Assembly: GCF_900110485.1 (NCBI RefSeq)
Contig: NZ_FODY01000018.1
Span: forward strand, 1-64,000
Origin: Propionispora vibrioides
Lineage (GTDB): Bacteria > Bacillota > Negativicutes > Propionisporales > Propionisporaceae
DNA: 64,000 nt
Reading direction: 5' to 3'
A program made the translations under genes and the position numbers. This document shows positions 1 to 64,000 of this stretch, one piece after another. The notes under the pieces are model-generated. The model was not told where the DNA came from, made no database searches, and saw nothing but the letters and a program-made list of their open reading frames with translations. How positions within the stretch are numbered: position 1 is the stretch's first letter; every line of letters begins with the position of its first letter.

Positions 1-44
1 TGTCTATTATTACGTTTTTTCAATATTTTCTTTGTTACATAGAA

Positions 45-80
45 AACCCATGGCTCTCGGTTTCTAAAAAGCCATGGGTT
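45..80. terminator. Palindromic hairpin at the left edge
   Basis: Perfect 11-bp arms AACCCATGGCT (45-55) and AGCCATGGGTT (70-80) around a 14-nt loop. No good T-run follows on either strand, so it may be an RNA hairpin or part of a double terminator with the next hairpin. Confidence 0.4.
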
Positions 81-92
81 CTTCGACAGCCT

Positions 93-132
93 GAGGACTG
101 TTTCAATCTATATTGAAACAGTCCTCCTTTTT
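93..132 (+). terminator. Intrinsic terminator
   Basis: 15-bp arms GAGGACTGTTTCAAT and ATTGAAACAGTCCTC with a short loop, followed by CTTTTT on the plus strand. It probably ends a plus-strand gene lying before the window and may also stop the minus-strand ABC gene that ends at 184. Confidence 0.65.
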
Positions 133-183
133 CCATCTTTCATTTCTTTACTTCCGTTCCGGCCTGCCAATTCCCCGGCCGTA

Positions 184-1935
184 TCAATCCGGCTGCAGCT
201 CATCCAACCCTTCAAACTGCATATTGTAATACTTGGCGTACAGTCCGTTTCTCGCCAGCAACTCCTCGTGATTGCCCCTCTCCTGAATCCCGTTCTGATT
301 GATAACGATGATCTCGTCGGCATTGCGGATGGTGCTTAGGCGATGGGCTACCACAATCGTCGTCCGGCCCTTGGACAGTTTTTCCAACGAAGCCTGAATA
401 TAGCGCTCGCTTTCATTATCCAGGGCCGAAGTAGCTTCATCGAGAATAAGGATGGATGGATTTTTCAAAAATACCCGGGCGATCGCCAACCTTTGTTTCT
501 GTCCACCCGACAGACGGGTGCCCCGTTCGCCCACATAGCTGTCATAGCCGTCAGGCAGGCTGATGATAAAATCGTGAATGTTGGCATGCCTGGCCGCCTC
601 CATGATTTCCGCTTCCGTCGCCTCGGGCCGGCCATAGGCAATGTTCTCCCGGATGGAACCGGCAAACATATAGACATCCTGCTGCACGATGCCGATGGCG
701 CTACGCAGCGATTTCAGCGTAACGTCCCGCACATCCTTGCCGTCAATCAACACGGCGCCGCCGCTGACATCGTAAAAACGCGGCAGAATGGAACAAAGCG
801 TCGTCTTGCCGCCGCCTGACGGTCCCACCAATGCGACTGTTTTGCCGGCTTCAATGGAAATATTCACATCGTCAAGCACTTGTGAGTTTTGATTATAGTG
901 AAACGATACGTTCTTATACTCAATATTTCCTTTCACTTCACCCAGCGGCATGGCCTGAGGCTTTTCCAAAATCTCCGGCGTGGTATGGATGACTTCCAAA
1001 AATCGTTTGAACCCGGAATAGCCCCGCTGAAACTGCTCGGTAAAGTTGATCAGCACATCAATGGGATTCATAAAAATTCCGATATATAAGGCGTACACCG
1101 CCAGGTCGGAACCCCGCAGCGCTCCTTCGGCCACAAAGAAGCCACCGCTGACTAAAACCGCCGTATACAGCAGCCCCTGAAACAGTCCGTTGCCGGCTTG
1201 AAAGGTTCCCATAATCTGATAGCTGTTGATTTTCGAATCCAGAAACTGTTCATTGCTGTCGCAGAACTTCTCCCGCTCCAAATCCTCGTTAGCAAAGGAT
1301 TTAACCACCCGGATGCCGGCCAGGCTGTCCTGGACCCGTGCATTGACACCGGCAATCTTTTTCCGGTTATCCATAAACACGGCCTTCATCCGGCGATTTT
1401 TATAGATGCTGAAAACAATCATCAAACCGGTGACAACAGCCAGAATCAAAGTCATCTTGACATTGAGAAAGAGCAGCAGGGCAAAGGAACCGACAATTTT
1501 CAGACTGCAGATAAACAGGTTCTCCGGTCCATGATGGGCCAGCTCGGAAATATCAAACAGGTCGGATACCAGCTTGGACATCATCTCCCCGGTATTATTG
1601 CGGTCATAGTAGGAAAAGGACAGCCGCTGGTAGTGGTCGAATAAATCCTGCCGCATGTCGCTTTCCATATGGGCGCCCATAATATGGCCCCAGGTGGTGA
1701 TATAATACTGGCAGACATACCGGATGCCATACAGAAAAAACATGACGGCAGCAATCCAGCCCAGGATCGGCAAAATTTCTGCCGCGCTGCGGACAAACAC
1801 ATAATGAGTCAGATAATACAAAATCTGGGGAAAGGAAATATCCACCAGCGCCACTCCAGACGCGCAAGCCAGATCGATGAAAAAAATTCGCCGGTATGGC
1901 TTATAATACTGAATAAAACTGGACCAAATCGACAT
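184..1935 (-). CDS. ABC exporter, fused permease and ATPase (MsbA/lipid-multidrug type)
   Basis: A 583-residue half-transporter in the inner membrane. The N-terminal ~320 residues form a six-helix exporter domain starting SIWSSFIQYYKPYRR. The C-terminal nucleotide-binding domain has Walker A GPSGGGKTT, signature LSGGQKQRLAIAR and Walker B ILILDEATSALD. The open frame extends upstream to 2157, but ATG at 1935 is preceded by GGAGGT and begins right before the first membrane helix, so I take it as the start. It is monocistronic here. Family members export lipids, drugs or peptides as homodimers; the substrate cannot be read from sequence. Confidence 0.9.
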   Translation of the reverse strand: MSIWSSFIQYYKPYRRIFFIDLACASGVALVDISFPQILYYLTHYVFVRSAAEILPILGWIAAVMFFLYGIRYVCQYYITTWGHIMGAHMESDMRQDLFDHYQRLSFSYYDRNNTGEMMSKLVSDLFDISELAHHGPENLFICSLKIVGSFALLLFLNVKMTLILAVVTGLMIVFSIYKNRRMKAVFMDNRKKIAGVNARVQDSLAGIRVVKSFANEDLEREKFCDSNEQFLDSKINSYQIMGTFQAGNGLFQGLLYTAVLVSGGFFVAEGALRGSDLAVYALYIGIFMNPIDVLINFTEQFQRGYSGFKRFLEVIHTTPEILEKPQAMPLGEVKGNIEYKNVSFHYNQNSQVLDDVNISIEAGKTVALVGPSGGGKTTLCSILPRFYDVSGGAVLIDGKDVRDVTLKSLRSAIGIVQQDVYMFAGSIRENIAYGRPEATEAEIMEAARHANIHDFIISLPDGYDSYVGERGTRLSGGQKQRLAIARVFLKNPSILILDEATSALDNESERYIQASLEKLSKGRTTIVVAHRLSTIRNADEIIVINQNGIQERGNHEELLARNGLYAKYYNMQFEGLDELQPD

Positions 1936-2226
1936 AGTTACCTCCATTGTACACAAACTAAGCAGCGCCGGAAACCGGTAATGGGTTCCGCAATAAAGCG
2001 CCTTCAGGCAACATTCCGGATAGTTGAAAACACGCCCTTCCTCCATCTTACCATATTCCGCTAGGCAAGCGCAAAAAGAGACAGGATTCCCCCTCAAAAC
2101 AAATAAAAACCGCCCGTCTTCCGACGAACGGTTCCTTTCCTTTATTTCCCTTGCCAACTTCGCTAAAACACTATCTTGGAGTGGCAGAAGCCGTGGGGTC
2201 CGGCATTTGGTTTTATCCGCACTGGC

Positions 2227-2895
2227 TTATAGCTTATAAAAAACACCGGCCGTAACAACCAGCATCACACCTAAGGCCGCATAATCGGCCGTCCTTAGCG
2301 CAACCCTCGCACTAACACTGCGCCGGCAGCTGCCAAAGCCTCTCAGTTCCATACTGAGCGCCATCGTTTCCGACCGGCTAATAGCCCGCAGCACCAACGG
2401 TTTAACGATGGCCAGATAATTGATCAACCGCTTGACCGGATTTCCCCTGGTGCTGTACCCCCGGCAAGCCTGCGCCTCTTGAATGGTCTGGCTTTCGCTG
2501 AGAAAATCCGGCACAAACCGCAAGGCCGAGGTAAACATGAACGCGTATTCATAGGGAATGCGGCACTGAGCGACCAGCGCGGCCGTAAGATCCTGTACCC
2601 GGGTCGTAGCCAGCACCAAAATAAACACCATGGCCATGGCCTGCATTTTAAGCCCGGTGACGATAGCCAGCCGCACATCCCGGACAAACACATACTGTAA
2701 GATAAACAAGAAGACGGCAAACAGCCCCAACAGGGCAACCGCCTTGTAGGTTTTGGCTTCCACCCTACCGGCCAGCAGCAATGCCAGTTGTACGGCCACC
2801 AACAGCAGTAAGGCAAACGGTGAAGCCAGCGCTACCGCCCAGACGGATACCAGCATAGTAAAAATAATTTTGGTCAAAGGCGCCAGGTTACCCAT
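2227..2895 (-). CDS. ecfT: ECF transporter transmembrane component EcfT (CbiQ family)
   Basis: A 222-residue membrane protein, last gene of a four-gene ECF operon. Several hydrophobic helices are followed by the cytoplasmic coupling segment typical of EcfT/CbiQ, with the Ala-Arg-Gly type motifs seen here as QACRGYSTRG and SMELRGFG, which contact the two ATPases. The ATG at 2895 overlaps the end of the upstream ATPase gene and has AGAGG eight bases before it; an in-frame GTG nine bases earlier is possible. It couples ATP hydrolysis to toppling of the S component encoded at 4550-5122. Confidence 0.9.
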   Translation of the reverse strand: MGNLAPLTKIIFTMLVSVWAVALASPFALLLLVAVQLALLLAGRVEAKTYKAVALLGLFAVFLFILQYVFVRDVRLAIVTGLKMQAMAMVFILVLATTRVQDLTAALVAQCRIPYEYAFMFTSALRFVPDFLSESQTIQEAQACRGYSTRGNPVKRLINYLAIVKPLVLRAISRSETMALSMELRGFGSCRRSVSARVALRTADYAALGVMLVVTAGVFYKL

Positions 2896-3706
2896 CCAAG
2901 CCACCTCTTTCCCGCATTTTTAAAGCGTTCACCAACTCATCCGTTGCCGTAGCCAAACCGATTCCGTACGGTGCAAGCTGCCGGGAAATATACACCGGCG
3001 CCGGCGGCGTCAGTCCCCACTCCGCCACCATAGGCTGCTGAAACAGCTCCGCCGTCGCGCCGTCATACACCTTGCCGCCGGCCATGACAATGGTTCTGGG
3101 CACCCGCTCCGCCAAAAGGTTCATATCATGGGTAATCAGCAAGATAGCCAGGCCTGCCTGCTGAAGTTGCTCCAGCATATCCATAAAAGCCGCCTTATCC
3201 CGCGCGTCCTGTCCGCTGGTCGGCTCATCGAGAATCAAAAGCCGCGGCTCCATAGCCAGCGCCGAAGCCACCGCCAGGCATTGTTTCTGCCCTTTGGAAA
3301 GCGCCGCCGGATAGGCTTTTTCCTGACCAGCAAGCCCTACCCGCAGCAGCGCCGCCCCGGCCCGGCCCAGTGCTTCCTGTCCGGAGAAGCCCAGTTGCAA
3401 AGGTCCATAGGCCGCTTCCGCCAACACCGTATCATGGAACATTTGCCGCGCCGGATTTTGAAACACATATCCCGCATGACGGGCCATGTCGGCAGGTGTA
3501 TAAGGCCTTGTACTGCTGCCGTCAAAAGTAATCTCCCCCTGGCTTGGTTTGATCAGCGACATAATCAGGCGGGTCAGCGTGGTTTTGCCGCTGCCGTTCC
3601 GGCCGACTACCGCGACATATTCACCGGCACCGATAGTCAGCGACACATCGTCCACGGCCGGGCTCTGTTTGGGATAGGCAAAACTGACACGATTACATAC
3701 AAGCAC
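2888..3706 (-). CDS. ECF transporter ATPase (second ATPase, EcfA2-like)
   Basis: 272-residue ABC ATPase with Walker A GRNGSGKTT, Walker B RLLILDEPT and a D-loop SGQDARD. The signature reads LSKGQKQ instead of LSGGQ, a variation tolerated in one site of heterodimeric ECF ATPases. The open frame begins at 3790, but GTG at 3706 has a perfect AGGAGG nine bases upstream and starts just before the first beta strand, so the longer form is unlikely. It overlaps the preceding ATPase gene by 14 bp, indicating translational coupling. Confidence 0.88.
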   Translation of the reverse strand: MLVCNRVSFAYPKQSPAVDDVSLTIGAGEYVAVVGRNGSGKTTLTRLIMSLIKPSQGEITFDGSSTRPYTPADMARHAGYVFQNPARQMFHDTVLAEAAYGPLQLGFSGQEALGRAGAALLRVGLAGQEKAYPAALSKGQKQCLAVASALAMEPRLLILDEPTSGQDARDKAAFMDMLEQLQQAGLAILLITHDMNLLAERVPRTIVMAGGKVYDGATAELFQQPMVAEWGLTPPAPVYISRQLAPYGIGLATATDELVNALKMRERGGLDG

Positions 3707-4565
3707 GTTTCCCGGCCTCCTGACTGTCCAGATTGTCGCGCAGTTCCCGCACGGCATCCTCGTCTGTTTTCCAATCGCTCCAGCAGACATATTTGGTTTC
3801 CAAACTCAGTTTTATCTGCCATAACGGCGGCAGACAGCAGGCGTACCGGCTGTGGCTGCCTATATAACGCAGCACCTCAGCCGGTTTCCCCTCCTGTTCG
3901 ACTTTGCCGTTACCCAGCAAAATAAACTGGGATGCATACGGCAATACCTGCGCCAGGTCATGCTCCACCACCAGAATAGTCAGCCCTTGTTCCCGGTTCA
4001 GCCGGTGCAAGAGCCGGTATAAACCGGCCGTTCCTTCCGGGTCCAGCGCGGAAGCCGGTTCATCCAGCACCAGAATTTGCGGTTTAGTGGCCAGCACCGA
4101 GGCAATGGCCAGCCGCTGCTTTTGTCCGCCGGATAAATCCGCTGTCCGCCGGCTTTCCTGCCCGGTCAGCCCTACCAGAACCAGTGCCTCTTTCACCCTT
4201 ACGGCAATATCCGCCTGTTTCATCCCGCGGTTCTCCAGAGCAAAGGCGACTTCCTCCTCGACCGTCAAGGCCACCAGCTGGCTTTCATAATCCTGCATAA
4301 CCAGCCCCACCTTTTCGGCAATCTCGCAAATCCCCAAATCGGTGGTCTTATCCTGTCCGAGCCTTACCTGTCCCGCCATAGCGCCCCCATAGTAGAGCGG
4401 TACGGCTCCGGCCACTGCCAGGCACAGCGTCGTTTTGCCGCTGCCGTTAAAGCCGGTCAGTACCGCAAAATCCCCCGGGGCAATACGGAGCGACACATTC
4501 TCCAAGGATTGTTTAGCAGCCTTGGGATACAGATAACTCAGACCGTCAATTACGATTTCGGACAT
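3693..4565 (-). CDS. ECF transporter ATPase (first ATPase, EcfA1-like)
   Basis: 290-residue ABC ATPase with Walker A GFNGSGKTT, Q-loop MQDYESQ, signature LSGGQKQRLAIAS and Walker B ILVLDEPASALD. The ATG at 4565 follows GGGAGG and overlaps the S-component gene. The last ~60 residues (after the His switch EHD) form an extra C-terminal domain. Together with the 2888-3706 product it forms the heterodimeric motor. Confidence 0.9.
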   Translation of the reverse strand: MSEIVIDGLSYLYPKAAKQSLENVSLRIAPGDFAVLTGFNGSGKTTLCLAVAGAVPLYYGGAMAGQVRLGQDKTTDLGICEIAEKVGLVMQDYESQLVALTVEEEVAFALENRGMKQADIAVRVKEALVLVGLTGQESRRTADLSGGQKQRLAIASVLATKPQILVLDEPASALDPEGTAGLYRLLHRLNREQGLTILVVEHDLAQVLPYASQFILLGNGKVEQEGKPAEVLRYIGSHSRYACCLPPLWQIKLSLETKYVCWSDWKTDEDAVRELRDNLDSQEAGKRACM

Positions 4566-5122
4566 GACGCGCCTCCCTTGGCCTCGAACAGCCGTTGCGC
4601 CGGGAAATACAGCAGTTGTGTGATTAACGTATTGATGGCGGCCGTCACAAATACCACCGGCAGCATACCATACAGATAGGCCTCCAGCGGCAGCGACAGC
4701 ACCACCTTCAAAATGCCGGTAAACACCAGCCCGCTCGTTACGGTGCTCAAGAAGCCGGTTACAGCCGGCCGGATGTTTAACGAACCAAGTTTGCGTTCAG
4801 CCAAGGCACTGACCAGCAGGGTGCAAACGACGGCTCCCGCCAGTTCGCTGACCAGATTTCCGTAAGGAAAGGCCGACTTGGAAAAAGGAATATTAACCGC
4901 ACCGGCTACCAGCCCGATGCCGATCGCCTGCCCCAGGTTAGGGCGGATCAGGTTTATCGCAATGCAGTACATGGCAATGGTCCAGTTGGGAGTCACCCCG
5001 GCAATACCCGGTGTAACCATCTTCAAAATGGCGCCAATAGCCAATAGCAGTGAAGTGACAGCCACCCAGCGATACTTTCCTCCCTTGGCCTCATAATGGA
5101 TAAGTTCCGGTTTCTGTTCCAT
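4550..5122 (-). CDS. trpP: ECF transporter S component, probable tryptophan transporter (TrpP-like)
   Basis: 190-residue protein with five or six hydrophobic segments, starting with the LLLAIGAILKMVTPG pattern typical of TrpP-type S components. It is the first gene of an ECF operon whose leader is a T-box with a UGG (Trp) specifier, so both family resemblance and regulation point to tryptophan uptake. The ligand assignment is inference; another aromatic compound or Trp precursor is the main alternative. Confidence 0.75.
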   Translation of the reverse strand: MEQKPELIHYEAKGGKYRWVAVTSLLLAIGAILKMVTPGIAGVTPNWTIAMYCIAINLIRPNLGQAIGIGLVAGAVNIPFSKSAFPYGNLVSELAGAVVCTLLVSALAERKLGSLNIRPAVTGFLSTVTSGLVFTGILKVVLSLPLEAYLYGMLPVVFVTAAINTLITQLLYFPAQRLFEAKGGASCPKS

Positions 5123-5183
5123 TTCCCATTCCCCCTTCGATGTATTGTCCGGCCCGGCCGGTTAACAGTAACAGTTTGCCATA

Positions 5184-5231
5184 AAGAAAAAACAAAAAAC
5201 CCCTCATCACTACGACTGTAGGGACGAGAGG
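5184..5231 (-). terminator. T-box terminator hairpin
   Basis: Minus strand: CCTCTCGTC pairs with GATGAGGGG, continued inside by CTAC/GTAG, followed by TTTTTTGTTTTTT. This is the regulated terminator of the T-box leader. Confidence 0.85.
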
Positions 5232-5495
5232 TTGTGCTAACTCACGCGGTACCACCCTGATTGGCCATATAACTATAGCCCGCTCACGCTAAGATACGAG
5301 ACAACACTGTCTGATATCCTCTTTCCTGCTATAACGGCGAAAGACTCCGGCAGCGCCTACCCCAGCCTGGCTGGATCGGGCTGCACCTCACAGGTCCATT
5401 CGACATACCGAACAGTGCCAAACTCTCACTACCATTGGCTCGCTGCAACCTTCGCATTATGTGTACTCTTCCTGATCATAGGCGATCAACATATG
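5184..5495 (-). promoter_or_regulatory. T-box leader, tryptophan-specific
   Basis: On the minus strand, upstream of the ECF operon, the canonical T-box sequence AGGGTGGTACCGCG lies at 5245-5258. Stem I carries the AGTA element at 5464-5467 and, on the opposite side of the specifier loop, GAA followed by TGG (5396-5398) and then A. TGG is the tryptophan codon. The leader ends in an intrinsic terminator (5184-5231). Uncharged tRNA-Trp is expected to switch the terminator to an antiterminator and turn on transporter synthesis. The 5' boundary is approximate. Confidence 0.9.
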
Positions 5496-5644
5496 TGTTT
5501 TCATACAGTATACGCTGTTTACAAGAGAAATGTCAATAGCCGTTGCCCTCCCTTAGAGTATGCATTTTTTGTCGAACCAGGCATTGACAACAGGAAAAAC
5601 AACTGATACGATAACCCATAGTGAATAGCCAAAAATTTCATATC

Positions 5645-5806
5645 GTATTGAAACAGGTGTCCGAAAGGACTTAATAGGGAAGTCTGATGTAAAGTCAGCG
5701 CGGTCCCGCCACTGTATCAGGGAGCAAATTCGCAATTATGTCACTGGGGCGACAGCCTTGGGAAGGCGCGAAGGAGCAATGAACTGGAGCCAGGAGAACT
5801 GCCTGT
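5645..5806 (+). promoter_or_regulatory. Cobalamin riboswitch
   Basis: Plus-strand element with the universal core GCGGTCCCGCCACTGTAT (5700-5717) and the B12 box GAGCCAGGAGAACTGCC (5787-5803), preceded by AAACAGGTG and the ATAGGGAA segment. It lies upstream of the TonB-dependent receptor gene and is followed by a strong terminator, so it most likely works by transcription attenuation when adenosyl- or methylcobalamin is abundant. Confidence 0.95.
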
Positions 5807-5868
5807 TTAGCAATCACCGTTTGACCTGCGAGCGATGGGAAGGGGATTTACTTATTGTGAATATGAAC

Positions 5869-5908
5869 AATGAGCTTTTCTTTGCGTGGGAAAAGCTCAT
5901 TTTTATTT
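5869..5908 (+). terminator. Riboswitch expression-platform terminator
   Basis: Arms ATGAGCTTTTC and GAAAAGCTCAT with a 9-nt loop, then TTTTTATTT, between the cobalamin aptamer and the receptor start codon. No other gene ends here, so it belongs to the riboswitch. Confidence 0.88.
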
Positions 5909-5970
5909 GCTTCCGGTCAAAGGTATGTTTGCTTTTATTTCAAAATTAACAGAGGAATGGGAGAGAACAG

Positions 5971-8205
5971 ATGAATTTTACTACAAAAAGATTCGGAATT
6001 ATGCTGCTGACCTGTATGACAATAGCCACATCGGTGCAAGCAGCTCCTTCGGAGGCAACTTCGGCGGAACCGGTGGCAACCGAAAGCAGCCAGGAGGCGG
6101 CAGAACAAACGGCAACAACAGCATCAGACCAAGTTCCGGAATATACCTTTGACGACTTTATCGTTACAGCAACCAGAGTCGCCGAAAGACTCAAAAATGT
6201 GCCGGCCAATGTGACGGTCATCACTGCGGAAGATTTAAAGAAGCGCAATGTTTTTAGTTTACGGGAAGCTTTGCAAAATGAAGTCGGCCTGTATGTAAAA
6301 CCTACGGCAGAAACAAAGGATGCCTTGTCGATACGCGGCTTCAGCAGCGGCAATATTCTTGTCCTGTACAACGGCCAACAGATAAATACCTCTTTTGACA
6401 GCAGTGTAGCCTGGGATTCTTTCCCCATCAGCGACGTGGAAAGAATTGAAATTGTCCGGGGAGCCGGCTCCTCGCTCTACGGCGGCCATGCGGTTGCCGG
6501 CGTTATCAATATTATCACCAAAAAACCGAATCCGGCCACTGGTGAAGTAAAGACCGATCTGACCCTGTCAACAGGCAGCAACAATACCTGGCAGCGGGGA
6601 ATTAGAATTGGCGGCAGCGCCAACGATAAGCTTTCCTTCAGCACCGGTTATGAAAAACGCTCCACCGACGGCTATGCCGGCTATTATTCCACGGCCAGCG
6701 GCAGCGCCTCAGGTACGGCTTCTGCAAGCGTAACACTGCCCAAGCTTAGTAACGGCAGCTACATAATTGGCGGCCGCGGCGAAAAAAGCAAACTCAGTGA
6801 GAATTACTTTATCGACCTGAATTACATACTGGATACAAGTAAAACAATCTCCTACTCATATATGCATAATAACTACCAGTATTCCTACAACAATCCCTTC
6901 ACCTACGCTTATGATAGCAACGGCAATCCCATCTTCGGCGGCACCGTCTTAACCCAGGACAATACATATGTGACCTTGAAACCTTCCGCTTATCTGGGAT
7001 ATGTTGGTGAAAGAGATCAGGATCTTCACAGACTCAAATACGAAGATACAGAAAATAAGATCACTGTCGGGCTGGGTCTGTCCGATGTGACAAAAGAAGG
7101 TTACAGTTCTGCCAGTTCTTCCGCCAACTCAATCAACTGGACAGGCAGCGGCACCCTGGCGCTGTATCCCAGCAAAAATTATAATCTGGATGCCCAAAAA
7201 ACCTGGGATTTCAGCCGCCATACCATCGTCTCCGGCTTTAGTTGGATAAAGGAAAAAATGACTTACAGTTCCTACGAGCTGAGTCACTGGCGCGACTGGA
7301 GCACAACGGGGGCTTTAACCACCCAAAGCGAAGGTTCCACCAACTCCTGGGCTATTTTCACCCAGGATGAATATGCCGTATCCGACCGCTGGACCATGTA
7401 TACCGGGCTTCGCCTGGATCAGTACAATAAAGAAGGCGGCTACTGCATAGTCAGCAGTACCAGACAGGATTATCCCTCCGCCGAATTTACCGAACTGAGC
7501 CCAAAAATAGCTTTTTCATATGCTCAAAATGATCGGACCAAATATTACGCCAGTTACGGTCACTCCTTCAATCCCCCGACAATCTATAAGTTATACCGCC
7601 GAGCCGGAACTTCCATGAGTTCCATACAAGCCAATCCCGATCTAAAGCCGGAGACCTCAAACACCTTTGAAATCGGCATGAAGCAACAAATGGACCAGAA
7701 AACCTCACTGGGCGTTACTGTGTTCCGGGTTAAAACTGAAGACAAAATTGCTAAGGCAACCAAAAATTCGGTTACCGCTTACTACAATATGGACAGCGGT
7801 ATGGCTAAAGGCATTGAATTTGAACTGAAGAGCAAGATGACCCCAACCTGGTCCTCCTATCTTAACTATACCTTTGAAAGCGGTGAAAATACATCCAGCG
7901 GCCAAACAACCCGCAACTGGGATATTCCCAAGCATTTACTGCATGCCGGTGTGGAATATAGCAAAAACAAAATAAACTGGTTAACCGATGTACAATATGT
8001 CAGTGAACGGCAAAGCCCGGATCTGTCTACCGGCGAATATACTTCCGAAGATGCTTTCTTTGTGGTAAATACCTCGCTGAATTACAAAGTGAATGACCAG
8101 TCTACCCTGCAATTTGGTATTCAGAATCTGTTCAACCGCAAATTTTACGCTTCGGAAGCAACCAGCGGCAGAACCTATAGTCTAAGCATGAATTATTCGC
8201 TCTAA
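5971..8205 (+). CDS. TonB-dependent outer-membrane receptor, probable corrinoid receptor (BtuB-like)
   Basis: 744 residues: signal peptide (about 1-25, ending VQAAP), a TonB-box-like DDFIVTATRV near residue 50, plug domain (including VERIEIVRGAGSSLYGG) and a C-terminal 22-strand barrel rich in alternating aromatic residues. The protein moves substrates across the outer membrane using TonB/ExbBD energy, so the host must be a diderm. The upstream cobalamin riboswitch argues strongly for vitamin B12 or another corrinoid. The next gene (PepSY family) is a pattern more usual for siderophore receptors, so the ligand is not certain. No btuFCD or tonB is visible nearby. Confidence 0.85.
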   Translation: MNFTTKRFGIMLLTCMTIATSVQAAPSEATSAEPVATESSQEAAEQTATTASDQVPEYTFDDFIVTATRVAERLKNVPANVTVITAEDLKKRNVFSLREALQNEVGLYVKPTAETKDALSIRGFSSGNILVLYNGQQINTSFDSSVAWDSFPISDVERIEIVRGAGSSLYGGHAVAGVINIITKKPNPATGEVKTDLTLSTGSNNTWQRGIRIGGSANDKLSFSTGYEKRSTDGYAGYYSTASGSASGTASASVTLPKLSNGSYIIGGRGEKSKLSENYFIDLNYILDTSKTISYSYMHNNYQYSYNNPFTYAYDSNGNPIFGGTVLTQDNTYVTLKPSAYLGYVGERDQDLHRLKYEDTENKITVGLGLSDVTKEGYSSASSSANSINWTGSGTLALYPSKNYNLDAQKTWDFSRHTIVSGFSWIKEKMTYSSYELSHWRDWSTTGALTTQSEGSTNSWAIFTQDEYAVSDRWTMYTGLRLDQYNKEGGYCIVSSTRQDYPSAEFTELSPKIAFSYAQNDRTKYYASYGHSFNPPTIYKLYRRAGTSMSSIQANPDLKPETSNTFEIGMKQQMDQKTSLGVTVFRVKTEDKIAKATKNSVTAYYNMDSGMAKGIEFELKSKMTPTWSSYLNYTFESGENTSSGQTTRNWDIPKHLLHAGVEYSKNKINWLTDVQYVSERQSPDLSTGEYTSEDAFFVVNTSLNYKVNDQSTLQFGIQNLFNRKFYASEATSGRTYSLSMNYSL

Positions 8206-8226
8206 CCGCATCGGAGATATGAGTTT

Positions 8227-9564
8227 ATGAAATATGTTTACAGCATCCACCGCTGGGGCAGTCTGCTCTGCGCCTTCTTTTTCCTAATGCTTTGTCTGAC
8301 AGGGCTGCCACTTTTATTCAAGGAAGAAATTAGCGAGTGGAATCAACTGCAGCCACCGGAAAAGCCGCAGTCCCTAAGCTATGGCACACTTTGGCAAGGA
8401 CTGGAGCAAGGCATTCAGACAATACACTCAGCGTACCCGGAAAAAAGAATCAAGGCTGTTTCCGCTAAGGCAGACAGGGGTGATCTTCTCTTTCGTCTGC
8501 AAGACTTGAATAATAACTCGCACCTGTCGGCCTCCGGAGCAGAAACGGAACAGCAGGTTGCCTACCAGGTAGGGACACAGATGCTAACCGATCAAAGCGG
8601 CATCGCGCTTAAATATCCTGCCCTTCAGGCTTTCCTGCAGTTTATGAGCACATTACACGTACGCCTGGGCTTAGGTAAAGGAGGTATGCTATTTTTAGGC
8701 TGCTTCTGCCTCTTAAGCTGTCTTTCCCTGATATCAGGATTTTGGCTTTATGCCCCGCTGATAAAAAAACTTCCGGCGGGAATGATCAGACGCCATTCCC
8801 GCCGCACGCTCTGGTCCGACTGGCATAAATTCACAGGGCTAGCCGCCGGGATGTGGGCTCTGGTATTATGCCTGAGCGGGGTGATGATCGTCCTATTTTC
8901 CCTGGGGTACAGCTCCTACCTCATGGCGGCACGCAGTGAAGCAGCACAGCAGCTGCCGGCTTACCGTCAAAACCAGATAACAGTGCCACCCTGGACAGCA
9001 CTGCAGACAGCCAACCAGGCCTTAGACAATGAAGTCGTTATCTTTCTCAAAATGCCGGAACCAAAGAGCAATCTATATACCCTCTATATCAAGCCGCTAG
9101 CGGCAGGGCCTGACGACTTTATGGGACAACCCCTGTTTGTTGCTGCGTCTGCCGGCGAAAAAAGCGGCCCTGCGGCCTGTTTTCGCAAGCCGCTTCCCTG
9201 GTATTTGCCGGTTACCGCCGTGTTTGTCAATTTGCATACTCACAATCACGCTTTACTAGTGACGAAAATCATTTGGTCAGTTTATATTCTCATTACCATG
9301 GCTATGATTATCTCCGGCATCTATGTCTGGCTGACCCGTTGGAAAAATACCGTCTATCGGCAGGAAAACCCCACCGCACCACCTAACCTGCTAAAATCCG
9401 GTTGGGTTCTCCTGTCCATGTTCGGCCTTCTCCCTTTGGGAGGACTCGTTATATCGCTATACGGCGGCTATTTTGAAATGGCCGGCACCCTGGCTCTGTT
9501 TCTGCCACTGTTACTTTTTGCCATGGTGTGGTATAAGAACAAAATCAATGCTGACTCTCCATAA
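8227..9564 (+). CDS. PepSY-associated transmembrane protein
   Basis: 445 residues starting 21 bp after the receptor, hence co-transcribed and under the cobalamin riboswitch. N-terminal helix (VYSIHRWGSLLCAFFFLML) with the HRW motif, then a second conserved membrane block (RRTLWSDWHKFTGLAAG) and further helices near residues 340-365 and 390-435, with large non-cytoplasmic PepSY regions between. PepSY_TM proteins often accompany TonB-dependent receptors and some reduce ferric ligands in the periplasm. Here a reductase or release role for the imported corrinoid is possible but inferred only from position. Confidence 0.75.
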   Translation: MKYVYSIHRWGSLLCAFFFLMLCLTGLPLLFKEEISEWNQLQPPEKPQSLSYGTLWQGLEQGIQTIHSAYPEKRIKAVSAKADRGDLLFRLQDLNNNSHLSASGAETEQQVAYQVGTQMLTDQSGIALKYPALQAFLQFMSTLHVRLGLGKGGMLFLGCFCLLSCLSLISGFWLYAPLIKKLPAGMIRRHSRRTLWSDWHKFTGLAAGMWALVLCLSGVMIVLFSLGYSSYLMAARSEAAQQLPAYRQNQITVPPWTALQTANQALDNEVVIFLKMPEPKSNLYTLYIKPLAAGPDDFMGQPLFVAASAGEKSGPAACFRKPLPWYLPVTAVFVNLHTHNHALLVTKIIWSVYILITMAMIISGIYVWLTRWKNTVYRQENPTAPPNLLKSGWVLLSMFGLLPLGGLVISLYGGYFEMAGTLALFLPLLLFAMVWYKNKINADSP

Positions 9565-9599
9565 GTTTATTACAAACAAATTGCTGCCTTACTGCGGCA

Positions 9600-9640
9600 T
9601 AACAAAACTCTCATCCCTACGGAATGAGAGTCTTTGTTAT
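9600..9640 (+). terminator. Intrinsic terminator, possibly bidirectional
   Basis: Arms ACTCTCAT and ATGAGAGT with flanking AAC/GTT pairing, ending TCTTTGTT. It closes the riboswitch-receptor-PepSY operon. Confidence 0.7.
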
Positions 9641-9688
9641 GCCTGCCTGTTAATCGAGACCGCAAGCAGGCCTTTTAATTGTCATTGT

Positions 9689-10270
9689 CTACAAATAGGT
9701 CATAACTTTTTGGTTGGCATCATCCATTGCCTGATTCAGCGCCTTGGTGATCGGATCTTTAAAACCGGTATAACCAAGCACCGCTTTATTTTCAGACAAC
9801 CCAGTCACCTGGAAGGAAGTAACTTTATCTTGCCCGGCATTATAGAATTTATAGCGCAGCTTTGTCTTGGTCACCACTTTATTCTGAAAGTAACTGAGAT
9901 GTCTGGTCGTAATCAGTTCCGAAATCTCCATGGCAATGACATAATCGGCATTTGTCTGCTTAGCCACTGCCGCTAGAACGTCCTTGTCAGGCAGTTCCAT
10001 GTTGGAGACATCATAGCCTGCCTCATTTAACACCTTTTGTACTTCCACTGAAGGAATCCGGTGAAAATTTTGATTGGAGTATTGTTCAGTATATTTGCCG
10101 TTAACGATTTCCTCTACATACCCCGCCTTCTCCTCGGTTGAATTAAAGTACGGCACAATCGCGATATTGTATACCTTTTGCGAATCGGGAGTTTCCTGGG
10201 CCAATACGGTGTTTCCCATAACAAGAGCGAGTAAACAAAAAACTGTTAGAAGAACGATTTTTTTCATCAT
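9689..10270 (-). CDS. Exported protein of unknown function
   Basis: 193 residues with a clear Sec signal peptide (KKIVLLTVFCLLALVMGNTVLAQ). The mature part begins NIAIVPYFNST, a pattern seen at the start of nucleotide-free Rossmann-like domains in outer-membrane assembly proteins (CsgG/TolB-N/GNA1162-like), and contains ADYVIAMEISEL. There is no lipobox. The start ATGATG follows GGAGTG. Periplasmic localisation is expected in a diderm. Function unknown. Confidence 0.7.
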   Translation of the reverse strand: MMKKIVLLTVFCLLALVMGNTVLAQETPDSQKVYNIAIVPYFNSTEEKAGYVEEIVNGKYTEQYSNQNFHRIPSVEVQKVLNEAGYDVSNMELPDKDVLAAVAKQTNADYVIAMEISELITTRHLSYFQNKVVTKTKLRYKFYNAGQDKVTSFQVTGLSENKAVLGYTGFKDPITKALNQAMDDANQKVMTYL

Positions 10271-10347
10271 AACACTCCATTCAAGATTAAAATTTGATTA
10301 TATCTTGAATTTCCAGGCATATTTTGTCGAAATAGGTACCTACCATA

Positions 10348-10380
10348 ACAAAACCTGTCCAATAGTTGGACAGGTTTTGT
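10348..10380. terminator. Bidirectional terminator
   Basis: Perfect 13-bp arms ACAAAACCTGTCC and GGACAGGTTTTGT, 7-nt loop. It lies just after the coat gene ending at 10384 (minus) and upstream of 9689-10270. Confidence 0.75.
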
Positions 10381-10383
10381 TGG

Positions 10384-10707
10384 TTATATTCTATGCTGAT
10401 GCTCGGATGGCAGTACTTGCATCGAATGAGTTACTACGGTTTGCAATTGCTGATTGGTTTCATCATAAGGATTTATCCAGCCTTTATGCAGCATCAGGTT
10501 AAGCAGCTGCCCGTGTCCCGTTAACATTTCAGAACCAAACTCGCTAAATAACTGTCTGACCTCAGGAGTTATAGCCACTACAGCAGCCGAAAAATAAGCA
10601 TTGGCCGTCCCGGCTGCACTTACCGCCGCCATATAGGCCATAGTCTGGTCTGATGCCGTGTCACCTACGGAAAATATCGACCCTATTAACGATGCCATGG
10701 TATTCAC
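10384..10707 (-). CDS. Spore coat protein, CotF family
   Basis: 107 residues, mostly helical, with the CotF-type pattern ANAYFSAAVVAITPEVRQLF and a C-terminal KGWINPYD motif found in coat F-like four-helix ferritin-like proteins. Located directly downstream of a second small helical protein gene in a two-gene operon. It implies a spore-forming host; in diderm sporulators these proteins coat the spore or are made in the mother cell. Confidence 0.8.
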   Translation of the reverse strand: MNTMASLIGSIFSVGDTASDQTMAYMAAVSAAGTANAYFSAAVVAITPEVRQLFSEFGSEMLTGHGQLLNLMLHKGWINPYDETNQQLQTVVTHSMQVLPSEHQHRI

Positions 10708-10709
10708 CT

Positions 10710-10937
10710 CTACTGAACAGTATTTTGTTGGATATTGGGAACCATATTGTTTTCGGCAATAAACTCCTGCAGCCTGGCTATTCGTATCTCGGTTGCCTTA
10801 ATTCCTACCTGGGTTACACTTTTCAGGTCCTCATCCTTCATGTTTATTAAACTGGTTTTAGCCATGGACAGGGCATGCATTTCGCCTTCCAGACTTTTAG
10901 TTAACGCCAGGACTTCAATAGCAGCAAGTTGTCTCAT
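10710..10937 (-). CDS. Small CotF-like partner protein
   Basis: 75 residues (RQLAAIEVLALTKSLEGEM...), all helical, no signal. The frame is open from 10988, but ATG at 10937 follows AGGAGGGAG and begins the conserved part. Stop is 2 bp from the next gene start, so it is translated with the coat protein. The EMHALSMAKTSL segment resembles the N-terminal helix of CotF-type proteins, so it may supply the other half of a helical bundle; this is inference. Confidence 0.7.
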   Translation of the reverse strand: MRQLAAIEVLALTKSLEGEMHALSMAKTSLINMKDEDLKSVTQVGIKATEIRIARLQEFIAENNMVPNIQQNTVQ

Positions 10938-11012
10938 CGGGCAATCTCCCTCCTTTATGGATATCCTTCCCCAAAATATAAAAATCATCCTTTAAGGTAA
11001 TTTGGCAGCGGG

Positions 11013-11038
11013 CAATAAAAAGCCGTCTTACGACGGCC
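11013..11038 (-). terminator. Intrinsic terminator
   Basis: Minus strand GCCGTC-gtaa-GACGGC followed by TTTTTATT, immediately after the DUF1874 gene. It makes that gene a self-contained transcription unit. Confidence 0.8.
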
Positions 11039-11043
11039 ATGTA

Positions 11044-11379
11044 CTAAGAAATGCGCGATAGCAGTTGAAATTGATAACCGATTTTTTCAATCTCAGCCTT
11101 GGTAAGGACTACGCCTTCCGGCGATCGGCGGTTCAGCTTAAACACCAGGGCATCCTGCCCCGCTGCTTGCTGAAAATTAATCCGGTTAAAACAAATCTTT
11201 CGATTAAATAATTCGGTCAATAGCTCTGCCGTAGCCTCATGTCCTACGGCCGAAACAATCTCCGGCGCATCTTGCACCAGATCCCGGGCTTCCTGCAAAC
11301 TGATCGTCCGGCAGGAATATTCACCGTCTGCCGTCACGATAGCGCCATTCAAGATAGCGAGCGGTTGACAATTTTTCAT
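11044..11379 (-). CDS. DUF1874 / STIV-B116-like protein (AcrIII-1/Crn2 ring-nuclease family)
   Basis: 111 residues matching the DUF1874 family over its full length: the early YSCRTISLQEARDLV block, the SAVGHEATAELL motif and the terminal QFQLLSRIS. With ATG at 11379 (GGAGA six bases upstream) the motif histidine is His47 and a glutamate falls at position 88, the same numbering as the active-site positions I recall for the SIRV1 AcrIII-1 enzyme. Characterised members cleave cyclic tetra-adenylate made by type III CRISPR complexes; viral copies are anti-CRISPRs and some host copies (Crn2) are CRISPR accessory enzymes. No cas gene or repeat array is in the window, so biological role here is open. 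Confidence 0.8.
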   Translation of the reverse strand: MKNCQPLAILNGAIVTADGEYSCRTISLQEARDLVQDAPEIVSAVGHEATAELLTELFNRKICFNRINFQQAAGQDALVFKLNRRSPEGVVLTKAEIEKIGYQFQLLSRIS

Positions 11380-11414
11380 GGTCATTCTCCTTACACGTTC
11401 TCCTAACCGGCCCA

Positions 11415-11574
11415 AATGTTCTGTCTACTTTAAAAGTATAAAAGAATTCGCAGGAATTTTTTCGCAAGGCAAGGCAACGGAAGCACACATATCGGACATG
11501 TGTAAGTCAACAACAAGGAAGCATTGTGGAAAAGTCCCGTAAAGCAATTATGATTTTAGAGTAGACAGACCATT
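11415..11574 (+). repeat. Palindromic dispersed repeat, copy A
   Basis: 160-bp intergenic element. Outer arms AATG-T-TCTGTCTACTTTAAAA and its complement ending at 11574 pair with one U·G and one mismatch. The core contains GGAATTTTTTCGC, an apical hairpin ACACAT/ATGTGT, AACAAGGAAGCATTGTGG and GGAAAAGTCCCG. Copies B (48407-48570) and C (36246-36411, minus) share the core words but have different, still complementary, arms. Confidence 0.75.
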
Positions 11575-11743
11575 AGAAACCGGGCATTATCATTAGTATA
11601 CCATAAAAGGTCCACCAGGTATCACATGATCCAACCAGCTATTACCAGCTTAATTTTTGAATATTTCTACAATTTCAAGAAGGGTTTACCCATTAGCTGT
11701 GGAAGAAATACAGCGCAAGCAAATTTGCTCAAGGAGGAATAGC

Positions 11744-12898
11744 ATGAAACTGCAAGCAATCAGCCGCAATCGTTTATATTTTTTTGATAATCTGAAAGCA
11801 TTTATCATTTTGCTTATGGTCATCTTCCACATCGGCATGGGCTATACCACCTGGGACCTCAAATGGTGGACAGTAAATGACATTCAAAAAAGTAAATTCT
11901 TTGATTACTTTATTCTGGAAACCGATGTGTATATTATGCCGATCATGTTCTTAGCGGCTGGTTATTTTGCGCCTATGGTGCTGGTCAAAAAGGGGCTTGG
12001 CGCCTTCTGGCAGGATAAACTGCGGCGCATCGTTATTCCCTGGATCGGTGGGGTCTTGTTCATTGCCCCCTTGATAGCTTACAGCACTTTTTTCAGCCGT
12101 ATGCCGGTACCACCCAACTTTTTCGATTTCTGGAGTAACGGCTTCTGGGGCCCTTTTTATCAGCAGGGGCACTTCTGGTTTCTTGGTATCCTGACTCTGT
12201 TTTTCCTGCTGCTCACCGTTTTCCATCTGGTTAAGCCGTCTTACCTGAACACACCGCGGCAAAAGGGTATGCCGCCAGTCTGGTTTTTTCCTTTTTTCGC
12301 CTTGCTTACCGCCGCCTGCTTCTTCAGTGCCAACTTATTTTATTGGAATGATACCTGGCTGAATGTAAAATATATTTTTATGATCCAGCCGGTCAGGCTC
12401 CTGCTCCATCTTTGCTACTTCAGCCTGGGCGTATATGCCTGGAAACAGTCCTGGTTCACTCCCGGCGATTACAGTCCCCGCCTTATCCCCTGGAGCGCCA
12501 GTGCCATCATTATGCTGATCGTATTTTTGCTGTACCGCGTAACCTTTACGCTCATGCCTGAAGTCCCCCTGCCGTTTAAGATTGGCCATGCTCTCACGCA
12601 CGCCACCTTCGCCATGACAGCAACCTTTGGTCTGATCGCCGTATTCCAGAATTTCTTTGACAGCAGCGCTTACCTGTGGCGCCGGCTTGCTGCCAATTCC
12701 TATATTATCTATTTTATTCACCAATGTGTCGTTATTCCCATCGGCTGTCTGGTTCAAAAACTGGACATTAATATTTGGCTGAAATATACCGGCGTTTCCA
12801 TCGTCACACTGCTTTTATGTTTCCTGCTGGCGGAATACATCATTCAACCGGTTTTATCATTGGGGAAAAATAAAAAGTCTCCCCCAGTCCACTCTTAA
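11744..12898 (+). CDS. Acyltransferase 3 family membrane protein
   Basis: 384 residues with about ten membrane helices. It opens with the acyltransferase-3 signature RLYFFDNLKAFIILLMVIFH, containing the conserved His near residue 28, and ends with a basic tail. The frame is open from 11657, but ATG at 11744 has AAGGAGG eight bases upstream. The family transfers O-acyl groups (acetyl, succinyl) to extracytoplasmic polysaccharides, lipids or glucans (OafA, MdoC). The acceptor is unknown; the following TPR-glycosyltransferase gene is compatible with a surface-glycan role. Confidence 0.85.
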   Translation: MKLQAISRNRLYFFDNLKAFIILLMVIFHIGMGYTTWDLKWWTVNDIQKSKFFDYFILETDVYIMPIMFLAAGYFAPMVLVKKGLGAFWQDKLRRIVIPWIGGVLFIAPLIAYSTFFSRMPVPPNFFDFWSNGFWGPFYQQGHFWFLGILTLFFLLLTVFHLVKPSYLNTPRQKGMPPVWFFPFFALLTAACFFSANLFYWNDTWLNVKYIFMIQPVRLLLHLCYFSLGVYAWKQSWFTPGDYSPRLIPWSASAIIMLIVFLLYRVTFTLMPEVPLPFKIGHALTHATFAMTATFGLIAVFQNFFDSSAYLWRRLAANSYIIYFIHQCVVIPIGCLVQKLDINIWLKYTGVSIVTLLLCFLLAEYIIQPVLSLGKNKKSPPVHS

Positions 12899-12921
12899 GA
12901 CAGCTATAAAACTCAAAGATC

Positions 12922-12966
12922 GAGACGCCTTAGCCCGGTACAGCCGAGCTAAGGCGTCTTGATTTT
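12922..12966 (+). terminator. Intrinsic terminator
   Basis: 12-bp arms AGACGCCTTAGC and GCTAAGGCGTCT, followed by TGATTTT, 24 bp after the acyltransferase stop. Confidence 0.8.
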
Positions 12967-13131
12967 CCTGTCCATCGCCAGACCCAAAGAGATGATCCCT
13001 TTGATTTTTTTCGTTTTTCTTTCATGAACCGACGTTCTTCACCTTGAACAACAAAATTTATAATACAATTCATAGACAACCTTTCGATCATGTAAGCATG
13101 TCTGGAACCACTAATCAGAAGGTGATATTGT

Positions 13132-14865
13132 ATGCAACCTGAATTACGGAAAAAACTTGAAACTGCCCTGCTGGGAACCAGTGTCAGACAGCTTAAAGAG
13201 GCAAGAAAAATGTGTTTTACCACCCTGCAAACAAACCCCAAGGATGTCCTTCATCTGAGTCTGATAGGAATTATCGACTATCGCCTGGGGCATGCCACTC
13301 AGGCCTCGGAATGGTTTGAAAAAGCGCTGGTACTTAATCCTAATTCCGCCAGGCTATATTACGACTATGGTAAGGCGCTGAACCAACAGGGAAAGCAGCA
13401 CGAAGCCTTTCTTGCCTTTCAACATTGTATCGAAATAAAGCCCGATTTTGCCGAGGCACATTACCGGATTGGGAGCATTTTTTTAACCTGCGGCGACAAC
13501 GTGCAGGCAATCCAGGCCTTTTCTCATGCGCTTTCTTTAAAACCGAAATATACGGAGGCTTTGAATAGTCTGGGCGTAGCACTCATTCGCCAGGGAGATT
13601 TAACAGCAGCAGCCCATTGTTATGCCCAAGCGCTTGCCCTCGACCCGGCTGATCCCAAAACAGTGAATAATTATGGCATGCTGCTTTATTATCAGGGAGA
13701 TTTTAACGAAAGTATCCGGCTGTTTGAAAGGGCTCTGTCTCTCAAGCCTAACTATCCGGAAGCTATCAATAATATCGGTGTCGCCTTCCGTTCCACCGGT
13801 CAGCTAAAAAAAGCCCTTCCATTTCTGGAACGCTCTATCCCGCTAGACAGAAACAATGCGGACTTCCATAAGAACTTAGCCATCGCCCTGTTATCCGACG
13901 GACAATTAAAAAGAGGCTGGCGCGAATTTGAATGGCGCTTGCAAACGCCGCAAATGGCTCATCTGCATCGGGGCACGGACAAACCACTCTGGAATGGGAA
14001 AATCGTCAAGGACGCGGTCTTGTTAATCCGGGCTGAGCAGGGCTTGGGCGATACCCTACAATTCTGCCGTTACGCCCCCCGCGCCGCATCACTCGGACTG
14101 CGTGTCATTATGGAAGTACAGCCCGGACTGGCCCGACTGATCGGCTCCCTACCCGGCATAGAGCAGACTATCACCGTCGGCGATCCTTTACCAAAGCATG
14201 ATTTCTATTGTCCGATGATGAGTCTGCCTAACGCGTTTAATACATCGTTAACCACCATTCCCGCTGAAATTCCTTATCTTTCGGTAAGCGACGAAACGGT
14301 AGCCTACTGGCGAGACCGCCTGCCTAACGGCAACAGCCAGTTTCTAAAGGTTGGGTTGGTCTGGTCCGGCAATCCCCGGCTGTATTCCACCGCCTTGGCT
14401 GCCGCCAACCAGCGACGTTCCATTGCCCCCGACTTACTATTGCCACTAAAAGAAGTCGCCGGTGTCCAATTTTACAGTCTGCAAAAAGACGGCCCGTTCC
14501 CACCTCAGGAATTAGACCTGATTACGCTCATCGACGAATGTCAGGACTTTGCGGACACGGCAGGGCTGGCTGCCAATCTGGATTTAATCATTAGCGTCGA
14601 CACTTCGGTGGTCCATATGGCAGGAGCACTTGGTATACCGGTCTGGGTTCTCAATCGGGTGGACAGTTGCTGGCGTTGGTTACAGCATCGCGACGACAGT
14701 CCCTGGTATCCGACGTTGCGCCTGTTTCATCAAACCACACCGGGAAACTGGGAGGATGTAGTATTGCGAATTAAGCAAGCTCTTGAGCTGATGGCTATTA
14801 ATAATCAAACTACCTCCCCGCAGCTTACAAAGCTAAATGCAACGGATCCACCCTACAGCGGATAA
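13132..14865 (+). CDS. TPR protein with C-terminal GT9-like glycosyltransferase domain
   Basis: 577 residues. Residues ~1-285 are about eight tetratricopeptide repeats (for example NPNSARLYYDYGKALNQQG, KPNYPEAINNIGVAF). After a bridge with RGWREFEWRL, residues ~300-560 resemble heptosyltransferase-type GT9 domains: RAEQGLGDTLQFCRY, VGLVWSGNP, then LDLIISVDTSVVHMAGALG. The start has AGAAGGTGA upstream. It probably glycosylates protein or surface glycan in the cytoplasm; TPR-GT fusions are often protein glycosyltransferases. No flagellin or LPS gene is adjacent, so the target is unknown. Confidence 0.82.
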   Translation: MQPELRKKLETALLGTSVRQLKEARKMCFTTLQTNPKDVLHLSLIGIIDYRLGHATQASEWFEKALVLNPNSARLYYDYGKALNQQGKQHEAFLAFQHCIEIKPDFAEAHYRIGSIFLTCGDNVQAIQAFSHALSLKPKYTEALNSLGVALIRQGDLTAAAHCYAQALALDPADPKTVNNYGMLLYYQGDFNESIRLFERALSLKPNYPEAINNIGVAFRSTGQLKKALPFLERSIPLDRNNADFHKNLAIALLSDGQLKRGWREFEWRLQTPQMAHLHRGTDKPLWNGKIVKDAVLLIRAEQGLGDTLQFCRYAPRAASLGLRVIMEVQPGLARLIGSLPGIEQTITVGDPLPKHDFYCPMMSLPNAFNTSLTTIPAEIPYLSVSDETVAYWRDRLPNGNSQFLKVGLVWSGNPRLYSTALAAANQRRSIAPDLLLPLKEVAGVQFYSLQKDGPFPPQELDLITLIDECQDFADTAGLAANLDLIISVDTSVVHMAGALGIPVWVLNRVDSCWRWLQHRDDSPWYPTLRLFHQTTPGNWEDVVLRIKQALELMAINNQTTSPQLTKLNATDPPYSG

Positions 14866-14930
14866 TACTTAACATGATCAGAGTCCCGAATGTCCCATCC
14901 TTTCCCCTTCAAAGACCCCCTGCCCCCATC

Positions 14931-17588
14931 TTACGTCAAATAAATACTTATCATTTCCACAATATACGCAAACTCACTGTCGGGAATCTTAATTCCGAAT
15001 GCGTTTTCAACCACTTTATACTCCGTTTTTACAGTAAGGAATACTGCTTTCTTTTCTTTTTTCAAATCCTTTAATTTTACATAATCAAAAACTTCTTTAG
15101 AAATGATTCGCTCAATCATACTCATATTGTGAAACATAAACTTAATTTTCAAGCCTCGATCAGGAGCAATATCTAATTGCGCCAAAAGTGAAGTATACAC
15201 CTGATTGAGCAATTCATAAGCTTTTACGGGATTCAAAAAAGTCAGCACCCGTCCTAATAGCATCATCATTTTTTCATGATCATGATCAAAATAATCTCCT
15301 TGAACAATTTCCGATACATTTTTCTTATCATCCGCTGACTTTCCTTCATTCACAGAAGGCACACCTGCGCCTTCCCCTATGAAAACGCTTGTATTCTTAA
15401 CCTCCTCGACCAGTAATTCCAGTGTCATATTCGGCATCATCGACTTTCTGGCTGCCTCAATGACCATGGGTGTACTGACCATTTTAAGCGAACCGGTCGG
15501 AACCCCGGTTTGCTTAGTAACTGCTTCGGCAAACGCCGCCAGCGATCCCATATCTACTAAGAGGAATACCCCCTTAGAAGTCTGCAGTTCACGCACCAGT
15601 TCCACGGTCCTACGCAATGTATCATGTACCGTTTCCGTGAGGGGCATATCAATAGCTTTTACATGCTCAGTCCCTAAAAGCTTATTGGCCACACTGGCCA
15701 TGCTGCTTGCCGTCGTGTCCCCATGTGTGATAACAACCACATCAATATAGTGTTGTTTATCATTATTTTGCAATGCATAGAGAAACATGGCGATAAAAGC
15801 AGCTTCTTCCCCGGGTATTTCTATATTGAGTTTCTGTTCTAGCTTTTCTCTGATACTCACAGCCATCGCATATTCATCTTTTAGATTCACTTCGTCAATG
15901 GGCCGGAACGATCTATATACATACACGCCGGCCTTTATACGTTCGATAAGCGTTTCTATATGAAGTGCCAGGCTGTAAACAATCTTGGAATCAATAAAAA
16001 TATGCAGTGTTTCTGCAACTTCAATTAATATTTCCTTTACAGCACTTACTACCCGCTCTTGTACAATCTTAAATAATACAGAATTATTTTCATGATTCTT
16101 CTTATTAATATTTGCACATGGATATTTTGAGAAATATTCTTCAACCTGCTGATTGATACTCTTTTTTATATCAGTAATTGTTCTTCCTTCCTCAAAATAC
16201 TTCCGTGAATTGTCCAAAATACTTTCGTAAAAATCCTCTTCCGTCTTATAATCATCATGAAACAAAATTTTTCGGATTTGATTTTCTCCTTCCGGAGTTT
16301 CATCGTTAAAAGTCAGCTCTACCACCGCATTTAGATCAAAGTTCTGGACAAGTTCTTCCCGCTTTTGTTCCATAATGAAAACACCTTCAGCAAACCGGCT
16401 GGCCATGTGCGAAAGTTTGATATAAAACTTGTTTTTGTTTTCCGTAAGATAATCTACATAAGCATTGGCGCAAGTAATTTGAATATCATTTCTCAATTGC
16501 CCGATACTGCCTTTGCAATCATATAACAAAAATAACTTTAAAACTTCTGTCGATACAGTAACCGGAAGTTTTATTTTTTTTGACTCTTCAGTGAAAAACG
16601 AACAAATAAGCTGCATCCGCTCTTTCATCGGACGTTCTGCCAGGCCGGGCAATTTAATTACACAGGGGATTCTGCGCAAAAAGGTTGTCAATATTGACTT
16701 CTCCGGGCTTTCTGTTGTGGCCAGAATGAACAGGACATTCGCCTGATGCAAATTGTCAGACTCTCCCAATCTTCGGAATCGTCCCCGGTCCATTAGTGAA
16801 AATAACATTTCCTGCCCTTCCGGTGGCAGGCGATGAACCTCATCCAAAAATAAAATACCACCATTAGCTGCATCAATTAAGCCGCTTTTTTCTCTCTCGG
16901 CGCCGGTAAAAGCTCCTTTAACATGTCCAAATAAGTATGACAGTAACAATTGAGAATTACCGGTATAATCGGCACAATTAAAAATAATGTAAGGAGCGTT
17001 TTCCTTCAATTTACCTATTTCAACAGCATAACGATACATAAGTTCGGCAAATGTGGTTTTACCAACGCCGGTAGGTCCTATCAGAAAAGTATGCAGCCCG
17101 TTAGGAGGATAAATAATGGCTCCAATTGCTTGCTTTATTTGGTTCTTAAGGCTTGAATCCGCGCCAATCATCGTATTAAAAATCCGCTTGGCGGCTTCTG
17201 CCCTGCTTTCGCCATTGGAAAAAAACGGATCGACAGCAACACTTGGCTGAACGCATCGCTCATCCGTTCTTTTCAGACAGGACTCCATCAGTTCAAAAAA
17301 ACTTGTTCTGTCTTCAAAGACAGCTTGTGTAAAGCTCATACCAAAGCGATGTTCCAGGACATGCTTAGCAAAATACACGACCGGTTTACCGGCTACTTTA
17401 ATTACAGCCTGTTCGCCCACTAGACGGTTCAACTCCCTGCTAACATTAGCCCGGTCAATATGAAGCTCACCGGAAATACCAACAGTATGCATGCCATAAT
17501 CAAAAATATCTGCAGTCTCTATATTTTTCTCAGAATGTCTCTTCAGCAACTGATAAATGCGTTCTTTCCGGCTTGAACTCTTGTCCAT
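14931..17588 (-). CDS. levR: LevR-type sigma-54 activator with PTS regulation domains
   Basis: 885 residues: N-terminal winged helix (~1-75), AAA+ domain (~110-360) with Walker A GPTGVGKTTF, the sigma-54 contact loop GAFTGA and Walker B GGILFLDEVH, PRD1 (~440-550, SLALHIETLIERI), an EIIA-mannose-like domain (~560-700, DVVVITHGDTTASS) and PRD2 (C-terminal, FMFHNMSMIERI). ATG at 17588 follows GAGAGGATG; the in-frame ATG at 17612 is less well placed. It is divergent from a mannose-family PTS operon preceded by a textbook sigma-54 promoter. Phosphorylation of PRD/EIIA histidines by HPr and the EIIB should tune activity according to substrate flux. Confidence 0.93.
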   Translation of the reverse strand: MDKSSSRKERIYQLLKRHSEKNIETADIFDYGMHTVGISGELHIDRANVSRELNRLVGEQAVIKVAGKPVVYFAKHVLEHRFGMSFTQAVFEDRTSFFELMESCLKRTDERCVQPSVAVDPFFSNGESRAEAAKRIFNTMIGADSSLKNQIKQAIGAIIYPPNGLHTFLIGPTGVGKTTFAELMYRYAVEIGKLKENAPYIIFNCADYTGNSQLLLSYLFGHVKGAFTGAEREKSGLIDAANGGILFLDEVHRLPPEGQEMLFSLMDRGRFRRLGESDNLHQANVLFILATTESPEKSILTTFLRRIPCVIKLPGLAERPMKERMQLICSFFTEESKKIKLPVTVSTEVLKLFLLYDCKGSIGQLRNDIQITCANAYVDYLTENKNKFYIKLSHMASRFAEGVFIMEQKREELVQNFDLNAVVELTFNDETPEGENQIRKILFHDDYKTEEDFYESILDNSRKYFEEGRTITDIKKSINQQVEEYFSKYPCANINKKNHENNSVLFKIVQERVVSAVKEILIEVAETLHIFIDSKIVYSLALHIETLIERIKAGVYVYRSFRPIDEVNLKDEYAMAVSIREKLEQKLNIEIPGEEAAFIAMFLYALQNNDKQHYIDVVVITHGDTTASSMASVANKLLGTEHVKAIDMPLTETVHDTLRRTVELVRELQTSKGVFLLVDMGSLAAFAEAVTKQTGVPTGSLKMVSTPMVIEAARKSMMPNMTLELLVEEVKNTSVFIGEGAGVPSVNEGKSADDKKNVSEIVQGDYFDHDHEKMMMLLGRVLTFLNPVKAYELLNQVYTSLLAQLDIAPDRGLKIKFMFHNMSMIERIISKEVFDYVKLKDLKKEKKAVFLTVKTEYKVVENAFGIKIPDSEFAYIVEMISIYLT

Positions 17589-17649
17589 ATTTACATCCTC
17601 TCTCAATGACACAATTCATCTTCTATTATACTGCAAACAACACACTTCC

Positions 17650-17797
17650 GACACACATAAGACACAGTTCCTCTTGCAAAAAACTAAGCAGCACAAACTG
17701 CTTAACCCCCCCCTCCTATTCTGACACACATAGCTGCAATTATTAATAACAATCCCTGTTTTTTCCCACATTATCGGCATTTTGCTTGACACACATA
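17650..17797 (+). promoter_or_regulatory. Three GACACACATA direct repeats, probable LevR enhancer sites
   Basis: The ten-base word GACACACATA occurs at 17650-17659, 17723-17732 and 17788-17797, all in the same orientation within the levR-PTS intergenic region. Spacings of 73 and 65 bp are about seven and six helical turns. They lie upstream of the -24/-12 promoter at 17811, as enhancer-binding activator sites do. The factor is inferred to be LevR. Confidence 0.6.
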
Positions 17798-17810
17798 TCC
17801 AAATTTCAAT

Positions 17811-17827
17811 TTGGCATGCTACTTGCA
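17811..17827 (+). promoter_or_regulatory. Sigma-54 (-24/-12) promoter
   Basis: TTGGCATGCTACTTGCA fits the YTGGCAC-N5-TTGCW consensus, with GG and GC at the required spacing. It lies 73 bp before the EIIA start codon, and the neighbouring regulator carries the GAFTGA sigma-54 contact motif. Confidence 0.9.
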
Positions 17828-17899
17828 ATAAGAATAAGCAGCAACGTAATGAAATAACAAGAAATGATCATTGCGAGTGTCGATTCAGGAGGTGGAAAA

Positions 17900-18322
17900 A
17901 TGGTTGGAATATTAATTGCAACACACGGAAAACTTGCCGAAGGGCTTTTAGATGCCGCAGAGTTAATCATTGGAAAACAAAAAAAATGCAATATCTTAAG
18001 TGTATTGCACGGAGATGATATCAATGCCTTTGGTAAATCCATTTGCCAAAATGTCTTGGAATTGGATGACGGCGATGGAGTCCTGCTATTTACCGATTTG
18101 TTCTCTGCCAGCCCGGCTAATCAAGTGGCATTAAATTATCCGCAAATGAAAACCCACAAAATTAAAGCCATTACCGGCGTGAACTTGCCAATGCTATTAG
18201 AAGCTATCGGCAAAAGAATACTAAACGAAGATTTGGACAGCATGACGGAAGCCGCCATACTGGCAGCACATGGCGGCATCAAAGACTTGCTTGCTGAACT
18301 CAGCAAAAATAAAGCCGTGTAG
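17900..18322 (+). CDS. PTS mannose-family EIIA
   Basis: 140 residues. His9 in ILIATHGKLAEG is the phosphorylation site accepting phosphate from HPr. Start ATG at 17900 is preceded by AGGAGG; the open frame from 17864 includes untranslated leader. First gene of a five-gene operon (EIIA, EIIB, SDR, EIIC, EIID). Confidence 0.92.
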   Translation: MVGILIATHGKLAEGLLDAAELIIGKQKKCNILSVLHGDDINAFGKSICQNVLELDDGDGVLLFTDLFSASPANQVALNYPQMKTHKIKAITGVNLPMLLEAIGKRILNEDLDSMTEAAILAAHGGIKDLLAELSKNKAV

Positions 18323-18342
18323 GCAAAAGGAGAAAATTTGAA

Positions 18343-18819
18343 ATGGCAAAAATCGTTCTAGCCCGTATTGATGACCGACTAATTCACGGACAGGTGATGA
18401 CAGCCTGGCTGCAATTTGTCGGCGCTAACCATATTGTTATCATTGATGACGAAACAGCAGCCGATGAATTTCTCAAATCAGTTATTGCCATGGCTGTTCC
18501 CCGGGAAATTAAACTGGATATTTATCATTGTACGGAAGCCGCAGCAGCCATTCAGAAAATGAAGGATACTGAAAGAATTATGCTGCTTGCCAAAGTCCCG
18601 GAAAGTTTTTTAACGCTGTTAGAAACAGGACTGTCACTGCCCAAAATAGTCATTGGCGGTATGGGCGCCAATCCGGAACGCACGAAATTCTACAAAAACA
18701 TTTCTGCCTCGCCGCAGGAAAGAAAAACCTTTAAACAAATCATCACCCATGGCACGGAGCTGGTGATTCATATTATTCCTGACCAGCAGGCAGTTGGTGT
18801 GGAAGAATATTTAAAATAA
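18343..18819 (+). CDS. PTS mannose-family EIIB
   Basis: 158 residues. His15 in DDRLIHGQV is the phospho-acceptor that passes phosphate to the sugar. Sequence follows the sorbose/fructose EIIB type (VIDDETAADEF, IGGMGANPERTKFYKN). AAAGGAG ribosome site. It probably also phosphorylates LevR when substrate is absent. Confidence 0.92.
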   Translation: MAKIVLARIDDRLIHGQVMTAWLQFVGANHIVIIDDETAADEFLKSVIAMAVPREIKLDIYHCTEAAAAIQKMKDTERIMLLAKVPESFLTLLETGLSLPKIVIGGMGANPERTKFYKNISASPQERKTFKQIITHGTELVIHIIPDQQAVGVEEYLK

Positions 18820-18843
18820 AACTTAAAAGAAAGGAGACTCAGA

Positions 18844-19623
18844 ATGTTATTAGAAGGAAAATCGGTGGTCATAACCGGGGCCGGCAGCGGTCTTGGCGCA
18901 GCTGCAGCAAAAGCGTTTGCGCAAGAGGGAGCAGCTATTGCTGTGCTTGACCTTAATGAATCAGCCGCCGAACGTACCGCGGCAGAAATCATTGCCTGCG
19001 GAGGCAAAGCGATATATCAAAAAGTAGACGTTACCAGTAAAACCTCTGTTTGGGCTGCCGGCGATACCGCAGCAAATGAATTTGGCTGCATCGATATATG
19101 GCTGAACTGCGCTGGCATATCCAAAATACTGCCGTTTCTTGACTGCACAGAAGAAATTTGGGATTCAACATTAGCTGTTAATCTTAAAGGTGCATTTTTA
19201 TGTTGCCAAAATGCCGTAACACACATGCTTCAAAACAAGAATGGCGGAGTCATTATCAATCTATCTTCCCAATCCGGAAAAAAGGCAGGAGCTCAATATC
19301 AGGCCTATTGTGCAAGCAAATTTGGCGTTATTGGCTTAACACAATCCATTGCTTTGGAATTTGCCCGCAAGGGAATCCGTGCCAACGCTATTTGTCCGGG
19401 CGTAGTGCCAACCCCTATGTGGGATAAACAAGTCACCGACTATGCACGCAAACGTAATATGACTCCTGAGGAAGTCATGCCTTATTTCTGCAAGACTATT
19501 CCGCTCGGCCGTGTTTGCAGTTATAAAAATTTTACTGATATGGCATTATTTCTAGCCAGTGAGCAATCAGAATATATGACCGGCCAAGCCTTAAATCTGA
19601 CTGGCGGCAGTCTGCTATCTTAA
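18844..19623 (+). CDS. Short-chain dehydrogenase/reductase within the PTS operon
   Basis: 259 residues, classical SDR: cofactor motif TGAGSGLGAAAAKAF, NCAGI, catalytic Ser in NLSSQSG and YCASK (Tyr/Lys), C-terminal MTGQALNLTGG. Located between EIIB and EIIC, like the SorD hexitol-6-phosphate dehydrogenase of L-sorbose operons, so it probably reduces or oxidises the phosphorylated product of this PTS. The companion sorbose-1-phosphate reductase (SorE) is not present, so the substrate cannot be fixed. Confidence 0.85.
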   Translation: MLLEGKSVVITGAGSGLGAAAAKAFAQEGAAIAVLDLNESAAERTAAEIIACGGKAIYQKVDVTSKTSVWAAGDTAANEFGCIDIWLNCAGISKILPFLDCTEEIWDSTLAVNLKGAFLCCQNAVTHMLQNKNGGVIINLSSQSGKKAGAQYQAYCASKFGVIGLTQSIALEFARKGIRANAICPGVVPTPMWDKQVTDYARKRNMTPEEVMPYFCKTIPLGRVCSYKNFTDMALFLASEQSEYMTGQALNLTGGSLLS

Positions 19624-19687
19624 TAAACTGCAACTGTCTCCTAAGTAAGCTTTCACCTGCAAATTTTTAACGGGAGGATTATATAAC

Positions 19688-20449
19688 ATGTCGATAGATA
19701 TTGTTCAGGCCATATTGATTGGTGTCGTTTACTACCTGGGATTTAACGGAACCCCCTGGCTGACCAACCTGGGAGCCACTATTGCCAACAGACCTTTGAT
19801 TGCCGGTACGTTAGTAGGATTTATACTTGGTGATCCGGTAACCGGCTGCATTATCGGCGCAGCCATCAATTTACCCTATCTGGCTTATATCTCGGCAGGC
19901 GGTACTGTTCCGATGGATCCCGGCTTAGCCGGCACGATGGGAACCGCTTTAGCCATGGCCGCCGGCGCAACACCACAGGTAGCCGTGTCTTTAGCCGTTC
20001 CCATTGGACTACTGGGCACAATGTTGTTCACGCTGAGAATGACGGTGGATATCGCCTTTGTCCATATGGCTGATAAAGCCGCCGCCGAAGGAGATTATCG
20101 AAAAGTAAACTTTTTTAATGTCGTCCCGCCTCAATTATTTCTTGCCTTTATCACCATCGTGCCCGTAGCCCTAGGTGTATATTTTGGCGCAGATATCATG
20201 ACCCGGATGATTCAGTCGCTCAGCGGAACACCGCTTCATGTTCTTACAGTGATTGGCGGTGTATTGCCGGCTTTGGGCATTGCCATGAATTTGCGGGCAA
20301 TCGTCAACAAATATATCCTGCTGTTCTTCCTGATCGGCTTCATTCTTCAGGTGTATTTCCATGTTCCCATTATCACTATCTCCATTATTGGCTTCATCAT
20401 TGCCATACTTTACACAGAACTTTCCATGAAAGATCAGGAGGCGAGATAA
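19688..20449 (+). CDS. PTS mannose-family EIIC
   Basis: 253-residue integral membrane protein with 7-8 helices; LGFNGTPWLTNLG and GDPVTGCIIGAAINL are typical of the EIIC channel subunit. RBS GGGAGG. Pairs with EIID, whose start codon follows directly after its stop codon. Confidence 0.92.
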   Translation: MSIDIVQAILIGVVYYLGFNGTPWLTNLGATIANRPLIAGTLVGFILGDPVTGCIIGAAINLPYLAYISAGGTVPMDPGLAGTMGTALAMAAGATPQVAVSLAVPIGLLGTMLFTLRMTVDIAFVHMADKAAAEGDYRKVNFFNVVPPQLFLAFITIVPVALGVYFGADIMTRMIQSLSGTPLHVLTVIGGVLPALGIAMNLRAIVNKYILLFFLIGFILQVYFHVPIITISIIGFIIAILYTELSMKDQEAR

Positions 20450-21283
20450 ATGACCGGACAAGAAAAACCAGACCAAGCTTTGCTTAAAAAAAGTGATGTG
20501 GTAAAATCCTTCTGGTTATGGATGTTTTTCTATGTATCCAACTATAATTACGAACGGCTGATGGCTAATGGTTTTGTCCACGCTTTATCTCCCATTCTCA
20601 AAAAACTGTATGGTCATAACAAAGAAGAGTCAACGCTGGCCCTACAACGCCATCTGGCATTCTTCAATACCGAACCTCATTTTGGCAGCATTATTGGTGG
20701 AATTACCATTGCGCTGGAGGAACAACGGGCAAAAGGCAAACCAATCAGCGATCAAATGATAAATGGTCTAAAGACCGGCTTAATGGGACCGCTTGCCGGC
20801 ATAGGCGACACCCTATGGCAAGGCACCTTAACACCGATCCTCCTTTCCTTTGCGCTCAGCATCTCCTCGCAGGGAAATTTACTCGGAGTCGGCCTGTATA
20901 TTATCCTGATGCCGTTGATTATGTTCACAATCGCCTATAACCTGTGGATGAAAGGTTATTTTCTCGGCCGTGAGGGTCTTCAGAAAATCATGGCCGGCAA
21001 TATGATCCAAAAAGTAATGACCGTAGCACAAACCATGGGTGGCATCGTATTAGGAGGTCTTAGCGCCAGCTTCGTCACTCTGTCCACTCCGGTTTCTTTC
21101 CAACTCGGAGAATCAGTGCTAAAATTACAGGCCGATGTATTGGATAAATTGTTATTAGGCTTTTTACCCTTAGTAACGACATTATTCACTTTATATCTAT
21201 TGAACAAAAAAATGAAATCCACAACCGTTTTATGCATTATCACTATTCTGTCAGGGGTCGGAGCAGCATTCGGTATATTTTAA
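20450..21283 (+). CDS. PTS mannose-family EIID
   Basis: 277 residues. N-terminal soluble domain with NYERLMANGF, FFNTEPHFGSIIGGI and GPLAGIGDTLWQGTL, the EIID family signatures, then several membrane helices. It completes the permease; EI and HPr must be encoded elsewhere. Confidence 0.93.
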   Translation: MTGQEKPDQALLKKSDVVKSFWLWMFFYVSNYNYERLMANGFVHALSPILKKLYGHNKEESTLALQRHLAFFNTEPHFGSIIGGITIALEEQRAKGKPISDQMINGLKTGLMGPLAGIGDTLWQGTLTPILLSFALSISSQGNLLGVGLYIILMPLIMFTIAYNLWMKGYFLGREGLQKIMAGNMIQKVMTVAQTMGGIVLGGLSASFVTLSTPVSFQLGESVLKLQADVLDKLLLGFLPLVTTLFTLYLLNKKMKSTTVLCIITILSGVGAAFGIF

Positions 21284-21314
21284 GATCTAACGCACTCTGG
21301 GCACACCCCAAAGT

Positions 21315-21352
21315 AAAGCGCTTCAGTAGGCATCTCCCTACTGAAGCGCTTT
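21315..21352 (+). terminator. Intrinsic terminator of the PTS operon
   Basis: Perfect 16-bp arms AAAGCGCTTCAGTAGG and CCTACTGAAGCGCTTT with a 6-nt loop, followed by ATTG. Symmetric, so probably also serves the converging taurine operon. Confidence 0.85.
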
Positions 21353-21428
21353 ATTGCATGTATCTGTCGATTTCACTTAAAACCTAAAGTTGTTTTCACC
21401 AAAGCAGAACTCTTTTCCCTTGGAAAAG

Positions 21429-22247
21429 TTACACCTGATACGTTAACTCCTGCCGGTTAATTAGATTAAGGACTTCCTCGCGCAGCTCAAGGAACTGGTC
21501 CGAATACCGGGTGCGGTTGGAATTATCGCCGCTAATCTTATAGGTAAATTCCGTTTTAAGCTCCCGGAGGATTCGACCGGGCCGTTTGGACATGACGATG
21601 ACTCTGGTGCCCAAGGATAGCGCTTCGTCCACATCATGAGTAATAAACAAGATGGTGCATTTGGAATCCCACCAGATATTTCGTACCAATATCTGCATTT
21701 GTTCCCGGGTTAAGGCGTCCAAAGCGCCAAAGGGCTCATCCATCAATAGCACCCGTGGCTTGTTGACCAACGACCTGGCAATGGCAACGCGCTGTTTCAT
21801 GCCGCCGGACAACTCATAGGGCTTGCAATGGCGAAACTCCCTTAGTCCCACCTTATCTATATATTCCTCCGCCAGTCTGCGGCTCTCATGGACCGGGATG
21901 TTTCTCATTTTCAGGCCAAACATGACGTTTTCCATTACATTGAGCCATGGATACAGAGGGGGCTGCTGAAAAACCACCCCACGATGCCAGTCGGCTCCAT
22001 TGATCGGTTCGCCATCCATAACGGCCGTACCGGCAGTGGGCGATATAAAGCCGGCTATAATCTTCAAGAGAGTGCTTTTGCCGCAACCGGAAGGGCCCAG
22101 CAGGCAGACAAACTCTCCCTCCGTCAACGTAAGATCAATATGTTCCAGAGCATTGTCATCCTTATTCGAGTTATAGCTCAGTGACACATCTTTTAAAGCG
22201 ACTACTGCAGTTTTCTCTAGCCTGCCCTGACCGTCTACAGCCATCAT
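21429..22247 (-). CDS. tauB: Taurine/sulfonate-type ABC transporter ATPase
   Basis: 272 residues, importer-type ATPase: Walker A GPSGCGKST, LYPWLNVMENV, signature LSGGMKQRVAIAR, Walker B VLLMDEPFGALD, H-loop ITHDVDEAL. Nitrate/sulfonate/taurine (NitT/TauT) family. Last gene of a four-gene operon led by a taurine aminotransferase, which supports taurine as the substrate. Two adjacent ATGs follow GGAGG. Confidence 0.87.
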   Translation of the reverse strand: MMAVDGQGRLEKTAVVALKDVSLSYNSNKDDNALEHIDLTLTEGEFVCLLGPSGCGKSTLLKIIAGFISPTAGTAVMDGEPINGADWHRGVVFQQPPLYPWLNVMENVMFGLKMRNIPVHESRRLAEEYIDKVGLREFRHCKPYELSGGMKQRVAIARSLVNKPRVLLMDEPFGALDALTREQMQILVRNIWWDSKCTILFITHDVDEALSLGTRVIVMSKRPGRILRELKTEFTYKISGDNSNRTRYSDQFLELREEVLNLINRQELTYQV

Positions 22248-22274
22248 GTTGCCGTCAACCTCCTGTTTGCCCGC

Positions 22275-23321
22275 CTATTTTAAAGCGCCTTCAATATATG
22301 TAGCATTAATTCCCTGATCAAACGTCTCTTGTCCCGGCGCACTTTCAATGGCTTTTTGCTCAACCAGGAAATCAGCGGTTGCTTTTAAGATTTTAGCCAA
22401 ATCGCCTTTCTTGGCACTGGTCCCGAAATACTTATCGGAAAGCTGATCTTTCGCCGACAGCCAGATTAATTCCTTAGTCTGATTCAAGGCATCAGCCTTG
22501 TCAATATTGAGACCCTTAGCCAGGGCTTCGGCAGCCTCATCGGGATTGCTTTGATACAGGTCATGCGCTTTTTGCTGTACCTTGATGTATTTTGCCACAA
22601 TATCAGGATACTTTTGAGCAAACTCTTTGCTTACCACACCGACATCGGCTGTTACGATGCCTTTTTCGGCCAGCTTGCCGCTATCAGTCAGCGTTTTTCC
22701 ATCGGCCAGCAATTTGCCCAATACCGGGTTCCAGACATAAGCGGCGTCAATATCGCCCCGCTGCCAGGCAGCAAAGATATCAGGCGGCTGCATATCAAGA
22801 ATTTTCACTTCCGAAGGATTGACGCCTTCCAGCTTCAACGCATTAAGCAAACTGTAATGAGCCGTCGAACTAAACGGTACCGCTACCTTCTTGCCTTTTA
22901 AATCCTTAATGGAATTGATATTGGCACTATTTTTTACCGCCAGCGACTCGGCCGCACCAATGACATCATGAATCCAGAAAACCTCGTAGCCAACTCCTTT
23001 GGCAATCCCTACCGCTGCAGGCGTTGTGCCCACCAGGGCAATGTCGATGCTCTTCGACGCAAAGGCATTATTGACATCGCGACCGGAATCAAACTTTTTG
23101 AAGTTTACCTTCACACCCAGTTCACTTTCATACCAATTCTTCACTTTAGCGACAATTTCATCATTAGGAATATCCTGAAAGCCGATATTCACAACTTCCG
23201 GTTTCGCCGCCTCAGTGGCAGCCGTTTTGGTGTCCGGGCTCTTGCCGCAGCCGGTTAACTGCACTGCTAAAGCAAGAATAAGTCCGCTGGCCAGTAACAG
23301 CCTCTTTAATTTTTGTTTCAT
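22275..23321 (-). CDS. tauA: Taurine/sulfonate-type ABC substrate-binding lipoprotein
   Basis: 348 residues with a lipoprotein signal peptide (lipobox LTGC). The mature part follows the TauA/SsuA fold: VNIGFQDIPNDEIVAK, then ALVGTTPAAVGIAKG and PPDIFAAWQRGDIDAAYVWNPVLGKL. It captures the sulfonate in the periplasm. Ligand inferred from operon context. Confidence 0.87.
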   Translation of the reverse strand: MKQKLKRLLLASGLILALAVQLTGCGKSPDTKTAATEAAKPEVVNIGFQDIPNDEIVAKVKNWYESELGVKVNFKKFDSGRDVNNAFASKSIDIALVGTTPAAVGIAKGVGYEVFWIHDVIGAAESLAVKNSANINSIKDLKGKKVAVPFSSTAHYSLLNALKLEGVNPSEVKILDMQPPDIFAAWQRGDIDAAYVWNPVLGKLLADGKTLTDSGKLAEKGIVTADVGVVSKEFAQKYPDIVAKYIKVQQKAHDLYQSNPDEAAEALAKGLNIDKADALNQTKELIWLSAKDQLSDKYFGTSAKKGDLAKILKATADFLVEQKAIESAPGQETFDQGINATYIEGALK

Positions 23322-23342
23322 ACATAAATCCCCTCTTTTGTT

Positions 23343-24137
23343 TTATTCTTTACCTTTCCAAGGTATGACCTTGCTCTCAATAGTCCGGATCATTCCATCC
23401 AAAATAATACCGGTAATACCCATAATAAAAATGCCGACAAAAATGATATCGCTTCGCAAAAATTTGCTGGCATCAAGCACCATCCAGCCTATACCGGTCA
23501 CCGCCGCCACCATTTCCGCTGCCACCAGCGTGGTATAGGCAACCCCGATGGTTGTTCTCAGGCCGATGAATATATCCGGCAGGCACGCGGGAAAAACCAC
23601 ATGAAAGAAAATCTGCCTGCTGCTTGCACCAAGTGTATAGGCCCCGTCAATATAGTCTTTCTTTATCTTTTGCACGCCGGCCACGCAGGAAAGATAGACC
23701 GGGGCAAAACCAGCCAGGTATAACAGTGCTATTTTAGAGGAGTTCTCAATCCCCATCCATAGCACTAGCAGCGTATAATAGGCCAGCGGTGGCAACGGCC
23801 GGTAAAACTCAATCAGAGGATCGACAATGGCCCGCGCTTTGGAGTTATAGCCGCAAATCAGCCCCAGGGGGATCGCGGTAATAACGACTAATAAGAAGGA
23901 AGTGATTAAACGTACCAGACTATCACCCAAATGAACGAGCAAACTATTATCTTTATAACCACTCCGGGCAATTTCAAAGAAACTGGCCACCACTTTATAA
24001 GGTGAAGGAACAACAATATCGGAAACAAGCTTTAACTCGGTAAGAATATACCACAGCAGTAAAAGCAAAATCACCGTACTCGCTGTCAGCAGCCGTTCTA
24101 TCGTCACCTGCTTCCTGATAAAATAGGCAATATTCAT
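23343..24137 (-). CDS. tauC: Taurine/sulfonate-type ABC permease
   Basis: 264 residues, six membrane helices, with the EAA loop of NitT/TauT permeases (DGAYTLGASSRQIFFHVVFPACLPDI). Start ATG at 24137 has AGGAGG upstream. Sits between the aminotransferase and binding-protein genes. Confidence 0.88.
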   Translation of the reverse strand: MNIAYFIRKQVTIERLLTASTVILLLLLWYILTELKLVSDIVVPSPYKVVASFFEIARSGYKDNSLLVHLGDSLVRLITSFLLVVITAIPLGLICGYNSKARAIVDPLIEFYRPLPPLAYYTLLVLWMGIENSSKIALLYLAGFAPVYLSCVAGVQKIKKDYIDGAYTLGASSRQIFFHVVFPACLPDIFIGLRTTIGVAYTTLVAAEMVAAVTGIGWMVLDASKFLRSDIIFVGIFIMGITGIILDGMIRTIESKVIPWKGKE

Positions 24138-24167
24138 AGTAACCTCCTTCCCCTACGGCAGCAGAAC

Positions 24168-25550
24168 TCATAGCTTAACATGAGCCAGCGCTTGGGCAAA
24201 CGCCCCGACAATTCGATCAATCCCCTCTTTCGTCACAATCAGCGGCGGTGCCGTGTATAACACGTTATTGTAATCGGGAACACTGCGCACCATCCTGCCA
24301 ATAATCACGCCCGCCTGCTTGGCTTCCGCCACAATCCGGGCCAGGTGTGTTTCATGGAGCGGCTTCTTGGATTTCTTATCCTCAACCAGTTCGATACCGG
24401 CCAGCAAGCCTTTGCCGCGGACTTCACCCACTACAGGATATTTCTCCAGCTCTTTAAGGCCCTCCAGCAGATACGCTCCCATCTGCGCACTGTTCTCCGC
24501 CAGTTTTTCGTCTTCAATAATCCGGATGTTCTCCAGGGCTGCCGCTGAAGCGCCGGCACAGCCGCCGAAGGTGCTGATATCCCTGAAATACCCGGTCGGA
24601 TCTTCCAGCTCGGTTAAGAACTGATCAAAGATACTCTTGCGGGCAACCGTTGCCGATATGGGCATATAACCGCTGGCCAGTCCCTTAGCCAGGGTGATCA
24701 TATCCGGCTCAACTGCGTAATGCTGATGCCCGAACATGCGGCCAGTGCGGCCAAAACCGGTAACGACCTCATCCATAATGAGCAGCACTTCGTATTTCCG
24801 GCAAATCTCCTGGAGGACCGGATAATACTCGGCAACCGGCGGAATGATCCCGCCACCCGCGGTAACCGGCTCGACAATCACCGCCGCCACACTGTCCTCG
24901 CCTTCCCTTTGTATCACCGTCTCCAGAGCACGGGCACAGTCGATGTTGCAGGCAGGATAGCACTTGCCCAATTCGCACCGGTAACAGAGAGCATGGGGAA
25001 TTGCGGCAAAGCCTTCCGGTAAGGGCCCGAATTTCACCTTTCTCTCCTGCTGACCGCTGCTGGCCAGCGCACCTAGTGTAGTGCCATGATAGTCCCGGTT
25101 GCGGTAAATAATTTTATATTTTTTCTTATCCGGATATTTCTCGCTAAAATACTGTCTGGCAATTTTATAGGACTTTTCATTCGCCTCGGAACCACTGTTG
25201 GATATATACACTTTAGGCAAGTCCGGCAACAACGAGGCCAGTTTTTGCGCCAATAAAATATAAGGAGGCGTTGCCATCGATCCGGCATAGTAAGGCAGCT
25301 TTTTCAATTGCCCGGCAATAGCCTGTATGATGGAATCCCTGCCGTAGCCGACATTGACTGCCCAGACCCCGCCTGATAAGCCGTCTACATATTCCCTGCC
25401 GTAAATGTCTTTAAGAATAAAACCGTTTCCTTCCGCCATAATCGGCGGTTCCTGACTTTCAAAGGCCCTGTGATTGGTAAGATGGAGCCATAAATGATCC
25501 CGGTGGAGTTTTACCAATTCATCGACCTCTAAACTGCCTGCTGCACTCAT
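24168..25550 (-). CDS. tpa: Taurine-pyruvate aminotransferase
   Basis: 460-residue class III PLP aminotransferase. Features: SGGVWAVNVGYGR, cofactor region SNSGSEANEKSYKIAR, IYRNRDYHGTT, PLP-anchoring ILIMDEVVTGFGRTG equivalent and the Schiff-base lysine in ITLAKGLASGYMP. A Cys-rich insert (CYRCELGKCYPACNIDC) is present. ATG at 25550 after GGGAGG is the likely start. Known Tpa converts taurine and pyruvate to sulfoacetaldehyde and alanine. Leading a tauABC-like operon, taurine is the best substrate guess; other omega-amino acids are the alternative. No sulfoacetaldehyde-processing gene (xsc, isethionate dehydrogenase or lyase) is in the window. Confidence 0.83.
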   Translation of the reverse strand: MSAAGSLEVDELVKLHRDHLWLHLTNHRAFESQEPPIMAEGNGFILKDIYGREYVDGLSGGVWAVNVGYGRDSIIQAIAGQLKKLPYYAGSMATPPYILLAQKLASLLPDLPKVYISNSGSEANEKSYKIARQYFSEKYPDKKKYKIIYRNRDYHGTTLGALASSGQQERKVKFGPLPEGFAAIPHALCYRCELGKCYPACNIDCARALETVIQREGEDSVAAVIVEPVTAGGGIIPPVAEYYPVLQEICRKYEVLLIMDEVVTGFGRTGRMFGHQHYAVEPDMITLAKGLASGYMPISATVARKSIFDQFLTELEDPTGYFRDISTFGGCAGASAAALENIRIIEDEKLAENSAQMGAYLLEGLKELEKYPVVGEVRGKGLLAGIELVEDKKSKKPLHETHLARIVAEAKQAGVIIGRMVRSVPDYNNVLYTAPPLIVTKEGIDRIVGAFAQALAHVKL

Positions 25551-25765
25551 CCAAAAGCCTCCCTGCCTATCGCATATCCATATAATCATCATCAGGATGT
25601 CCGAACAACTAAAATTTGAAAATAAAACTACCTAGCAGAGCCATATGACTAAACCGGTGATTACAGGAATTTTTTAACTGATCGCCGCTTCCTCTTGTCT
25701 ATGTATGGCCTGGAATATTCCCTTTGCGCCTTGCTCTTCAGCAAGAAATGGCATTCCAAAATAAA

Positions 25766-25806
25766 AAGGCTAAGAGCATACCCAAAATGGGAATGACCTT
25801 AGCCTT
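25766..25806 (-). terminator. Leader terminator/attenuator hairpin upstream of the taurine operon
   Basis: Arms AAGGCTAAG and CTTAGCCTT, with inner CCCA/TGGG pairing, and TTTTTATTTT after the stem on the minus strand. It lies between the minus-strand promoter at 25847-25876 and the aminotransferase start at 25550, so transcripts must pass it. It could instead merely insulate the divergent gene. Confidence 0.6.
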
Positions 25807-25846
25807 CAGTTTGTCTGATCAGCCTGCTAAGCATTATGTTATATCA

Positions 25847-25939
25847 TTTATACCGTAAAAGAAGTTGTCCTGTCAATAGTTTATTTTACGAACAACTTGC
25901 TCATTTGCGGTTGTCCGTACATCCGTATGCTGTTATAAT
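25847..25939. promoter_or_regulatory. Divergent promoters of the taurine operon and gntR
   Basis: Minus strand: TTGACA (25871-25876) and TATAAA (25847-25852), spacer 18. Plus strand: TTGTCC (25911-25916) and TATAAT (25934-25939), spacer 17. GTTGTCC is repeated directly at 25864-25870 and 25910-25916, and AAGTTGT/ACAACTT form an inverted repeat at 25863-25898; these are candidate GntR operators overlapping both -35 elements. Confidence 0.6.
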
Positions 25940-26006
25940 AAAACAAAAATTGATTTTACGCAACTGTTTTTTTCAATACTTTTTGCGAGGAAAGGATGTC
26001 CTCATT

Positions 26007-26732
26007 TTGCTGGATAAAACAAATTCGATTCCCCTGCATTTGCAGGTGCGGAATTTTTTACGCAATGAAATATTAAAAGGCACTTATACGGAAAAAATCC
26101 CTCCCGAATTTGATCTGATGGATAAATTCGGCGTAAGCCGCGCAACCATCCGCCGGGCGATTCAAACCCTGATCGAAGATGGGGTTTTGGAAACGCGCCA
26201 CGGCCTGGGTACCTTCGTCGCCGTAAGACCGATCGAAGAATGGCTGGGCAACTTAAGCAGCTTCTTTGATATTGTGGAAGAAATGGGCATGAAGCCTAAT
26301 ATTCGAATGCTAAGCCAGGGCATTGTTCCCGCGCCGCAGGACGCCGCCAAAATATTTAAACAGGCCGAAGTTTACGAAACCAACAGGCTGCGGCTGGCCA
26401 ATGCCACCCCTGTTGTACTGGAAAAACAGTACTACCCCTTAGAATACGGACTCAAATTAGCCGAATTCGATTTAAACAACGTTTCCACCTACGATATATT
26501 CGAAACCAAGCTCGGCATCAACCTTTGGGAGGCCAAGCAATCCATCGCGGCGATCATTCCCACGGCCGCCGAGAAAAAATTGCTGGGTCTCACTTCCGAA
26601 CCCTGCTGCGCCCTCCTGTCCAAACGGTTGGTCACCGATGCCGACGGCAACCCCGTCGAGTATGAGAAAAGCATCTACCGGGCCGATATGTACGCGTTCC
26701 GCATTAACTTGACCCGGAAAAGAAAACTGTAA
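26007..26732 (+). CDS. GntR/HutC-family transcriptional regulator
   Basis: 241 residues: N-terminal winged helix (IPLHLQVRNFLRNEIL, FGVSRATIRRAIQTLIEDGVLETRHGLGTFV) and a C-terminal UTRA ligand-binding domain. The open frame reaches back to 25836, but that is upstream of the -10 box at 25934. TTG at 26007 with GAGGAAAGG upstream fits both the promoter and the family length. Divergent from the taurine operon, so it probably regulates it in response to taurine or a derivative. Confidence 0.8.
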   Translation: MLDKTNSIPLHLQVRNFLRNEILKGTYTEKIPPEFDLMDKFGVSRATIRRAIQTLIEDGVLETRHGLGTFVAVRPIEEWLGNLSSFFDIVEEMGMKPNIRMLSQGIVPAPQDAAKIFKQAEVYETNRLRLANATPVVLEKQYYPLEYGLKLAEFDLNNVSTYDIFETKLGINLWEAKQSIAAIIPTAAEKKLLGLTSEPCCALLSKRLVTDADGNPVEYEKSIYRADMYAFRINLTRKRKL

Positions 26733-26838
26733 AGGTTACACATATCCACAGATTTCTGTTTTGTGTTTGAAATGAATTCCCCGGCAGCTATATCTATGCC
26801 TTCTGCGAGTCATGTTCAATAGTCTTCCCCAAAATAGA

Positions 26839-26883
26839 CAAGACACCCTCCCCGCCTATATGTGGCGGTTCGAGAGTGTCTTG
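26839..26883. terminator. Terminator hairpin between converging genes
   Basis: CAAGACAC/GTGTCTTG outer arms with further inner pairing (CTC/GAG, GCC/GGC). Lies between the gntR stop (plus) and the glutathione peroxidase stop (minus). Confidence 0.7.
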
Positions 26884-26890
26884 CCTGTTC

Positions 26891-27436
26891 TTACAGCAGT
26901 TTTTCAATATCCGGTTTCATAGCCGACGGGGAGGTCGTAGGTTCGTAGCGCCCTACGACCTTTCCTTCCCGGTTAACGAGAAACTTGGTAAAATTCCATT
27001 TGATGCCGTCGCCTTCCAACAATTCCGGAAAACGCTCCTTTAGTACCTCTTCCAGTTTACCGGCGATCGGATGCCCCGAATCAAATCCCCGGAAGGGGGC
27101 CTGCTCCGTCAGATAGACAAACAAGGGATGGGCATTTTTGCCGCGGACTTCTGTTTTCTCAAACAGGGGGAAGCTAACTCCATAAGTAAGCTGGCAGAAT
27201 TGCCGTACCTCCTCATTGCTGCCCGGTTCCTGCTCCGCGAATTGGTTGCTGGGAAAACCAAGAATCTCCAGGCCCTGACCAGCATAGTCATTATAGAGTG
27301 CTTGCAGTTCCTCGTACTGAGGAGTAAAACCGCACTTGCTGGCAGTATTCACAATCAGCAGCACTTTGCCTTTAAAATCTGCCAACGAAACGGTTTTGCC
27401 ATCCATGTTCTTGACTTGAAAATCATAAATATTCAT
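26891..27436 (-). CDS. Glutathione peroxidase-family thiol peroxidase
   Basis: 181 residues, thioredoxin fold. Peroxidatic Cys35 in NTASKCGFTPQYEEL, the Gln in FPSNQFAEQEPGS and the Trp in KWNFTKF make the classical triad. Cysteine replaces selenocysteine. A resolving Cys is seen in VRQFCQLTYG, so it probably uses thioredoxin rather than glutathione. Cytoplasmic; detoxifies hydroperoxides. RBS AGGAGG. Confidence 0.92.
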   Translation of the reverse strand: MNIYDFQVKNMDGKTVSLADFKGKVLLIVNTASKCGFTPQYEELQALYNDYAGQGLEILGFPSNQFAEQEPGSNEEVRQFCQLTYGVSFPLFEKTEVRGKNAHPLFVYLTEQAPFRGFDSGHPIAGKLEEVLKERFPELLEGDGIKWNFTKFLVNREGKVVGRYEPTTSPSAMKPDIEKLL

Positions 27437-27581
27437 GATCGTTTGCCTCCTTTAGTCCTGTCTTTTCGCCGGATTGCGCCTTCCTAACACGGTCAGGCGT
27501 TTCGGTCCTTGTCAAAAGAAATCGGCATAATACTAGGATGGCCGGTTAACAACGGGCTAATACCGCTTCCTACCGCCTCCG

Positions 27582-27932
27582 CTATTTCACTGCAGCCGGA
27601 TACTGGTCATAGTCAATCATCGTGCCAACACCGAAGTGAACATAAATATCAGGATATCCATCCACCGGTATCCAATAGCCAATGATGGATTTACCACCTG
27701 ATTCACCCTTGCAAAAAGCGGCCTGCTGAGAGGCCAGTGCCCGGTTCGCCTGGCAGCCTTTGTGCCGTTCCGGACCGCCAATGGTAGAACACTTGATGCC
27801 CGGCACGCCCCCCGCCTTGCTACAGGCCGCATTCACAGCCAGAATCTCCCGGCTTTTATGTACCAGCATAACCGGTTCAGGAAAATTCCCCCACATCATT
27901 TGAAACGCTTCAATGACTTTCGCATCGGTCAT
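27582..27932 (-). CDS. Small Cys-rich PAS-like protein
   Basis: 116 residues starting TDAKVIEAFQMMWGNFPEPVMLVHKSREILAVN, which reads like the first half of a PAS domain. It is followed by a region with Cys residues in AACSKAGGVPGIKC and HKGCQANRAL that could bind a metal or heme or act in redox sensing, and then GYWIPVDGYPDIYVHFGVG. ATG at 27932 lies ten bases after GGAGG; ATG at 27941 is an alternative. No output domain. Function unknown. Confidence 0.7.
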   Translation of the reverse strand: MTDAKVIEAFQMMWGNFPEPVMLVHKSREILAVNAACSKAGGVPGIKCSTIGGPERHKGCQANRALASQQAAFCKGESGGKSIIGYWIPVDGYPDIYVHFGVGTMIDYDQYPAAVK

Positions 27933-28174
27933 AACAATCATTCCTCCTCGATTATTTCTATCGTACTTTGTCTTTATACTTGCTGTGCTTCCTTTTGCCT
28001 CCTTTATTGTACTGCTTTCTACTCTATATAACGGCAATAGCTCCATTTTATTGCAGATGCTGCTCTACTTTTTTGCCCGGTAGCGGCGACCGATACGCCG
28101 GGATGAAGATTACTAATCCATTCCACCAGAAAAAGGAATTTATCATTGACAAAAATCCCCAGTCGGATTTATAA

Positions 28175-28189
28175 TTTGACCAGTTCAAA
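28175..28189. promoter_or_regulatory. Probable TetR operator, upstream copy
   Basis: Near-palindrome TTTGACCAGTTCAAA, 18 bp before the tetR start codon. It shares TTGACC and TCAA half-sites with the site at 28881-28900 on the other side of the gene, which supports binding by this regulator and autorepression. Confidence 0.6.
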
Positions 28190-28207
28190 CTTTTTGAGGT
28201 GAAATGC

Positions 28208-28828
28208 ATGCCCCGAACTCCCCAGGACCCCAAAATCCGGGTCGATGAAATTTTAGATACGGCCGAACCTTTATTTGCGGCAAATGGCTACCGCCAAACA
28301 ACAGTCCAGGATATCACCAACAAAATGGGCGTTGCCAAGGGAATGATCTATTATTACTTTAAATCGAAGGAAGAAATACTGGAAGCAGTGATCAACCGTC
28401 AAATCTCCATCCTGCTGACAGATATGCAGAATATGGCCTGCTCCAATCTTATCCCGCCGCCCCAAAAGCTTGAATTGATGATAAATTCCATGTATCATAC
28501 AGCGCAATACAAAGATGGCTTGCTCCTGGATTTTTTATATGATGAGAAACATTTGCATATCAAAAATAAAATTATCCGCCAAAGTGCGCTCTTACTTAAA
28601 CCATGGCTTTTAAAAGTAATTGAAGATGGAGTTGAAAAGGGCTGTTTCCAGGCTTCTCACCCCCCTATCGCCCTCAATTTTATCATGTCGACCCTGCACT
28701 GTATTACGGACGCATTATGCGAGAAAACACCGGACGAACAAATGGCCTGCCATCTAAAAATAGCGGGATCTCTCATTGAAAAAATATTGGCATTGCCCGA
28801 AGCAACTTTGCACTTGTCGCTTAAATAA
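28208..28828 (+). CDS. TetR-family transcriptional regulator
   Basis: 206 residues. N-terminal helix-turn-helix: ILDTAEPLFAANGYRQTTVQDITNKMGVAKGMIYYYFKSKEEIL is the classic TetR DNA-binding domain; I cite it in pieces (AANGYRQTTVQDI, KGMIYYYFKSKEE). C-terminal ligand domain unassigned. ATG at 28208 with GAGGT seven bases upstream is preferred over GTG at 28199. Flanked by two matching operators, so it likely controls itself and the downstream genes at 29037-31695. Confidence 0.88.
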   Translation: MPRTPQDPKIRVDEILDTAEPLFAANGYRQTTVQDITNKMGVAKGMIYYYFKSKEEILEAVINRQISILLTDMQNMACSNLIPPPQKLELMINSMYHTAQYKDGLLLDFLYDEKHLHIKNKIIRQSALLLKPWLLKVIEDGVEKGCFQASHPPIALNFIMSTLHCITDALCEKTPDEQMACHLKIAGSLIEKILALPEATLHLSLK

Positions 28829-28880
28829 ATAAACCAACAAATCATTCCAATAGAACTTTATTGGATATTTTTTTAATTAT

Positions 28881-28900
28881 TAATTGACCCGGTCAAATTA
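28881..28900. promoter_or_regulatory. Probable TetR operator, downstream copy
   Basis: TTGACCCGGTCAA (28884-28896) is an inverted repeat with 6-bp arms, inside TAAT...ATTA. It precedes the small membrane protein gene and glycogen phosphorylase and matches the site upstream of tetR. Confidence 0.6.
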
Positions 28901-29036
28901 TGTCATGTTGAAAATACGCACAAATGAGGTCCAAAGTGCGGGAATAGCATCCATCTGCTCACCGGCATATCCATGATTCTTATCTATTACTAACCAGCAA
29001 AATGGGATCGGGAAAAATAAGGGGGTGTCGGTCAAT

Positions 29037-29195
29037 ATGGAATGGCTTCAAAAGCTATCGCTGTGGTGGGTTGCAGGCATAGTATTAATCGCTGGCGCAC
29101 TGTTTATGACGAGGATATTTGCCCTTTTTTCCAAATGGTTTTTCCTTCCTTTTGACGATAAAGAGGAATCGGCGCGACATCATCACCATAAATAG
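29037..29195 (+). CDS. 52-residue single-span membrane protein
   Basis: Short frame ATG to TAG preceded by GGGGGTG. It encodes EWLQKLSLWW followed by a hydrophobic helix (VAGIVLIAGALFM), an aromatic stretch (FALFSKWFFLPF) and an acidic then His-rich tail ending ARHHHHK. The single helix and charged tail look like a real small membrane protein. It lies downstream of the second TetR operator and upstream of glycogen phosphorylase. Function unknown. Confidence 0.5.
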   Translation: MEWLQKLSLWWVAGIVLIAGALFMTRIFALFSKWFFLPFDDKEESARHHHHK

Positions 29196-29304
29196 CTGAC
29201 CATGGAGAAGAGGAACTGACAGCGATCGCTAACCCTGCGGAGATCAGCCGCTTACAGGTATAAAAACAGGAATTAAGCATTATTTATTAAGGGAGGCGAA
29301 TGAA

Positions 29305-31695
29305 GTGTTAACCAAAGAGGAGTGCAAGGCTGCCCTGCAAAAAAGAATATTAGCGCTGGCAGGTACGAGTCTGGATGAGGCCTCGGCCGCTGACAAATAC
29401 GCCGCGCTGGCCAGCCTGATCCGCGATTACATCGGTCAGCGCTGGGTGGATACCACCCGTTACTATGACGACCAAAAGCAAAAACAGGTGTACTATTTCT
29501 CCATTGAATTTTTACCGGGTCGCTTACTGGACACCAATCTGCGCAATCTCGGCCTTAGGGAGGTTTGGTGCGAGGCCCTTGCCGAACTCGGCATCGACTA
29601 CACCGAACTGGCAAACGCCGAACGGGACGCCGGTCTCGGTAACGGCGGACTGGGACGGCTGGCAGCCTGCTTTCTGGATTCCCTGGCATCGCTCGGCCTG
29701 CCCGGTCACGGTTGCGGTATCCGCTATACCTACGGCCTGTTTGAACAGTCCATTATCGACGGCGTACAAGTGGAAAAACCGGACACCTGGCTAAGCGATC
29801 TGGATATCTGGGAATACCGCAAAGCCGGCAAAGCCGTTACGGTAGAATTCGGGCCGCCGCTGGGCACAGTTAAGGCCGTACCCTACGATATCCCGGTTAT
29901 CGGCTTTGACAACCGGACTGTCAACACCCTGCGTCTGTGGAGCGCCGAACTGCGTGACGGCTTAAATGTCAATTATTCCAGCCTCACACCGGGTGACATC
30001 CGCAAACTGTTGGAATATAAGAACTGGGTGGAGGCTATTTCACAAATTCTGTATCCTGACGACCGTTATGAAGAAGGCCGCCATTTGCGCCTCGTCCAGG
30101 AGTACTTCCTGGTTTCGGCCGGACTCAAAAGCATTATCCGCCATATTAAGCGCAAGCAGGGTTCCAATCTGTCCTATCTGGCCAACCAGATTGCCATCCA
30201 TATCAATGACACCCATCCGGCGCTTGCTATTCCCGAACTCATGCGCATTCTCATGGATGAGGAAGGCATGGGCTGGGACGAAGCGTGGGACATCACCACC
30301 CATACCATCTCCTACACCAATCACACCGTCCTGCCGGAAGCACTGGAAAAATGGCCGGTCGATCAGTTGCGGAGCCTGCTGCCCCGTATCTATGAAATCA
30401 TTCACGAAATAAATGAACGGTTCTGCGCCGAACTGTGGAAGCGCTATCCCGGCGAATGGGACCGCATTGCCGCCATGGCCGTCATTGCCGACGGTTTTGT
30501 CAAGATGGCCCATCTGGCAGTAGCCGGCAGTCACAGCGTCAACGGCGTGGCCGAGCTGCACAGCCGGATTCTCCAGGACGATCTCCTGCACCTGTTTTAT
30601 CAGCATACGCCGCAAAAATTCAACAACAAAACCAACGGCATTACCCATCGCCGCTGGCTGCTTTCCGCCAATCCCGGCTTAGCCGGCTTAATTACCGATA
30701 CCATCGGCCCCGCCTGGCTGCAGCGGCCCACTGAGTTGGAAAGGCTGCTGCCCTTTGCCGCCAGTACGGCTTTCCAGCAAAAGCTGACGGCCGTAAAACA
30801 GGACCGGAAAGAAGCCCTGGCCAAATTTATTTTTGACAACTATCACATTACCCTTGATACCCATTCACTGTTCGATGTACAGGTCAAGCGCATTCATGCC
30901 TATAAACGCCAGCTCCTGAACGCGCTGCGGATCATGGAGCTTTATCAGCGGCTAAAAGCCGATCCCGGGCTGGACATTCTGCCCCGTACCTTTATCTTCG
31001 CCGGCAAAGCGGCGCCCGGCTATTACCTGGCGAAAAAAGTAATCCAGCTTATTGTCACTCTGTCCAAACAAATCAACAACGATCCCGCCATCCAGGATAA
31101 GCTCAAAATCGTATTTTTAGAAAACTATAATGTATCGTTAGCGGAACTAATTATTCCCGCCGCCGATATCAGTGAGCAGATTTCCACTGCCGGCAAAGAA
31201 GCCTCCGGCACCAGCAATATGAAATTCATGATGAACGGCGCCATCACGATCGGTACTTTAGACGGCGCCAATGTGGAAATCCGCGAGGCTGTAGGCGATG
31301 AGAATATTGTCATTTTCGGCCTCACGGCCGAAGAAGCAACCGCCTGCTACCAGACCGGCCAGTGCGACCCAATGATCATCTACAATCAGGATGAACGGGT
31401 AAGAAATTGCGTCAACCAATTGATCGACGGCAGCCTCCCCGTTATCGGCGATGAATTCAAACCGCTTTATGAGTATTTGCTGCATCCCAACGGTGCTTTT
31501 CTGGAGCTGCAGGACTTTGCCGCCTACCTGGACGCCCAGGCCAAAATCGACCGGTTGTTCCGGAACAAACACGCCCGCTGGCAAATGGCCATCAAGAATA
31601 TTGCTCATTCCGGCCGCTTTTCCAGCGACCGTACCGTCAAAGAATATGCCGATGCCATCTGGCATATCCGGCCGGCTGAAATCCCGCAACGGTAG
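29305..31695 (+). CDS. glgP: Glycogen/starch phosphorylase
   Basis: 796 residues, full length for GT35. N-terminal YYFSIEFLPGRLL, NAERDAGLGNGGLGRLAACFLDS cited in part (GLGNGGLGRLAA), and the PLP region EASGTSNMKFMMNGA with the cofactor lysine. It releases glucose-1-phosphate from alpha-1,4-glucans with phosphate. Start is GTG at 29305 with GGGAGG upstream. No other glycogen gene lies nearby, and context suggests TetR control. Confidence 0.95.
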   Translation: MLTKEECKAALQKRILALAGTSLDEASAADKYAALASLIRDYIGQRWVDTTRYYDDQKQKQVYYFSIEFLPGRLLDTNLRNLGLREVWCEALAELGIDYTELANAERDAGLGNGGLGRLAACFLDSLASLGLPGHGCGIRYTYGLFEQSIIDGVQVEKPDTWLSDLDIWEYRKAGKAVTVEFGPPLGTVKAVPYDIPVIGFDNRTVNTLRLWSAELRDGLNVNYSSLTPGDIRKLLEYKNWVEAISQILYPDDRYEEGRHLRLVQEYFLVSAGLKSIIRHIKRKQGSNLSYLANQIAIHINDTHPALAIPELMRILMDEEGMGWDEAWDITTHTISYTNHTVLPEALEKWPVDQLRSLLPRIYEIIHEINERFCAELWKRYPGEWDRIAAMAVIADGFVKMAHLAVAGSHSVNGVAELHSRILQDDLLHLFYQHTPQKFNNKTNGITHRRWLLSANPGLAGLITDTIGPAWLQRPTELERLLPFAASTAFQQKLTAVKQDRKEALAKFIFDNYHITLDTHSLFDVQVKRIHAYKRQLLNALRIMELYQRLKADPGLDILPRTFIFAGKAAPGYYLAKKVIQLIVTLSKQINNDPAIQDKLKIVFLENYNVSLAELIIPAADISEQISTAGKEASGTSNMKFMMNGAITIGTLDGANVEIREAVGDENIVIFGLTAEEATACYQTGQCDPMIIYNQDERVRNCVNQLIDGSLPVIGDEFKPLYEYLLHPNGAFLELQDFAAYLDAQAKIDRLFRNKHARWQMAIKNIAHSGRFSSDRTVKEYADAIWHIRPAEIPQR

Positions 31696-31756
31696 CGGGC
31701 ACCGGGCCGCAACCTATTCAATCCTCTTGTTGTCCCTCCAACAAAACAACAAAGCC

Positions 31757-31797
31757 AAAAATCCTGCCATCCACAGGGATCGCAGGATTTTCTTTTT
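31757..31797. terminator. Intrinsic terminator between converging genes
   Basis: Arms AAAATCCTGC and GCAGGATTTT, then TCTTTTTC. Shares its stem sequence (AAAATCCTGCCA) and tail with the hairpin at 48607-48650. Confidence 0.75.
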
Positions 31798-31810
31798 CAT
31801 ATAGCTGTTT

Positions 31811-34800
31811 TTATTGGGCAAGCAGCGCCAGCATCTTCAAATGTGTGTGCACGCCCTGATGACTGACTTCCAGTGCCCGGGCCATAGTCAACTGCTCCTT
31901 GGCCGGCGCGGCCTGCCCCAGCCCCAGGTAGCCCAATCCCAGCAAATAACGGCAGTGTATTTGGTTCTTCTTATTCAGATCTTCATCAAAGATCAGAAAA
32001 TCCGGTAAAGACACGGCAAAATAGTCAATCGCCACTTCATCATACAAATGGGCTTCACCATAGTTAATCAGCTTGTTGAACCGGCTTTTGGCCTGTTTAT
32101 CGTTCCCCAGTGCCAGCAAGGCCAGCCCCTGATAAAAAATGGTCTCCGGTGGCTGATCGTTGTAGAACATGGCGCTGGCCGGTTCCTCCAAGCCCCAGGA
32201 GGCCTGTTGATAACAGGCTTCGGCCTTGGCGTCAAGCCCCATCGCCCGGTAGGCGAACCCCAGATAGTAATAAATATCGTTTTCCTGCGCTCCGGCCAGC
32301 TTGCCTTCACCCAGGTTTTCCGTATAGGCAAGCGCTTGTTCCAGATGCTTGACCGCTTCGGCAAACTCCTGCCGGCCGATGCTGCTCTTGGCTATTTCCA
32401 CCTGGGCATACACATACTGCCGGGTCACCTTGCCCTCGCCGCCCTCCCAGGGGTGGAACTGCCTGACGCCTAATAACTGCTGCGCTTCTTCAAAGTCACC
32501 GGATAAATTGAGCAGCGTAACATATTCAATATACAGATCATCCCGCTGTTGGAGCAAATCCTGATGCTCCCGGTATAGAGCCAGCCGCGCCTGCCAGGGT
32601 CTGTTGAGCTTTTTGTACAGTTGGTCAAGCTCCAGAAACACCCGGGCATCAGCGGGATTAAGCGAAAACGCCGTTTCCAGCGCCGCCTGAGCCCGGGCCG
32701 CATCGTGCCGTTTATTATAATAGGCCAGCGCCAGGTTCCGGTGAACCGTGGCAAAGGACGACTCGCTCGCTGCAGACTCCTCCCAGCAGGCAATCGCCTG
32801 ATCCGGTTGTCTTTTGTCGTACCACAGATTGCCCAGATAATAGGCCGCTCTGGCAGCCGCCGGCAGAGCTTTACCGGCGGCCTGCAGCACGGCAATATCC
32901 TCCAGACGGTTAGGGAAACAATAATCGGGACTGGCGTTTTCTGCCAGCTTATAGTAATCTGCCGCCTGCGGTGACTGCAATTGCTCATAATAATATCCCA
33001 AATAGTAATATATCATCGGTGAAATTTCACGTTCATCCCGCTCTTGCCCGGTCAGACGCACCAGTACCTGCACCGCTTCTGTCAGGAAACCTGCCGCCGC
33101 GTAATCCGCCGCCAGAGCCAGATAGTTATGCTCGCGGTCCCCCAGTATAGCTGTCAGCTTTCCATCCAGAGCGGCGGCTTTTTTTTCATCCCCGCTGCCG
33201 CCGGCCAGTAAATAGCTCTCATAATAGGCGCCAAAATCCAGCGGATCAAGCTCTATCGTCTCCTGGGCCAACCTCTCCGCCGCTTCCCGGCGGTTTAAGA
33301 TCCGCAACACCGCGGTTTTCAACAGGCGGGCCCGGCAACTGTGGTAATTGCGCACCAGCGAACGCTCCACATGGGCCAGCGCGGTTTCATAGTCCCCGTT
33401 GATACAATCAAGCTGTGCCAGCGCATAATACCCTGCATCCTGCCAGGCGGCATTCCATGCCGACTTATAAAAGGCGGCATAGGCTTCCTTCAGCTTGCCC
33501 TGATACCGTAAAGCCAGGCCCAGATGATAGTAAGGCTCACCGTCATAGGGATTGGGGTTATGCCGCGTAGCCGTTTTAACAGCCGCCCGGAAATACTTCT
33601 CACTTGCCGCGAACTGGCCCCGGCGCAGCAATAAAGCGCCATAGGCATTGTTAAGCCGCAGGTCCTCCGGGTCACGCGACAAGCCTTCCCGGTAATACCT
33701 GTCCGGTTCATACGTGGCATGCCGGTATTGTTCCAGATGCAAGCCGGCAAGGTATAAGGCTTCCGTGTTCGGCAAACTCCGGGGATTGGCCGGTATGGCC
33801 CTGGCCGCAGCCGGCGGTGGCTGTAAACCTTCCTGCTCCGGGCGATAGGCGATCAGTTCCGTATGCTCGCCGGCCATGACGCGCAGCCGCAGTCCCTGTT
33901 CCGTTTCTCCCGCTATGTCGACCACTGCCGTAAAGGCTTGGGCCGGCGACAAATCGGCCCGGCAGGACAAATATAGCTTCGCCCCGCTCAGTTCAATCAG
34001 TGCAGCCGGATAACAGGCCGTGGCATATACTCCCACAAAAGCCTTACCGTCCTTTAACTCCAGACTGACAGCCGCCCGGGTATTGGCGTTTTTGACAACC
34101 CCAATTTCCTTGTAAGGCATAAAGTACTGTGTAAACGTTTTTTCTTCGTTAGGCTGCAGCCAGCTAAAATCAGGCTGATTGTCGGTGAACACCCCGGTCA
34201 TCAATTCCACATACGGGCCATCCCCATCTGTCAGGTTGCGGTCCCAGGCTTTGCCGAAATCACCGCAGCCCCAGGTCCACTGCTTCTTGCCCGGTGAAAT
34301 ATGATGGTTGGCCACATGTAGAATGCCCGCTTTTGCCGAATGGTCATAGCCTCCGATAAAATCATAGTCCGAATGCTGTGCCATATAGGAGGTGGGGACC
34401 GGAATATTTTTGTACCAGGAGATATCCACGCCGGCCGAATAATCCATTTTGTAATACACGCCGGTGGCAATCGGAAATTTGGAAACATCCCGTTTTCCGT
34501 GATCAAAAACAGCGTGCACATCGGGTGGAAAAACCGACTGAGTATGCTCGTTGACCGCCACCGCCGGGTTCGCCCACCAGAGGAAGGTCTGCGGCTGATT
34601 CGTGCGGTTGTACAACTGGCCGGTAATCTCCAGGAATGCCTTGCCGGGATAAAGGGTAAAACCGGCCATCCCCTTGGTACCGTACATCCGGTCGATTTCA
34701 CTGACCCACAGCGTCTTGCTGCCGTCATTATTCTCCCTGATCTCATATTCTACCGGTCCAAACGTATTGGGCCGGTGATGCTGCGGCCAATTAAATTCAA

Positions 34801-35152
34801 TACCACCGGAAATCCAGGGGCCGGCCAGCCCCACCAGTGCCGGCTTAATCACCCGGTTGTAGTAGACAAAATCGTAACCGTTGGTTTTATCCAGCGCCCG
34901 TTGTATCCTACCGCCCAGTTCCGGCAGCACCATAATCTGCAAATACTGGTTTTCCAAAAAAACTGCCTTGTACCGCTTAGTCGTTATTTCGTCATATATT
35001 TTATCAATCACCGGATAAGGATACACTTTTCCCGAACTGCCCTGGTATACCCGTTTTTCCAGAAACATCGGATTCTTATCCGGTTTCCCCACCGGATAGG
35101 TAGGAATCTCCACCCATTCCTCCCGGATCTCTACGTTGCAATCCTTTTGCAT
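31811..35152 (-). CDS. DUF5107 and TPR-repeat protein, about 1113 residues
   Basis: N-terminal ~400 residues: a beta-rich galactose-mutarotase-like domain of the DUF5107 type (ENQYLQIMVLPELGGRIQR, WISGGIEFNWPQHHRP, FLWWANPAVAVNEHTQ). The rest is TPR-like helical repeats to the C-terminus (NAYGALLLRRGQFAASEKYF, RNLALAYYNKRHDAARAQ). No signal peptide, so cytoplasmic. ATG at 35152 follows GGGAGG. Its promoter shares a 41-bp site with the sugar ABC operon at 41090. A role in handling or sensing a sugar or oligosaccharide is likely but no reaction is known to me. Confidence 0.8.
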   Translation of the reverse strand: MQKDCNVEIREEWVEIPTYPVGKPDKNPMFLEKRVYQGSSGKVYPYPVIDKIYDEITTKRYKAVFLENQYLQIMVLPELGGRIQRALDKTNGYDFVYYNRVIKPALVGLAGPWISGGIEFNWPQHHRPNTFGPVEYEIRENNDGSKTLWVSEIDRMYGTKGMAGFTLYPGKAFLEITGQLYNRTNQPQTFLWWANPAVAVNEHTQSVFPPDVHAVFDHGKRDVSKFPIATGVYYKMDYSAGVDISWYKNIPVPTSYMAQHSDYDFIGGYDHSAKAGILHVANHHISPGKKQWTWGCGDFGKAWDRNLTDGDGPYVELMTGVFTDNQPDFSWLQPNEEKTFTQYFMPYKEIGVVKNANTRAAVSLELKDGKAFVGVYATACYPAALIELSGAKLYLSCRADLSPAQAFTAVVDIAGETEQGLRLRVMAGEHTELIAYRPEQEGLQPPPAAARAIPANPRSLPNTEALYLAGLHLEQYRHATYEPDRYYREGLSRDPEDLRLNNAYGALLLRRGQFAASEKYFRAAVKTATRHNPNPYDGEPYYHLGLALRYQGKLKEAYAAFYKSAWNAAWQDAGYYALAQLDCINGDYETALAHVERSLVRNYHSCRARLLKTAVLRILNRREAAERLAQETIELDPLDFGAYYESYLLAGGSGDEKKAAALDGKLTAILGDREHNYLALAADYAAAGFLTEAVQVLVRLTGQERDEREISPMIYYYLGYYYEQLQSPQAADYYKLAENASPDYCFPNRLEDIAVLQAAGKALPAAARAAYYLGNLWYDKRQPDQAIACWEESAASESSFATVHRNLALAYYNKRHDAARAQAALETAFSLNPADARVFLELDQLYKKLNRPWQARLALYREHQDLLQQRDDLYIEYVTLLNLSGDFEEAQQLLGVRQFHPWEGGEGKVTRQYVYAQVEIAKSSIGRQEFAEAVKHLEQALAYTENLGEGKLAGAQENDIYYYLGFAYRAMGLDAKAEACYQQASWGLEEPASAMFYNDQPPETIFYQGLALLALGNDKQAKSRFNKLINYGEAHLYDEVAIDYFAVSLPDFLIFDEDLNKKNQIHCRYLLGLGYLGLGQAAPAKEQLTMARALEVSHQGVHTHLKMLALLAQ

Positions 35153-35194
35153 GATCGCGCCTCCCGCAGCCAATTATTTTACTATTTTGCTTTC

Positions 35195-35262
35195 ATTATA
35201 AATGCATAAAGTCCAGTAATCATTACTAATAATTGCCCATTAGTTTATAAATATTGCCCTTT
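35195..35262 (-). promoter_or_regulatory. AraC-type activator site and promoter of the DUF5107 gene
   Basis: TATAAT on the minus strand (35195-35200) has no good -35 box. Instead a 41-bp block at 35221-35261 (plus strand begins CATTACTAAT, includes TTGCC and TTTATAAAT and TTGC) matches 41169-41209 at 33 of 41 positions without gaps, and in both places it starts 21 bp from the -10 box. TTGC words 21 bp apart form direct half-sites typical of AraC-family activators. Confidence 0.7.
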
Positions 35263-35302
35263 ATTATTTTCTTTTTTCACCAGATAAGCGCGTACAAATC
35301 CA

Positions 35303-35331
35303 TTCAATTCACTGTCGATTTATCGTATAAT
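35303..35331 (+). promoter_or_regulatory. Promoter of the araC-family gene
   Basis: TTCAAT (35303-35308), 17-bp spacer, TATAAT (35326-35331), 64 bp before the start codon. Confidence 0.5.
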
Positions 35332-35395
35332 AGGATTAGCTTATGATCAGTTATTTTACAGTCATCGCTGCCTCAATTACAGGAAGGGTGATACC

Positions 35396-36241
35396 ATGCA
35401 CGTCATTGAAAAGGGAGTATTAGACCACTCCCAAGCCTATTTTTACACTCCCAGCCAATTGGCCAAGTCCATTCTTTTCTATGTGATTTGCGCCGGACAC
35501 TTTTATTGCGACAGTAATTATCACCTCAAGCGCCAGTCTTACAACAGCTTTTTACTTATGTATATCCGTGCCGGCGAGGGGACGGTCTGGTTTGATGATA
35601 AAGTGGTCACCGCCAGAGCGGGCGATATCGTGCTGCTCAACTGCTACCGCCCGCACGCCTATAGCACTGACGGCTGGGAAACCCTGTGGTGCCACATCGA
35701 CGGCAATATCTGCACCGAATATTTTAACCTGATCTATAATCGCTCGGGCTGCGTCCTGCCGCTGCACGGTTCGCCGCTGATCCCGGACTATCTGGAGGAT
35801 ATTTTCAAGCTGCTGCAAAGCGGCCAGATATTAAATGAACATCTGGTTTCCTGTCAGATTCAGCGCCTGCTGGCCGAACTCTACGGTGTAGCCTCCCAAT
35901 ATCCTACCGGCAGCACCGATCAGGACCACCCGATGATCAAGGCAATCACCTATATCAAAGCCAATTATTCTTCGAAAATTTCCCTGAACGATTTAGCCGA
36001 CCATCTTTGCATAAGCGTCTACTATTTTAGCCGGCTATTCAAAAAAACCACCGGCTATTCACCCTACGAATATGTCACCATGGTCCGCCTTAACCGCGCC
36101 AAGGATCTCTTAAAAACCACCGGTTTGTCCGTTAAGGAAATCGCCTTTACCACCGGCTTCAACAGCGAGGCTAACTTTATTACCTGCTTCAAACAGCACA
36201 CCAAAAATACTCCGACCGAATTTCGCAAGGTCCCCTTTTAG
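35396..36241 (+). CDS. AraC-family transcriptional activator
   Basis: 281 residues: N-terminal cupin-like sugar-sensing domain (RAGEGTVWFDDKVVTARAGD, LLNCYRPHAY) and C-terminal double helix-turn-helix (DLADHLCISVYYFSRLFKK, VKEIAFTTGFNSEANFITCFKQ). Divergent from the DUF5107 gene and convergent with the mutarotase gene. It is the obvious candidate to bind the shared site upstream of both 35152 and 41090. Confidence 0.9.
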   Translation: MHVIEKGVLDHSQAYFYTPSQLAKSILFYVICAGHFYCDSNYHLKRQSYNSFLLMYIRAGEGTVWFDDKVVTARAGDIVLLNCYRPHAYSTDGWETLWCHIDGNICTEYFNLIYNRSGCVLPLHGSPLIPDYLEDIFKLLQSGQILNEHLVSCQIQRLLAELYGVASQYPTGSTDQDHPMIKAITYIKANYSSKISLNDLADHLCISVYYFSRLFKKTTGYSPYEYVTMVRLNRAKDLLKTTGLSVKEIAFTTGFNSEANFITCFKQHTKNTPTEFRKVPF

Positions 36242-36245
36242 CCTT

Positions 36246-36411
36246 GGGAACCACTGATTAATTCACACTGCACATCCTGGCGGATCTTTTTCCGTCTGGC
36301 TGCGTCAGCAAAACCTTGAAATAGGGACCGTTATTCCTGCGGTTTTACTTCCTTGCCAGCCGAAAAAATCTCTCGCCAGGCCGGCAGGCTCATTTAATCA
36401 GCGGTTCCCTT
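36246..36411 (-). repeat. Palindromic dispersed repeat, copy C
   Basis: 166-bp element between converging genes. End arms read GGGAACCGCTGATTAA and TTAATCAGTGGTTCCC on the minus strand (one G·U). Second stem CCTGGCG/CGCCAGG, a U-rich/A-rich stem (GATTTTTTC with GGAAAAAGATC) and an apical AAAACC/GGTTTT stem. The core words GATTTTTTC and GGAAAAAGA-CCG match copies A and B, which have different arm sequences. Confidence 0.7.
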
Positions 36412-36415
36412 GCAG

Positions 36416-37348
36416 TCAGTCCAATTTCATGGCCAGTTCAAACGACAGGGTTTCGCCCGGCGCCAGGCAATACAACGCCTGATTCCGTTTGGCGATGTCA
36501 ATGGCGTCGTAATACCCGTTAGCCGGTTCCAGCGCACAATTATAATCACCGCGAAAGCCTCCCTCGGTTACCCAGAAACCGACATAAGGGAGTTTTTCTT
36601 TATCAAATACAACCTGATACCGCACCTGCTGCGACGGATAGTACACCCCGCACCGCCCTTCGGCGACCCGTCCGCAGGTATAGTATTTTTTCGTGGTGCC
36701 GCTCGTTGCGGGCAATACCCGGTCCAGCCGGTATTGCCTGCCGTCACGGTTCCGTGTGACCGGATAGGAATGAAGCTGCCCGGCAGGACCTAAGCTCGCA
36801 CTGTCCTGGACATTCAGCACCGTTTGCGTTCCCGGCGGAAACTCAAGCTCCATATCCTCTTCACAGCGCAGCAGGCAATGCATCGCCCAAATACAGGGAA
36901 ACATCGCTTCCCCGTGATTGGTGATATGATAGTGAAGCCGCAGTGTCTTATCCTGTAAAGTCAGTTGCTTCTGATACCGGTAACCAAAAGCCGGGCTTTG
37001 ATAGGTCAGGCTTACGCGATCATCGCCTTCGATAACATACGAAAAATCGGCGGTCCATATTTCACCGTGATCCGGATACTCCAGTTCCTGCTGCCCTACC
37101 CATACTTTGCCTGCGTCAATCGAAGGAAAGGCATCGTCAAAGCCGGCGGCGTCATACTCGGCAAACGCCGCGTACTTGCCGGGCTTTTGGTAAGCCTCCT
37201 CCTTATGCTGAAAAAGCAGTTCAAACTGTTTATCTTTTTTATACATCGACGCTACTTTACCGCCTAAGGCCGGGATGACAACAACCCGCAGCCATTCATT
37301 TTCCAGCCGCAGCGCGTCCATCTGCTTAAACCGTATTTTGTCGATCAT
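36416..37348 (-). CDS. Aldose-1-epimerase-like (galactose mutarotase fold) protein
   Basis: 310 residues, cytoplasmic, mutarotase-like beta sandwich: VVVIPALGGKVASMYKK, AGFDDAFPSID, and FPCIWAMHCLLRCEEDMELEFP with the conserved His. GFWVTEGGFRGDYNCALEPANG near the end. Last gene of the sugar ABC operon, after an internal terminator. It probably interconverts anomers of the imported sugar. Shares its fold with the N-terminal half of the DUF5107 protein. Confidence 0.8.
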   Translation of the reverse strand: MIDKIRFKQMDALRLENEWLRVVVIPALGGKVASMYKKDKQFELLFQHKEEAYQKPGKYAAFAEYDAAGFDDAFPSIDAGKVWVGQQELEYPDHGEIWTADFSYVIEGDDRVSLTYQSPAFGYRYQKQLTLQDKTLRLHYHITNHGEAMFPCIWAMHCLLRCEEDMELEFPPGTQTVLNVQDSASLGPAGQLHSYPVTRNRDGRQYRLDRVLPATSGTTKKYYTCGRVAEGRCGVYYPSQQVRYQVVFDKEKLPYVGFWVTEGGFRGDYNCALEPANGYYDAIDIAKRNQALYCLAPGETLSFELAMKLD

Positions 37349-37385
37349 AACCGCCAGCCTCCCTGTGTATCTCTTAAAAGATCAC

Positions 37386-37421
37386 TTAAAAACCGGCGCC
37401 CATGCACTCTGGGCGCCGGTT
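37386..37421 (-). terminator. Intra-operon terminator after the binding-protein gene
   Basis: 12-bp arms AACCGGCGCCCA and TGGGCGCCGGTT followed by TTTTT on the minus strand. It lies between the binding-protein gene and the epimerase gene, so it should lower epimerase expression or protect the upstream message. Confidence 0.75.
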
Positions 37422-37442
37422 CTCCTTTACCTGTATGTATGA

Positions 37443-38465
37443 CTATTCCGCGTTTTTCCCCATAATCTGCTTATAATTATCCTTAGTCACAATGGCTGCA
37501 TCCACAGCGGTTTCCATCGGCATTTCCTCTTTTTTCAGTATGTAATTCATCAGCACTTTTACCGAAGTGCCGCCCACCGCATCGGATGAGAAATAGGTAG
37601 CCGCTTTCATCGCCGAATATTCCTTCTTAAACTCGTCTTTCGCCAGATAGCCACCCAAGCCGATTACACAGGAGCTCTTGTCCAGGCCGGCCTGTTCGAG
37701 CGCCCGAACCGCTCCAACCGCGCCTTCTTCATTGGCCGTCATAACCATCCATTTCTTGATTTCCGGATGAGCGGTAAAGATAGCCGCCGCCCCGTTGAAG
37801 CCTTTATCCGTTTCCCCGTTATAGTCCGCTTTAAAGATCCGGTCACCGCTAAACCCGGGCAACAGTTCTTTAAACTTCTCCTCTTCCCCCTGCGTCCGCG
37901 GCACGCAACTGGACACTGTATCCATCGTCAGGATTAACAGACCTGCCTGATTGTCTTTGTCAAAACCATTGGTTTTCGCATAATTGGCCATCCATTCCCC
38001 GTTGACCTGACCAATCTTGTAAGCGTTGATGCCCACCCAGGGCGCCAGCTTCTTGCCACTTTCATCCTGCAGCGCATCATCGGCCGCTACAACAGGAATG
38101 CCGGCTTGTTTTAATTTTTCCACCGTCACTTTGGAAAGCTTCTGATCCGGAATACAGGTAACCACCCCATCCACCTTCTGAGCGATTACATTATCAATCG
38201 CTTGCAAATAGGTATCGGGATTCATCTTGGCATCAATGAACAGAAAATCGGAAGCTCCCATTTCTTTTGCCGCTTTTTCCGCCGCTTTGCCTTCATCGAT
38301 AAACCAGACCTGATCACCGGCTTTATAAATACCGGCAATCACCAGCTTCTTCTTGTCGCCGCCGGCACTTTTCCCCTGATCACTCGTGCCTGAGCCGCAC
38401 CCCCACAGCAAAGTACTCACCAGTAAAGTTCCCAGCAATACAGCCATCTGTTTTTTAAATTTCAT
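37443..38465 (-). CDS. Sugar ABC transporter substrate-binding lipoprotein (AraF-like)
   Basis: 340 residues, lipobox LWGC. Type I periplasmic-binding fold with VDGVVTCIPDQKLSKVTVEKL, IPVVAADDAL, VPRTQGEEEKFKELLPGF, and ITKDN-type ending VTKDNYKQIMGK; these resemble E. coli AraF more than RbsB. An aldopentose or hexose such as L-arabinose is plausible. It is unusual in being the third, not the first, gene of the transporter operon. Confidence 0.85.
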   Translation of the reverse strand: MKFKKQMAVLLGTLLVSTLLWGCGSGTSDQGKSAGGDKKKLVIAGIYKAGDQVWFIDEGKAAEKAAKEMGASDFLFIDAKMNPDTYLQAIDNVIAQKVDGVVTCIPDQKLSKVTVEKLKQAGIPVVAADDALQDESGKKLAPWVGINAYKIGQVNGEWMANYAKTNGFDKDNQAGLLILTMDTVSSCVPRTQGEEEKFKELLPGFSGDRIFKADYNGETDKGFNGAAAIFTAHPEIKKWMVMTANEEGAVGAVRALEQAGLDKSSCVIGLGGYLAKDEFKKEYSAMKAATYFSSDAVGGTSVKVLMNYILKKEEMPMETAVDAAIVTKDNYKQIMGKNAE

Positions 38466-38563
38466 CCAGCACGCTCCCCCTCTATCGCATATTCGTCCTC
38501 TCGGTTTAATACTTGCCCTATCTCCCCCTCCCTACTAAAAACCAACTATCCACCAGACTCTCC

Positions 38564-39586
38564 TTAGGCCGGAGTTGTTTTCACCGGCGGTTCCTTCTGC
38601 TCCAGCAGGGCCATACTCTGCTCCAGCAGCTTCTTTTCCCGGTTTTTCTTACGCAGGAAGTCAAAGGCCAGCGCAATGAACAGCAGCATGCCCCGGGCGA
38701 CAAATTGCCAAAAGACAGGAACGTTCAACATAATCAGCCCGGTATTAAAGCCCTGAAGGATCAACACCCCGAGCACGGTGCCGAAGATAGTCCCCACACC
38801 ACCGGTGAAGGCCGTGCCGCCCAGAACGGCAGCCGTAATTGCGTCAAACTCCAGCCCCACACTGGCCGCAGGCTGTCCCGAACTCATTCTGGCTCCCAGA
38901 ATAATCCCGCCAAGGGCCGACAAGGCGCCTGTCAGCATAAACAGCACATTGGTAATCCGCTCCGGGTCCAAACCTGCCAGGCGGGCCGCGTTTTTGCTGC
39001 CGCCCACCACATAGACACTGCGCCCGAACCGGGTTTTGGCCAGAATAATACCAAATAACAGAAAGGCCAGCAAAAGGATAATGACCGGAATCGGCAGGCC
39101 CAGCATGCGCTCCTTGCCAAAATCAATGAAAGTGCTGTCCATGATATAAACCGGTTTGCCGTCGCAAATAATGTAAGCAAAGCCCCGGAAGATCGACATG
39201 GTGGCCAGGGTGGCAATAAAGGACTCCAGCTTGATCTTATTAACAGCCCAGGCATTGATATAGCCAACCAGGATACCTGCGCCAATGACCACCAGCAGCA
39301 TGGGAAAGAAGCTCAGTCCCTTCTGCATCAATACCGCCGCCAGCACACTGGCAAACGCCGCCACCGACCCGGTAGACAAATCACATAAACCGGCAATAAT
39401 CAGATAGGTTTCCCCGATGGCCACCAGCCCCGGCAGCGAAGCGGCTACTAAGATATTGATCAGATTAGCGCTGCTGAGATAATTGCTGTTGAAGAATGAA
39501 AATATAATGACAAGGGCCACTAAAGCAACGATCAGGCCAAGTTTGTCTGTTTCGATTTTTTGCGTGATATGGTCCCATTTAAGCAT
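38564..39586 (-). CDS. Sugar ABC transporter permease (RbsC/AraH family)
   Basis: 340 residues, 8-10 helices; YLIIAGLCDLSTGSVAAFASV, MSIFRGFAYIICDG and GGTAFTGGVGTIFGTVLGVLI are family signatures. ATG at 39586 follows GAGGGGG and overlaps the ATPase gene end by 8 bp. Ends in a basic, glutamate-rich tail (KKNREKKLLEQ). Confidence 0.9.
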   Translation of the reverse strand: MLKWDHITQKIETDKLGLIVALVALVIIFSFFNSNYLSSANLINILVAASLPGLVAIGETYLIIAGLCDLSTGSVAAFASVLAAVLMQKGLSFFPMLLVVIGAGILVGYINAWAVNKIKLESFIATLATMSIFRGFAYIICDGKPVYIMDSTFIDFGKERMLGLPIPVIILLLAFLLFGIILAKTRFGRSVYVVGGSKNAARLAGLDPERITNVLFMLTGALSALGGIILGARMSSGQPAASVGLEFDAITAAVLGGTAFTGGVGTIFGTVLGVLILQGFNTGLIMLNVPVFWQFVARGMLLFIALAFDFLRKKNREKKLLEQSMALLEQKEPPVKTTPA

Positions 39587-41090
39587 ACTGTTTTTCCCCC
39601 TCGTCCAGCATGGCATAGGCCAGAAGCTTATCCTCAGCCGCTTCTTCCCGGCTTACCTCACCGGTAGTTCTGCCGTTTTTCATGATAATAATCCGGTCGC
39701 TAAGGCCGATAATTTCCGGCAACTCCGAAGAAATCAACAGCACCCCTACTCCCTGCCGGGCAATATCACAGATCAATTTATAAAATTCCGATTTAGCACC
39801 CACATCGATCCCTTTGGTTGGCTCATCCAGAATCAGGACCTTAGGTTCGGTTATCAGCCAGCGGGCTAAAATAGCCTTTTGTTGATTCCCGCCGCTTAAT
39901 TCCACGATGTTCTTGCCTGCATTGGGGGTTTTTATATTCAGCAGCCTGATATTTTCCTCAATAATAAGGGCTTCCTTTTCTTCCTGAATCAGATGAAAGG
40001 AATTTAAGATATTGCCTAAAATAGAGATGCTGATGTTTGCCCCTACCGTCATGTTCGGCAGAATGCCCTGTGTCTTCCGGTCCTCCGGCACCATCACAAT
40101 CCCTTTTTGAATGGCTTCGCCGGGAGACTGACTGAAAGCAGGCCTGCCTTCCAGCAGCACTTCCCCCGCTTTTATCCGGTCGGCACCGATAATGGCCCGC
40201 ATGACTTCGGTCCGCCCGGCTCCCACCAGACCGGAAAACCCCAGTATTTCGCCTTTATGCAATTGAAAAGATATTTGCCTCACCCGGTCGGAGCAGAGGT
40301 TCTTCACTTCCAGCAGGACCTCGCCAATCTCCGTATTGCGGTTAAGCTCCTTAAACACATCGCCCAGATCACGGCCCACCATCAGCCGGATCATCTCCTG
40401 TTCGCTTACCTCCTGCTGCCGGACAAGCTTGACAAACCGGCCGTCTTTAAAGATAGCCACCTTATCGGCAATCTGGCGCAGTTCCTTCATCCGGTGGGAT
40501 ACATAAATAATGACTTTCCCTTCCTGCTTTAGCTTCTCAATGATCTTAAACAAAATATCAATTTCACTGTCACACAAACTGGCCGTAGGCTCGTCAAAGG
40601 CGATGACCTTTAATTCCCGGCTATAGGCTTTCATAATTTCAACCATCTGCTGATGGGCCACGCTGAGCTCCTTCACTTTTTTGTCCGGGGCAATGGGCAG
40701 ACCAAATTCATCGATAATTTTTTTTGCGGCCTGATTCAGCCGTTTCCTGTCAACCAGTCCGAATTTCCCCACCGGCAGCCGGCCGACAAATATATTTTCG
40801 GCAACGCTTACTTCCATCAAAATTTGCCGTTCCTGATAAATCACACTGATGCCGGCTTCAATGGCCTCCTTGGGATTGGAAAAATGCCGGACTTCCCCAT
40901 TTAGCAGATATTCTCCGGAAGTCGGCTGATAGTCCCCGTTCAACACCTTAAGCAAGGTCGATTTGCCGGCGCCGTTTTCACCAAGAAAAGCCAGTACCTC
41001 GCCGCCTTCCACCGAAAAACTAATGTCATCCAGCGCTTTGACTCCGGGAAAGTATTTGGTAATGGCCTTAAATTCTAAAACGTTTTTCAT
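39579..41090 (-). CDS. Sugar ABC transporter ATPase (RbsA/AraG family, two NBDs)
   Basis: 503 residues with tandem ATPase domains: first Walker A GENGAGKST and signature LSVAHQQMVEI; second with degenerate P-loop GLVGAGRTEVMR, signature LSGGNQQKAILARWL and ILDEPTKGIDVG. First gene of the operon (ATPase, permease, binding protein, epimerase). The promoter carries the AraC-type site shared with the DUF5107 gene. Confidence 0.93.
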   Translation of the reverse strand: MKNVLEFKAITKYFPGVKALDDISFSVEGGEVLAFLGENGAGKSTLLKVLNGDYQPTSGEYLLNGEVRHFSNPKEAIEAGISVIYQERQILMEVSVAENIFVGRLPVGKFGLVDRKRLNQAAKKIIDEFGLPIAPDKKVKELSVAHQQMVEIMKAYSRELKVIAFDEPTASLCDSEIDILFKIIEKLKQEGKVIIYVSHRMKELRQIADKVAIFKDGRFVKLVRQQEVSEQEMIRLMVGRDLGDVFKELNRNTEIGEVLLEVKNLCSDRVRQISFQLHKGEILGFSGLVGAGRTEVMRAIIGADRIKAGEVLLEGRPAFSQSPGEAIQKGIVMVPEDRKTQGILPNMTVGANISISILGNILNSFHLIQEEKEALIIEENIRLLNIKTPNAGKNIVELSGGNQQKAILARWLITEPKVLILDEPTKGIDVGAKSEFYKLICDIARQGVGVLLISSELPEIIGLSDRIIIMKNGRTTGEVSREEAAEDKLLAYAMLDEGEKQYA

Positions 41091-41142
41091 TCCGACCTCC
41101 TTGAGTCCTTATGGCAATTGTTTTAATATTCTAATTTATTTT

Positions 41143-41209
41143 ATTATAGAATTATTTTCTCCGGTTTACATTACTAATCCTTGCCTACTTATTTATAAAT
41201 CTTGCTCTT
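41143..41209 (-). promoter_or_regulatory. AraC-type activator site and promoter of the sugar ABC operon
   Basis: TATAAT on the minus strand at 41143-41148; the 41-bp block at 41169-41209 begins CATTACTAAT, includes TTGCC, TTTATAAAT and TTGC, and aligns with 35221-35261. Distance from block to -10 is identical at both loci (21 bp). Confidence 0.7.
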
Positions 41210-41233
41210 ACCTCAACCGGGTCCCCTAAACGC

Positions 41234-41283
41234 AAACAAGTCTCCCGGACTTGATCTGGCAGTCAAAACCGGGAGACTTGTTT
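41234..41283 (-). terminator. Intrinsic terminator after the FIST-chemoreceptor gene
   Basis: 15-bp arms AAACAAGTCTCCCGG and CCGGGAGACTTGTTT. It lies directly downstream of the gene ending at 41292 and before the sugar-operon promoter. Confidence 0.75.
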
Positions 41284-41291
41284 ATGTACTT

Positions 41292-43355
41292 TTATTTGCT
41301 TTTATCCATAAACCGGACTAGCTCAACCAACTGGTTCAGCTTCCCCTGACTGGCATCGGCTATGGCGCTTAATTCATTTAACTGCTCCATCGAAAGTGCG
41401 ATCAGTGATACGGTGTTCTGAATGTTGCCCGTAATCCCCTGCAACGAGCTTGTAAACGTCTCAATATCCCTGGCAAACGCCGTCTTACAGGTCTCGCTCT
41501 TTTGCATAATGCTTTTTATTTCGTCAACATCCTGCACCAACGTATTAACCGAATGATTGGAGTCTTTCAGGCTATGCTGTGTATTCTCGGCCAGCTTCCT
41601 CACCTCATCGGCCACTACGGCAAACCCTCTGCCGTGTTCGCCGGAACGGGCCGCTTCAATGGCTGCGTTCAGAGCAAGCAAGTTAGTCTGGGACGCAATA
41701 TTCATAATAACCGCCAGGACCGACCCGATCTCCGCGCTGCTGTGAACCAACGCATTAAATTTTGGCGGAAGCTGCTTGTCAAATTCCGACACCTCAGCCA
41801 GCCCCTTGATATGCGAAGCGAATATCCGGGATAAATCGTCATTGTTTTTTCCGATTTCCTGGAACACTTCTTCGATTTCACGCACCTTGGCAATCAAGGA
41901 AGGAACAGCCTCCTGGGAATGCTCCAATAGCTGAATCGTCTGACTGTGCAGATGATTGATAATCTCCATCTGATTCAAACGCCGTTTTAAGAAATATTGC
42001 TCGAAACTGCTGTAATGAATCGGAAACTTATTCAAATAATCGTCGTAGAAATCATCCGCCTGGCCATCCTCGAGAGAATAAAAAAACAGGGCGGTCAGCG
42101 TTTCATTAATATTAATCCCCAAAAGCTCGCCAAAGCAGGAAAACCCGATGACCGGAATCCCCGCAAACGGATTAGTTCCGTTAAATTCCGGCATATTGAC
42201 CAGCCGGCGAACCACGCAGTCATTTAAGATCCCGCCAATAGGTCTCGGTTTCTGCCGGCAAAACGTCTCCCAGTCCGCCGCAAGCGACGCCTGAGCCGAT
42301 ACCCGTTTAACCAGGTGTAATTTCTCCCCGGCCGACAAATCGCAAAAATAATAAACCCGGTCCTGCGCTTCATCGATATGATTGATCGTCCGGATAAAAA
42401 TCTCATTGCCAACCTCGATGGCAAAGCCGAAGGGTTCCAGCGACTTAGTCAGTTCCTCGACCGTATGGCACTGAAACCGTTGTTTCAACAGATCAATAAA
42501 ACTGACACTTTCCGAAGCTTCATTGATCACCTTGCTTACATAGCGCAGTGCCGAATTGGCCTCGGAAATAGTGAAATATTCCTCACGGTCTTTGATAAAC
42601 GCCTGTGATTTTAGAACACCAAACCGGTAGGACGGCGCCAGCTTCATCAGGCAAATAACCGCATGATCCTGCCGGACCGTACTGCCGTCATAAATATAGG
42701 TAGCTTTAAAATCCAGCTTGCCGCCGGCCGACCCGCCTATAAACAGGCAGGGAAACTTACGGCTCTCATACACCGCCTGCATAAAAAAAGTTTCGCTATT
42801 GGACAAACCGTCGATAAACGTCAGCGCCAGCGTATCATGGCTGTTAATCTGAGTGGAAACCTTCACCCGGTCCAGCTCCCGGCCAATACGGTCAATTCTT
42901 TCCTCCACACTGCCAGACGCCTGACCGGTTTTTATATCGTCGCTGCCTAAAGAAATCGACAGGATTTCCATATGACTGACCATTCTTTTGGAGAAAGCCT
43001 GGAGCACTACTGTACTCCGGTGATCGGCGGCCGTCTGATATAAATCGCCCGTACCGGAAGGATGACTGTACAGTTCTCCCGCCGTGGAAACTAACACCAA
43101 TGGAGTGCCTGGCGGCAGCAACTGTTGGAGCTTCCGTGCCACTTCGCCCACCGGATTATCCGGTGAAATAAAGCCCAGCACAAAAGCAGCCCCCTGCGCT
43201 ACCTGGCATAATTCATCAATACGGTCCTGAGTCATTTCGCTAATGGCTACGTGAAAATTCTGAATGTCTGCAAGCTCCGGCTTATTTCCGGCCGGAATGA
43301 CCGTCGGCGCTGTCGTCGCGCCATGTTCTTTTTTCGAGTTGAACCAAGATAACAA
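41292..43355 (-). CDS. Soluble chemoreceptor-like protein: FIST sensor plus methyl-accepting signalling domain
   Basis: 687 residues without membrane helices. Residues ~20-390 form FIST_N/FIST_C ligand-sensing domains ([43 protein letters not shown]). C-terminal ~200 residues hold the chemoreceptor hairpin tip ([28 protein letters not shown] cited in part: [19 protein letters not shown]). The frame is open from TTG 43376, but TTG at 43355 lies nine bases after AAGGGAG. It probably senses a small molecule, perhaps an amino acid, in the cytoplasm. No chemotaxis genes lie nearby. Confidence 0.85.
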
Positions 43356-43491
43356 GTTAATCGTCTCCCTTATCAAATACGCCAGATTTTAGAAATAAGT
43401 TGCATATTATGTTGATAATACCGATATGTTTACTTACCATTCGACATAGTGCTGCCCAATCCTCCATGTCCCCGGCTGTTTAAAATAAGAA

Positions 43492-43509
43492 AGCGGCAAG
43501 TGATTGCCG
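43492..43509 (-). terminator. Hairpin in the 43.36-43.73 kb gap
   Basis: GCGGCAA-gtga-TTGCCGC, followed on the minus strand by TTTCTTATTTT. No convincing gene precedes it on that strand; the 375-bp gap otherwise shows no supported coding sequence. Confidence 0.45.
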
Positions 43510-43730
43510 CGCAAAACTTATCTGTGCGCCTATCACAAAACAGATTCAACCTAACTGTTTCAAACAACGAAGCCAATACACAAACACTATACCTGCCAGG
43601 GAAAACACTAGAAAACCACGGAAGTGCTTGTTGCTCAGGAACAGCGAGACAGCAGCCCATATAGTATGTTGGCATGGATTTTGCTTAATATTTATAGCAA
43701 GCAAACCAAAACTACTTCTGGAGGATGGAA

Positions 43731-44009
43731 ATGAAACTTTATAAACTTATCATTACCGGGAACCATACCGACTTTGTTATCCAATACACAGTCTCTACCA
43801 ATTTTATTGCCTACAATGATTGTCAGTTTACCGGAACAGAACAAGAAAAATACGATCAATTTTTAACCGAATTACAAAAGGTCATGGGCGAACTAACCAT
43901 TAATATAAAAGTAAAAATGACCAATAAAACAGTCGACCGGGCATTTACCAAGAGTGTAATCCTGAGTATCAAGGATGTTGGAGATTTTATTCAAAAACTA
44001 AGTGCCTAA
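43731..44009 (+). CDS. Small protein of unknown function
   Basis: 92 residues: KLYKLIITGNHTDFVIQYTV..., ending DVGDFIQKLSA. Looks like a compact alpha/beta fold without signal or membrane segment. GGAGG lies six bases before ATG 43731, whereas the in-frame ATG at 43725 abuts the ribosome site. Single-gene unit with its own terminator. I do not recognise the family. Confidence 0.65.
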   Translation: MKLYKLIITGNHTDFVIQYTVSTNFIAYNDCQFTGTEQEKYDQFLTELQKVMGELTINIKVKMTNKTVDRAFTKSVILSIKDVGDFIQKLSA

Positions 44010-44084
44010 GAAATATTTGCTGTAGCAAGCACCTCTCCCTAAACAGTATTCAGTCTTATCCATTGTGAGAAAAACCAAAAGCAC

Positions 44085-44128
44085 AAAAACCAGCGATCAA
44101 GGGTATGACTCTTGATCGCTGGTTTTTT
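44085..44128. terminator. Bidirectional terminator
   Basis: Arms AAAAACCAGCGATCAAG and CTTGATCGCTGGTTTTT, then TCT. Nearly the same stem recurs at 54807-54855. Confidence 0.8.
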
Positions 44129-44211
44129 CTAAAGTAAGCTACGAAAGTTTTTTTCGTCTAAACCGTAAAGTTCTTTATGGATCAATTACAGACTACCCTG
44201 TTGTCGGCGGA

Positions 44212-44592
44212 TTAAGCCATATTATCTTTGGCGCAAAGGCAAAACGGGTGTCCGGCAGAATCTATCATCGTAACAAACTCACTACCGCCAAATTGGGATG
44301 TTGCCTCAATCGCGCCGAGGGATTTAGCATATTCAATTGCTGCGGCAACATCGGGCACCTGAAAATCGAAATGCATTTGTTTTTGCTGCTTCTCTTTTTC
44401 TTCCGGCCAGACAGGTGGCACATAATCCGCTTCTTCCATAAACAGAAATACAATCCCAGTTCCACTACATAATGCAGGCCGGCCAAACATCTTTCGCTTT
44501 TCCCAGCCAAGTAATTGATGGTAGAATTCGCATAGCTTTATTTCATCATCGCAGTCAACCATAATATTACCTAGGCATATCCCCTGAATCAT
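44212..44592 (-). CDS. VOC-superfamily (glyoxalase/bleomycin-resistance-like) protein
   Basis: 126 residues: GICLGNIMVDCDDEIKLCEFYHQLLGWEK is the standard VOC opening (quoted part: CEFYHQLLGWEK), with QMHFDFQVPDVAAAIEYAKSLGA in the second repeat (quoted part: HFDFQVPDVAAAIEYA). ATG at 44592 follows GGGAGGGAG. The enzymatic or resistance role is unknown. Confidence 0.8.
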   Translation of the reverse strand: MIQGICLGNIMVDCDDEIKLCEFYHQLLGWEKRKMFGRPALCSGTGIVFLFMEEADYVPPVWPEEKEKQQKQMHFDFQVPDVAAAIEYAKSLGAIEATSQFGGSEFVTMIDSAGHPFCLCAKDNMA

Positions 44593-44664
44593 GGAACTCC
44601 CTCCCGGCATCTCTTTTTAATTGTACTAAGCACACAACCCTCTCATCATCCCCTCGAATCCAGA

Positions 44665-44701
44665 GGGACGGTTCATTCGATTTGTTTGTTATTTATTTTA
44701 C
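44665..44701 (+). repeat. Dispersed GGGACGGTTC element, copy 1
   Basis: A 37-nt block starting GGGACGGTTCATTCGATTTG matches 56341-56377 at about 33 positions. This copy has no partner arm nearby. Confidence 0.5.
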
Positions 44702-44714
44702 AGCTTTCCCTGTA

Positions 44715-45341
44715 TCACACTATGGGCTTAACTCTATACCTTAAAACGGTTTTTAATTTAGCTGGTTCAACTTTTCGCGCGTCGGTAAGATAAATTTCTC
44801 GGTGCTTTAAAGATGCTATTTCAAGATTATTTTTTCCTATAAAGTCCCTCATCAGGCTAAAACTTTGAGGCTCATTATCGTATGAACCCAGGTGAAGCAT
44901 TTGCACCGATACGCCATCCTCCATCGTATCAAATACCACATGCTCCAGTAATGGATGTGGTTTCTTTTTTCTTACAAGCTCAAAGGCCTTGCCGGCAACA
45001 TCCTGGGTCACAAAATCGGGCTGTCGAATCATGATGGTGTATAGAAACTCGTCCTTGTCTAACGTTGCGGACTTTCTTCCTTCTTCCGTTAAATCCCATA
45101 ATCCCTCTAATGGATAGACTGTATATTCAAAATATCCTTCGGGAGTATAGCCTTGTTTGGGCATCATTCTAACAGCATATGCCAATGAATAAAGAACACC
45201 TACTTCTTCAGCAAAGGAATCCCGATTCGGATTCCCCTTCCCTTTTAACATAAAGAATTTTTGTTTGGGAACTGTAATTAATTCCGGAAGGGTCTTAGGC
45301 AGGTATAATTGTTTTTCTTCTTTTTTCCATTCGTATTTCAT
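44715..45341 (-). CDS. GyrI-like small-molecule-binding protein
   Basis: 208 residues: KYEWKKEEKQLYLPKTLPEL, ITVPKQKFFMLKGKGNPN, a helix with EEVGVLYSLAYAVRMM and then PLEGLWDL; this pattern is typical of GyrI-like/SbmC-type proteins fused to no DNA-binding domain. ATG at 45341 with GGAG upstream. Such proteins bind or hydrolyse small hydrophobic compounds. Divergent from a Crp/Fnr gene. Confidence 0.75.
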   Translation of the reverse strand: MKYEWKKEEKQLYLPKTLPELITVPKQKFFMLKGKGNPNRDSFAEEVGVLYSLAYAVRMMPKQGYTPEGYFEYTVYPLEGLWDLTEEGRKSATLDKDEFLYTIMIRQPDFVTQDVAGKAFELVRKKKPHPLLEHVVFDTMEDGVSVQMLHLGSYDNEPQSFSLMRDFIGKNNLEIASLKHREIYLTDARKVEPAKLKTVLRYRVKPIV

Positions 45342-45561
45342 TTGCCATACTCCTTTTTTTCTTAGCCCAAGAGTACCCATGCAGGCTCTCGCTATGCCTG
45401 GTCATTCTACGTAATATGCTCTTTCTCCTTTCAACTTCACCTTACCGCAAAACCTTCCCCGTGGAAAATTGAAAAAAATAATGATTTTTATGAAATCTTA
45501 TCCTATGATAAGGAAAAGTACGGCGATATATATACAATAAGAGTAGGAGGATAGAGCAGCT

Positions 45562-46155
45562 ATGAAAGAAACAGACCTTCCATATTTAAAAAACACTGTA
45601 TCAGATTTGCCGCTAATGACTGATGATGCCATTAAAGATCAATTTTTATCCACAGGTCAAATAAGGAAGCATAAAAAGGGAGACCTAATTATAGTAGCGG
45701 GACAAGATAGCTATGAGCCAAGTATCTTATTGTCCGGGTTAATACGGGTTTTCTTTTTAAACGTTGAAGGTGTGGACGTAACTAATTTATTCATCTTTGA
45801 AAACACCTATTATGGTTCTGACTTTTTAACAATGAAAAAGGCCAGTGTATGCAGTTTTGAAGCATTAGAGGACTGTGTTTCCCTGGTACTCGACCGCCAA
45901 GTGTTGAACGAAACCTTGCAAAATAATATTCATGTTCTCTTGGATTACACAAGAATACTGGAACAGTCCTTAAACAATAAAATACTAAGAGAAAATGCGT
46001 TGATTACCAAAAGCGCTACCGAGCGATATCTCGATTTAAAAAAGACCTATCCCCATATCGAAAAACGGGTTAGCCAAACCCATATTGCTTCCTATTTAGG
46101 CATTACGCCAGTATCGCTCAGCCGGATACGGCGCGTTATCCGGGAAGAAAATTGA
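45562..46155 (+). CDS. Crp/Fnr-family transcriptional regulator
   Basis: 197 residues: N-terminal cyclic-nucleotide-binding-like barrel (HKKGDLIIVAGQDSYEPSIL), dimer helix, and C-terminal HTH (THIASYLGITPVSLSRIRRV). No Fnr-type Cys cluster. Starts right upstream of an SDR gene (34 bp), so the pair may be co-transcribed. Confidence 0.87.
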   Translation: MKETDLPYLKNTVSDLPLMTDDAIKDQFLSTGQIRKHKKGDLIIVAGQDSYEPSILLSGLIRVFFLNVEGVDVTNLFIFENTYYGSDFLTMKKASVCSFEALEDCVSLVLDRQVLNETLQNNIHVLLDYTRILEQSLNNKILRENALITKSATERYLDLKKTYPHIEKRVSQTHIASYLGITPVSLSRIRRVIREEN

Positions 46156-46189
46156 TTTGCTAAATGCGAAATTAAAGGAGTAGATAACA

Positions 46190-47173
46190 TTGAAATATAC
46201 GAAACAAGCGCCGATAAACTCCGGCTTTGGCCCCCAGACAACCGCCCAAGAAATCCTCAAGGGTTGTGACCTTACAGGGAAGATAGCTATTGTGACAGGA
46301 GGGTATTCCGGTATAGGCCTCGAAACAACCCGTGCCCTGGCCAACGCAGGCGCCACCGTGATTGTGCCCGCCCGCTCGCCGGCAAAGTCCCTTAGAGCCT
46401 TAGAGGGAATCCCTCATATAGAACTTGAAAAAATTGATTTGATGGATTCTACATCCATTGATGATTTTGCTGCACGTTTTTTAGCTACCAACCGCCCGCT
46501 GCACATGCTTATTAATAGCGCCGGGGTGATGTTTACCCCGCTTAGGCGTGATTCACGCGGTTTTGAATCACAATTTTCAACAAATCATTTAGGACATTTT
46601 CAACTAACCGCAAGGCTTTGGCCAGCATTAGTAAGGGCACATGGCGCGAGAGTCGTTGCGCTTTCATCGCGCGGACACCGTCTCGGCAGTGTTGATTTTG
46701 CTGACCCCAATTTTGAAAACAAGGAATATAACAAATTCACCGCCTATGCACAGTCCAAATCAGCAAACAGCTTGTTCGCACTCGAACTCGACAAACGCGG
46801 CAGAGACTACGCTGTTCGGGCTTTTGCCGTGCATCCGGGCTTAGTGCCCGATACCGATTTAGGGCGCGATTTAGACCCCTCAGAGCTTAAACCGCAACCG
46901 GTGAAAAACTCGCAAGGACTTATCATCTCTGATGAAACTAACGCTCAATATAAGTCGGTGGAACAAGGGGCTGCGACCAGTGTCTGGTGTGCAACAAGTA
47001 CGCAATTAAATGACATGGGTGGCGTCTATTGTGAGGATTGTGACATAGCCATGGCGGTTGCCGCTGACAGTACCAGCCCGGTTGGCGTACGTCCATGGGC
47101 AATTGACTCTCAACTGGCTCAACGACTATGGGCTTTGAGCGAAAAGCTCATAGGAATAAAATTTGAAATATGA
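46190..47173 (+). CDS. Short-chain dehydrogenase/reductase
   Basis: 327 residues, extended SDR of the WWOX/retinol-dehydrogenase-like type: TGGYSGIGLETTRALANAGA, NSAGVM, catalytic Ser in ALSSRGH and YAQSK. TTG start at 46190 with AAAGGAG upstream. Substrate unknown. Confidence 0.85.
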   Translation: MKYTKQAPINSGFGPQTTAQEILKGCDLTGKIAIVTGGYSGIGLETTRALANAGATVIVPARSPAKSLRALEGIPHIELEKIDLMDSTSIDDFAARFLATNRPLHMLINSAGVMFTPLRRDSRGFESQFSTNHLGHFQLTARLWPALVRAHGARVVALSSRGHRLGSVDFADPNFENKEYNKFTAYAQSKSANSLFALELDKRGRDYAVRAFAVHPGLVPDTDLGRDLDPSELKPQPVKNSQGLIISDETNAQYKSVEQGAATSVWCATSTQLNDMGGVYCEDCDIAMAVAADSTSPVGVRPWAIDSQLAQRLWALSEKLIGIKFEI

Positions 47174-47175
47174 GA

Positions 47176-47310
47176 TTATAAAGAGTCTTCGCACACAACA
47201 ACTTTACAGCTAACCTGTAAAGTCTCCATTGATTTATGGTTAGTCCCTTGATCAAACTCATCTAGGATTGCCAACTTTTCTTTACCTCGATATTGACTCT
47301 TTCGGGGCAT
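47176..47310 (-). pseudogene. Remnant of an IS3-type transposase OrfA
   Basis: From ATG 47310 (GGGGAG upstream) the frame reads PRKSQYRGKEKLAILDEFDQG, the usual N-terminus of IS3-group OrfA, then degenerates and stops after 44 residues, about a third of the normal length. No OrfB or terminal repeats are seen. Confidence 0.65.
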
Positions 47311-47407
47311 GAAAATACTCCCCTTTCGGCAACAGGTTTTATATTTCTCCTGTCTACCTATCGGGGAGTCTAGGGAAGCACTGAGTGGGGATTTGATTAT
47401 AGTATAG

Positions 47408-47797
47408 TTAATCTTTATTGGGATATATGACTGAATTATTATGGGAATCACACCATATCTGCTCTTCACTAAGACTGGTTTCAATAAGCTCGACAGGCGC
47501 TCCCTCTACTTCAATGATGGCTACCCTATAGTTATCAAAAGGATAGTACGGTTCTAACAGTACAACTTTGCCTTCTATTGCCTTTTCAATACTATCCACC
47601 TTAAACGCAATATGAGGTACACTCTGTACCAGCGGATGTAACGGGCAGCCTTCTTCAAAACGGTGCCACTGTATCCGGAATTCATTATGGCCAGCGGTCG
47701 TATACATCTTGAAAGTGGAACTATATCGTTCCCCTGCCTGTGGTTTATCGGTAGGAATTCCCATGTGATGGTATTCGTATGTAGCAGAATTTTTCAT
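47408..47797 (-). CDS. VOC-superfamily glyoxalase-like protein
   Basis: 129 residues: YEYHHMGIPTDKPQAGERY, PLHPLVQSVPHIAFKVDSIEKAI (quoted part: SVPHIAFKVDSIEKAI) and VEGAPVELIET with the metal-ligand-type Glu near the end. RBS AGGAG. Substrate unknown. Confidence 0.8.
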   Translation of the reverse strand: MKNSATYEYHHMGIPTDKPQAGERYSSTFKMYTTAGHNEFRIQWHRFEEGCPLHPLVQSVPHIAFKVDSIEKAIEGKVVLLEPYYPFDNYRVAIIEVEGAPVELIETSLSEEQIWCDSHNNSVIYPNKD

Positions 47798-47844
47798 AAT
47801 TGTTGTTCTCCTAGCTAAAATGAATTTCTACGATGGCTTTTCTC

Positions 47845-48327
47845 TTACTGCTCCCCATTATTGCCCGTATATGACAAGGGGCTTAACCAAAACCCTCCCA
47901 CACGGACTTTATTGTTTTCTTTAACAAAAACGCTTCTGACCAAAACAGGTTTTTCACTTTGCGAAAAAGTAACCTTATAATAAACAGTCAGATAGGTTTC
48001 CCGGATTTCCAGGCTGACAAATTCCTTGGAAGCATAGGAACCAAATTTAGTCTGGATATCGTCCCGTATCTTCTTATATTCAGACTCCGGAATGACATCC
48101 TTCATTTTTTGCGAAAAGTCCTTGCTAAATTTGCCGTAATTATCCTGATTAATCATTTGCAGTAAATTCTCCGTCATCGGATCGGCAAACTTTCTTATCT
48201 CATCCGTGTAGCTCCATTTCCCCAAATGATCTTGCCCCGCGTCTGCCGCTAAGCAGGGTACTACCCCCATAAGCCAGATAGCCGATACAACAACAAACAT
48301 CCTTGCTATATAAATTACCCGTTTCAT
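47845..48327 (-). CDS. Exported DUF3887-like protein
   Basis: 160 residues with a Sec signal peptide (RVIYIARMFVVVSAIWLMG to CLAAD). The mature region (INQDNYGKFSKDFSQKMKD, VYYKVTFSQSEKPVLVRSVF) fits the DUF3887/NTF2-like accumulation domain found in extracellular proteins. ATG at 48327 follows GGAGGAG. Function unknown. Confidence 0.7.
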   Translation of the reverse strand: MKRVIYIARMFVVVSAIWLMGVVPCLAADAGQDHLGKWSYTDEIRKFADPMTENLLQMINQDNYGKFSKDFSQKMKDVIPESEYKKIRDDIQTKFGSYASKEFVSLEIRETYLTVYYKVTFSQSEKPVLVRSVFVKENNKVRVGGFWLSPLSYTGNNGEQ

Positions 48328-48406
48328 ATCTTCACTCCTCCACATTTTTCATCAGCCGGTCCTGCTTCCGCCCTGCATACCCATGGATAACCAGCTAAGC
48401 AAAACC

Positions 48407-48570
48407 CTAGTACCTCATCTGCGTTAAAACGATAGTTATTTTTGCGAGGATTTTTTGCAATGCGAGGCGAAGGAGCCGCACAGATCGAGAATCTGTAAGG
48501 GGACGACAACGAAGCAGTGCGGAAAAAGACCGTAAAAATAGCAGAGTTTTTAATGCAGATGAGGTACTAG
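48407..48570 (+). repeat. Palindromic dispersed repeat, copy B
   Basis: 164-bp element. Perfect 16-bp end arms CTAGTACCTCATCTGC and GCAGATGAGGTACTAG, extended by GTTAAAA/TTTTAAT with one wobble. Core has GAGGATTTTTTGC, apical hairpin ACAGAT-cgaga-ATCTGT, GACAACGAAGCAGTGCGG and GGAAAAAGACCG, aligning with copy A through the core while arms and apical stem are replaced by other complementary sequences. Confidence 0.8.
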
Positions 48571-48606
48571 TCCTACCTTCTTATCATATATTTCCCAATA
48601 ACGGCC

Positions 48607-48650
48607 AAAATCCTGCCAATCCATCAATAGATTGGCAGGATTCTCTTTTT
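48607..48650. terminator. Terminator hairpin after the nagB operon
   Basis: AAAATCCTGCCAATC and GATTGGCAGGATT, then CTCTTTTTC on the plus strand; the minus strand gives ATTTT. Same stem family as 31757-31797. Confidence 0.6.
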
Positions 48651-48757
48651 CATATAATACACGGCAACCTATAGCGCAATACCAACTTAGACTTGTCAAC
48701 CAATGTCCTTTGGCTAATGTTTCATTCAAACTTCCAGCGTTTCCACTTTCCCGCCGC

Positions 48758-49504
48758 TTACTCAGTAAACCGGGAGCTTACCCCCACCTGCCGGGCCAAC
48801 TCCCTGTCCAGGATCACCGTCACATCCCGGTGCAGCTTCAAGAGCGTGCAGGGTACCTGCGTGGTGACCTCGTCGCTGGTTAGCAGCTTCTGCAATACAG
48901 CGGCCTTCTGGCTGCCGGTGGCCAGCAGTACGATCTTCCCGGCCTGCAGAATATTGCCCACGCCCATGGTGATGGCCGTCTTTGGCACCTCGGCCTCACT
49001 GGCAAAGAACCGGGCGTTCGCCTTAATCGTGGCCTCATCCAGCGTAGCCACATGCACCCCCGCCTGCAACACCTCGCCCGGCTCGTTAAACCCGATATGC
49101 CCGTTCACCCCAACACCCAATAGCTGCACATCCCGTGGCCAGATCTCCAGGATACGGCTAAAGTTGGTGATCTCCGGCTGCACCAGTTGGCTGCCGGAAG
49201 GAATATAGGTATTCAGCGGATTGATATCCACATGGTCGAAGAAATATGTATCCATATAGTGACGGTAACTCTGGGGATGATCAGGCTTCAAGCCGATATA
49301 TTCATCCAGATTGACCGTCCGCACTTCTTTAAAGCTAACTAGTTGCTGCTTATACGCCTCCACCAAATGCGGATACACCCCTTGCGCTGTCCCGCCGGTT
49401 GCCAAGCCCAGACAAGCGTGCGGATTGGACTTAACGACGCTCAACAGTAGGTTAGCCGCTTCCCGGCAGGATGCTGCATACGAATCGGTGATAATAATCT
49501 TCAC
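48758..49504 (-). CDS. nagB: Glucosamine-6-phosphate deaminase-family protein
   Basis: 248 residues with NagB motifs: LGLATGGTAQGVYPHLVEAY, catalytic TVNLDEYIGL, HPQSYRHYM and GVGVNGHIGFNEPG. GTG at 49504 lies ten bases after GGAGGG. Converts glucosamine-6-phosphate to fructose-6-phosphate and ammonia in characterised members. It is the last gene of a glucitol-type PTS operon, which is unusual and suggests the imported polyol carries an amino group. Confidence 0.88.
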   Translation of the reverse strand: MKIIITDSYAASCREAANLLLSVVKSNPHACLGLATGGTAQGVYPHLVEAYKQQLVSFKEVRTVNLDEYIGLKPDHPQSYRHYMDTYFFDHVDINPLNTYIPSGSQLVQPEITNFSRILEIWPRDVQLLGVGVNGHIGFNEPGEVLQAGVHVATLDEATIKANARFFASEAEVPKTAITMGVGNILQAGKIVLLATGSQKAAVLQKLLTSDEVTTQVPCTLLKLHRDVTVILDRELARQVGVSSRFTE

Positions 49505-49525
49505 TGACGGTAGTCCCTCCTTATA

Positions 49526-49550
49526 CCGGGCAGGCAATCCGCCTGCCCGG
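49526..49550 (-). other. Intergenic mRNA hairpin before nagB
   Basis: Perfect 10-bp arms CCGGGCAGGC and GCCTGCCCGG, 5-nt loop, between the dehydrogenase stop and the nagB ribosome site. It lacks a T-run, so it more likely affects mRNA processing or stability than termination. Confidence 0.5.
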
Positions 49551-49585
49551 TGATTTATTGGTTAATGATTTTGTAATTTAATGGC

Positions 49586-50605
49586 CTAACTTATTCGAAA
49601 ATCCCGCTGATATTTCTCTAAGATAGCCTCTACCCACTCCGCTGTAACCTCTTTGGCATTGCAGATCGAATAGCGGATATGCTGCACTCGGACAAACTGG
49701 TTCAGCGTTAAGAGCGCCTGCCGGATATCGTCGATCGTAACCTGCAGTGCCTGGGGCCGGATATCAATCTCCGATCGTTGAATCAGCGACACCGCCCGTT
49801 CGTGCTGGTTATCCTGGAAAGCCGACATAAAGTAGACGCCCAGGCAGACCGCCTGACCGTGCAGGAACTGTTTGCCGGTGATCCGTTCCAGGTTCATAAA
49901 GACGTTATGCTCCGAACCGTCTTCCCACATGGTATGCCGCATCCGGTAGCTGTGTTCGGCGATGCCTTTATAGGCCCGGACGATATAGCGCAGGCCCGGT
50001 TCTTGGTTCTTCACAATCTCACCCATATACTCGGCTAACAGCGCCAACATCTCCTGCGTCTCGTCATAGATTCGCTGGTCAAAAGCATGGGATTTGGTGA
50101 TCAAAGCATTGATCTTCCAGTCGTAACTGGCCGTCAGGCAGCTTAATAAATCGCCGACACCGGACAAATTCAAATGCCTCGGTGCCTGCTCCAGGATATC
50201 AAAATCAATCAAAATCTCCTTCGGCAGGATATCGCCTTCGTATTTAACCACATGGTCATAGCGGACGGCTGTCTTGTAGCAGAGAAAGGCGTTCACTGAC
50301 AAGGCGGTGGGCATTTGATAGAGCGGTACTTTATGAGCCGTAGCCCACAGCTTAGCCGCATCGGCAGCCATGCCGCCGCCCAGGCCCAATACCTGGTTAA
50401 AGCCTGATAAGGTTTTGACTTCTTCGTCCATGACCTTTTTCTCCATGGTAGTAACGAAATAGAGCTGAATCGCGTCTTGCCTAACCTGTCCTTTCAGCTT
50501 CTCCCAGATAACCGGATCGGTGACAATCAGCCAGTTTTCTTTACTGTCAGTTAAGGTTGTTAGCAGATTCCGGCCATAGGTGACCGGATATTTCTCCTGG
50601 TTCAT
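49586..50605 (-). CDS. Glycerol-1-phosphate-dehydrogenase-like enzyme (iron-containing/AraM family)
   Basis: 339 residues: cofactor loop QVLGLGGGMAADAAKLWA, MPTALSVNAFL, and likely metal ligands Asp in LSGVGDLLSC and His in GSEHNVF and FLHGQAVC. Characterised relatives oxidise sn-glycerol-1-phosphate with NAD(P) and Zn or Ni. Here it lies between gutM and nagB in a PTS operon that lacks the usual sorbitol-6-phosphate dehydrogenase (SrlD), so it probably oxidises the phosphorylated polyol. Substrate is inference. Confidence 0.82.
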   Translation of the reverse strand: MNQEKYPVTYGRNLLTTLTDSKENWLIVTDPVIWEKLKGQVRQDAIQLYFVTTMEKKVMDEEVKTLSGFNQVLGLGGGMAADAAKLWATAHKVPLYQMPTALSVNAFLCYKTAVRYDHVVKYEGDILPKEILIDFDILEQAPRHLNLSGVGDLLSCLTASYDWKINALITKSHAFDQRIYDETQEMLALLAEYMGEIVKNQEPGLRYIVRAYKGIAEHSYRMRHTMWEDGSEHNVFMNLERITGKQFLHGQAVCLGVYFMSAFQDNQHERAVSLIQRSEIDIRPQALQVTIDDIRQALLTLNQFVRVQHIRYSICNAKEVTAEWVEAILEKYQRDFRIS

Positions 50606-50636
50606 AAGCGTTTTATTCGTCTCCTTTATGTTGGTG

Positions 50637-51044
50637 TTAGACCGCCTGAGCGGCTTGCCGTGCCGCCAGTTTTCGTTCTACCTCTTCGGCGGCGCGAAGC
50701 TGGGCGGTCTCTTGTAAGTTCAGGCGTTCCCGCTGGCTATAATAAACCATCAGTTCCGAAATCTCACTAAAGGTAAACTTCTTATCCGGTACAAAATCGG
50801 TACCAAGGCTGATGCCTTTCAAGCTATAGGCACTGCGGATACGTCCGCTGGAGTCGGCCAGGATCAGATAGTAAACCCGCCACCCCGTCCAGTGACGGGC
50901 TATTCCACAGCCGCAGATACCTAACTTTTGTAGTCGCCCTAACGTGCGGGTAATCTTTTTCAGTTGGTAAATGCCGAGCAGTCCCTGCAGCAGGATAAGG
51001 AGAAAGAGATAGACCAGCAGGGCTTCCAGGCTTAGGCTGTCCAT
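50637..51044 (-). CDS. gutM: Glucitol operon activator-like protein GutM
   Basis: 135 residues: N-terminal membrane helix (LLVYLFLLILLQGLLGIY), then ITRTLGRLQKLGICG and GWRVYYLILADSSGRI, typical of GutM. Located between SrlB and the dehydrogenase as in gut operons. GutM helps activate sorbitol operons in enterobacteria; the membrane helix suggests it may instead assist the permease. Confidence 0.82.
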   Translation of the reverse strand: MDSLSLEALLVYLFLLILLQGLLGIYQLKKITRTLGRLQKLGICGCGIARHWTGWRVYYLILADSSGRIRSAYSLKGISLGTDFVPDKKFTFSEISELMVYYSQRERLNLQETAQLRAAEEVERKLAARQAAQAV

Positions 51045-51063
51045 ACGGCCTTACCTCCCTCCC

Positions 51064-51429
51064 CTACGCTTCCCGCTCAATAGCCAGAGTCTCGCCTACC
51101 CTCGCGGCCCTAGGTTTGCCGCCTGCCAGATGGATGCTGCCGGCCCAGGGAGTGGTAATGGCTCCGTCAAAGCGCAGCGAAATATGACCGAGATGGCGCA
51201 GGTTCTCACTGGCAACAGGACCTACGGCGGTAATGAAATACCGCTTCTCACCCAATACCAGATAATCCCCTACTTGAATGTCCGCTACCAAACCCGCCTG
51301 GGTTAATATCAGGCAATAATCCTTTAAGCCATCCGGGGCCTGGGGGTAAAAGGTGATTAGTACGTCGGTTTCGAGAAAGTCCAAGGCATAGGAACCGATA
51401 GCTTGAATTACGGTGCGGTAGATATCCAT
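51064..51429 (-). CDS. srlB: PTS glucitol/sorbitol EIIA
   Basis: 121 residues, SrlB/GutB family: ITFYPQAPDGLKDYCLI, IQVGDYLVLGEKRYFITAVG, LRHLGHISLRFDGA with the candidate phospho-His in NLRHLGH. RBS AGGAGGGAG. Confidence 0.85.
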   Translation of the reverse strand: MDIYRTVIQAIGSYALDFLETDVLITFYPQAPDGLKDYCLILTQAGLVADIQVGDYLVLGEKRYFITAVGPVASENLRHLGHISLRFDGAITTPWAGSIHLAGGKPRAARVGETLAIEREA

Positions 51430-51442
51430 AGTCTACTCCCTC

Positions 51443-52389
<947 letters not shown>

Positions 52390-52974
52390 TTACAGTAAAG
52401 GTTCCTCTATCGCCCCACCTAACTTCCTAGCCTCCAGCTTGTCCCAGTCGAGGCCCTTCTTACGGGCTAAGGCATGGGCGATCTTTTCCACGACAAACGC
52501 TTTTAAGGTCGTAGTAAACATGGCTAGAAAAAAGACACTGACCGCCAGCGGTCCGATGGGCAGGCCCAACTTCATTATCCCGTCGGCCACACCCAGCCAG
52601 GCGTATAGCTCGGCCGGATTGACATGAGGAAAGAAGCACATGAGCGGTGCCATGGTACTGCAGTTGACCGCTTCATAGTAGCCGGGCTTATAGCGCTCCG
52701 GCAAAAACCGCCCCATCAGAAAGGCGGTGGGATTGGAAAAGAAAAACGCCGACAGGTACGGCAGGAATAAGTAACGGACTAAAATCCGTTTCCCGGCCAG
52801 CCGCTGGGCCAGTCCCTCAATCCGGTCCTGGCCGACTAAGGCAATGATGGTGTTCATAATGGTCAGGGCAATCAACGCCGCCGGTAAAATCCCGGTGATC
52901 ATGCCAACCAGTGTCTCCCCACCGGTGTTAATAAGCTTGATAAAACTCTCGCCGGTGGCAACTAAAAAATCCAT
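52390..52974 (-). CDS. srlA: PTS glucitol/sorbitol EIIC (SrlA)
   Basis: 194 residues, first gene of the operon: FIKLINTGGETLVGMITG, LFLPYLSAFFFSNPTAFLMG and YYEAVNCSTMAPLMCFFPHVNP are SrlA signatures. RBS AAGGAGGAG. Promoter with repressor operators lies about 280 bp upstream, leaving a long untranslated leader (52975-53257). Confidence 0.9.
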   Translation of the reverse strand: MDFLVATGESFIKLINTGGETLVGMITGILPAALIALTIMNTIIALVGQDRIEGLAQRLAGKRILVRYLFLPYLSAFFFSNPTAFLMGRFLPERYKPGYYEAVNCSTMAPLMCFFPHVNPAELYAWLGVADGIMKLGLPIGPLAVSVFFLAMFTTTLKAFVVEKIAHALARKKGLDWDKLEARKLGGAIEEPLL

Positions 52975-53235
52975 GGAAACTCCTCCTTTATTTCAAGGTT
53001 GGATTTACGAACGAGTGCGAAGGATACCGAGAGAATATGACAGAATAGTTTACGAAATTTGGTAGGTAGGTTATAATGAGAATGTGTTTTGTACTTTTTG
53101 TGCCTCCTTTTGGGCACAACGAACCAGGCAGTATCCTGCTTGCCGGCTGACGATACCGCTTGCTTGTTTGATCACCTCGCTTTCGGGGTTTAGTTTTTTG
53201 GGTCCATATTTTGCTAATCACCTCCTTTATTTTCT

Positions 53236-53293
53236 GTCACCTTTTTGGTGACCCAATGATTATATTATACGTCACCAAAAAGGTGACAGTCAA
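53236..53293 (-). promoter_or_regulatory. Promoter of the gut-type operon with two repressor operators
   Basis: Minus strand: TTGACT (53288-53293), 18-bp spacer, TATAAT (53264-53269). The spacer is filled by the palindrome GTCACCTTTTTGGTGAC (53271-53287), and a second exact copy covers 53236-53252, just past the transcription start. Between operon and divergent XRE gene, it fits direct repression of both. Confidence 0.75.
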
Positions 53294-53303
53294 GAGGGAT
53301 ATT

Positions 53304-53534
53304 ATGTTTTCACAAGAAATTTTTTGTCAACGACTGCGAGACTTGCGACTCTCTCATAAACTAACTGCTGAACAATTAGGAAACGAATTCAACGTTTCTA
53401 AACAAACCGTTAGCCGTTGGGAATTAGGCGATAGGCTTCCCCCTCTTGATGTTGCTACTTCCTTAGCAGAGTATTTTGATGTTTCACTGGATTATTTAGC
53501 CGGGTTAAGTAATAATCCGAAAAGTAATAAATAA
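53304..53534 (+). CDS. XRE-family repressor, probable regulator of the gut-type operon
   Basis: 76 residues, little more than a Cro/CI helix-turn-helix: LRDLRLSHKLTAEQLGNEFN, VSKQTVSRWELGDRLPPLDV. ATG at 53304 follows AGAGGG and lies 16 bp from a GTCACC palindrome. The open frame upstream (from 53211) is untranslated leader. No sensor domain, so inducer binding is not evident; a partner or protein-level control is needed. Confidence 0.83.
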   Translation: MFSQEIFCQRLRDLRLSHKLTAEQLGNEFNVSKQTVSRWELGDRLPPLDVATSLAEYFDVSLDYLAGLSNNPKSNK

Positions 53535-53550
53535 TATATTACTAAAAATT

Positions 53551-53592
53551 AAAGCCCAAACCACTGCAACCTTTGCACGTGATTTGAGCTTT
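53551..53592 (+). terminator. Terminator after the XRE gene
   Basis: Arms AAAGCCCAAA and TTTGAGCTTT (one mismatch) with additional CAC/GTG pairing inside. Confidence 0.55.
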
Positions 53593-53672
53593 ACTACTAT
53601 GTTTCTTAAACTATTTTCTATATAAAACAGAAACAGATTCCCTGTCCCCTGTTATATATATCGCAAAGCCAT

Positions 53673-53780
53673 GTATTGGGTGATAAAGCCTATGGAACCA
53701 AGGAAATTCTGGATTATATCCAATGTCAGGATAGCGAATATACGATTCCACCAAAAGCGAATAGTGTGAATCCATTTTAG
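53673..53780 (+). pseudogene. Fragment of an IS5/IS4-type transposase
   Basis: 35 codons read VLGDKAYGTKEILDYI followed by a stretch ending IPPKANSVNPF and a stop; GDKAYG is the transposase catalytic-domain motif around the second Asp. No start, terminal repeats or remainder of the gene are present. The rest of 53.59-53.89 kb shows no supported gene. Confidence 0.7.
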
Positions 53781-53891
53781 CATTCATTTACTTGACTTCC
53801 ATTGCTATTTTGCTCAAGTAGGAGGCCCTTCTCGATTTTATAAACAAGCCTTAGTAAAAAGCGGAATTATATATTAAAAGGGGGAAGGAAA

Positions 53892-54719
53892 ATGAAGAAT
53901 AGCTTTTCAGGGAAAATAAGCGAATATACCAAAGGTCATATTAAAAAGAATCCCAGATATTTTTTATGCGCAATAGTACTATTATTATTATTAATTAGTG
54001 GTTCAGCAATTAACAATCATATTAAAGAATCCAAAATGAAGCAATTATACCAAGAGATTTTTTTATTATACTCGGACAAAGACTATGACAAAGCAAAGAA
54101 TGCTATTAACCATTACAAAGAGATGTACTCCTATGGAAATAATAGTATTCAATTGAATGAAATAAATGAAATGTCTAAAAAAATAAAGGAGATAGAAGAC
54201 CAACATGAGCTTTTTCTAAAAGCTAAAGGATATTTAAGCAATAATCAGCTTAAAGAGGCCGAAACCGCCATGTCGCAATACATAAACAGTTATCCAGGCG
54301 GTGCAGATATTAATGAAGCTAAAGAAATATATCTAAAACAATTAGCCCAAGTAAAAAAAGAGAAGGAAGAAGAGCAAGCTAAACATCAAGAGAAACTAGC
54401 TAAAGAAAAAGCTGAAAAGGAAGCCGCACTCCGTGATTATTCGGCCACTATTGTCGATAATAGGCCTGGTAATCAGTTCATTTCATTAGCAATCTACATT
54501 CCTAATCCAAGCAATGAAAAATACAAAATCGCAATCGACCAGTTTAGAAAACAATCTAGTGGATGGATGTTTATGATTCGATTTGTAAATAATCAAAGTT
54601 ATAAATTTTCTCGTGAAAAAGAACTAGAAGATATGGTTGATGCAGTATATGCATCAACCACCCATAAACTGCAAATTTTTGATTCAAAAGGAAATGAAAT
54701 CGAAACTATATCATACTAA
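53892..54719 (+). CDS. Membrane-anchored coiled-coil protein of unknown function
   Basis: 275 residues: cytoplasmic N-terminus, one membrane helix (RYFLCAIVLLLLLISGSAIN, ~26-45), TPR-like helices (LLYSDKDYDKAKNAINHY, LSNNQLKEAETAMSQYIN), a charged coiled coil (EKEEEQAKHQEKLAKEKAEK) and a small C-terminal beta domain. AT-rich, unlike genes to the left. RBS GGGGAAGG. I do not recognise the family. Confidence 0.7.
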   Translation: MKNSFSGKISEYTKGHIKKNPRYFLCAIVLLLLLISGSAINNHIKESKMKQLYQEIFLLYSDKDYDKAKNAINHYKEMYSYGNNSIQLNEINEMSKKIKEIEDQHELFLKAKGYLSNNQLKEAETAMSQYINSYPGGADINEAKEIYLKQLAQVKKEKEEEQAKHQEKLAKEKAEKEAALRDYSATIVDNRPGNQFISLAIYIPNPSNEKYKIAIDQFRKQSSGWMFMIRFVNNQSYKFSREKELEDMVDAVYASTTHKLQIFDSKGNEIETISY

Positions 54720-54806
54720 ATTATGCAAGGGGGACCGCTTGCGTATTCTACGCGAACAATCAGGTATTTCTGGTAAGGCACATAGCATGTGGTATTCGGC
54801 TTACGC

Positions 54807-54855
54807 AAAAAAAACCAGCGTTCAAAATAAAGCTTTATTTGATCGCTGGTTTTTC
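54807..54855. terminator. Terminator, same family as 44085-44128
   Basis: AAAACCAGCG-TTCAAA and TTTGA-TCGCTGGTTTTT. One mismatch in the stem. Confidence 0.7.
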
Positions 54856-55003
54856 AGTTTTTCTTCTTTATATACAGGAAATAAATACCACAATAGTTAA
54901 TACAATAAAAATTAGAAAAATGAGGAAAATAACTTTATTTTGACTAATAAATCTCAATTCCAATAGAATCAATACACTATTGGAATGTGGAAGGATTGGT
55001 TGT

Positions 55004-56188
55004 ATGAGGCATTTAAATGACAGGTTTAGAAGCAGAACTTACGTAGGTTTATTATTTATTGCTACAGTCTTGATTTTATCATTCTCCTCCGTAACAGAGG
55101 CCGAAGAATTTACGGCTAAAAATTTCTTAGACCGTGGAGTTATACAGCGAAAGGCGCAGCAATATGACCAAGCCATCATTGAATTTAACCAATCTATTTC
55201 CATTGATCCAAACTACGCTGAGGCCTATTTTAATCGTGGGCTCGCTTACTATGAACTAAAACAATATGTTCAGGCTATTGCTGATTTCAACAAAGCAGCC
55301 ACTTTGGAGCCAAAAAAACTATCTATATATTATGATCGTGCCTTGGCCTATGGACAATTGAACCAATATGAGCAAGCTCTGGCTGACTATGATCAGTGTA
55401 TTACGATTAGCCCTACAAATGAATTGATATATAATGCTCGTGGTAATGCTTATTCCCATTTGAATAAATACGACCAAGCCATTGCCGATTTCGATAAAAC
55501 CCTCACTATTGCCCCCAATTATTATTATGCCTACAATAACAGAGGCACAATTTATCTTAAGTTAAAACAATATGAGAAAGCGATCCTAGATTTTAACAAC
55601 GCAATAATGCTCGCCCCACAGGATTCAATGGCGTATTTTAAACGTGGCAATACTTATGTCCAACTAAACCAATACGAGCAAGCCATTTCTGACTATGATA
55701 AAGCCATTACACTTTCCCCTCAGTTTCTAGAGGCTTATTTAAACCGCGCTCTTACCTATGACCAACTGCACCAATACGAGCAAGCTATTGCTGACTGTGA
55801 TAAAGTTATTGCTATTAATCCACAGTATGCAGATGCTTACATCGAAAAGGGAGTTGCCTATGTCTATTTAAATCGATACGAAGAGGCTATAGCCGAATAT
55901 AATAAAGCCCTTGTTCTAAATCCACAGTCTGCACTTGCATATTATAACCGCGGCCAGGCCTACTGCGTTTTAAAAAAATACGAACAATCTATTACCGATT
56001 TTGATAAGGCTATCTCTTTAGATCCTCAATATGCAAAAGCTTATTATATGAAAGGCATTGCATTAGCTGATCTCAATCGTATATCAGAAGCAATTACAGC
56101 CTTTCGGCAAAGCATCCAGTCTACTACTGACAATGACATAATCCAAAAAGCTAGTGAACTAATCAGACGATTTGGCGGGACGCCTTGA
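55004..56188 (+). CDS. Exported TPR-repeat protein
   Basis: 394 residues: N-terminal signal/anchor (TYVGLLFIATVLILSFSSVT, followed by EAEEF), then about ten near-identical 34-residue TPRs (pattern LNQYEQAIADYDKAI, NPQYADAYIEKGVAYVYLN). ATG at 55004 is preferred to the longer frame because of spacing to AAGG and the signal. Probably a periplasmic or envelope scaffold. Confidence 0.8.
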   Translation: MRHLNDRFRSRTYVGLLFIATVLILSFSSVTEAEEFTAKNFLDRGVIQRKAQQYDQAIIEFNQSISIDPNYAEAYFNRGLAYYELKQYVQAIADFNKAATLEPKKLSIYYDRALAYGQLNQYEQALADYDQCITISPTNELIYNARGNAYSHLNKYDQAIADFDKTLTIAPNYYYAYNNRGTIYLKLKQYEKAILDFNNAIMLAPQDSMAYFKRGNTYVQLNQYEQAISDYDKAITLSPQFLEAYLNRALTYDQLHQYEQAIADCDKVIAINPQYADAYIEKGVAYVYLNRYEEAIAEYNKALVLNPQSALAYYNRGQAYCVLKKYEQSITDFDKAISLDPQYAKAYYMKGIALADLNRISEAITAFRQSIQSTTDNDIIQKASELIRRFGGTP

Positions 56189-56340
56189 TTAAGCCATATA
56201 CAGATTTAACTATGGATTTATCAGTCTCAAATGAACATATTGGGCATTTCTAAAGAGTCAATTTTTATGATACTGTTAACCATGTTAACCTTATGAAACA
56301 ATTCAACACTGCTAAAATAGAATCATCGGTGGTATCAAAA

Positions 56341-56402
56341 GGGACGATTCATTTGATTCGTTTATTATTTATTTTACTCCATCAATTCAAAAGAACCGTC
56401 CC
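56341..56402. repeat. Dispersed GGGACG(A/G)TTC palindromic element, copy 2
   Basis: GGGACGATTC (56341-56350) and GAACCGTCCC (56393-56402) are inverted with one mismatch; the left 37 nt match 44665-44701. The GGGACGGTTC word also occurs at 63162-63171. The 56.19-57.07 kb interval otherwise holds only the broken transposase below. Confidence 0.55.
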
Positions 56403-56489
56403 TGAGATTTTTTCCGACTTTGGGATATGCCAAAAACGAACCTTCTTCGAAAAACAGTCCAAACCGCCGTAATTCCGACTGCAGAGCTT

Positions 56490-56806
56490 TTACTCTTTCG
56501 ACTCCGATCCCGGCAGGCGTGGGAGCTTTTTTAAAACATCGTTTTGTAGTACTAATTCACCGACTTTTGCCATAGATCTTTAATTTCGCTTTCATATTAT
56601 TGTTGAGCAGCATCTTTAGGCTTGGATCGCAATTGATTTTCCATGCCGGCCATGGCATCGGAAACCCATTCTTCAATTTCAACAATGGTTAAATCATAAC
56701 TGTGCGCAACCTGGGCTGCAGTAGTTGTCCCACGAATAATGTCAAACACTAATGATGCTCTTCTTTTGGCGGTCCAACGACGATTTTCTAAGGTTTCTTG
56801 CCCATT
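56490..56806 (-). pseudogene. Broken transposase OrfA (IS3-like helix-turn-helix protein)
   Basis: Minus strand reads GQETLENRRWTAKRRASLVF, HSYDLTIVEIEEWVSDAMAG, then a TAA; the next residues continue in frame as YESEIKDLWQK and in a shifted frame as AKVGELVLQNDVLKK. So one nonsense and one frameshift interrupt a short transposase subunit. No ATG lies directly before the conserved part. Confidence 0.65.
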
Positions 56807-57074
56807 TTTATTCTCTCCCTTATACACTATTATGTGTGCAGTTCCGGAGGGGGCAATACATTCTACCCTTGCAGAAAAACTTATTTCAAAAGAAAAAAAC
56901 ATCTCTTTAGATGCCCAAATGTATCAGGGATAGAATTTATGCTAAAACTATTGATGCTGTACCAAGCTATTGTAACGTGGCTTCATCATTTGTTCGATGC
57001 TGTGCAGAATGAATGCTCAACAGGACCGAAATATCACACTCAATTCAACCTACCAACTAGACTTCAGACAATGA

Positions 57075-57656
57075 TTATTCTTTCTTTGAAAATAAGAGTT
57101 GGTATAATTCCTTCAATTGTTTATTAATATTTATGTATTCCACACTCTCTTCTGGAGACATTGTAGCAATTTTACACTCTAACAACTCTTGGCGCGAAAG
57201 TATTTCAGAACATAGCCAAAGTTCTCTTATTGGCCGCATATCAAATTTAAAAGCTTTACTACACATATATTTACCGATATCAGTCAGTCCTTCAATACTT
57301 CCATCAGGCCTTCTGTGTAAATGCAAATCAAACTCTTCTGTCGCTGGATCAATAAATCCAACTTTTCCATCATTCATAATGTTTTTGTCATTTGTCGGCC
57401 ACTTCTTTGATTTTTTTCTATTACAAGTAAAACATGAATATACTAAATTATAATAGTCAGTTTCTCTTTCAGGTGCAAGAGTTTCCGGAACAAAATGATC
57501 TATTTCAAATCCTTTTGTTGTTACTATTTCCTTTTTTCCACAATATCCGCATCTATGATGAAAATCTTCACTTAAGTAATTTTGATATTTTTGATAGTTT
57601 GCTTGTGTAGCAATACCATCTCTCCTTGTAATTTTAACCTCTCCATGTATTCTCAT
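57075..57656 (-). CDS. HNH endonuclease
   Basis: 193 residues. HNH motif: Cys36-x2-Cys39 (RCGYCGKKE), Asp53-His54 (EIDHFVPETL), Asn70 and Cys75-x2-Cys78-Asn79 (YSCFTCNRKKSKKW), i.e. a zinc-bound betabeta-alpha metal nuclease. Last gene of the five-gene cassette 57.1-62.3 kb, 7 bp after the receiver-protein gene. It is the only nuclease in the set, so the likely effector cleaving DNA. Confidence 0.87.
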   Translation of the reverse strand: MRIHGEVKITRRDGIATQANYQKYQNYLSEDFHHRCGYCGKKEIVTTKGFEIDHFVPETLAPERETDYYNLVYSCFTCNRKKSKKWPTNDKNIMNDGKVGFIDPATEEFDLHLHRRPDGSIEGLTDIGKYMCSKAFKFDMRPIRELWLCSEILSRQELLECKIATMSPEESVEYININKQLKELYQLLFSKKE

Positions 57657-57663
57657 AAGGCAC

Positions 57664-58287
57664 CTACTCTGTTTTATCTATTAGTTTATCTAATAAATGT
57701 AATATATCGGACATTTTCTTTGACGCATTTGTTGTCAATAACTCTGCTGGTAAATCATCTACTTCGTCATATGCTCTCAAAATTTTAAATAATTCTATTA
57801 AACGTTCTTCTTCATTTGAATTGATGTCATTATTATCTTTTTTCAATTTTAAACTTTCAAATTCAGTCTGATGATATTTTAGGCGATTATCAAAAACCTC
57901 AACCGCTTGTTTGAAAATATTTATCATCTCTTCAAAATCAGGTGAGTCAATATCAGCATCTAACTTTTCTCTTTCCATAAAGAGATTTTTAATCACTAAA
58001 TTTTCGCTAATCCCCTCGTCGCAGTAGTTAGTCAGAATAATACATGGCAAATCAGGTATCTGACTATTGATATACGCAACCAGTTCTGTTCCGTTAAAAT
58101 CATACATTTCTGTTAACTTGTAATCTACAAGCATACATTTTACACCATTGCCAAGAATCCATTTTACGACATCCTCTTTATTGAGGGCTACTTCGACAAA
58201 AAGTAATTCAATACCCTTTCGCTTTAAACGAATTTTGTAATCATCAATTAGGCTTTTGTCATCATCAATAAAACCTATCTTATACAT
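57664..58287 (-). CDS. Response-regulator receiver-like protein
   Basis: 207 residues. Receiver domain with all key residues: acidic Asp8-Asp10 (KIGFIDDDKSL), phospho-acceptor Asp55 (CMLVDYKLTE), Thr86 (CIILTNYCD) and Lys100 (LVIKNLF). The C-terminal ~90 residues are helical without a DNA-binding motif. It follows the kinase-like ATPase by 11 bp and precedes the HNH nuclease, so it probably relays a phosphoryl signal to protein partners rather than DNA. Confidence 0.83.
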   Translation of the reverse strand: MYKIGFIDDDKSLIDDYKIRLKRKGIELLFVEVALNKEDVVKWILGNGVKCMLVDYKLTEMYDFNGTELVAYINSQIPDLPCIILTNYCDEGISENLVIKNLFMEREKLDADIDSPDFEEMINIFKQAVEVFDNRLKYHQTEFESLKLKKDNNDINSNEEERLIELFKILRAYDEVDDLPAELLTTNASKKMSDILHLLDKLIDKTE

Positions 58288-58298
58288 GTAAACACCGC

Positions 58299-60560
58299 CT
58301 ATTGCTTTTCTTTTAATACCATAGTGATATAGAAACCATTCTCATGATTTTTATTTTCAGATAAGTCAATAGAACCATTATATTCATTAACAATCCTATT
58401 AACGATCCACATTCCCATACCAGTTCCAATAACATCTCCAGTAGTGGACCGTTTATCACTTTCAAATGGTTCCAATATCAGCCGGGGATTTTTTTTGTAT
58501 GCATTCGACAACCCTACACCACTATCATAATATTGTATTATTATTCCATCCTCAATAGAACTTATACTTATATTTATTATTTTTTCTGCCGCCCGAGAAC
58601 CATCAAAAGATGAAGTACTATTAGCAATTAAGTTGTTTAAAATACTTTCAATTTCATATGGAAAGCACTTAAATACAATATCGTCGATGGTTTTATTAAT
58701 TTTAATATTCTTAGGAGATAAAGCAGACTCCCAGTCTAAAATAAACTTCGACAAAAGTTGATTAAGATCTGTATTTCGCATAGTGCGTTTATCTCTTCTA
58801 ACTGACTCGACTGTTACTTTAAACCAAGAAGTAAAAAAGTGCCTAATCTCATTTGCCTCTAGTACATATTTTAACCCTTCATCAATATTGGCATCGATAT
58901 GAAGAGCATCCTTAGCCATAGAAATCTTCATCCCTAATTTGTGAGTAATTGCTTTGATTTCATGAATATATGTATTCGTCACAATACCAGTAGTCGCCAA
59001 AACTCGTAACATTTGTAACTCATTTTCAAGTTGCTTAATAGTAGAATCTTTTTTTTCGACCAAGACAGAAACTTTTTTCACGTCAATAAATTCAGGCCTA
59101 TAAATTTTATTTTCTTGTTTTGCTTGTTGTTCTTTTTGAGCATCCTGTTTCAGCTTTTGTTCTAACTCTTTCTCTATCTCTTCGGTTGGATGCAATCGAT
59201 CATAATAATCATTTAATGTTCTGCAGACAAACTGTCTGTCCCGTTCAAAAAACCTAATGATATTTTGTATAAATTCCTGTAAGAGTAAAAATTCCTTTGT
59301 TTCAACAATACCTTGTCTATTAGCTTGGTCAGGTAATGTAATATTTGTTCTTGATATATAAATACTCCCATGAATTTGATCTGAATTTACACGCCAAGCT
59401 CCTGTTTTATGAGATACAGCTGCTGGCGATTTATTTTTTCGTAAAGCTAACATAAGCCAATCTACCGATGTAGATTTAGGATCACCATAAGGCCTAACTC
59501 TGAACCCATCTCTATAAATTCTAACTCCACCAAAAGAATCTCGAATATCTGGGCGGCCTGTTATATCTTTGTAATAATATTTTTCACGTTCTACTCTAGG
59601 TGCTGTAAGTTTTGCATAATACAATGTGCCTTCAAAATTTCCGATTGTATTCTCTATATGCGTCTTTCGCCCCAGGACTTCGGTAAAACTAGTATTCTCA
59701 ATAATTGGTGCACCTTTAAAGTAATTTTTCTGATCCGTCACAAATCCTGCTTCACTTGTTACTTTTTCAAAATCATCCCCAAAATCAAATTCATCACGAT
59801 TTATTGTAATGGTAACATTACCATTACTAAGTGCTTGAAATTTTATTTTATAATCATAAGAAAAACCATCCGTATCTTGTAAAAGCATAGCGTCTTTTAA
59901 AGATGTATTGCTTTCAAAAAAATAAATATTAAATACTTCTTTAAACTCTGGCGGTATCAACGTTTTCAAATTTGATTTTATACTCTCGATAGTTGCAGTA
60001 TCCCAACTATCGCTTAAATTAGTAAGACGAAAAATTGAACCTGTAGTTGCAAATTTATCTGCAACTAATTTTATAACATCTTTATTTGTAACTTGACCCA
60101 AAAAGTCCAAAAAAGAAATATTTACTTTATTAAGCTCAGCTGTAATATCTGTGATTTTCTGTCCAAATTGAAAGACAGACCAATCTACCTTCCATAGCAA
60201 ATGTTCCTCTTCAGAGATTGTTACCAAATTACAATTATCTGCAATTCTGTCTAACGCGAATCTCCCAATCCCTTTTGCACCTGTTTGTACGCGGCCTTTC
60301 TTTGTTTTAAACTCTATTTTCTTTGATGAACTCCCTATAGTCATCCAATGCTTGAGAATTACAGCTTCTGTCATCCCCGTTCCATTATCTCCTATATATA
60401 AGGTACTGGTTTCCTTTTCAAAATACAGCAAACAAACTGAAGCATCAGCATCATAGGTATTCTTAACAAGTTCTAATACTGCACCATCTAATTTTGATAC
60501 ATTTTCACGACCTATTAATTTAGCAGTATACGCATCTACGTTAAACGGGATATTTGACAT
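58299..60560 (-). CDS. Double-GHKL protein: Hsp90/MORC-like ATPase fused to a histidine kinase
   Basis: 753 residues, soluble. N-terminal GHKL ATPase: N-box Glu30/Asn34/Asp38 (LELVKNTYDAD), G1 Asp58-x-Gly60 (YIGDNGTGM), G2 GAKGIGRFAL (94-103), like Hsp90/MutL/MORC. A middle region (~250-450) and coiled coil (EKELEQKLKQDAQKEQQ) lead to an H-box-like IHEIKAITHKLG, then a second GHKL domain with N-box SILNNLIANSTSSFD, G1 YDSGVGL, F-box ILEPFESDK and G2 GTGMGMWIVNRIV. This is an apparent kinase for the adjacent receiver protein. Paired with methyltransferase and HNH genes it suggests a sensor/ATPase of a defence system. Confidence 0.88.
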   Translation of the reverse strand: MSNIPFNVDAYTAKLIGRENVSKLDGAVLELVKNTYDADASVCLLYFEKETSTLYIGDNGTGMTEAVILKHWMTIGSSSKKIEFKTKKGRVQTGAKGIGRFALDRIADNCNLVTISEEEHLLWKVDWSVFQFGQKITDITAELNKVNISFLDFLGQVTNKDVIKLVADKFATTGSIFRLTNLSDSWDTATIESIKSNLKTLIPPEFKEVFNIYFFESNTSLKDAMLLQDTDGFSYDYKIKFQALSNGNVTITINRDEFDFGDDFEKVTSEAGFVTDQKNYFKGAPIIENTSFTEVLGRKTHIENTIGNFEGTLYYAKLTAPRVEREKYYYKDITGRPDIRDSFGGVRIYRDGFRVRPYGDPKSTSVDWLMLALRKNKSPAAVSHKTGAWRVNSDQIHGSIYISRTNITLPDQANRQGIVETKEFLLLQEFIQNIIRFFERDRQFVCRTLNDYYDRLHPTEEIEKELEQKLKQDAQKEQQAKQENKIYRPEFIDVKKVSVLVEKKDSTIKQLENELQMLRVLATTGIVTNTYIHEIKAITHKLGMKISMAKDALHIDANIDEGLKYVLEANEIRHFFTSWFKVTVESVRRDKRTMRNTDLNQLLSKFILDWESALSPKNIKINKTIDDIVFKCFPYEIESILNNLIANSTSSFDGSRAAEKIINISISSIEDGIIIQYYDSGVGLSNAYKKNPRLILEPFESDKRSTTGDVIGTGMGMWIVNRIVNEYNGSIDLSENKNHENGFYITMVLKEKQ

Positions 60561-60585
60561 AACCCTTCCTCCTGCTCCTCAATTT

Positions 60586-62031
60586 TCATTTCAATAGACT
60601 TACTGGAAAAGTAAAATTATTTACATCTTTAGGAGATATTCTAAATGATTTTCCATTTGAAATTACGCCTACATTTTTTGCATATTCCAAAAACAAATCA
60701 CTACGCAAAATATTCACAGCAGTTGAAAGATCATATATTGGTTGATTATTCTTAGGAACAATATATAATCCCGATGTTGGAATAACCAATTCATTAAGCA
60801 GAGTAACTTTTACATGTCCGGTAATCAATGTTGAAATTAGTATTTTTTTTTGATTCAAGTGTGCTAACGCTTGTACACGTCCATATTCAAACCAGTTAAT
60901 CCCTTCATCGTTGTTCCGTTCGCTTAAAATTTTTTTAAATTGAAGTAAATATCTTACCGCACATGGAAACTTTTTACGAAACTCAACGTCTGAATATTTT
61001 TGCAAACCTTCTTTAGTATAATAGTAAGGAAAAATTATGTATTCTTTTTTCTCATAATTTAAAGACCTAGGACTTACAGCTTCTCTTAATAACTCTTTTT
61101 CTATTTGTTGACCTTTGACAGTGATATAATTATCACCTTCAATAAAATCAGAAATAATATATACTTTATTTAATAAAGTAGCAACGCTACTAGCAGCATG
61201 AAAGTAATCTCCAAAACGCACAAATTCTACGCCTTCTGGATTTGCGATATTTTCCTTTAATACCCATTTTCCTTCAAGTAATTCCTTATTTAGAATATAT
61301 TTTTTATCTTCGCTAAGATTGTGGTATGTAATACTTTTACTAGAGTTATCTAGATCACAGATAATTATAGCTGAAGCCGTAAGTTTGCCTGCGAAAAGCT
61401 TTTGATTTTTATAGTCATAGATATCAGTCAAGTACGGTAAAATATAATTCCTTAAATTTGATGCAAATTGATTTTTAAATATATTACTAGGAATTAAATA
61501 AGCTAACTTCCCTGTTTTTTTTAACGATTTAATACTCGCCTCAATAAAAGCATAACAATAATCAAACTTGCCAATTACACAGGTTTCAAAATTTTCACGT
61601 ACAAAAACTCTATTACTTGGATCAATTTCTTTATATGTTATGTAAGGTGGATTCCCCACAACAAAATCAAATTTATTAGTAATTTTCTGTTTAAGAAAAT
61701 CCCCGTGAAATATATTCCATTCCACATCAACCAGACCATATTCACCAGCGATTTCATCCAGCTTAGCCTTACAATTGATGATATGCGCAATATCTATCTC
61801 TGCTGCCCAAATATCTTTTTCAAGGCCTTTTTTTATTTTGTCCACCGACACTTTTTTATCCATGCTATCAATAATATATCGTTTAACAATTTCCACCAAA
61901 ATGCTACCATCACCACATGAATTTTCGGCAACCTTTTTCCCATATAGTCCTTGGGTATAACCAATGTAGTCCAACAATTCTTGAACATTTCTATTTGGGG
62001 TGAAAACTTGACATTTGGTATTAACAGACAT
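60586..62031 (-). CDS. N6-adenine DNA methyltransferase (TaqI/Eco57I-like)
   Basis: 481 residues. AdoMet motif I ENSCGDGSI (37-45) and catalytic NPPY (127-130, FVVGNPPYITYK) of the gamma-class N6-adenine methylases. The C-terminal ~200 residues include FEYGRVQALAHLNQKKILI and probably form the target-recognition part. Follows the XRE gene by 12 bp and precedes the kinase-like gene by 25 bp. Confidence 0.9.
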   Translation of the reverse strand: MSVNTKCQVFTPNRNVQELLDYIGYTQGLYGKKVAENSCGDGSILVEIVKRYIIDSMDKKVSVDKIKKGLEKDIWAAEIDIAHIINCKAKLDEIAGEYGLVDVEWNIFHGDFLKQKITNKFDFVVGNPPYITYKEIDPSNRVFVRENFETCVIGKFDYCYAFIEASIKSLKKTGKLAYLIPSNIFKNQFASNLRNYILPYLTDIYDYKNQKLFAGKLTASAIIICDLDNSSKSITYHNLSEDKKYILNKELLEGKWVLKENIANPEGVEFVRFGDYFHAASSVATLLNKVYIISDFIEGDNYITVKGQQIEKELLREAVSPRSLNYEKKEYIIFPYYYTKEGLQKYSDVEFRKKFPCAVRYLLQFKKILSERNNDEGINWFEYGRVQALAHLNQKKILISTLITGHVKVTLLNELVIPTSGLYIVPKNNQPIYDLSTAVNILRSDLFLEYAKNVGVISNGKSFRISPKDVNNFTFPVSLLK

Positions 62032-62043
62032 TTTTTCACCCCT

Positions 62044-62340
62044 TCATTTCAATAATTTTAACAATGCACTCTTCTGCTCGGAAGAAAGAGTTGACCATTT
62101 TTCTAGCATTTCTACTTGTTCCTTATTAAGTGCAACTAATTCGCCCTCGTCTGCAAAAAATTGTGATAGTGTTATACCAAAAGCACCGCAAATATCTTCG
62201 AGAGTGCTAATACTAGGATCATTATTTCTATTAAACATATTCGAAAGAGTTGACTGAGACACTCCTGATAACTTTGATAATTTATATACACTCCATCTGC
62301 GTTCATATAGAAGTTGTTTGATTCGTTCTAAGGTATTCAA
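62044..62340 (-). CDS. XRE-family regulator of the defence-like cassette
   Basis: 98 residues: N-terminal HTH (WSVYKLSKLSGVSQSTLSNM, ISTLEDICGAFGITLSQFF), then a short helical tail. First gene of the operon; its promoter contains a 13-bp inverted repeat that it is likely to bind. Similar to the controller proteins of restriction-modification systems. Confidence 0.87.
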   Translation of the reverse strand: MNTLERIKQLLYERRWSVYKLSKLSGVSQSTLSNMFNRNNDPSISTLEDICGAFGITLSQFFADEGELVALNKEQVEMLEKWSTLSSEQKSALLKLLK

Positions 62341-62353
62341 AGATACACCCCCA

Positions 62354-62398
62354 CAATTGTATAGTATCCATTCTACTATACAATTGGGTTGTAATCAA
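62354..62398 (-). promoter_or_regulatory. Promoter and operator of the cassette
   Basis: Perfect inverted repeat CAATTGTATAGTA (62354-62366) and TACTATACAATTG (62374-62386). On the minus strand TTGATT (62393-62398), 17-bp spacer and TAGAAT (62370-62375) form a promoter whose spacer and start region are covered by the repeat. Fits autorepression by the XRE protein. Confidence 0.75.
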
Positions 62399-62615
62399 TA
62401 ACTCATAAGTGTATTGAAACATAATTTGATAACTCTATTTTCCCATAATTAAATCGAAAGTGTCCATATGGACACCTTCGATACATCATCGTGCTAATTC
62501 AGCCCTTTTAGAATGCTGTTCATTTAGCTAAAGAAATTTAATATACTAAAAAAACAATGGCAATTGAAAAGAACATTTACTGAGGGTCTGTAAATAGTTT
62601 TGTGCTATTTCCTCA

Positions 62616-62982
62616 TCAGGATAAATCCGATTTGACCTTATCAAGAAAGAAAACAGAGAGTTCCAAAAGAATTTTTTCCCAATTCTGAACCCGTCCCGTC
62701 CATTTACGTAATACATCCATCGTGGCCAGATACAGCATTTTGGGCAGGGATTCGTCATTAGGGAAGATGCTCTTACCCTTCGTTACTTTGCGTAATTGCC
62801 GATGGTAGCTTTCAATCATATTGGTGTGGTATAAATGAGTTTACGAATTTCCGGTGGGTATTCAAAGAAGGTAGATAGCTCCGCCCAATTGGTTCGCCAG
62901 GAATTAAGGATCAACGGATATTTGTCGCCCAAGATATTTTCAAATTCTTCCAGCGCTCCCAGAGCCAGACTTTCTGAGGCTG
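62616..62982 (-). pseudogene. C-terminal fragment of an IS256-family transposase
   Basis: Reads LALGALEEFENILGDKYPL, ELSTFFEYPPEIRKLIYTTN, MIESYHRQLRKVTKGKSIFP and LYLATMDVLRKWTGRVQNW, all typical of Mutator/IS256 transposases, ending at 62616. The N-terminal two thirds are missing; the 5' end is joined at about 62983 to a partial copy of another gene. Confidence 0.8.
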
Positions 62983-62990
62983 CCGTATAC

Positions 62991-63152
62991 TTGGAAGTAT
63001 TTCATATCGTTACTGTCAGATGCATGCTGGAACCATCCTACAATAACCCATGACCCGTTTTCCAAATCCAAATGGATATCAGCGCTTATAGTAACAATGT
63101 TTCTGCCAATCGTACCTGGTTTTTCGATTTCAAAAAAGTAAATTGCTACCAA
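62991..63152 (-). pseudogene. Partial duplicate of the neighbouring gene 3' region
   Basis: About 50 codons (AIYFFEIEKPGTIGRNIVTI to SNDMKYFQ) match the product at 63308 with several differences, then run into the IS256 remnant. A duplication of part of that gene, truncated by the transposon insertion. Confidence 0.75.
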
Positions 63153-63307
63153 AAATCCTCAGGGACGGTTCTATAGAACCAAAAATTGATATTAGAATTC
63201 TAATCCTTTACTAAATCTTTCTCTACCTATAAAAAATATCTAATAAGTCTCCCTGTCAAAACCCATCCTAGCCGCTAACGATCAAGTCATATACAACTTT
63301 ACTATCG

Positions 63308-64000
63308 TTATAGCCCATCCCATTTAGCTAGGTTAGCAGTCCCATATCTTTTTTCAGCTTTTTCCTGCCGAGAGAAGATGTCTTGGAAGTATTCCATATC
63401 GCTACTGTCAGAACCACGCTGGAACCATCCTACAATAACCCATGACCCGTTTTCCAAAGCTAAATGGATATCAGCGCTTATAGTAGCAATGTTTCTGCCA
63501 ATTGTACCTGGTTTTTCGATTTCAAAAGAGTAAATTGCCACTGCACGCAGCCTGCTGCCATCGTAGGTTACATCTTCCAAGCCATGGAGAGTATAATTCT
63601 TTACCGGAAGTGAGCGAAGCCGGTCATCAGGTACGCTTCGTAAATCGGGGAAAATTCTCTTCATAGCGGCTGTATCTTTCTCACTTATAGCTGTAAAATA
63701 TGGCACAAGGGTACGTATTATCTCCCGCTCCGCACCAGAAACCGTCTGTCCGTCCTTAGCAGCAATAGGGAGCGATTTAATAGGCGAGCCACGTTTACCG
63801 GCGTCATAGTCAGTTAAAACAACGCGCCGTAAATGCCGATAGAAAGTTACTTTCCCGCCACTATCCAGCGACATAATTAAGTCTCCGGGTAGATGCTCTA
63901 CTTTAGCAAGTAAGACTTTTTTTGTTATGACATTTACACCCCAGAGTTCCGGGGTAGCCGAACCTTGCTCAGATATTGTTATAAACCCATTTTTAAAGCT
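63308..64000 (-). CDS. Unknown protein, cut by the window edge
   Basis: The frame is open to 64000, so the C-terminal 230 residues are seen here and the start lies beyond. The upstream part reads FITISEQGSATPELWGVNVI and VEHLPGDLIMSLDSGGKVTF, then REIIRTLVPYFTAISEKDTA and ENGSWVIVGWFQRGSDSSD. The last ~130 residues look like an NTF2/DUF4878-type domain (accumulating-damage beta sheet with ENGSWVIVGW). ATG at 63874 has no special support. Part of its 3' region is duplicated at 62991-63152. I do not recognise the family. Confidence 0.6.
   Translation of the reverse strand, partial: SFKNGFITISEQGSATPELWGVNVITKKVLLAKVEHLPGDLIMSLDSGGKVTFYRHLRRVVLTDYDAGKRGSPIKSLPIAAKDGQTVSGAEREIIRTLVPYFTAISEKDTAAMKRIFPDLRSVPDDRLRSLPVKNYTLHGLEDVTYDGSRLRAVAIYSFEIEKPGTIGRNIATISADIHLALENGSWVIVGWFQRGSDSSDMEYFQDIFSRQEKAEKRYGTANLAKWDGL

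Follow-up and report, generated by a model that had tools for sequence, protein, structure and literature searches.

The 64,000-nucleotide window analysed here, from the genome of Propionispora vibrioides (G000), contains three intergenic elements of about 160 bp, A, B and C, and the question they raise is whether such repeats are a structured RNA or a hairpin-dependent mobile element. The original prediction, made from the sequence, named both options and took the pairing of otherwise unrelated end arms as the mark of a selected secondary structure.

All three elements are present where they were predicted. Element A covers 11414..11575 of the forward strand, including both TA-derived ends (now AA and TA), and has arms of the GGTCTGTCTACTTTGAAAG type. 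Its conserved core, positions 1-97 of covariance model R1, lies at 11447..11543 (+; 80.2 bits, E 3.6e-16) and includes the 5' internal-loop strand AAGGCAACGGA (family consensus AAGGCGGAGGA) at 11471..11481 (+), the apical hairpin ACACAT/ATGTGT at 11485..11503 (+) and the 3' internal-loop strand (family consensus GACGACAACGAA) at 11509..11520 (+). Element C, with arms of the GTACCTCATCTGCGTTAAAACG type, runs from TA to TA at 48408..48569 (+) in a CTAG target; its core at 48441..48536 (+) scores 96.4 bits (E 4.4e-20), with the 5' loop strand GAGGCGAAGGA at 48464..48474 (+), the apical hairpin ACAGAT/ATCTGT at 48480..48496 (+) and the 3' loop strand GACGACAACGAA at 48502..48513 (+). Element B occupies 36244..36411 with its core strand on the reverse strand, including its TT flanks derived from TA, and has ends of the form CTA[GGGAACC...GGTTCCC]TAG. 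Its core at 36278..36379 (-) reaches 34.3 bits (E 4e-5), and within the element (-) the inner loops have diverged and the apical stem is AAAACC/GGTTTT. The apical hairpin had thus been read correctly for A, while those of B and C had been exchanged. The long end arms are, as described before, unrelated among the three elements and each pairs with its own partner. Folded alone, A, B and C gave z-scores of -4.48, -9.82 and -10.14 against dinucleotide shuffles, and none of 200 shuffles folded as well as the respective element.

Other features were also seen in the window. A cobalamin riboswitch at 5638-5820 (+, 106.5 bits) lies near a T-box leader on the opposite strand at 5217-5488 (-, 98.3 bits). 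In addition, a 1.2-kb stretch at 48777-50000 recurs at 88-89% identity on contigs C9 and C27. The proteins it encodes are like glucosamine-6-phosphate isomerase and iron-ADH, so that these are paralogous genes and not an insertion sequence (IS).

The three elements belong to a large family. BLAST with the core of C gave 41 copies in G000, and R1, built from 32 cores, gave at least 149 matches at E≤1. At least 148 copies bear the core, to which a subfamily of the B type is added, with more than 30 full-length copies among the matches listed. The B-type ends obey the same rule as the rest of the family; the inner loops have diverged, and membership was assigned from the 34 bits together with the common architecture and ends. 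A 184-bp relative, F, has inner words in common with B. A copy measures about 163 bp from TA to TA, which is also the peak of the length distribution in the 66 copies whose TA ends pair. The core is built of a stem TTTTTTCGNNNNGC / GCNNNNCGGAAAAA, an internal loop AAGGCGGAGGA / GACGACAACGAA whose two conserved strands are purine-rich, and further inward a GGC/GCC stem, a 6-bp apical stem and the loop CGRAC. Some 31-33 more bases flank the core on each side; they differ among subfamilies and are still complementary, and clustering gave about 10 arm types in G000 alone, besides singletons. Nested and chimeric copies exist. Like MITEs in general, the copies are short, non-coding and multicopy, with terminal inverted repeats and a target-site duplication that empty sites reveal.

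Covariation in the central hairpin was strong. For the 32 core copies, 92.5% of the paired cells were complementary against 81.7% after shuffling, the covariation score was 0.371 against 0.186 (≤0.138 in slid controls), and two-sided changes were found in 75 cells against 29.9. With a second model, R2, 18 of the 20 pairs showed two-sided change and the covariation was 0.578 against 0.201. The training set of R2 was collected with a pattern that fixed part of both internal loops, so the conservation of the loops is in part a product of ascertainment; the pattern put no constraint on the arms, stem 1 or the apical stem. The result was repeated on 46 matches that had no part in model building, with a covariation of 0.797 against 0.227 (slid controls ≤0.186) and 288 two-sided cells against 105, in an alignment that was fitted to the model and therefore leans towards the structure. 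In 41 of 43 new matches the arms, which are outside the model, gave better pairing than any of the random controls. The selected structure that had been proposed is therefore borne out, the covariance model having found the family genome-wide with covariation above both shuffled and slid controls, and the case of unrelated terminators, which had been named as the refuting one, is excluded.

The kind of mismatch in the arms points to the form in which the structure is selected. If only double-stranded DNA mattered, G·T and A·C mismatches should be equally frequent on a given strand. Counted with alignment scoring that treated the two alike, G·T outnumbered A·C on the core strand by 463 to 139 in G000 (92 copies G·T-richer, 5 A·C-richer), by 54 to 13 in other Bacillota (12 copies against 0) and by 118 to 23 in Actinomycetota (24 copies against 2), raw counts that overstate independence since close copies carry common ancestral wobbles. 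This one-strand excess in both phyla indicates selection on that folded single strand, RNA or ssDNA, between which the excess alone does not discriminate. The ratio is lower after insertion (90 to 55 in orthologous copies) and among deviations from the subfamily consensus (203 to 121, or 103 to 79 when counted by sites), from which it seems that the pressure acts more strongly on the lineage that amplifies than on the resident copies. The excess fits a folded single strand that is active in amplification.

Arms that diverge and remain self-complementary would also be produced by quasipalindrome correction through template switching, with no selection for the fold, and 14 double changes between orthologs, one of them an A-T to C-G transversion pair, are of the kind this process makes. 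Correction is, however, symmetric with respect to the strands, while G·T is 3 to 5 times as frequent as A·C on one strand in both phyla, so it is not the whole story. Pairing is moreover lost over time in resident orthologs, and both the conserved internal loops and the fixed length are left unexplained, which makes template switching a very unlikely account of the arms.

Mobility was read from empty sites in relatives. Element C is absent from one congener (G002) and element B from another (G001). Four clean empty sites all fit a duplication of TA: CAGCTA[GTGT...ACAC]TAGTACC vs CAACTAGTCCC at L007_1494, where the copy had inserted into another element, at its TA end; GGCCATA[...]TAGG vs GGCCATAGG at L049; TTTCCCTA[GGG...CCC]TGGTAAAT vs TTTCCCTAGTAGAAT for F; and ACCCTA[...]TAGTCC vs ACCCTGGCCC for C, the last two with a later substitution on one side. 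The sites of C, L049 and L007_1494 were read against G002, and that of B against G001. Among the 66 copies with paired TA ends, 42 have a C just before the left TA and 36 a G just after the right one. The target is thus TA, preferably within CTAG, and TA is duplicated on insertion. A duplication of four bases, CTAG, was considered and rejected, because the outer base on one side varies independently of that on the other (e.g., TTAG...CTAA), which favours the two-base duplication.

Against the extracted stretches of G002, 54 of 114 copies could be placed: 29 were shared, 15 were scored as empty, some of these scores being distorted by neighbouring elements, and 10 gave other outcomes. Orthologous copies in the congener had an identity of 0.72-0.99 and often weaker folds, with only 14 double Watson-Crick changes in about 1,720 pairs; the ortholog of A in G002 is at the same place, decayed and with deletions. 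The family is still young, as the empty sites between congeners indicate. Copies are mostly intergenic, and after the 3' ends of genes the core was found 51 times in sense and 43 times in antisense orientation.

These data bear on the possibility that the repeats are a structured RNA kept by the host (a riboregulator, attenuator or sRNA) and multicopy by chance. Strong covariation, conserved unpaired purines and one-strand G·U pairing are what such an RNA would show. Because orthologs decay and orientation to genes is random, the copies are instead regarded as a mobile element and not a host riboregulator; the same random orientation rules out terminator and 3'-UTR roles. The empty sites and a copy number from 0 to about 150 within one class argue in the same direction. 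The Rfam check that had been suggested gave no family at gathering level on A, B or C, and none at the element positions of other copies with E-value thresholds. A host RNA is accordingly extremely unlikely. Of the two options first offered, the mobile one is sustained by the empty sites with TA duplication, patchy copy numbers and nested insertions, while that of a pure structured-RNA gene is not.

The enzyme that would move the elements was sought with two transposase families genome-wide, PF13358 and PF01797. The IS630 origin suggested by the CTAG/TA target was rejected, since DDE_3 (PF13358) is absent from most of the carriers tested, with 0 matches in G000, G001, G002, G020, G021 and G037, which hold 7 to 149 copies each. 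In addition, no autonomous or longer element with matching ends was found in 0.9 Mb, and no IS flanked by element ends in the four Streptomyces plasmid regions, out of six inspected, that carried annotation. These results have to be weighed against the view that the copies are ordinary MITEs, each arm subfamily representing the terminal inverted repeats of a separate IS (IS630/Tc1-mariner, or a TA-duplicating one of the IS5/IS427-like kind) and the ends being read as double-stranded DNA by a DDE transposase. TA duplication and a preference for CTAG are typical of IS630 and IS427-type IS. The outermost bases TAG...CTA are partly conserved here, and it is possible that a classical transposase needs just a very short terminal motif; most small bacterial repeats are thought to be of this kind (PMC2229807). 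Nevertheless, about 10 arm types around one core within a single genome are the reverse of MITEs, which have common ends and a variable middle. One-strand wobble bias and compensatory arms would not be expected either, and together with the lack of DDE_3 in those six carriers and of autonomous copies in the 0.9 Mb they make ordinary MITEs an unlikely alternative. The simplest reading would be a machinery that requires core, length and pairing and accepts about 10 different terminal sequences in one genome.

Movement by a Y1 transposase of the RAYT type, as in REPINs, was also evaluated; CTAG would then be the cleavage tetranucleotide and the TA duplication merely apparent. The elements resemble REP/REPIN sequences in being intergenic palindromes and strand-specific, and strand-specific hairpin recognition by TnpA-REP is a precedent for the reading of a fold. 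G000 has two RAYT-like long Y1 transposases (L306 2426-3319 and L307 747-1490). One copy of the element lies about 1 kb from the gene at L306 2426-3319; otherwise the two are unlinked. However, most relatives have RAYT-like genes whether or not they carry the element, and 18 RAYT neighbourhoods yielded one strong copy and one weak match. The elements also differ from REP/REPIN in having TA duplication and no one-sided signal of the GTAG type, and variation in their outermost bases is about the same on the left and on the right, as a duplicated TA predicts. Y1/RAYT was therefore rejected as the mover, and a REPIN-like origin is quite improbable. Integron attC sites are sequence-variable and structure-conserved, and are read as a folded single strand. 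The likeness to them is one of principle, an analogy, since the present elements show no gene-cassette arrangement and duplicate TA on insertion.

Among known repeats, ERIC, RUP and Correia are small TA-flanked mobile repeats, of which RUP was in 2007 the only one with a known IS of similar ends (PMC2229807). Similarity is greatest in plan with ERIC, a small imperfect palindrome of fixed length, intergenic, with TA ends, TA duplication, variable copy number and long stem-loop transcripts (PMC2229807, PMC2759123), for which the 2007 review reports no IS with matching ends (PMC2229807). Both the TA duplication and the full-length palindrome are found in the present family. ERIC differs, however, in its length of 127 bp and its other core, and identity by sequence is ruled out, as R2 with filters off gave 1.8 bits at the ERIC core in two ERIC loci. 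A sequence consensus over the whole length identifies ERIC, whereas here only the core is common and the arms differ among subfamilies. The E. coli ERIC copies L421 and L422 have in common with the family the TA duplication and short words at like places, AAGGCG in the 5' loop and, on the 3' side, GACGCAGC as in the B type, the model giving no homology support. From these words, ERIC may be a distant branch. RUP of Streptococcus pneumoniae, likewise small and palindromic, has TA ends and duplicates its target, its ends resemble a known IS630 and IS630-Spn1 is its proposed mover (PMC2229807); here, in contrast, DDE_3 is missing from most carriers tested and the ends differ among subfamilies. 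Correia/NEMIS elements of Neisseria (107-155 bp) share TA ends and hairpin transcripts with the family (PMC2229807) but have conserved 24-bp terminal repeats, and no covarying core that spans phyla has been described for them. A literature search with words and with the core sequence, from which subscription papers were mostly left out, gave no description of the family, which is large and apparently undescribed so far.

The distribution is wide and patchy. Two congeners have 98 and 7 cores, and in some other families of the class the counts are 49, 29, 16, 15 and below, with many at zero. Scanning with a degenerate pattern located the core in Sporomusa, Pelosinus, Lucifera and MAGs of Peptococcaceae and Clostridiales, as well as in Actinocatenispora and Kribbella. 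With R2 at E≤1e-5, the sample of 398 Bacillota genomes contained 16 with matches and that of 396 Actinomycetota genomes 12, many of them with several copies. Matches were present in 45 plasmid records, all from Streptomyces, phage records gave none, and among 2.9 million viral contigs there was one match, near a contig edge. Outside G000 (Bacillota, Actinomycetota and Streptomyces plasmids) the same core is joined to other arms, and arm types recur across distant genera, L371 being similar to type 5 of G000 and L374 to the CTAGTGTAGTG type. It seems that core and fold, not terminal sequence, define the repeats as one superfamily of palindromic mobile elements.

Some Streptomyces plasmids show particular arrangements. 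An apparent second palindrome lies inside the apical hairpin of a core-bearing element at L417 3480-3760. Near position 3500 of L414 and L416 there are hairpins of 75-80 bp whose CTAGGG ends are similar but in which no core was detected; they may be derivatives by internal deletion. At L415 3501-3526 and L419 3501-3527, the TAG of the element end appears to provide the stop codon of the upstream gene.

Taken together, the copies are best explained, with a probability of about 0.7, as a non-autonomous mobile element that forms one superfamily in Bacillota and Actinomycetota and is amplified through its folded core strand. Each copy is an imperfect palindrome of fixed length with a covarying central hairpin and two conserved loop strands, its arms are subfamily-specific and self-complementary, G·T wobbles exceed A·C mismatches on the core strand in both phyla, and copies deteriorate once they are resident. 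The form that moves, or that the machinery recognises, would be the self-folded core strand, as RNA or ssDNA. Recognition would depend on the internal-loop core and the length of the hairpin, not on a fixed terminal sequence, so that the arms could drift freely while pairing lasts and amplification would be limited to copies that fold well. Cutting and joining at TA would be carried out by a trans-acting enzyme.

A bolder and rather doubtful version is a cross-phylum mobile class in which the element's own RNA either moves or acts as the guide. This transcript would form the long hairpin, a putative protein would bind the conserved internal loop, and insertion at TA would be directed by the RNA, either through reverse transcription as in SINEs or through an RNA that marks its own ends. 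If true, this would explain the freedom of the terminal sequences, given that the ends pair with G·U allowed, as well as why the search gave no transposase with matching ends.

ERIC and other small palindromic TA repeats were described decades ago, and most have been assigned no mobilising enzyme. The present family is large and occurs in two phyla, including Streptomyces, and its covariation and one-strand wobble show that a single-strand fold is selected. The conserved loops AAGGCGGAGGA and GACGACAACGAA offer a handle for finding the protein that moves such elements, and the covariance model can be used to annotate many unexplained intergenic hairpins.
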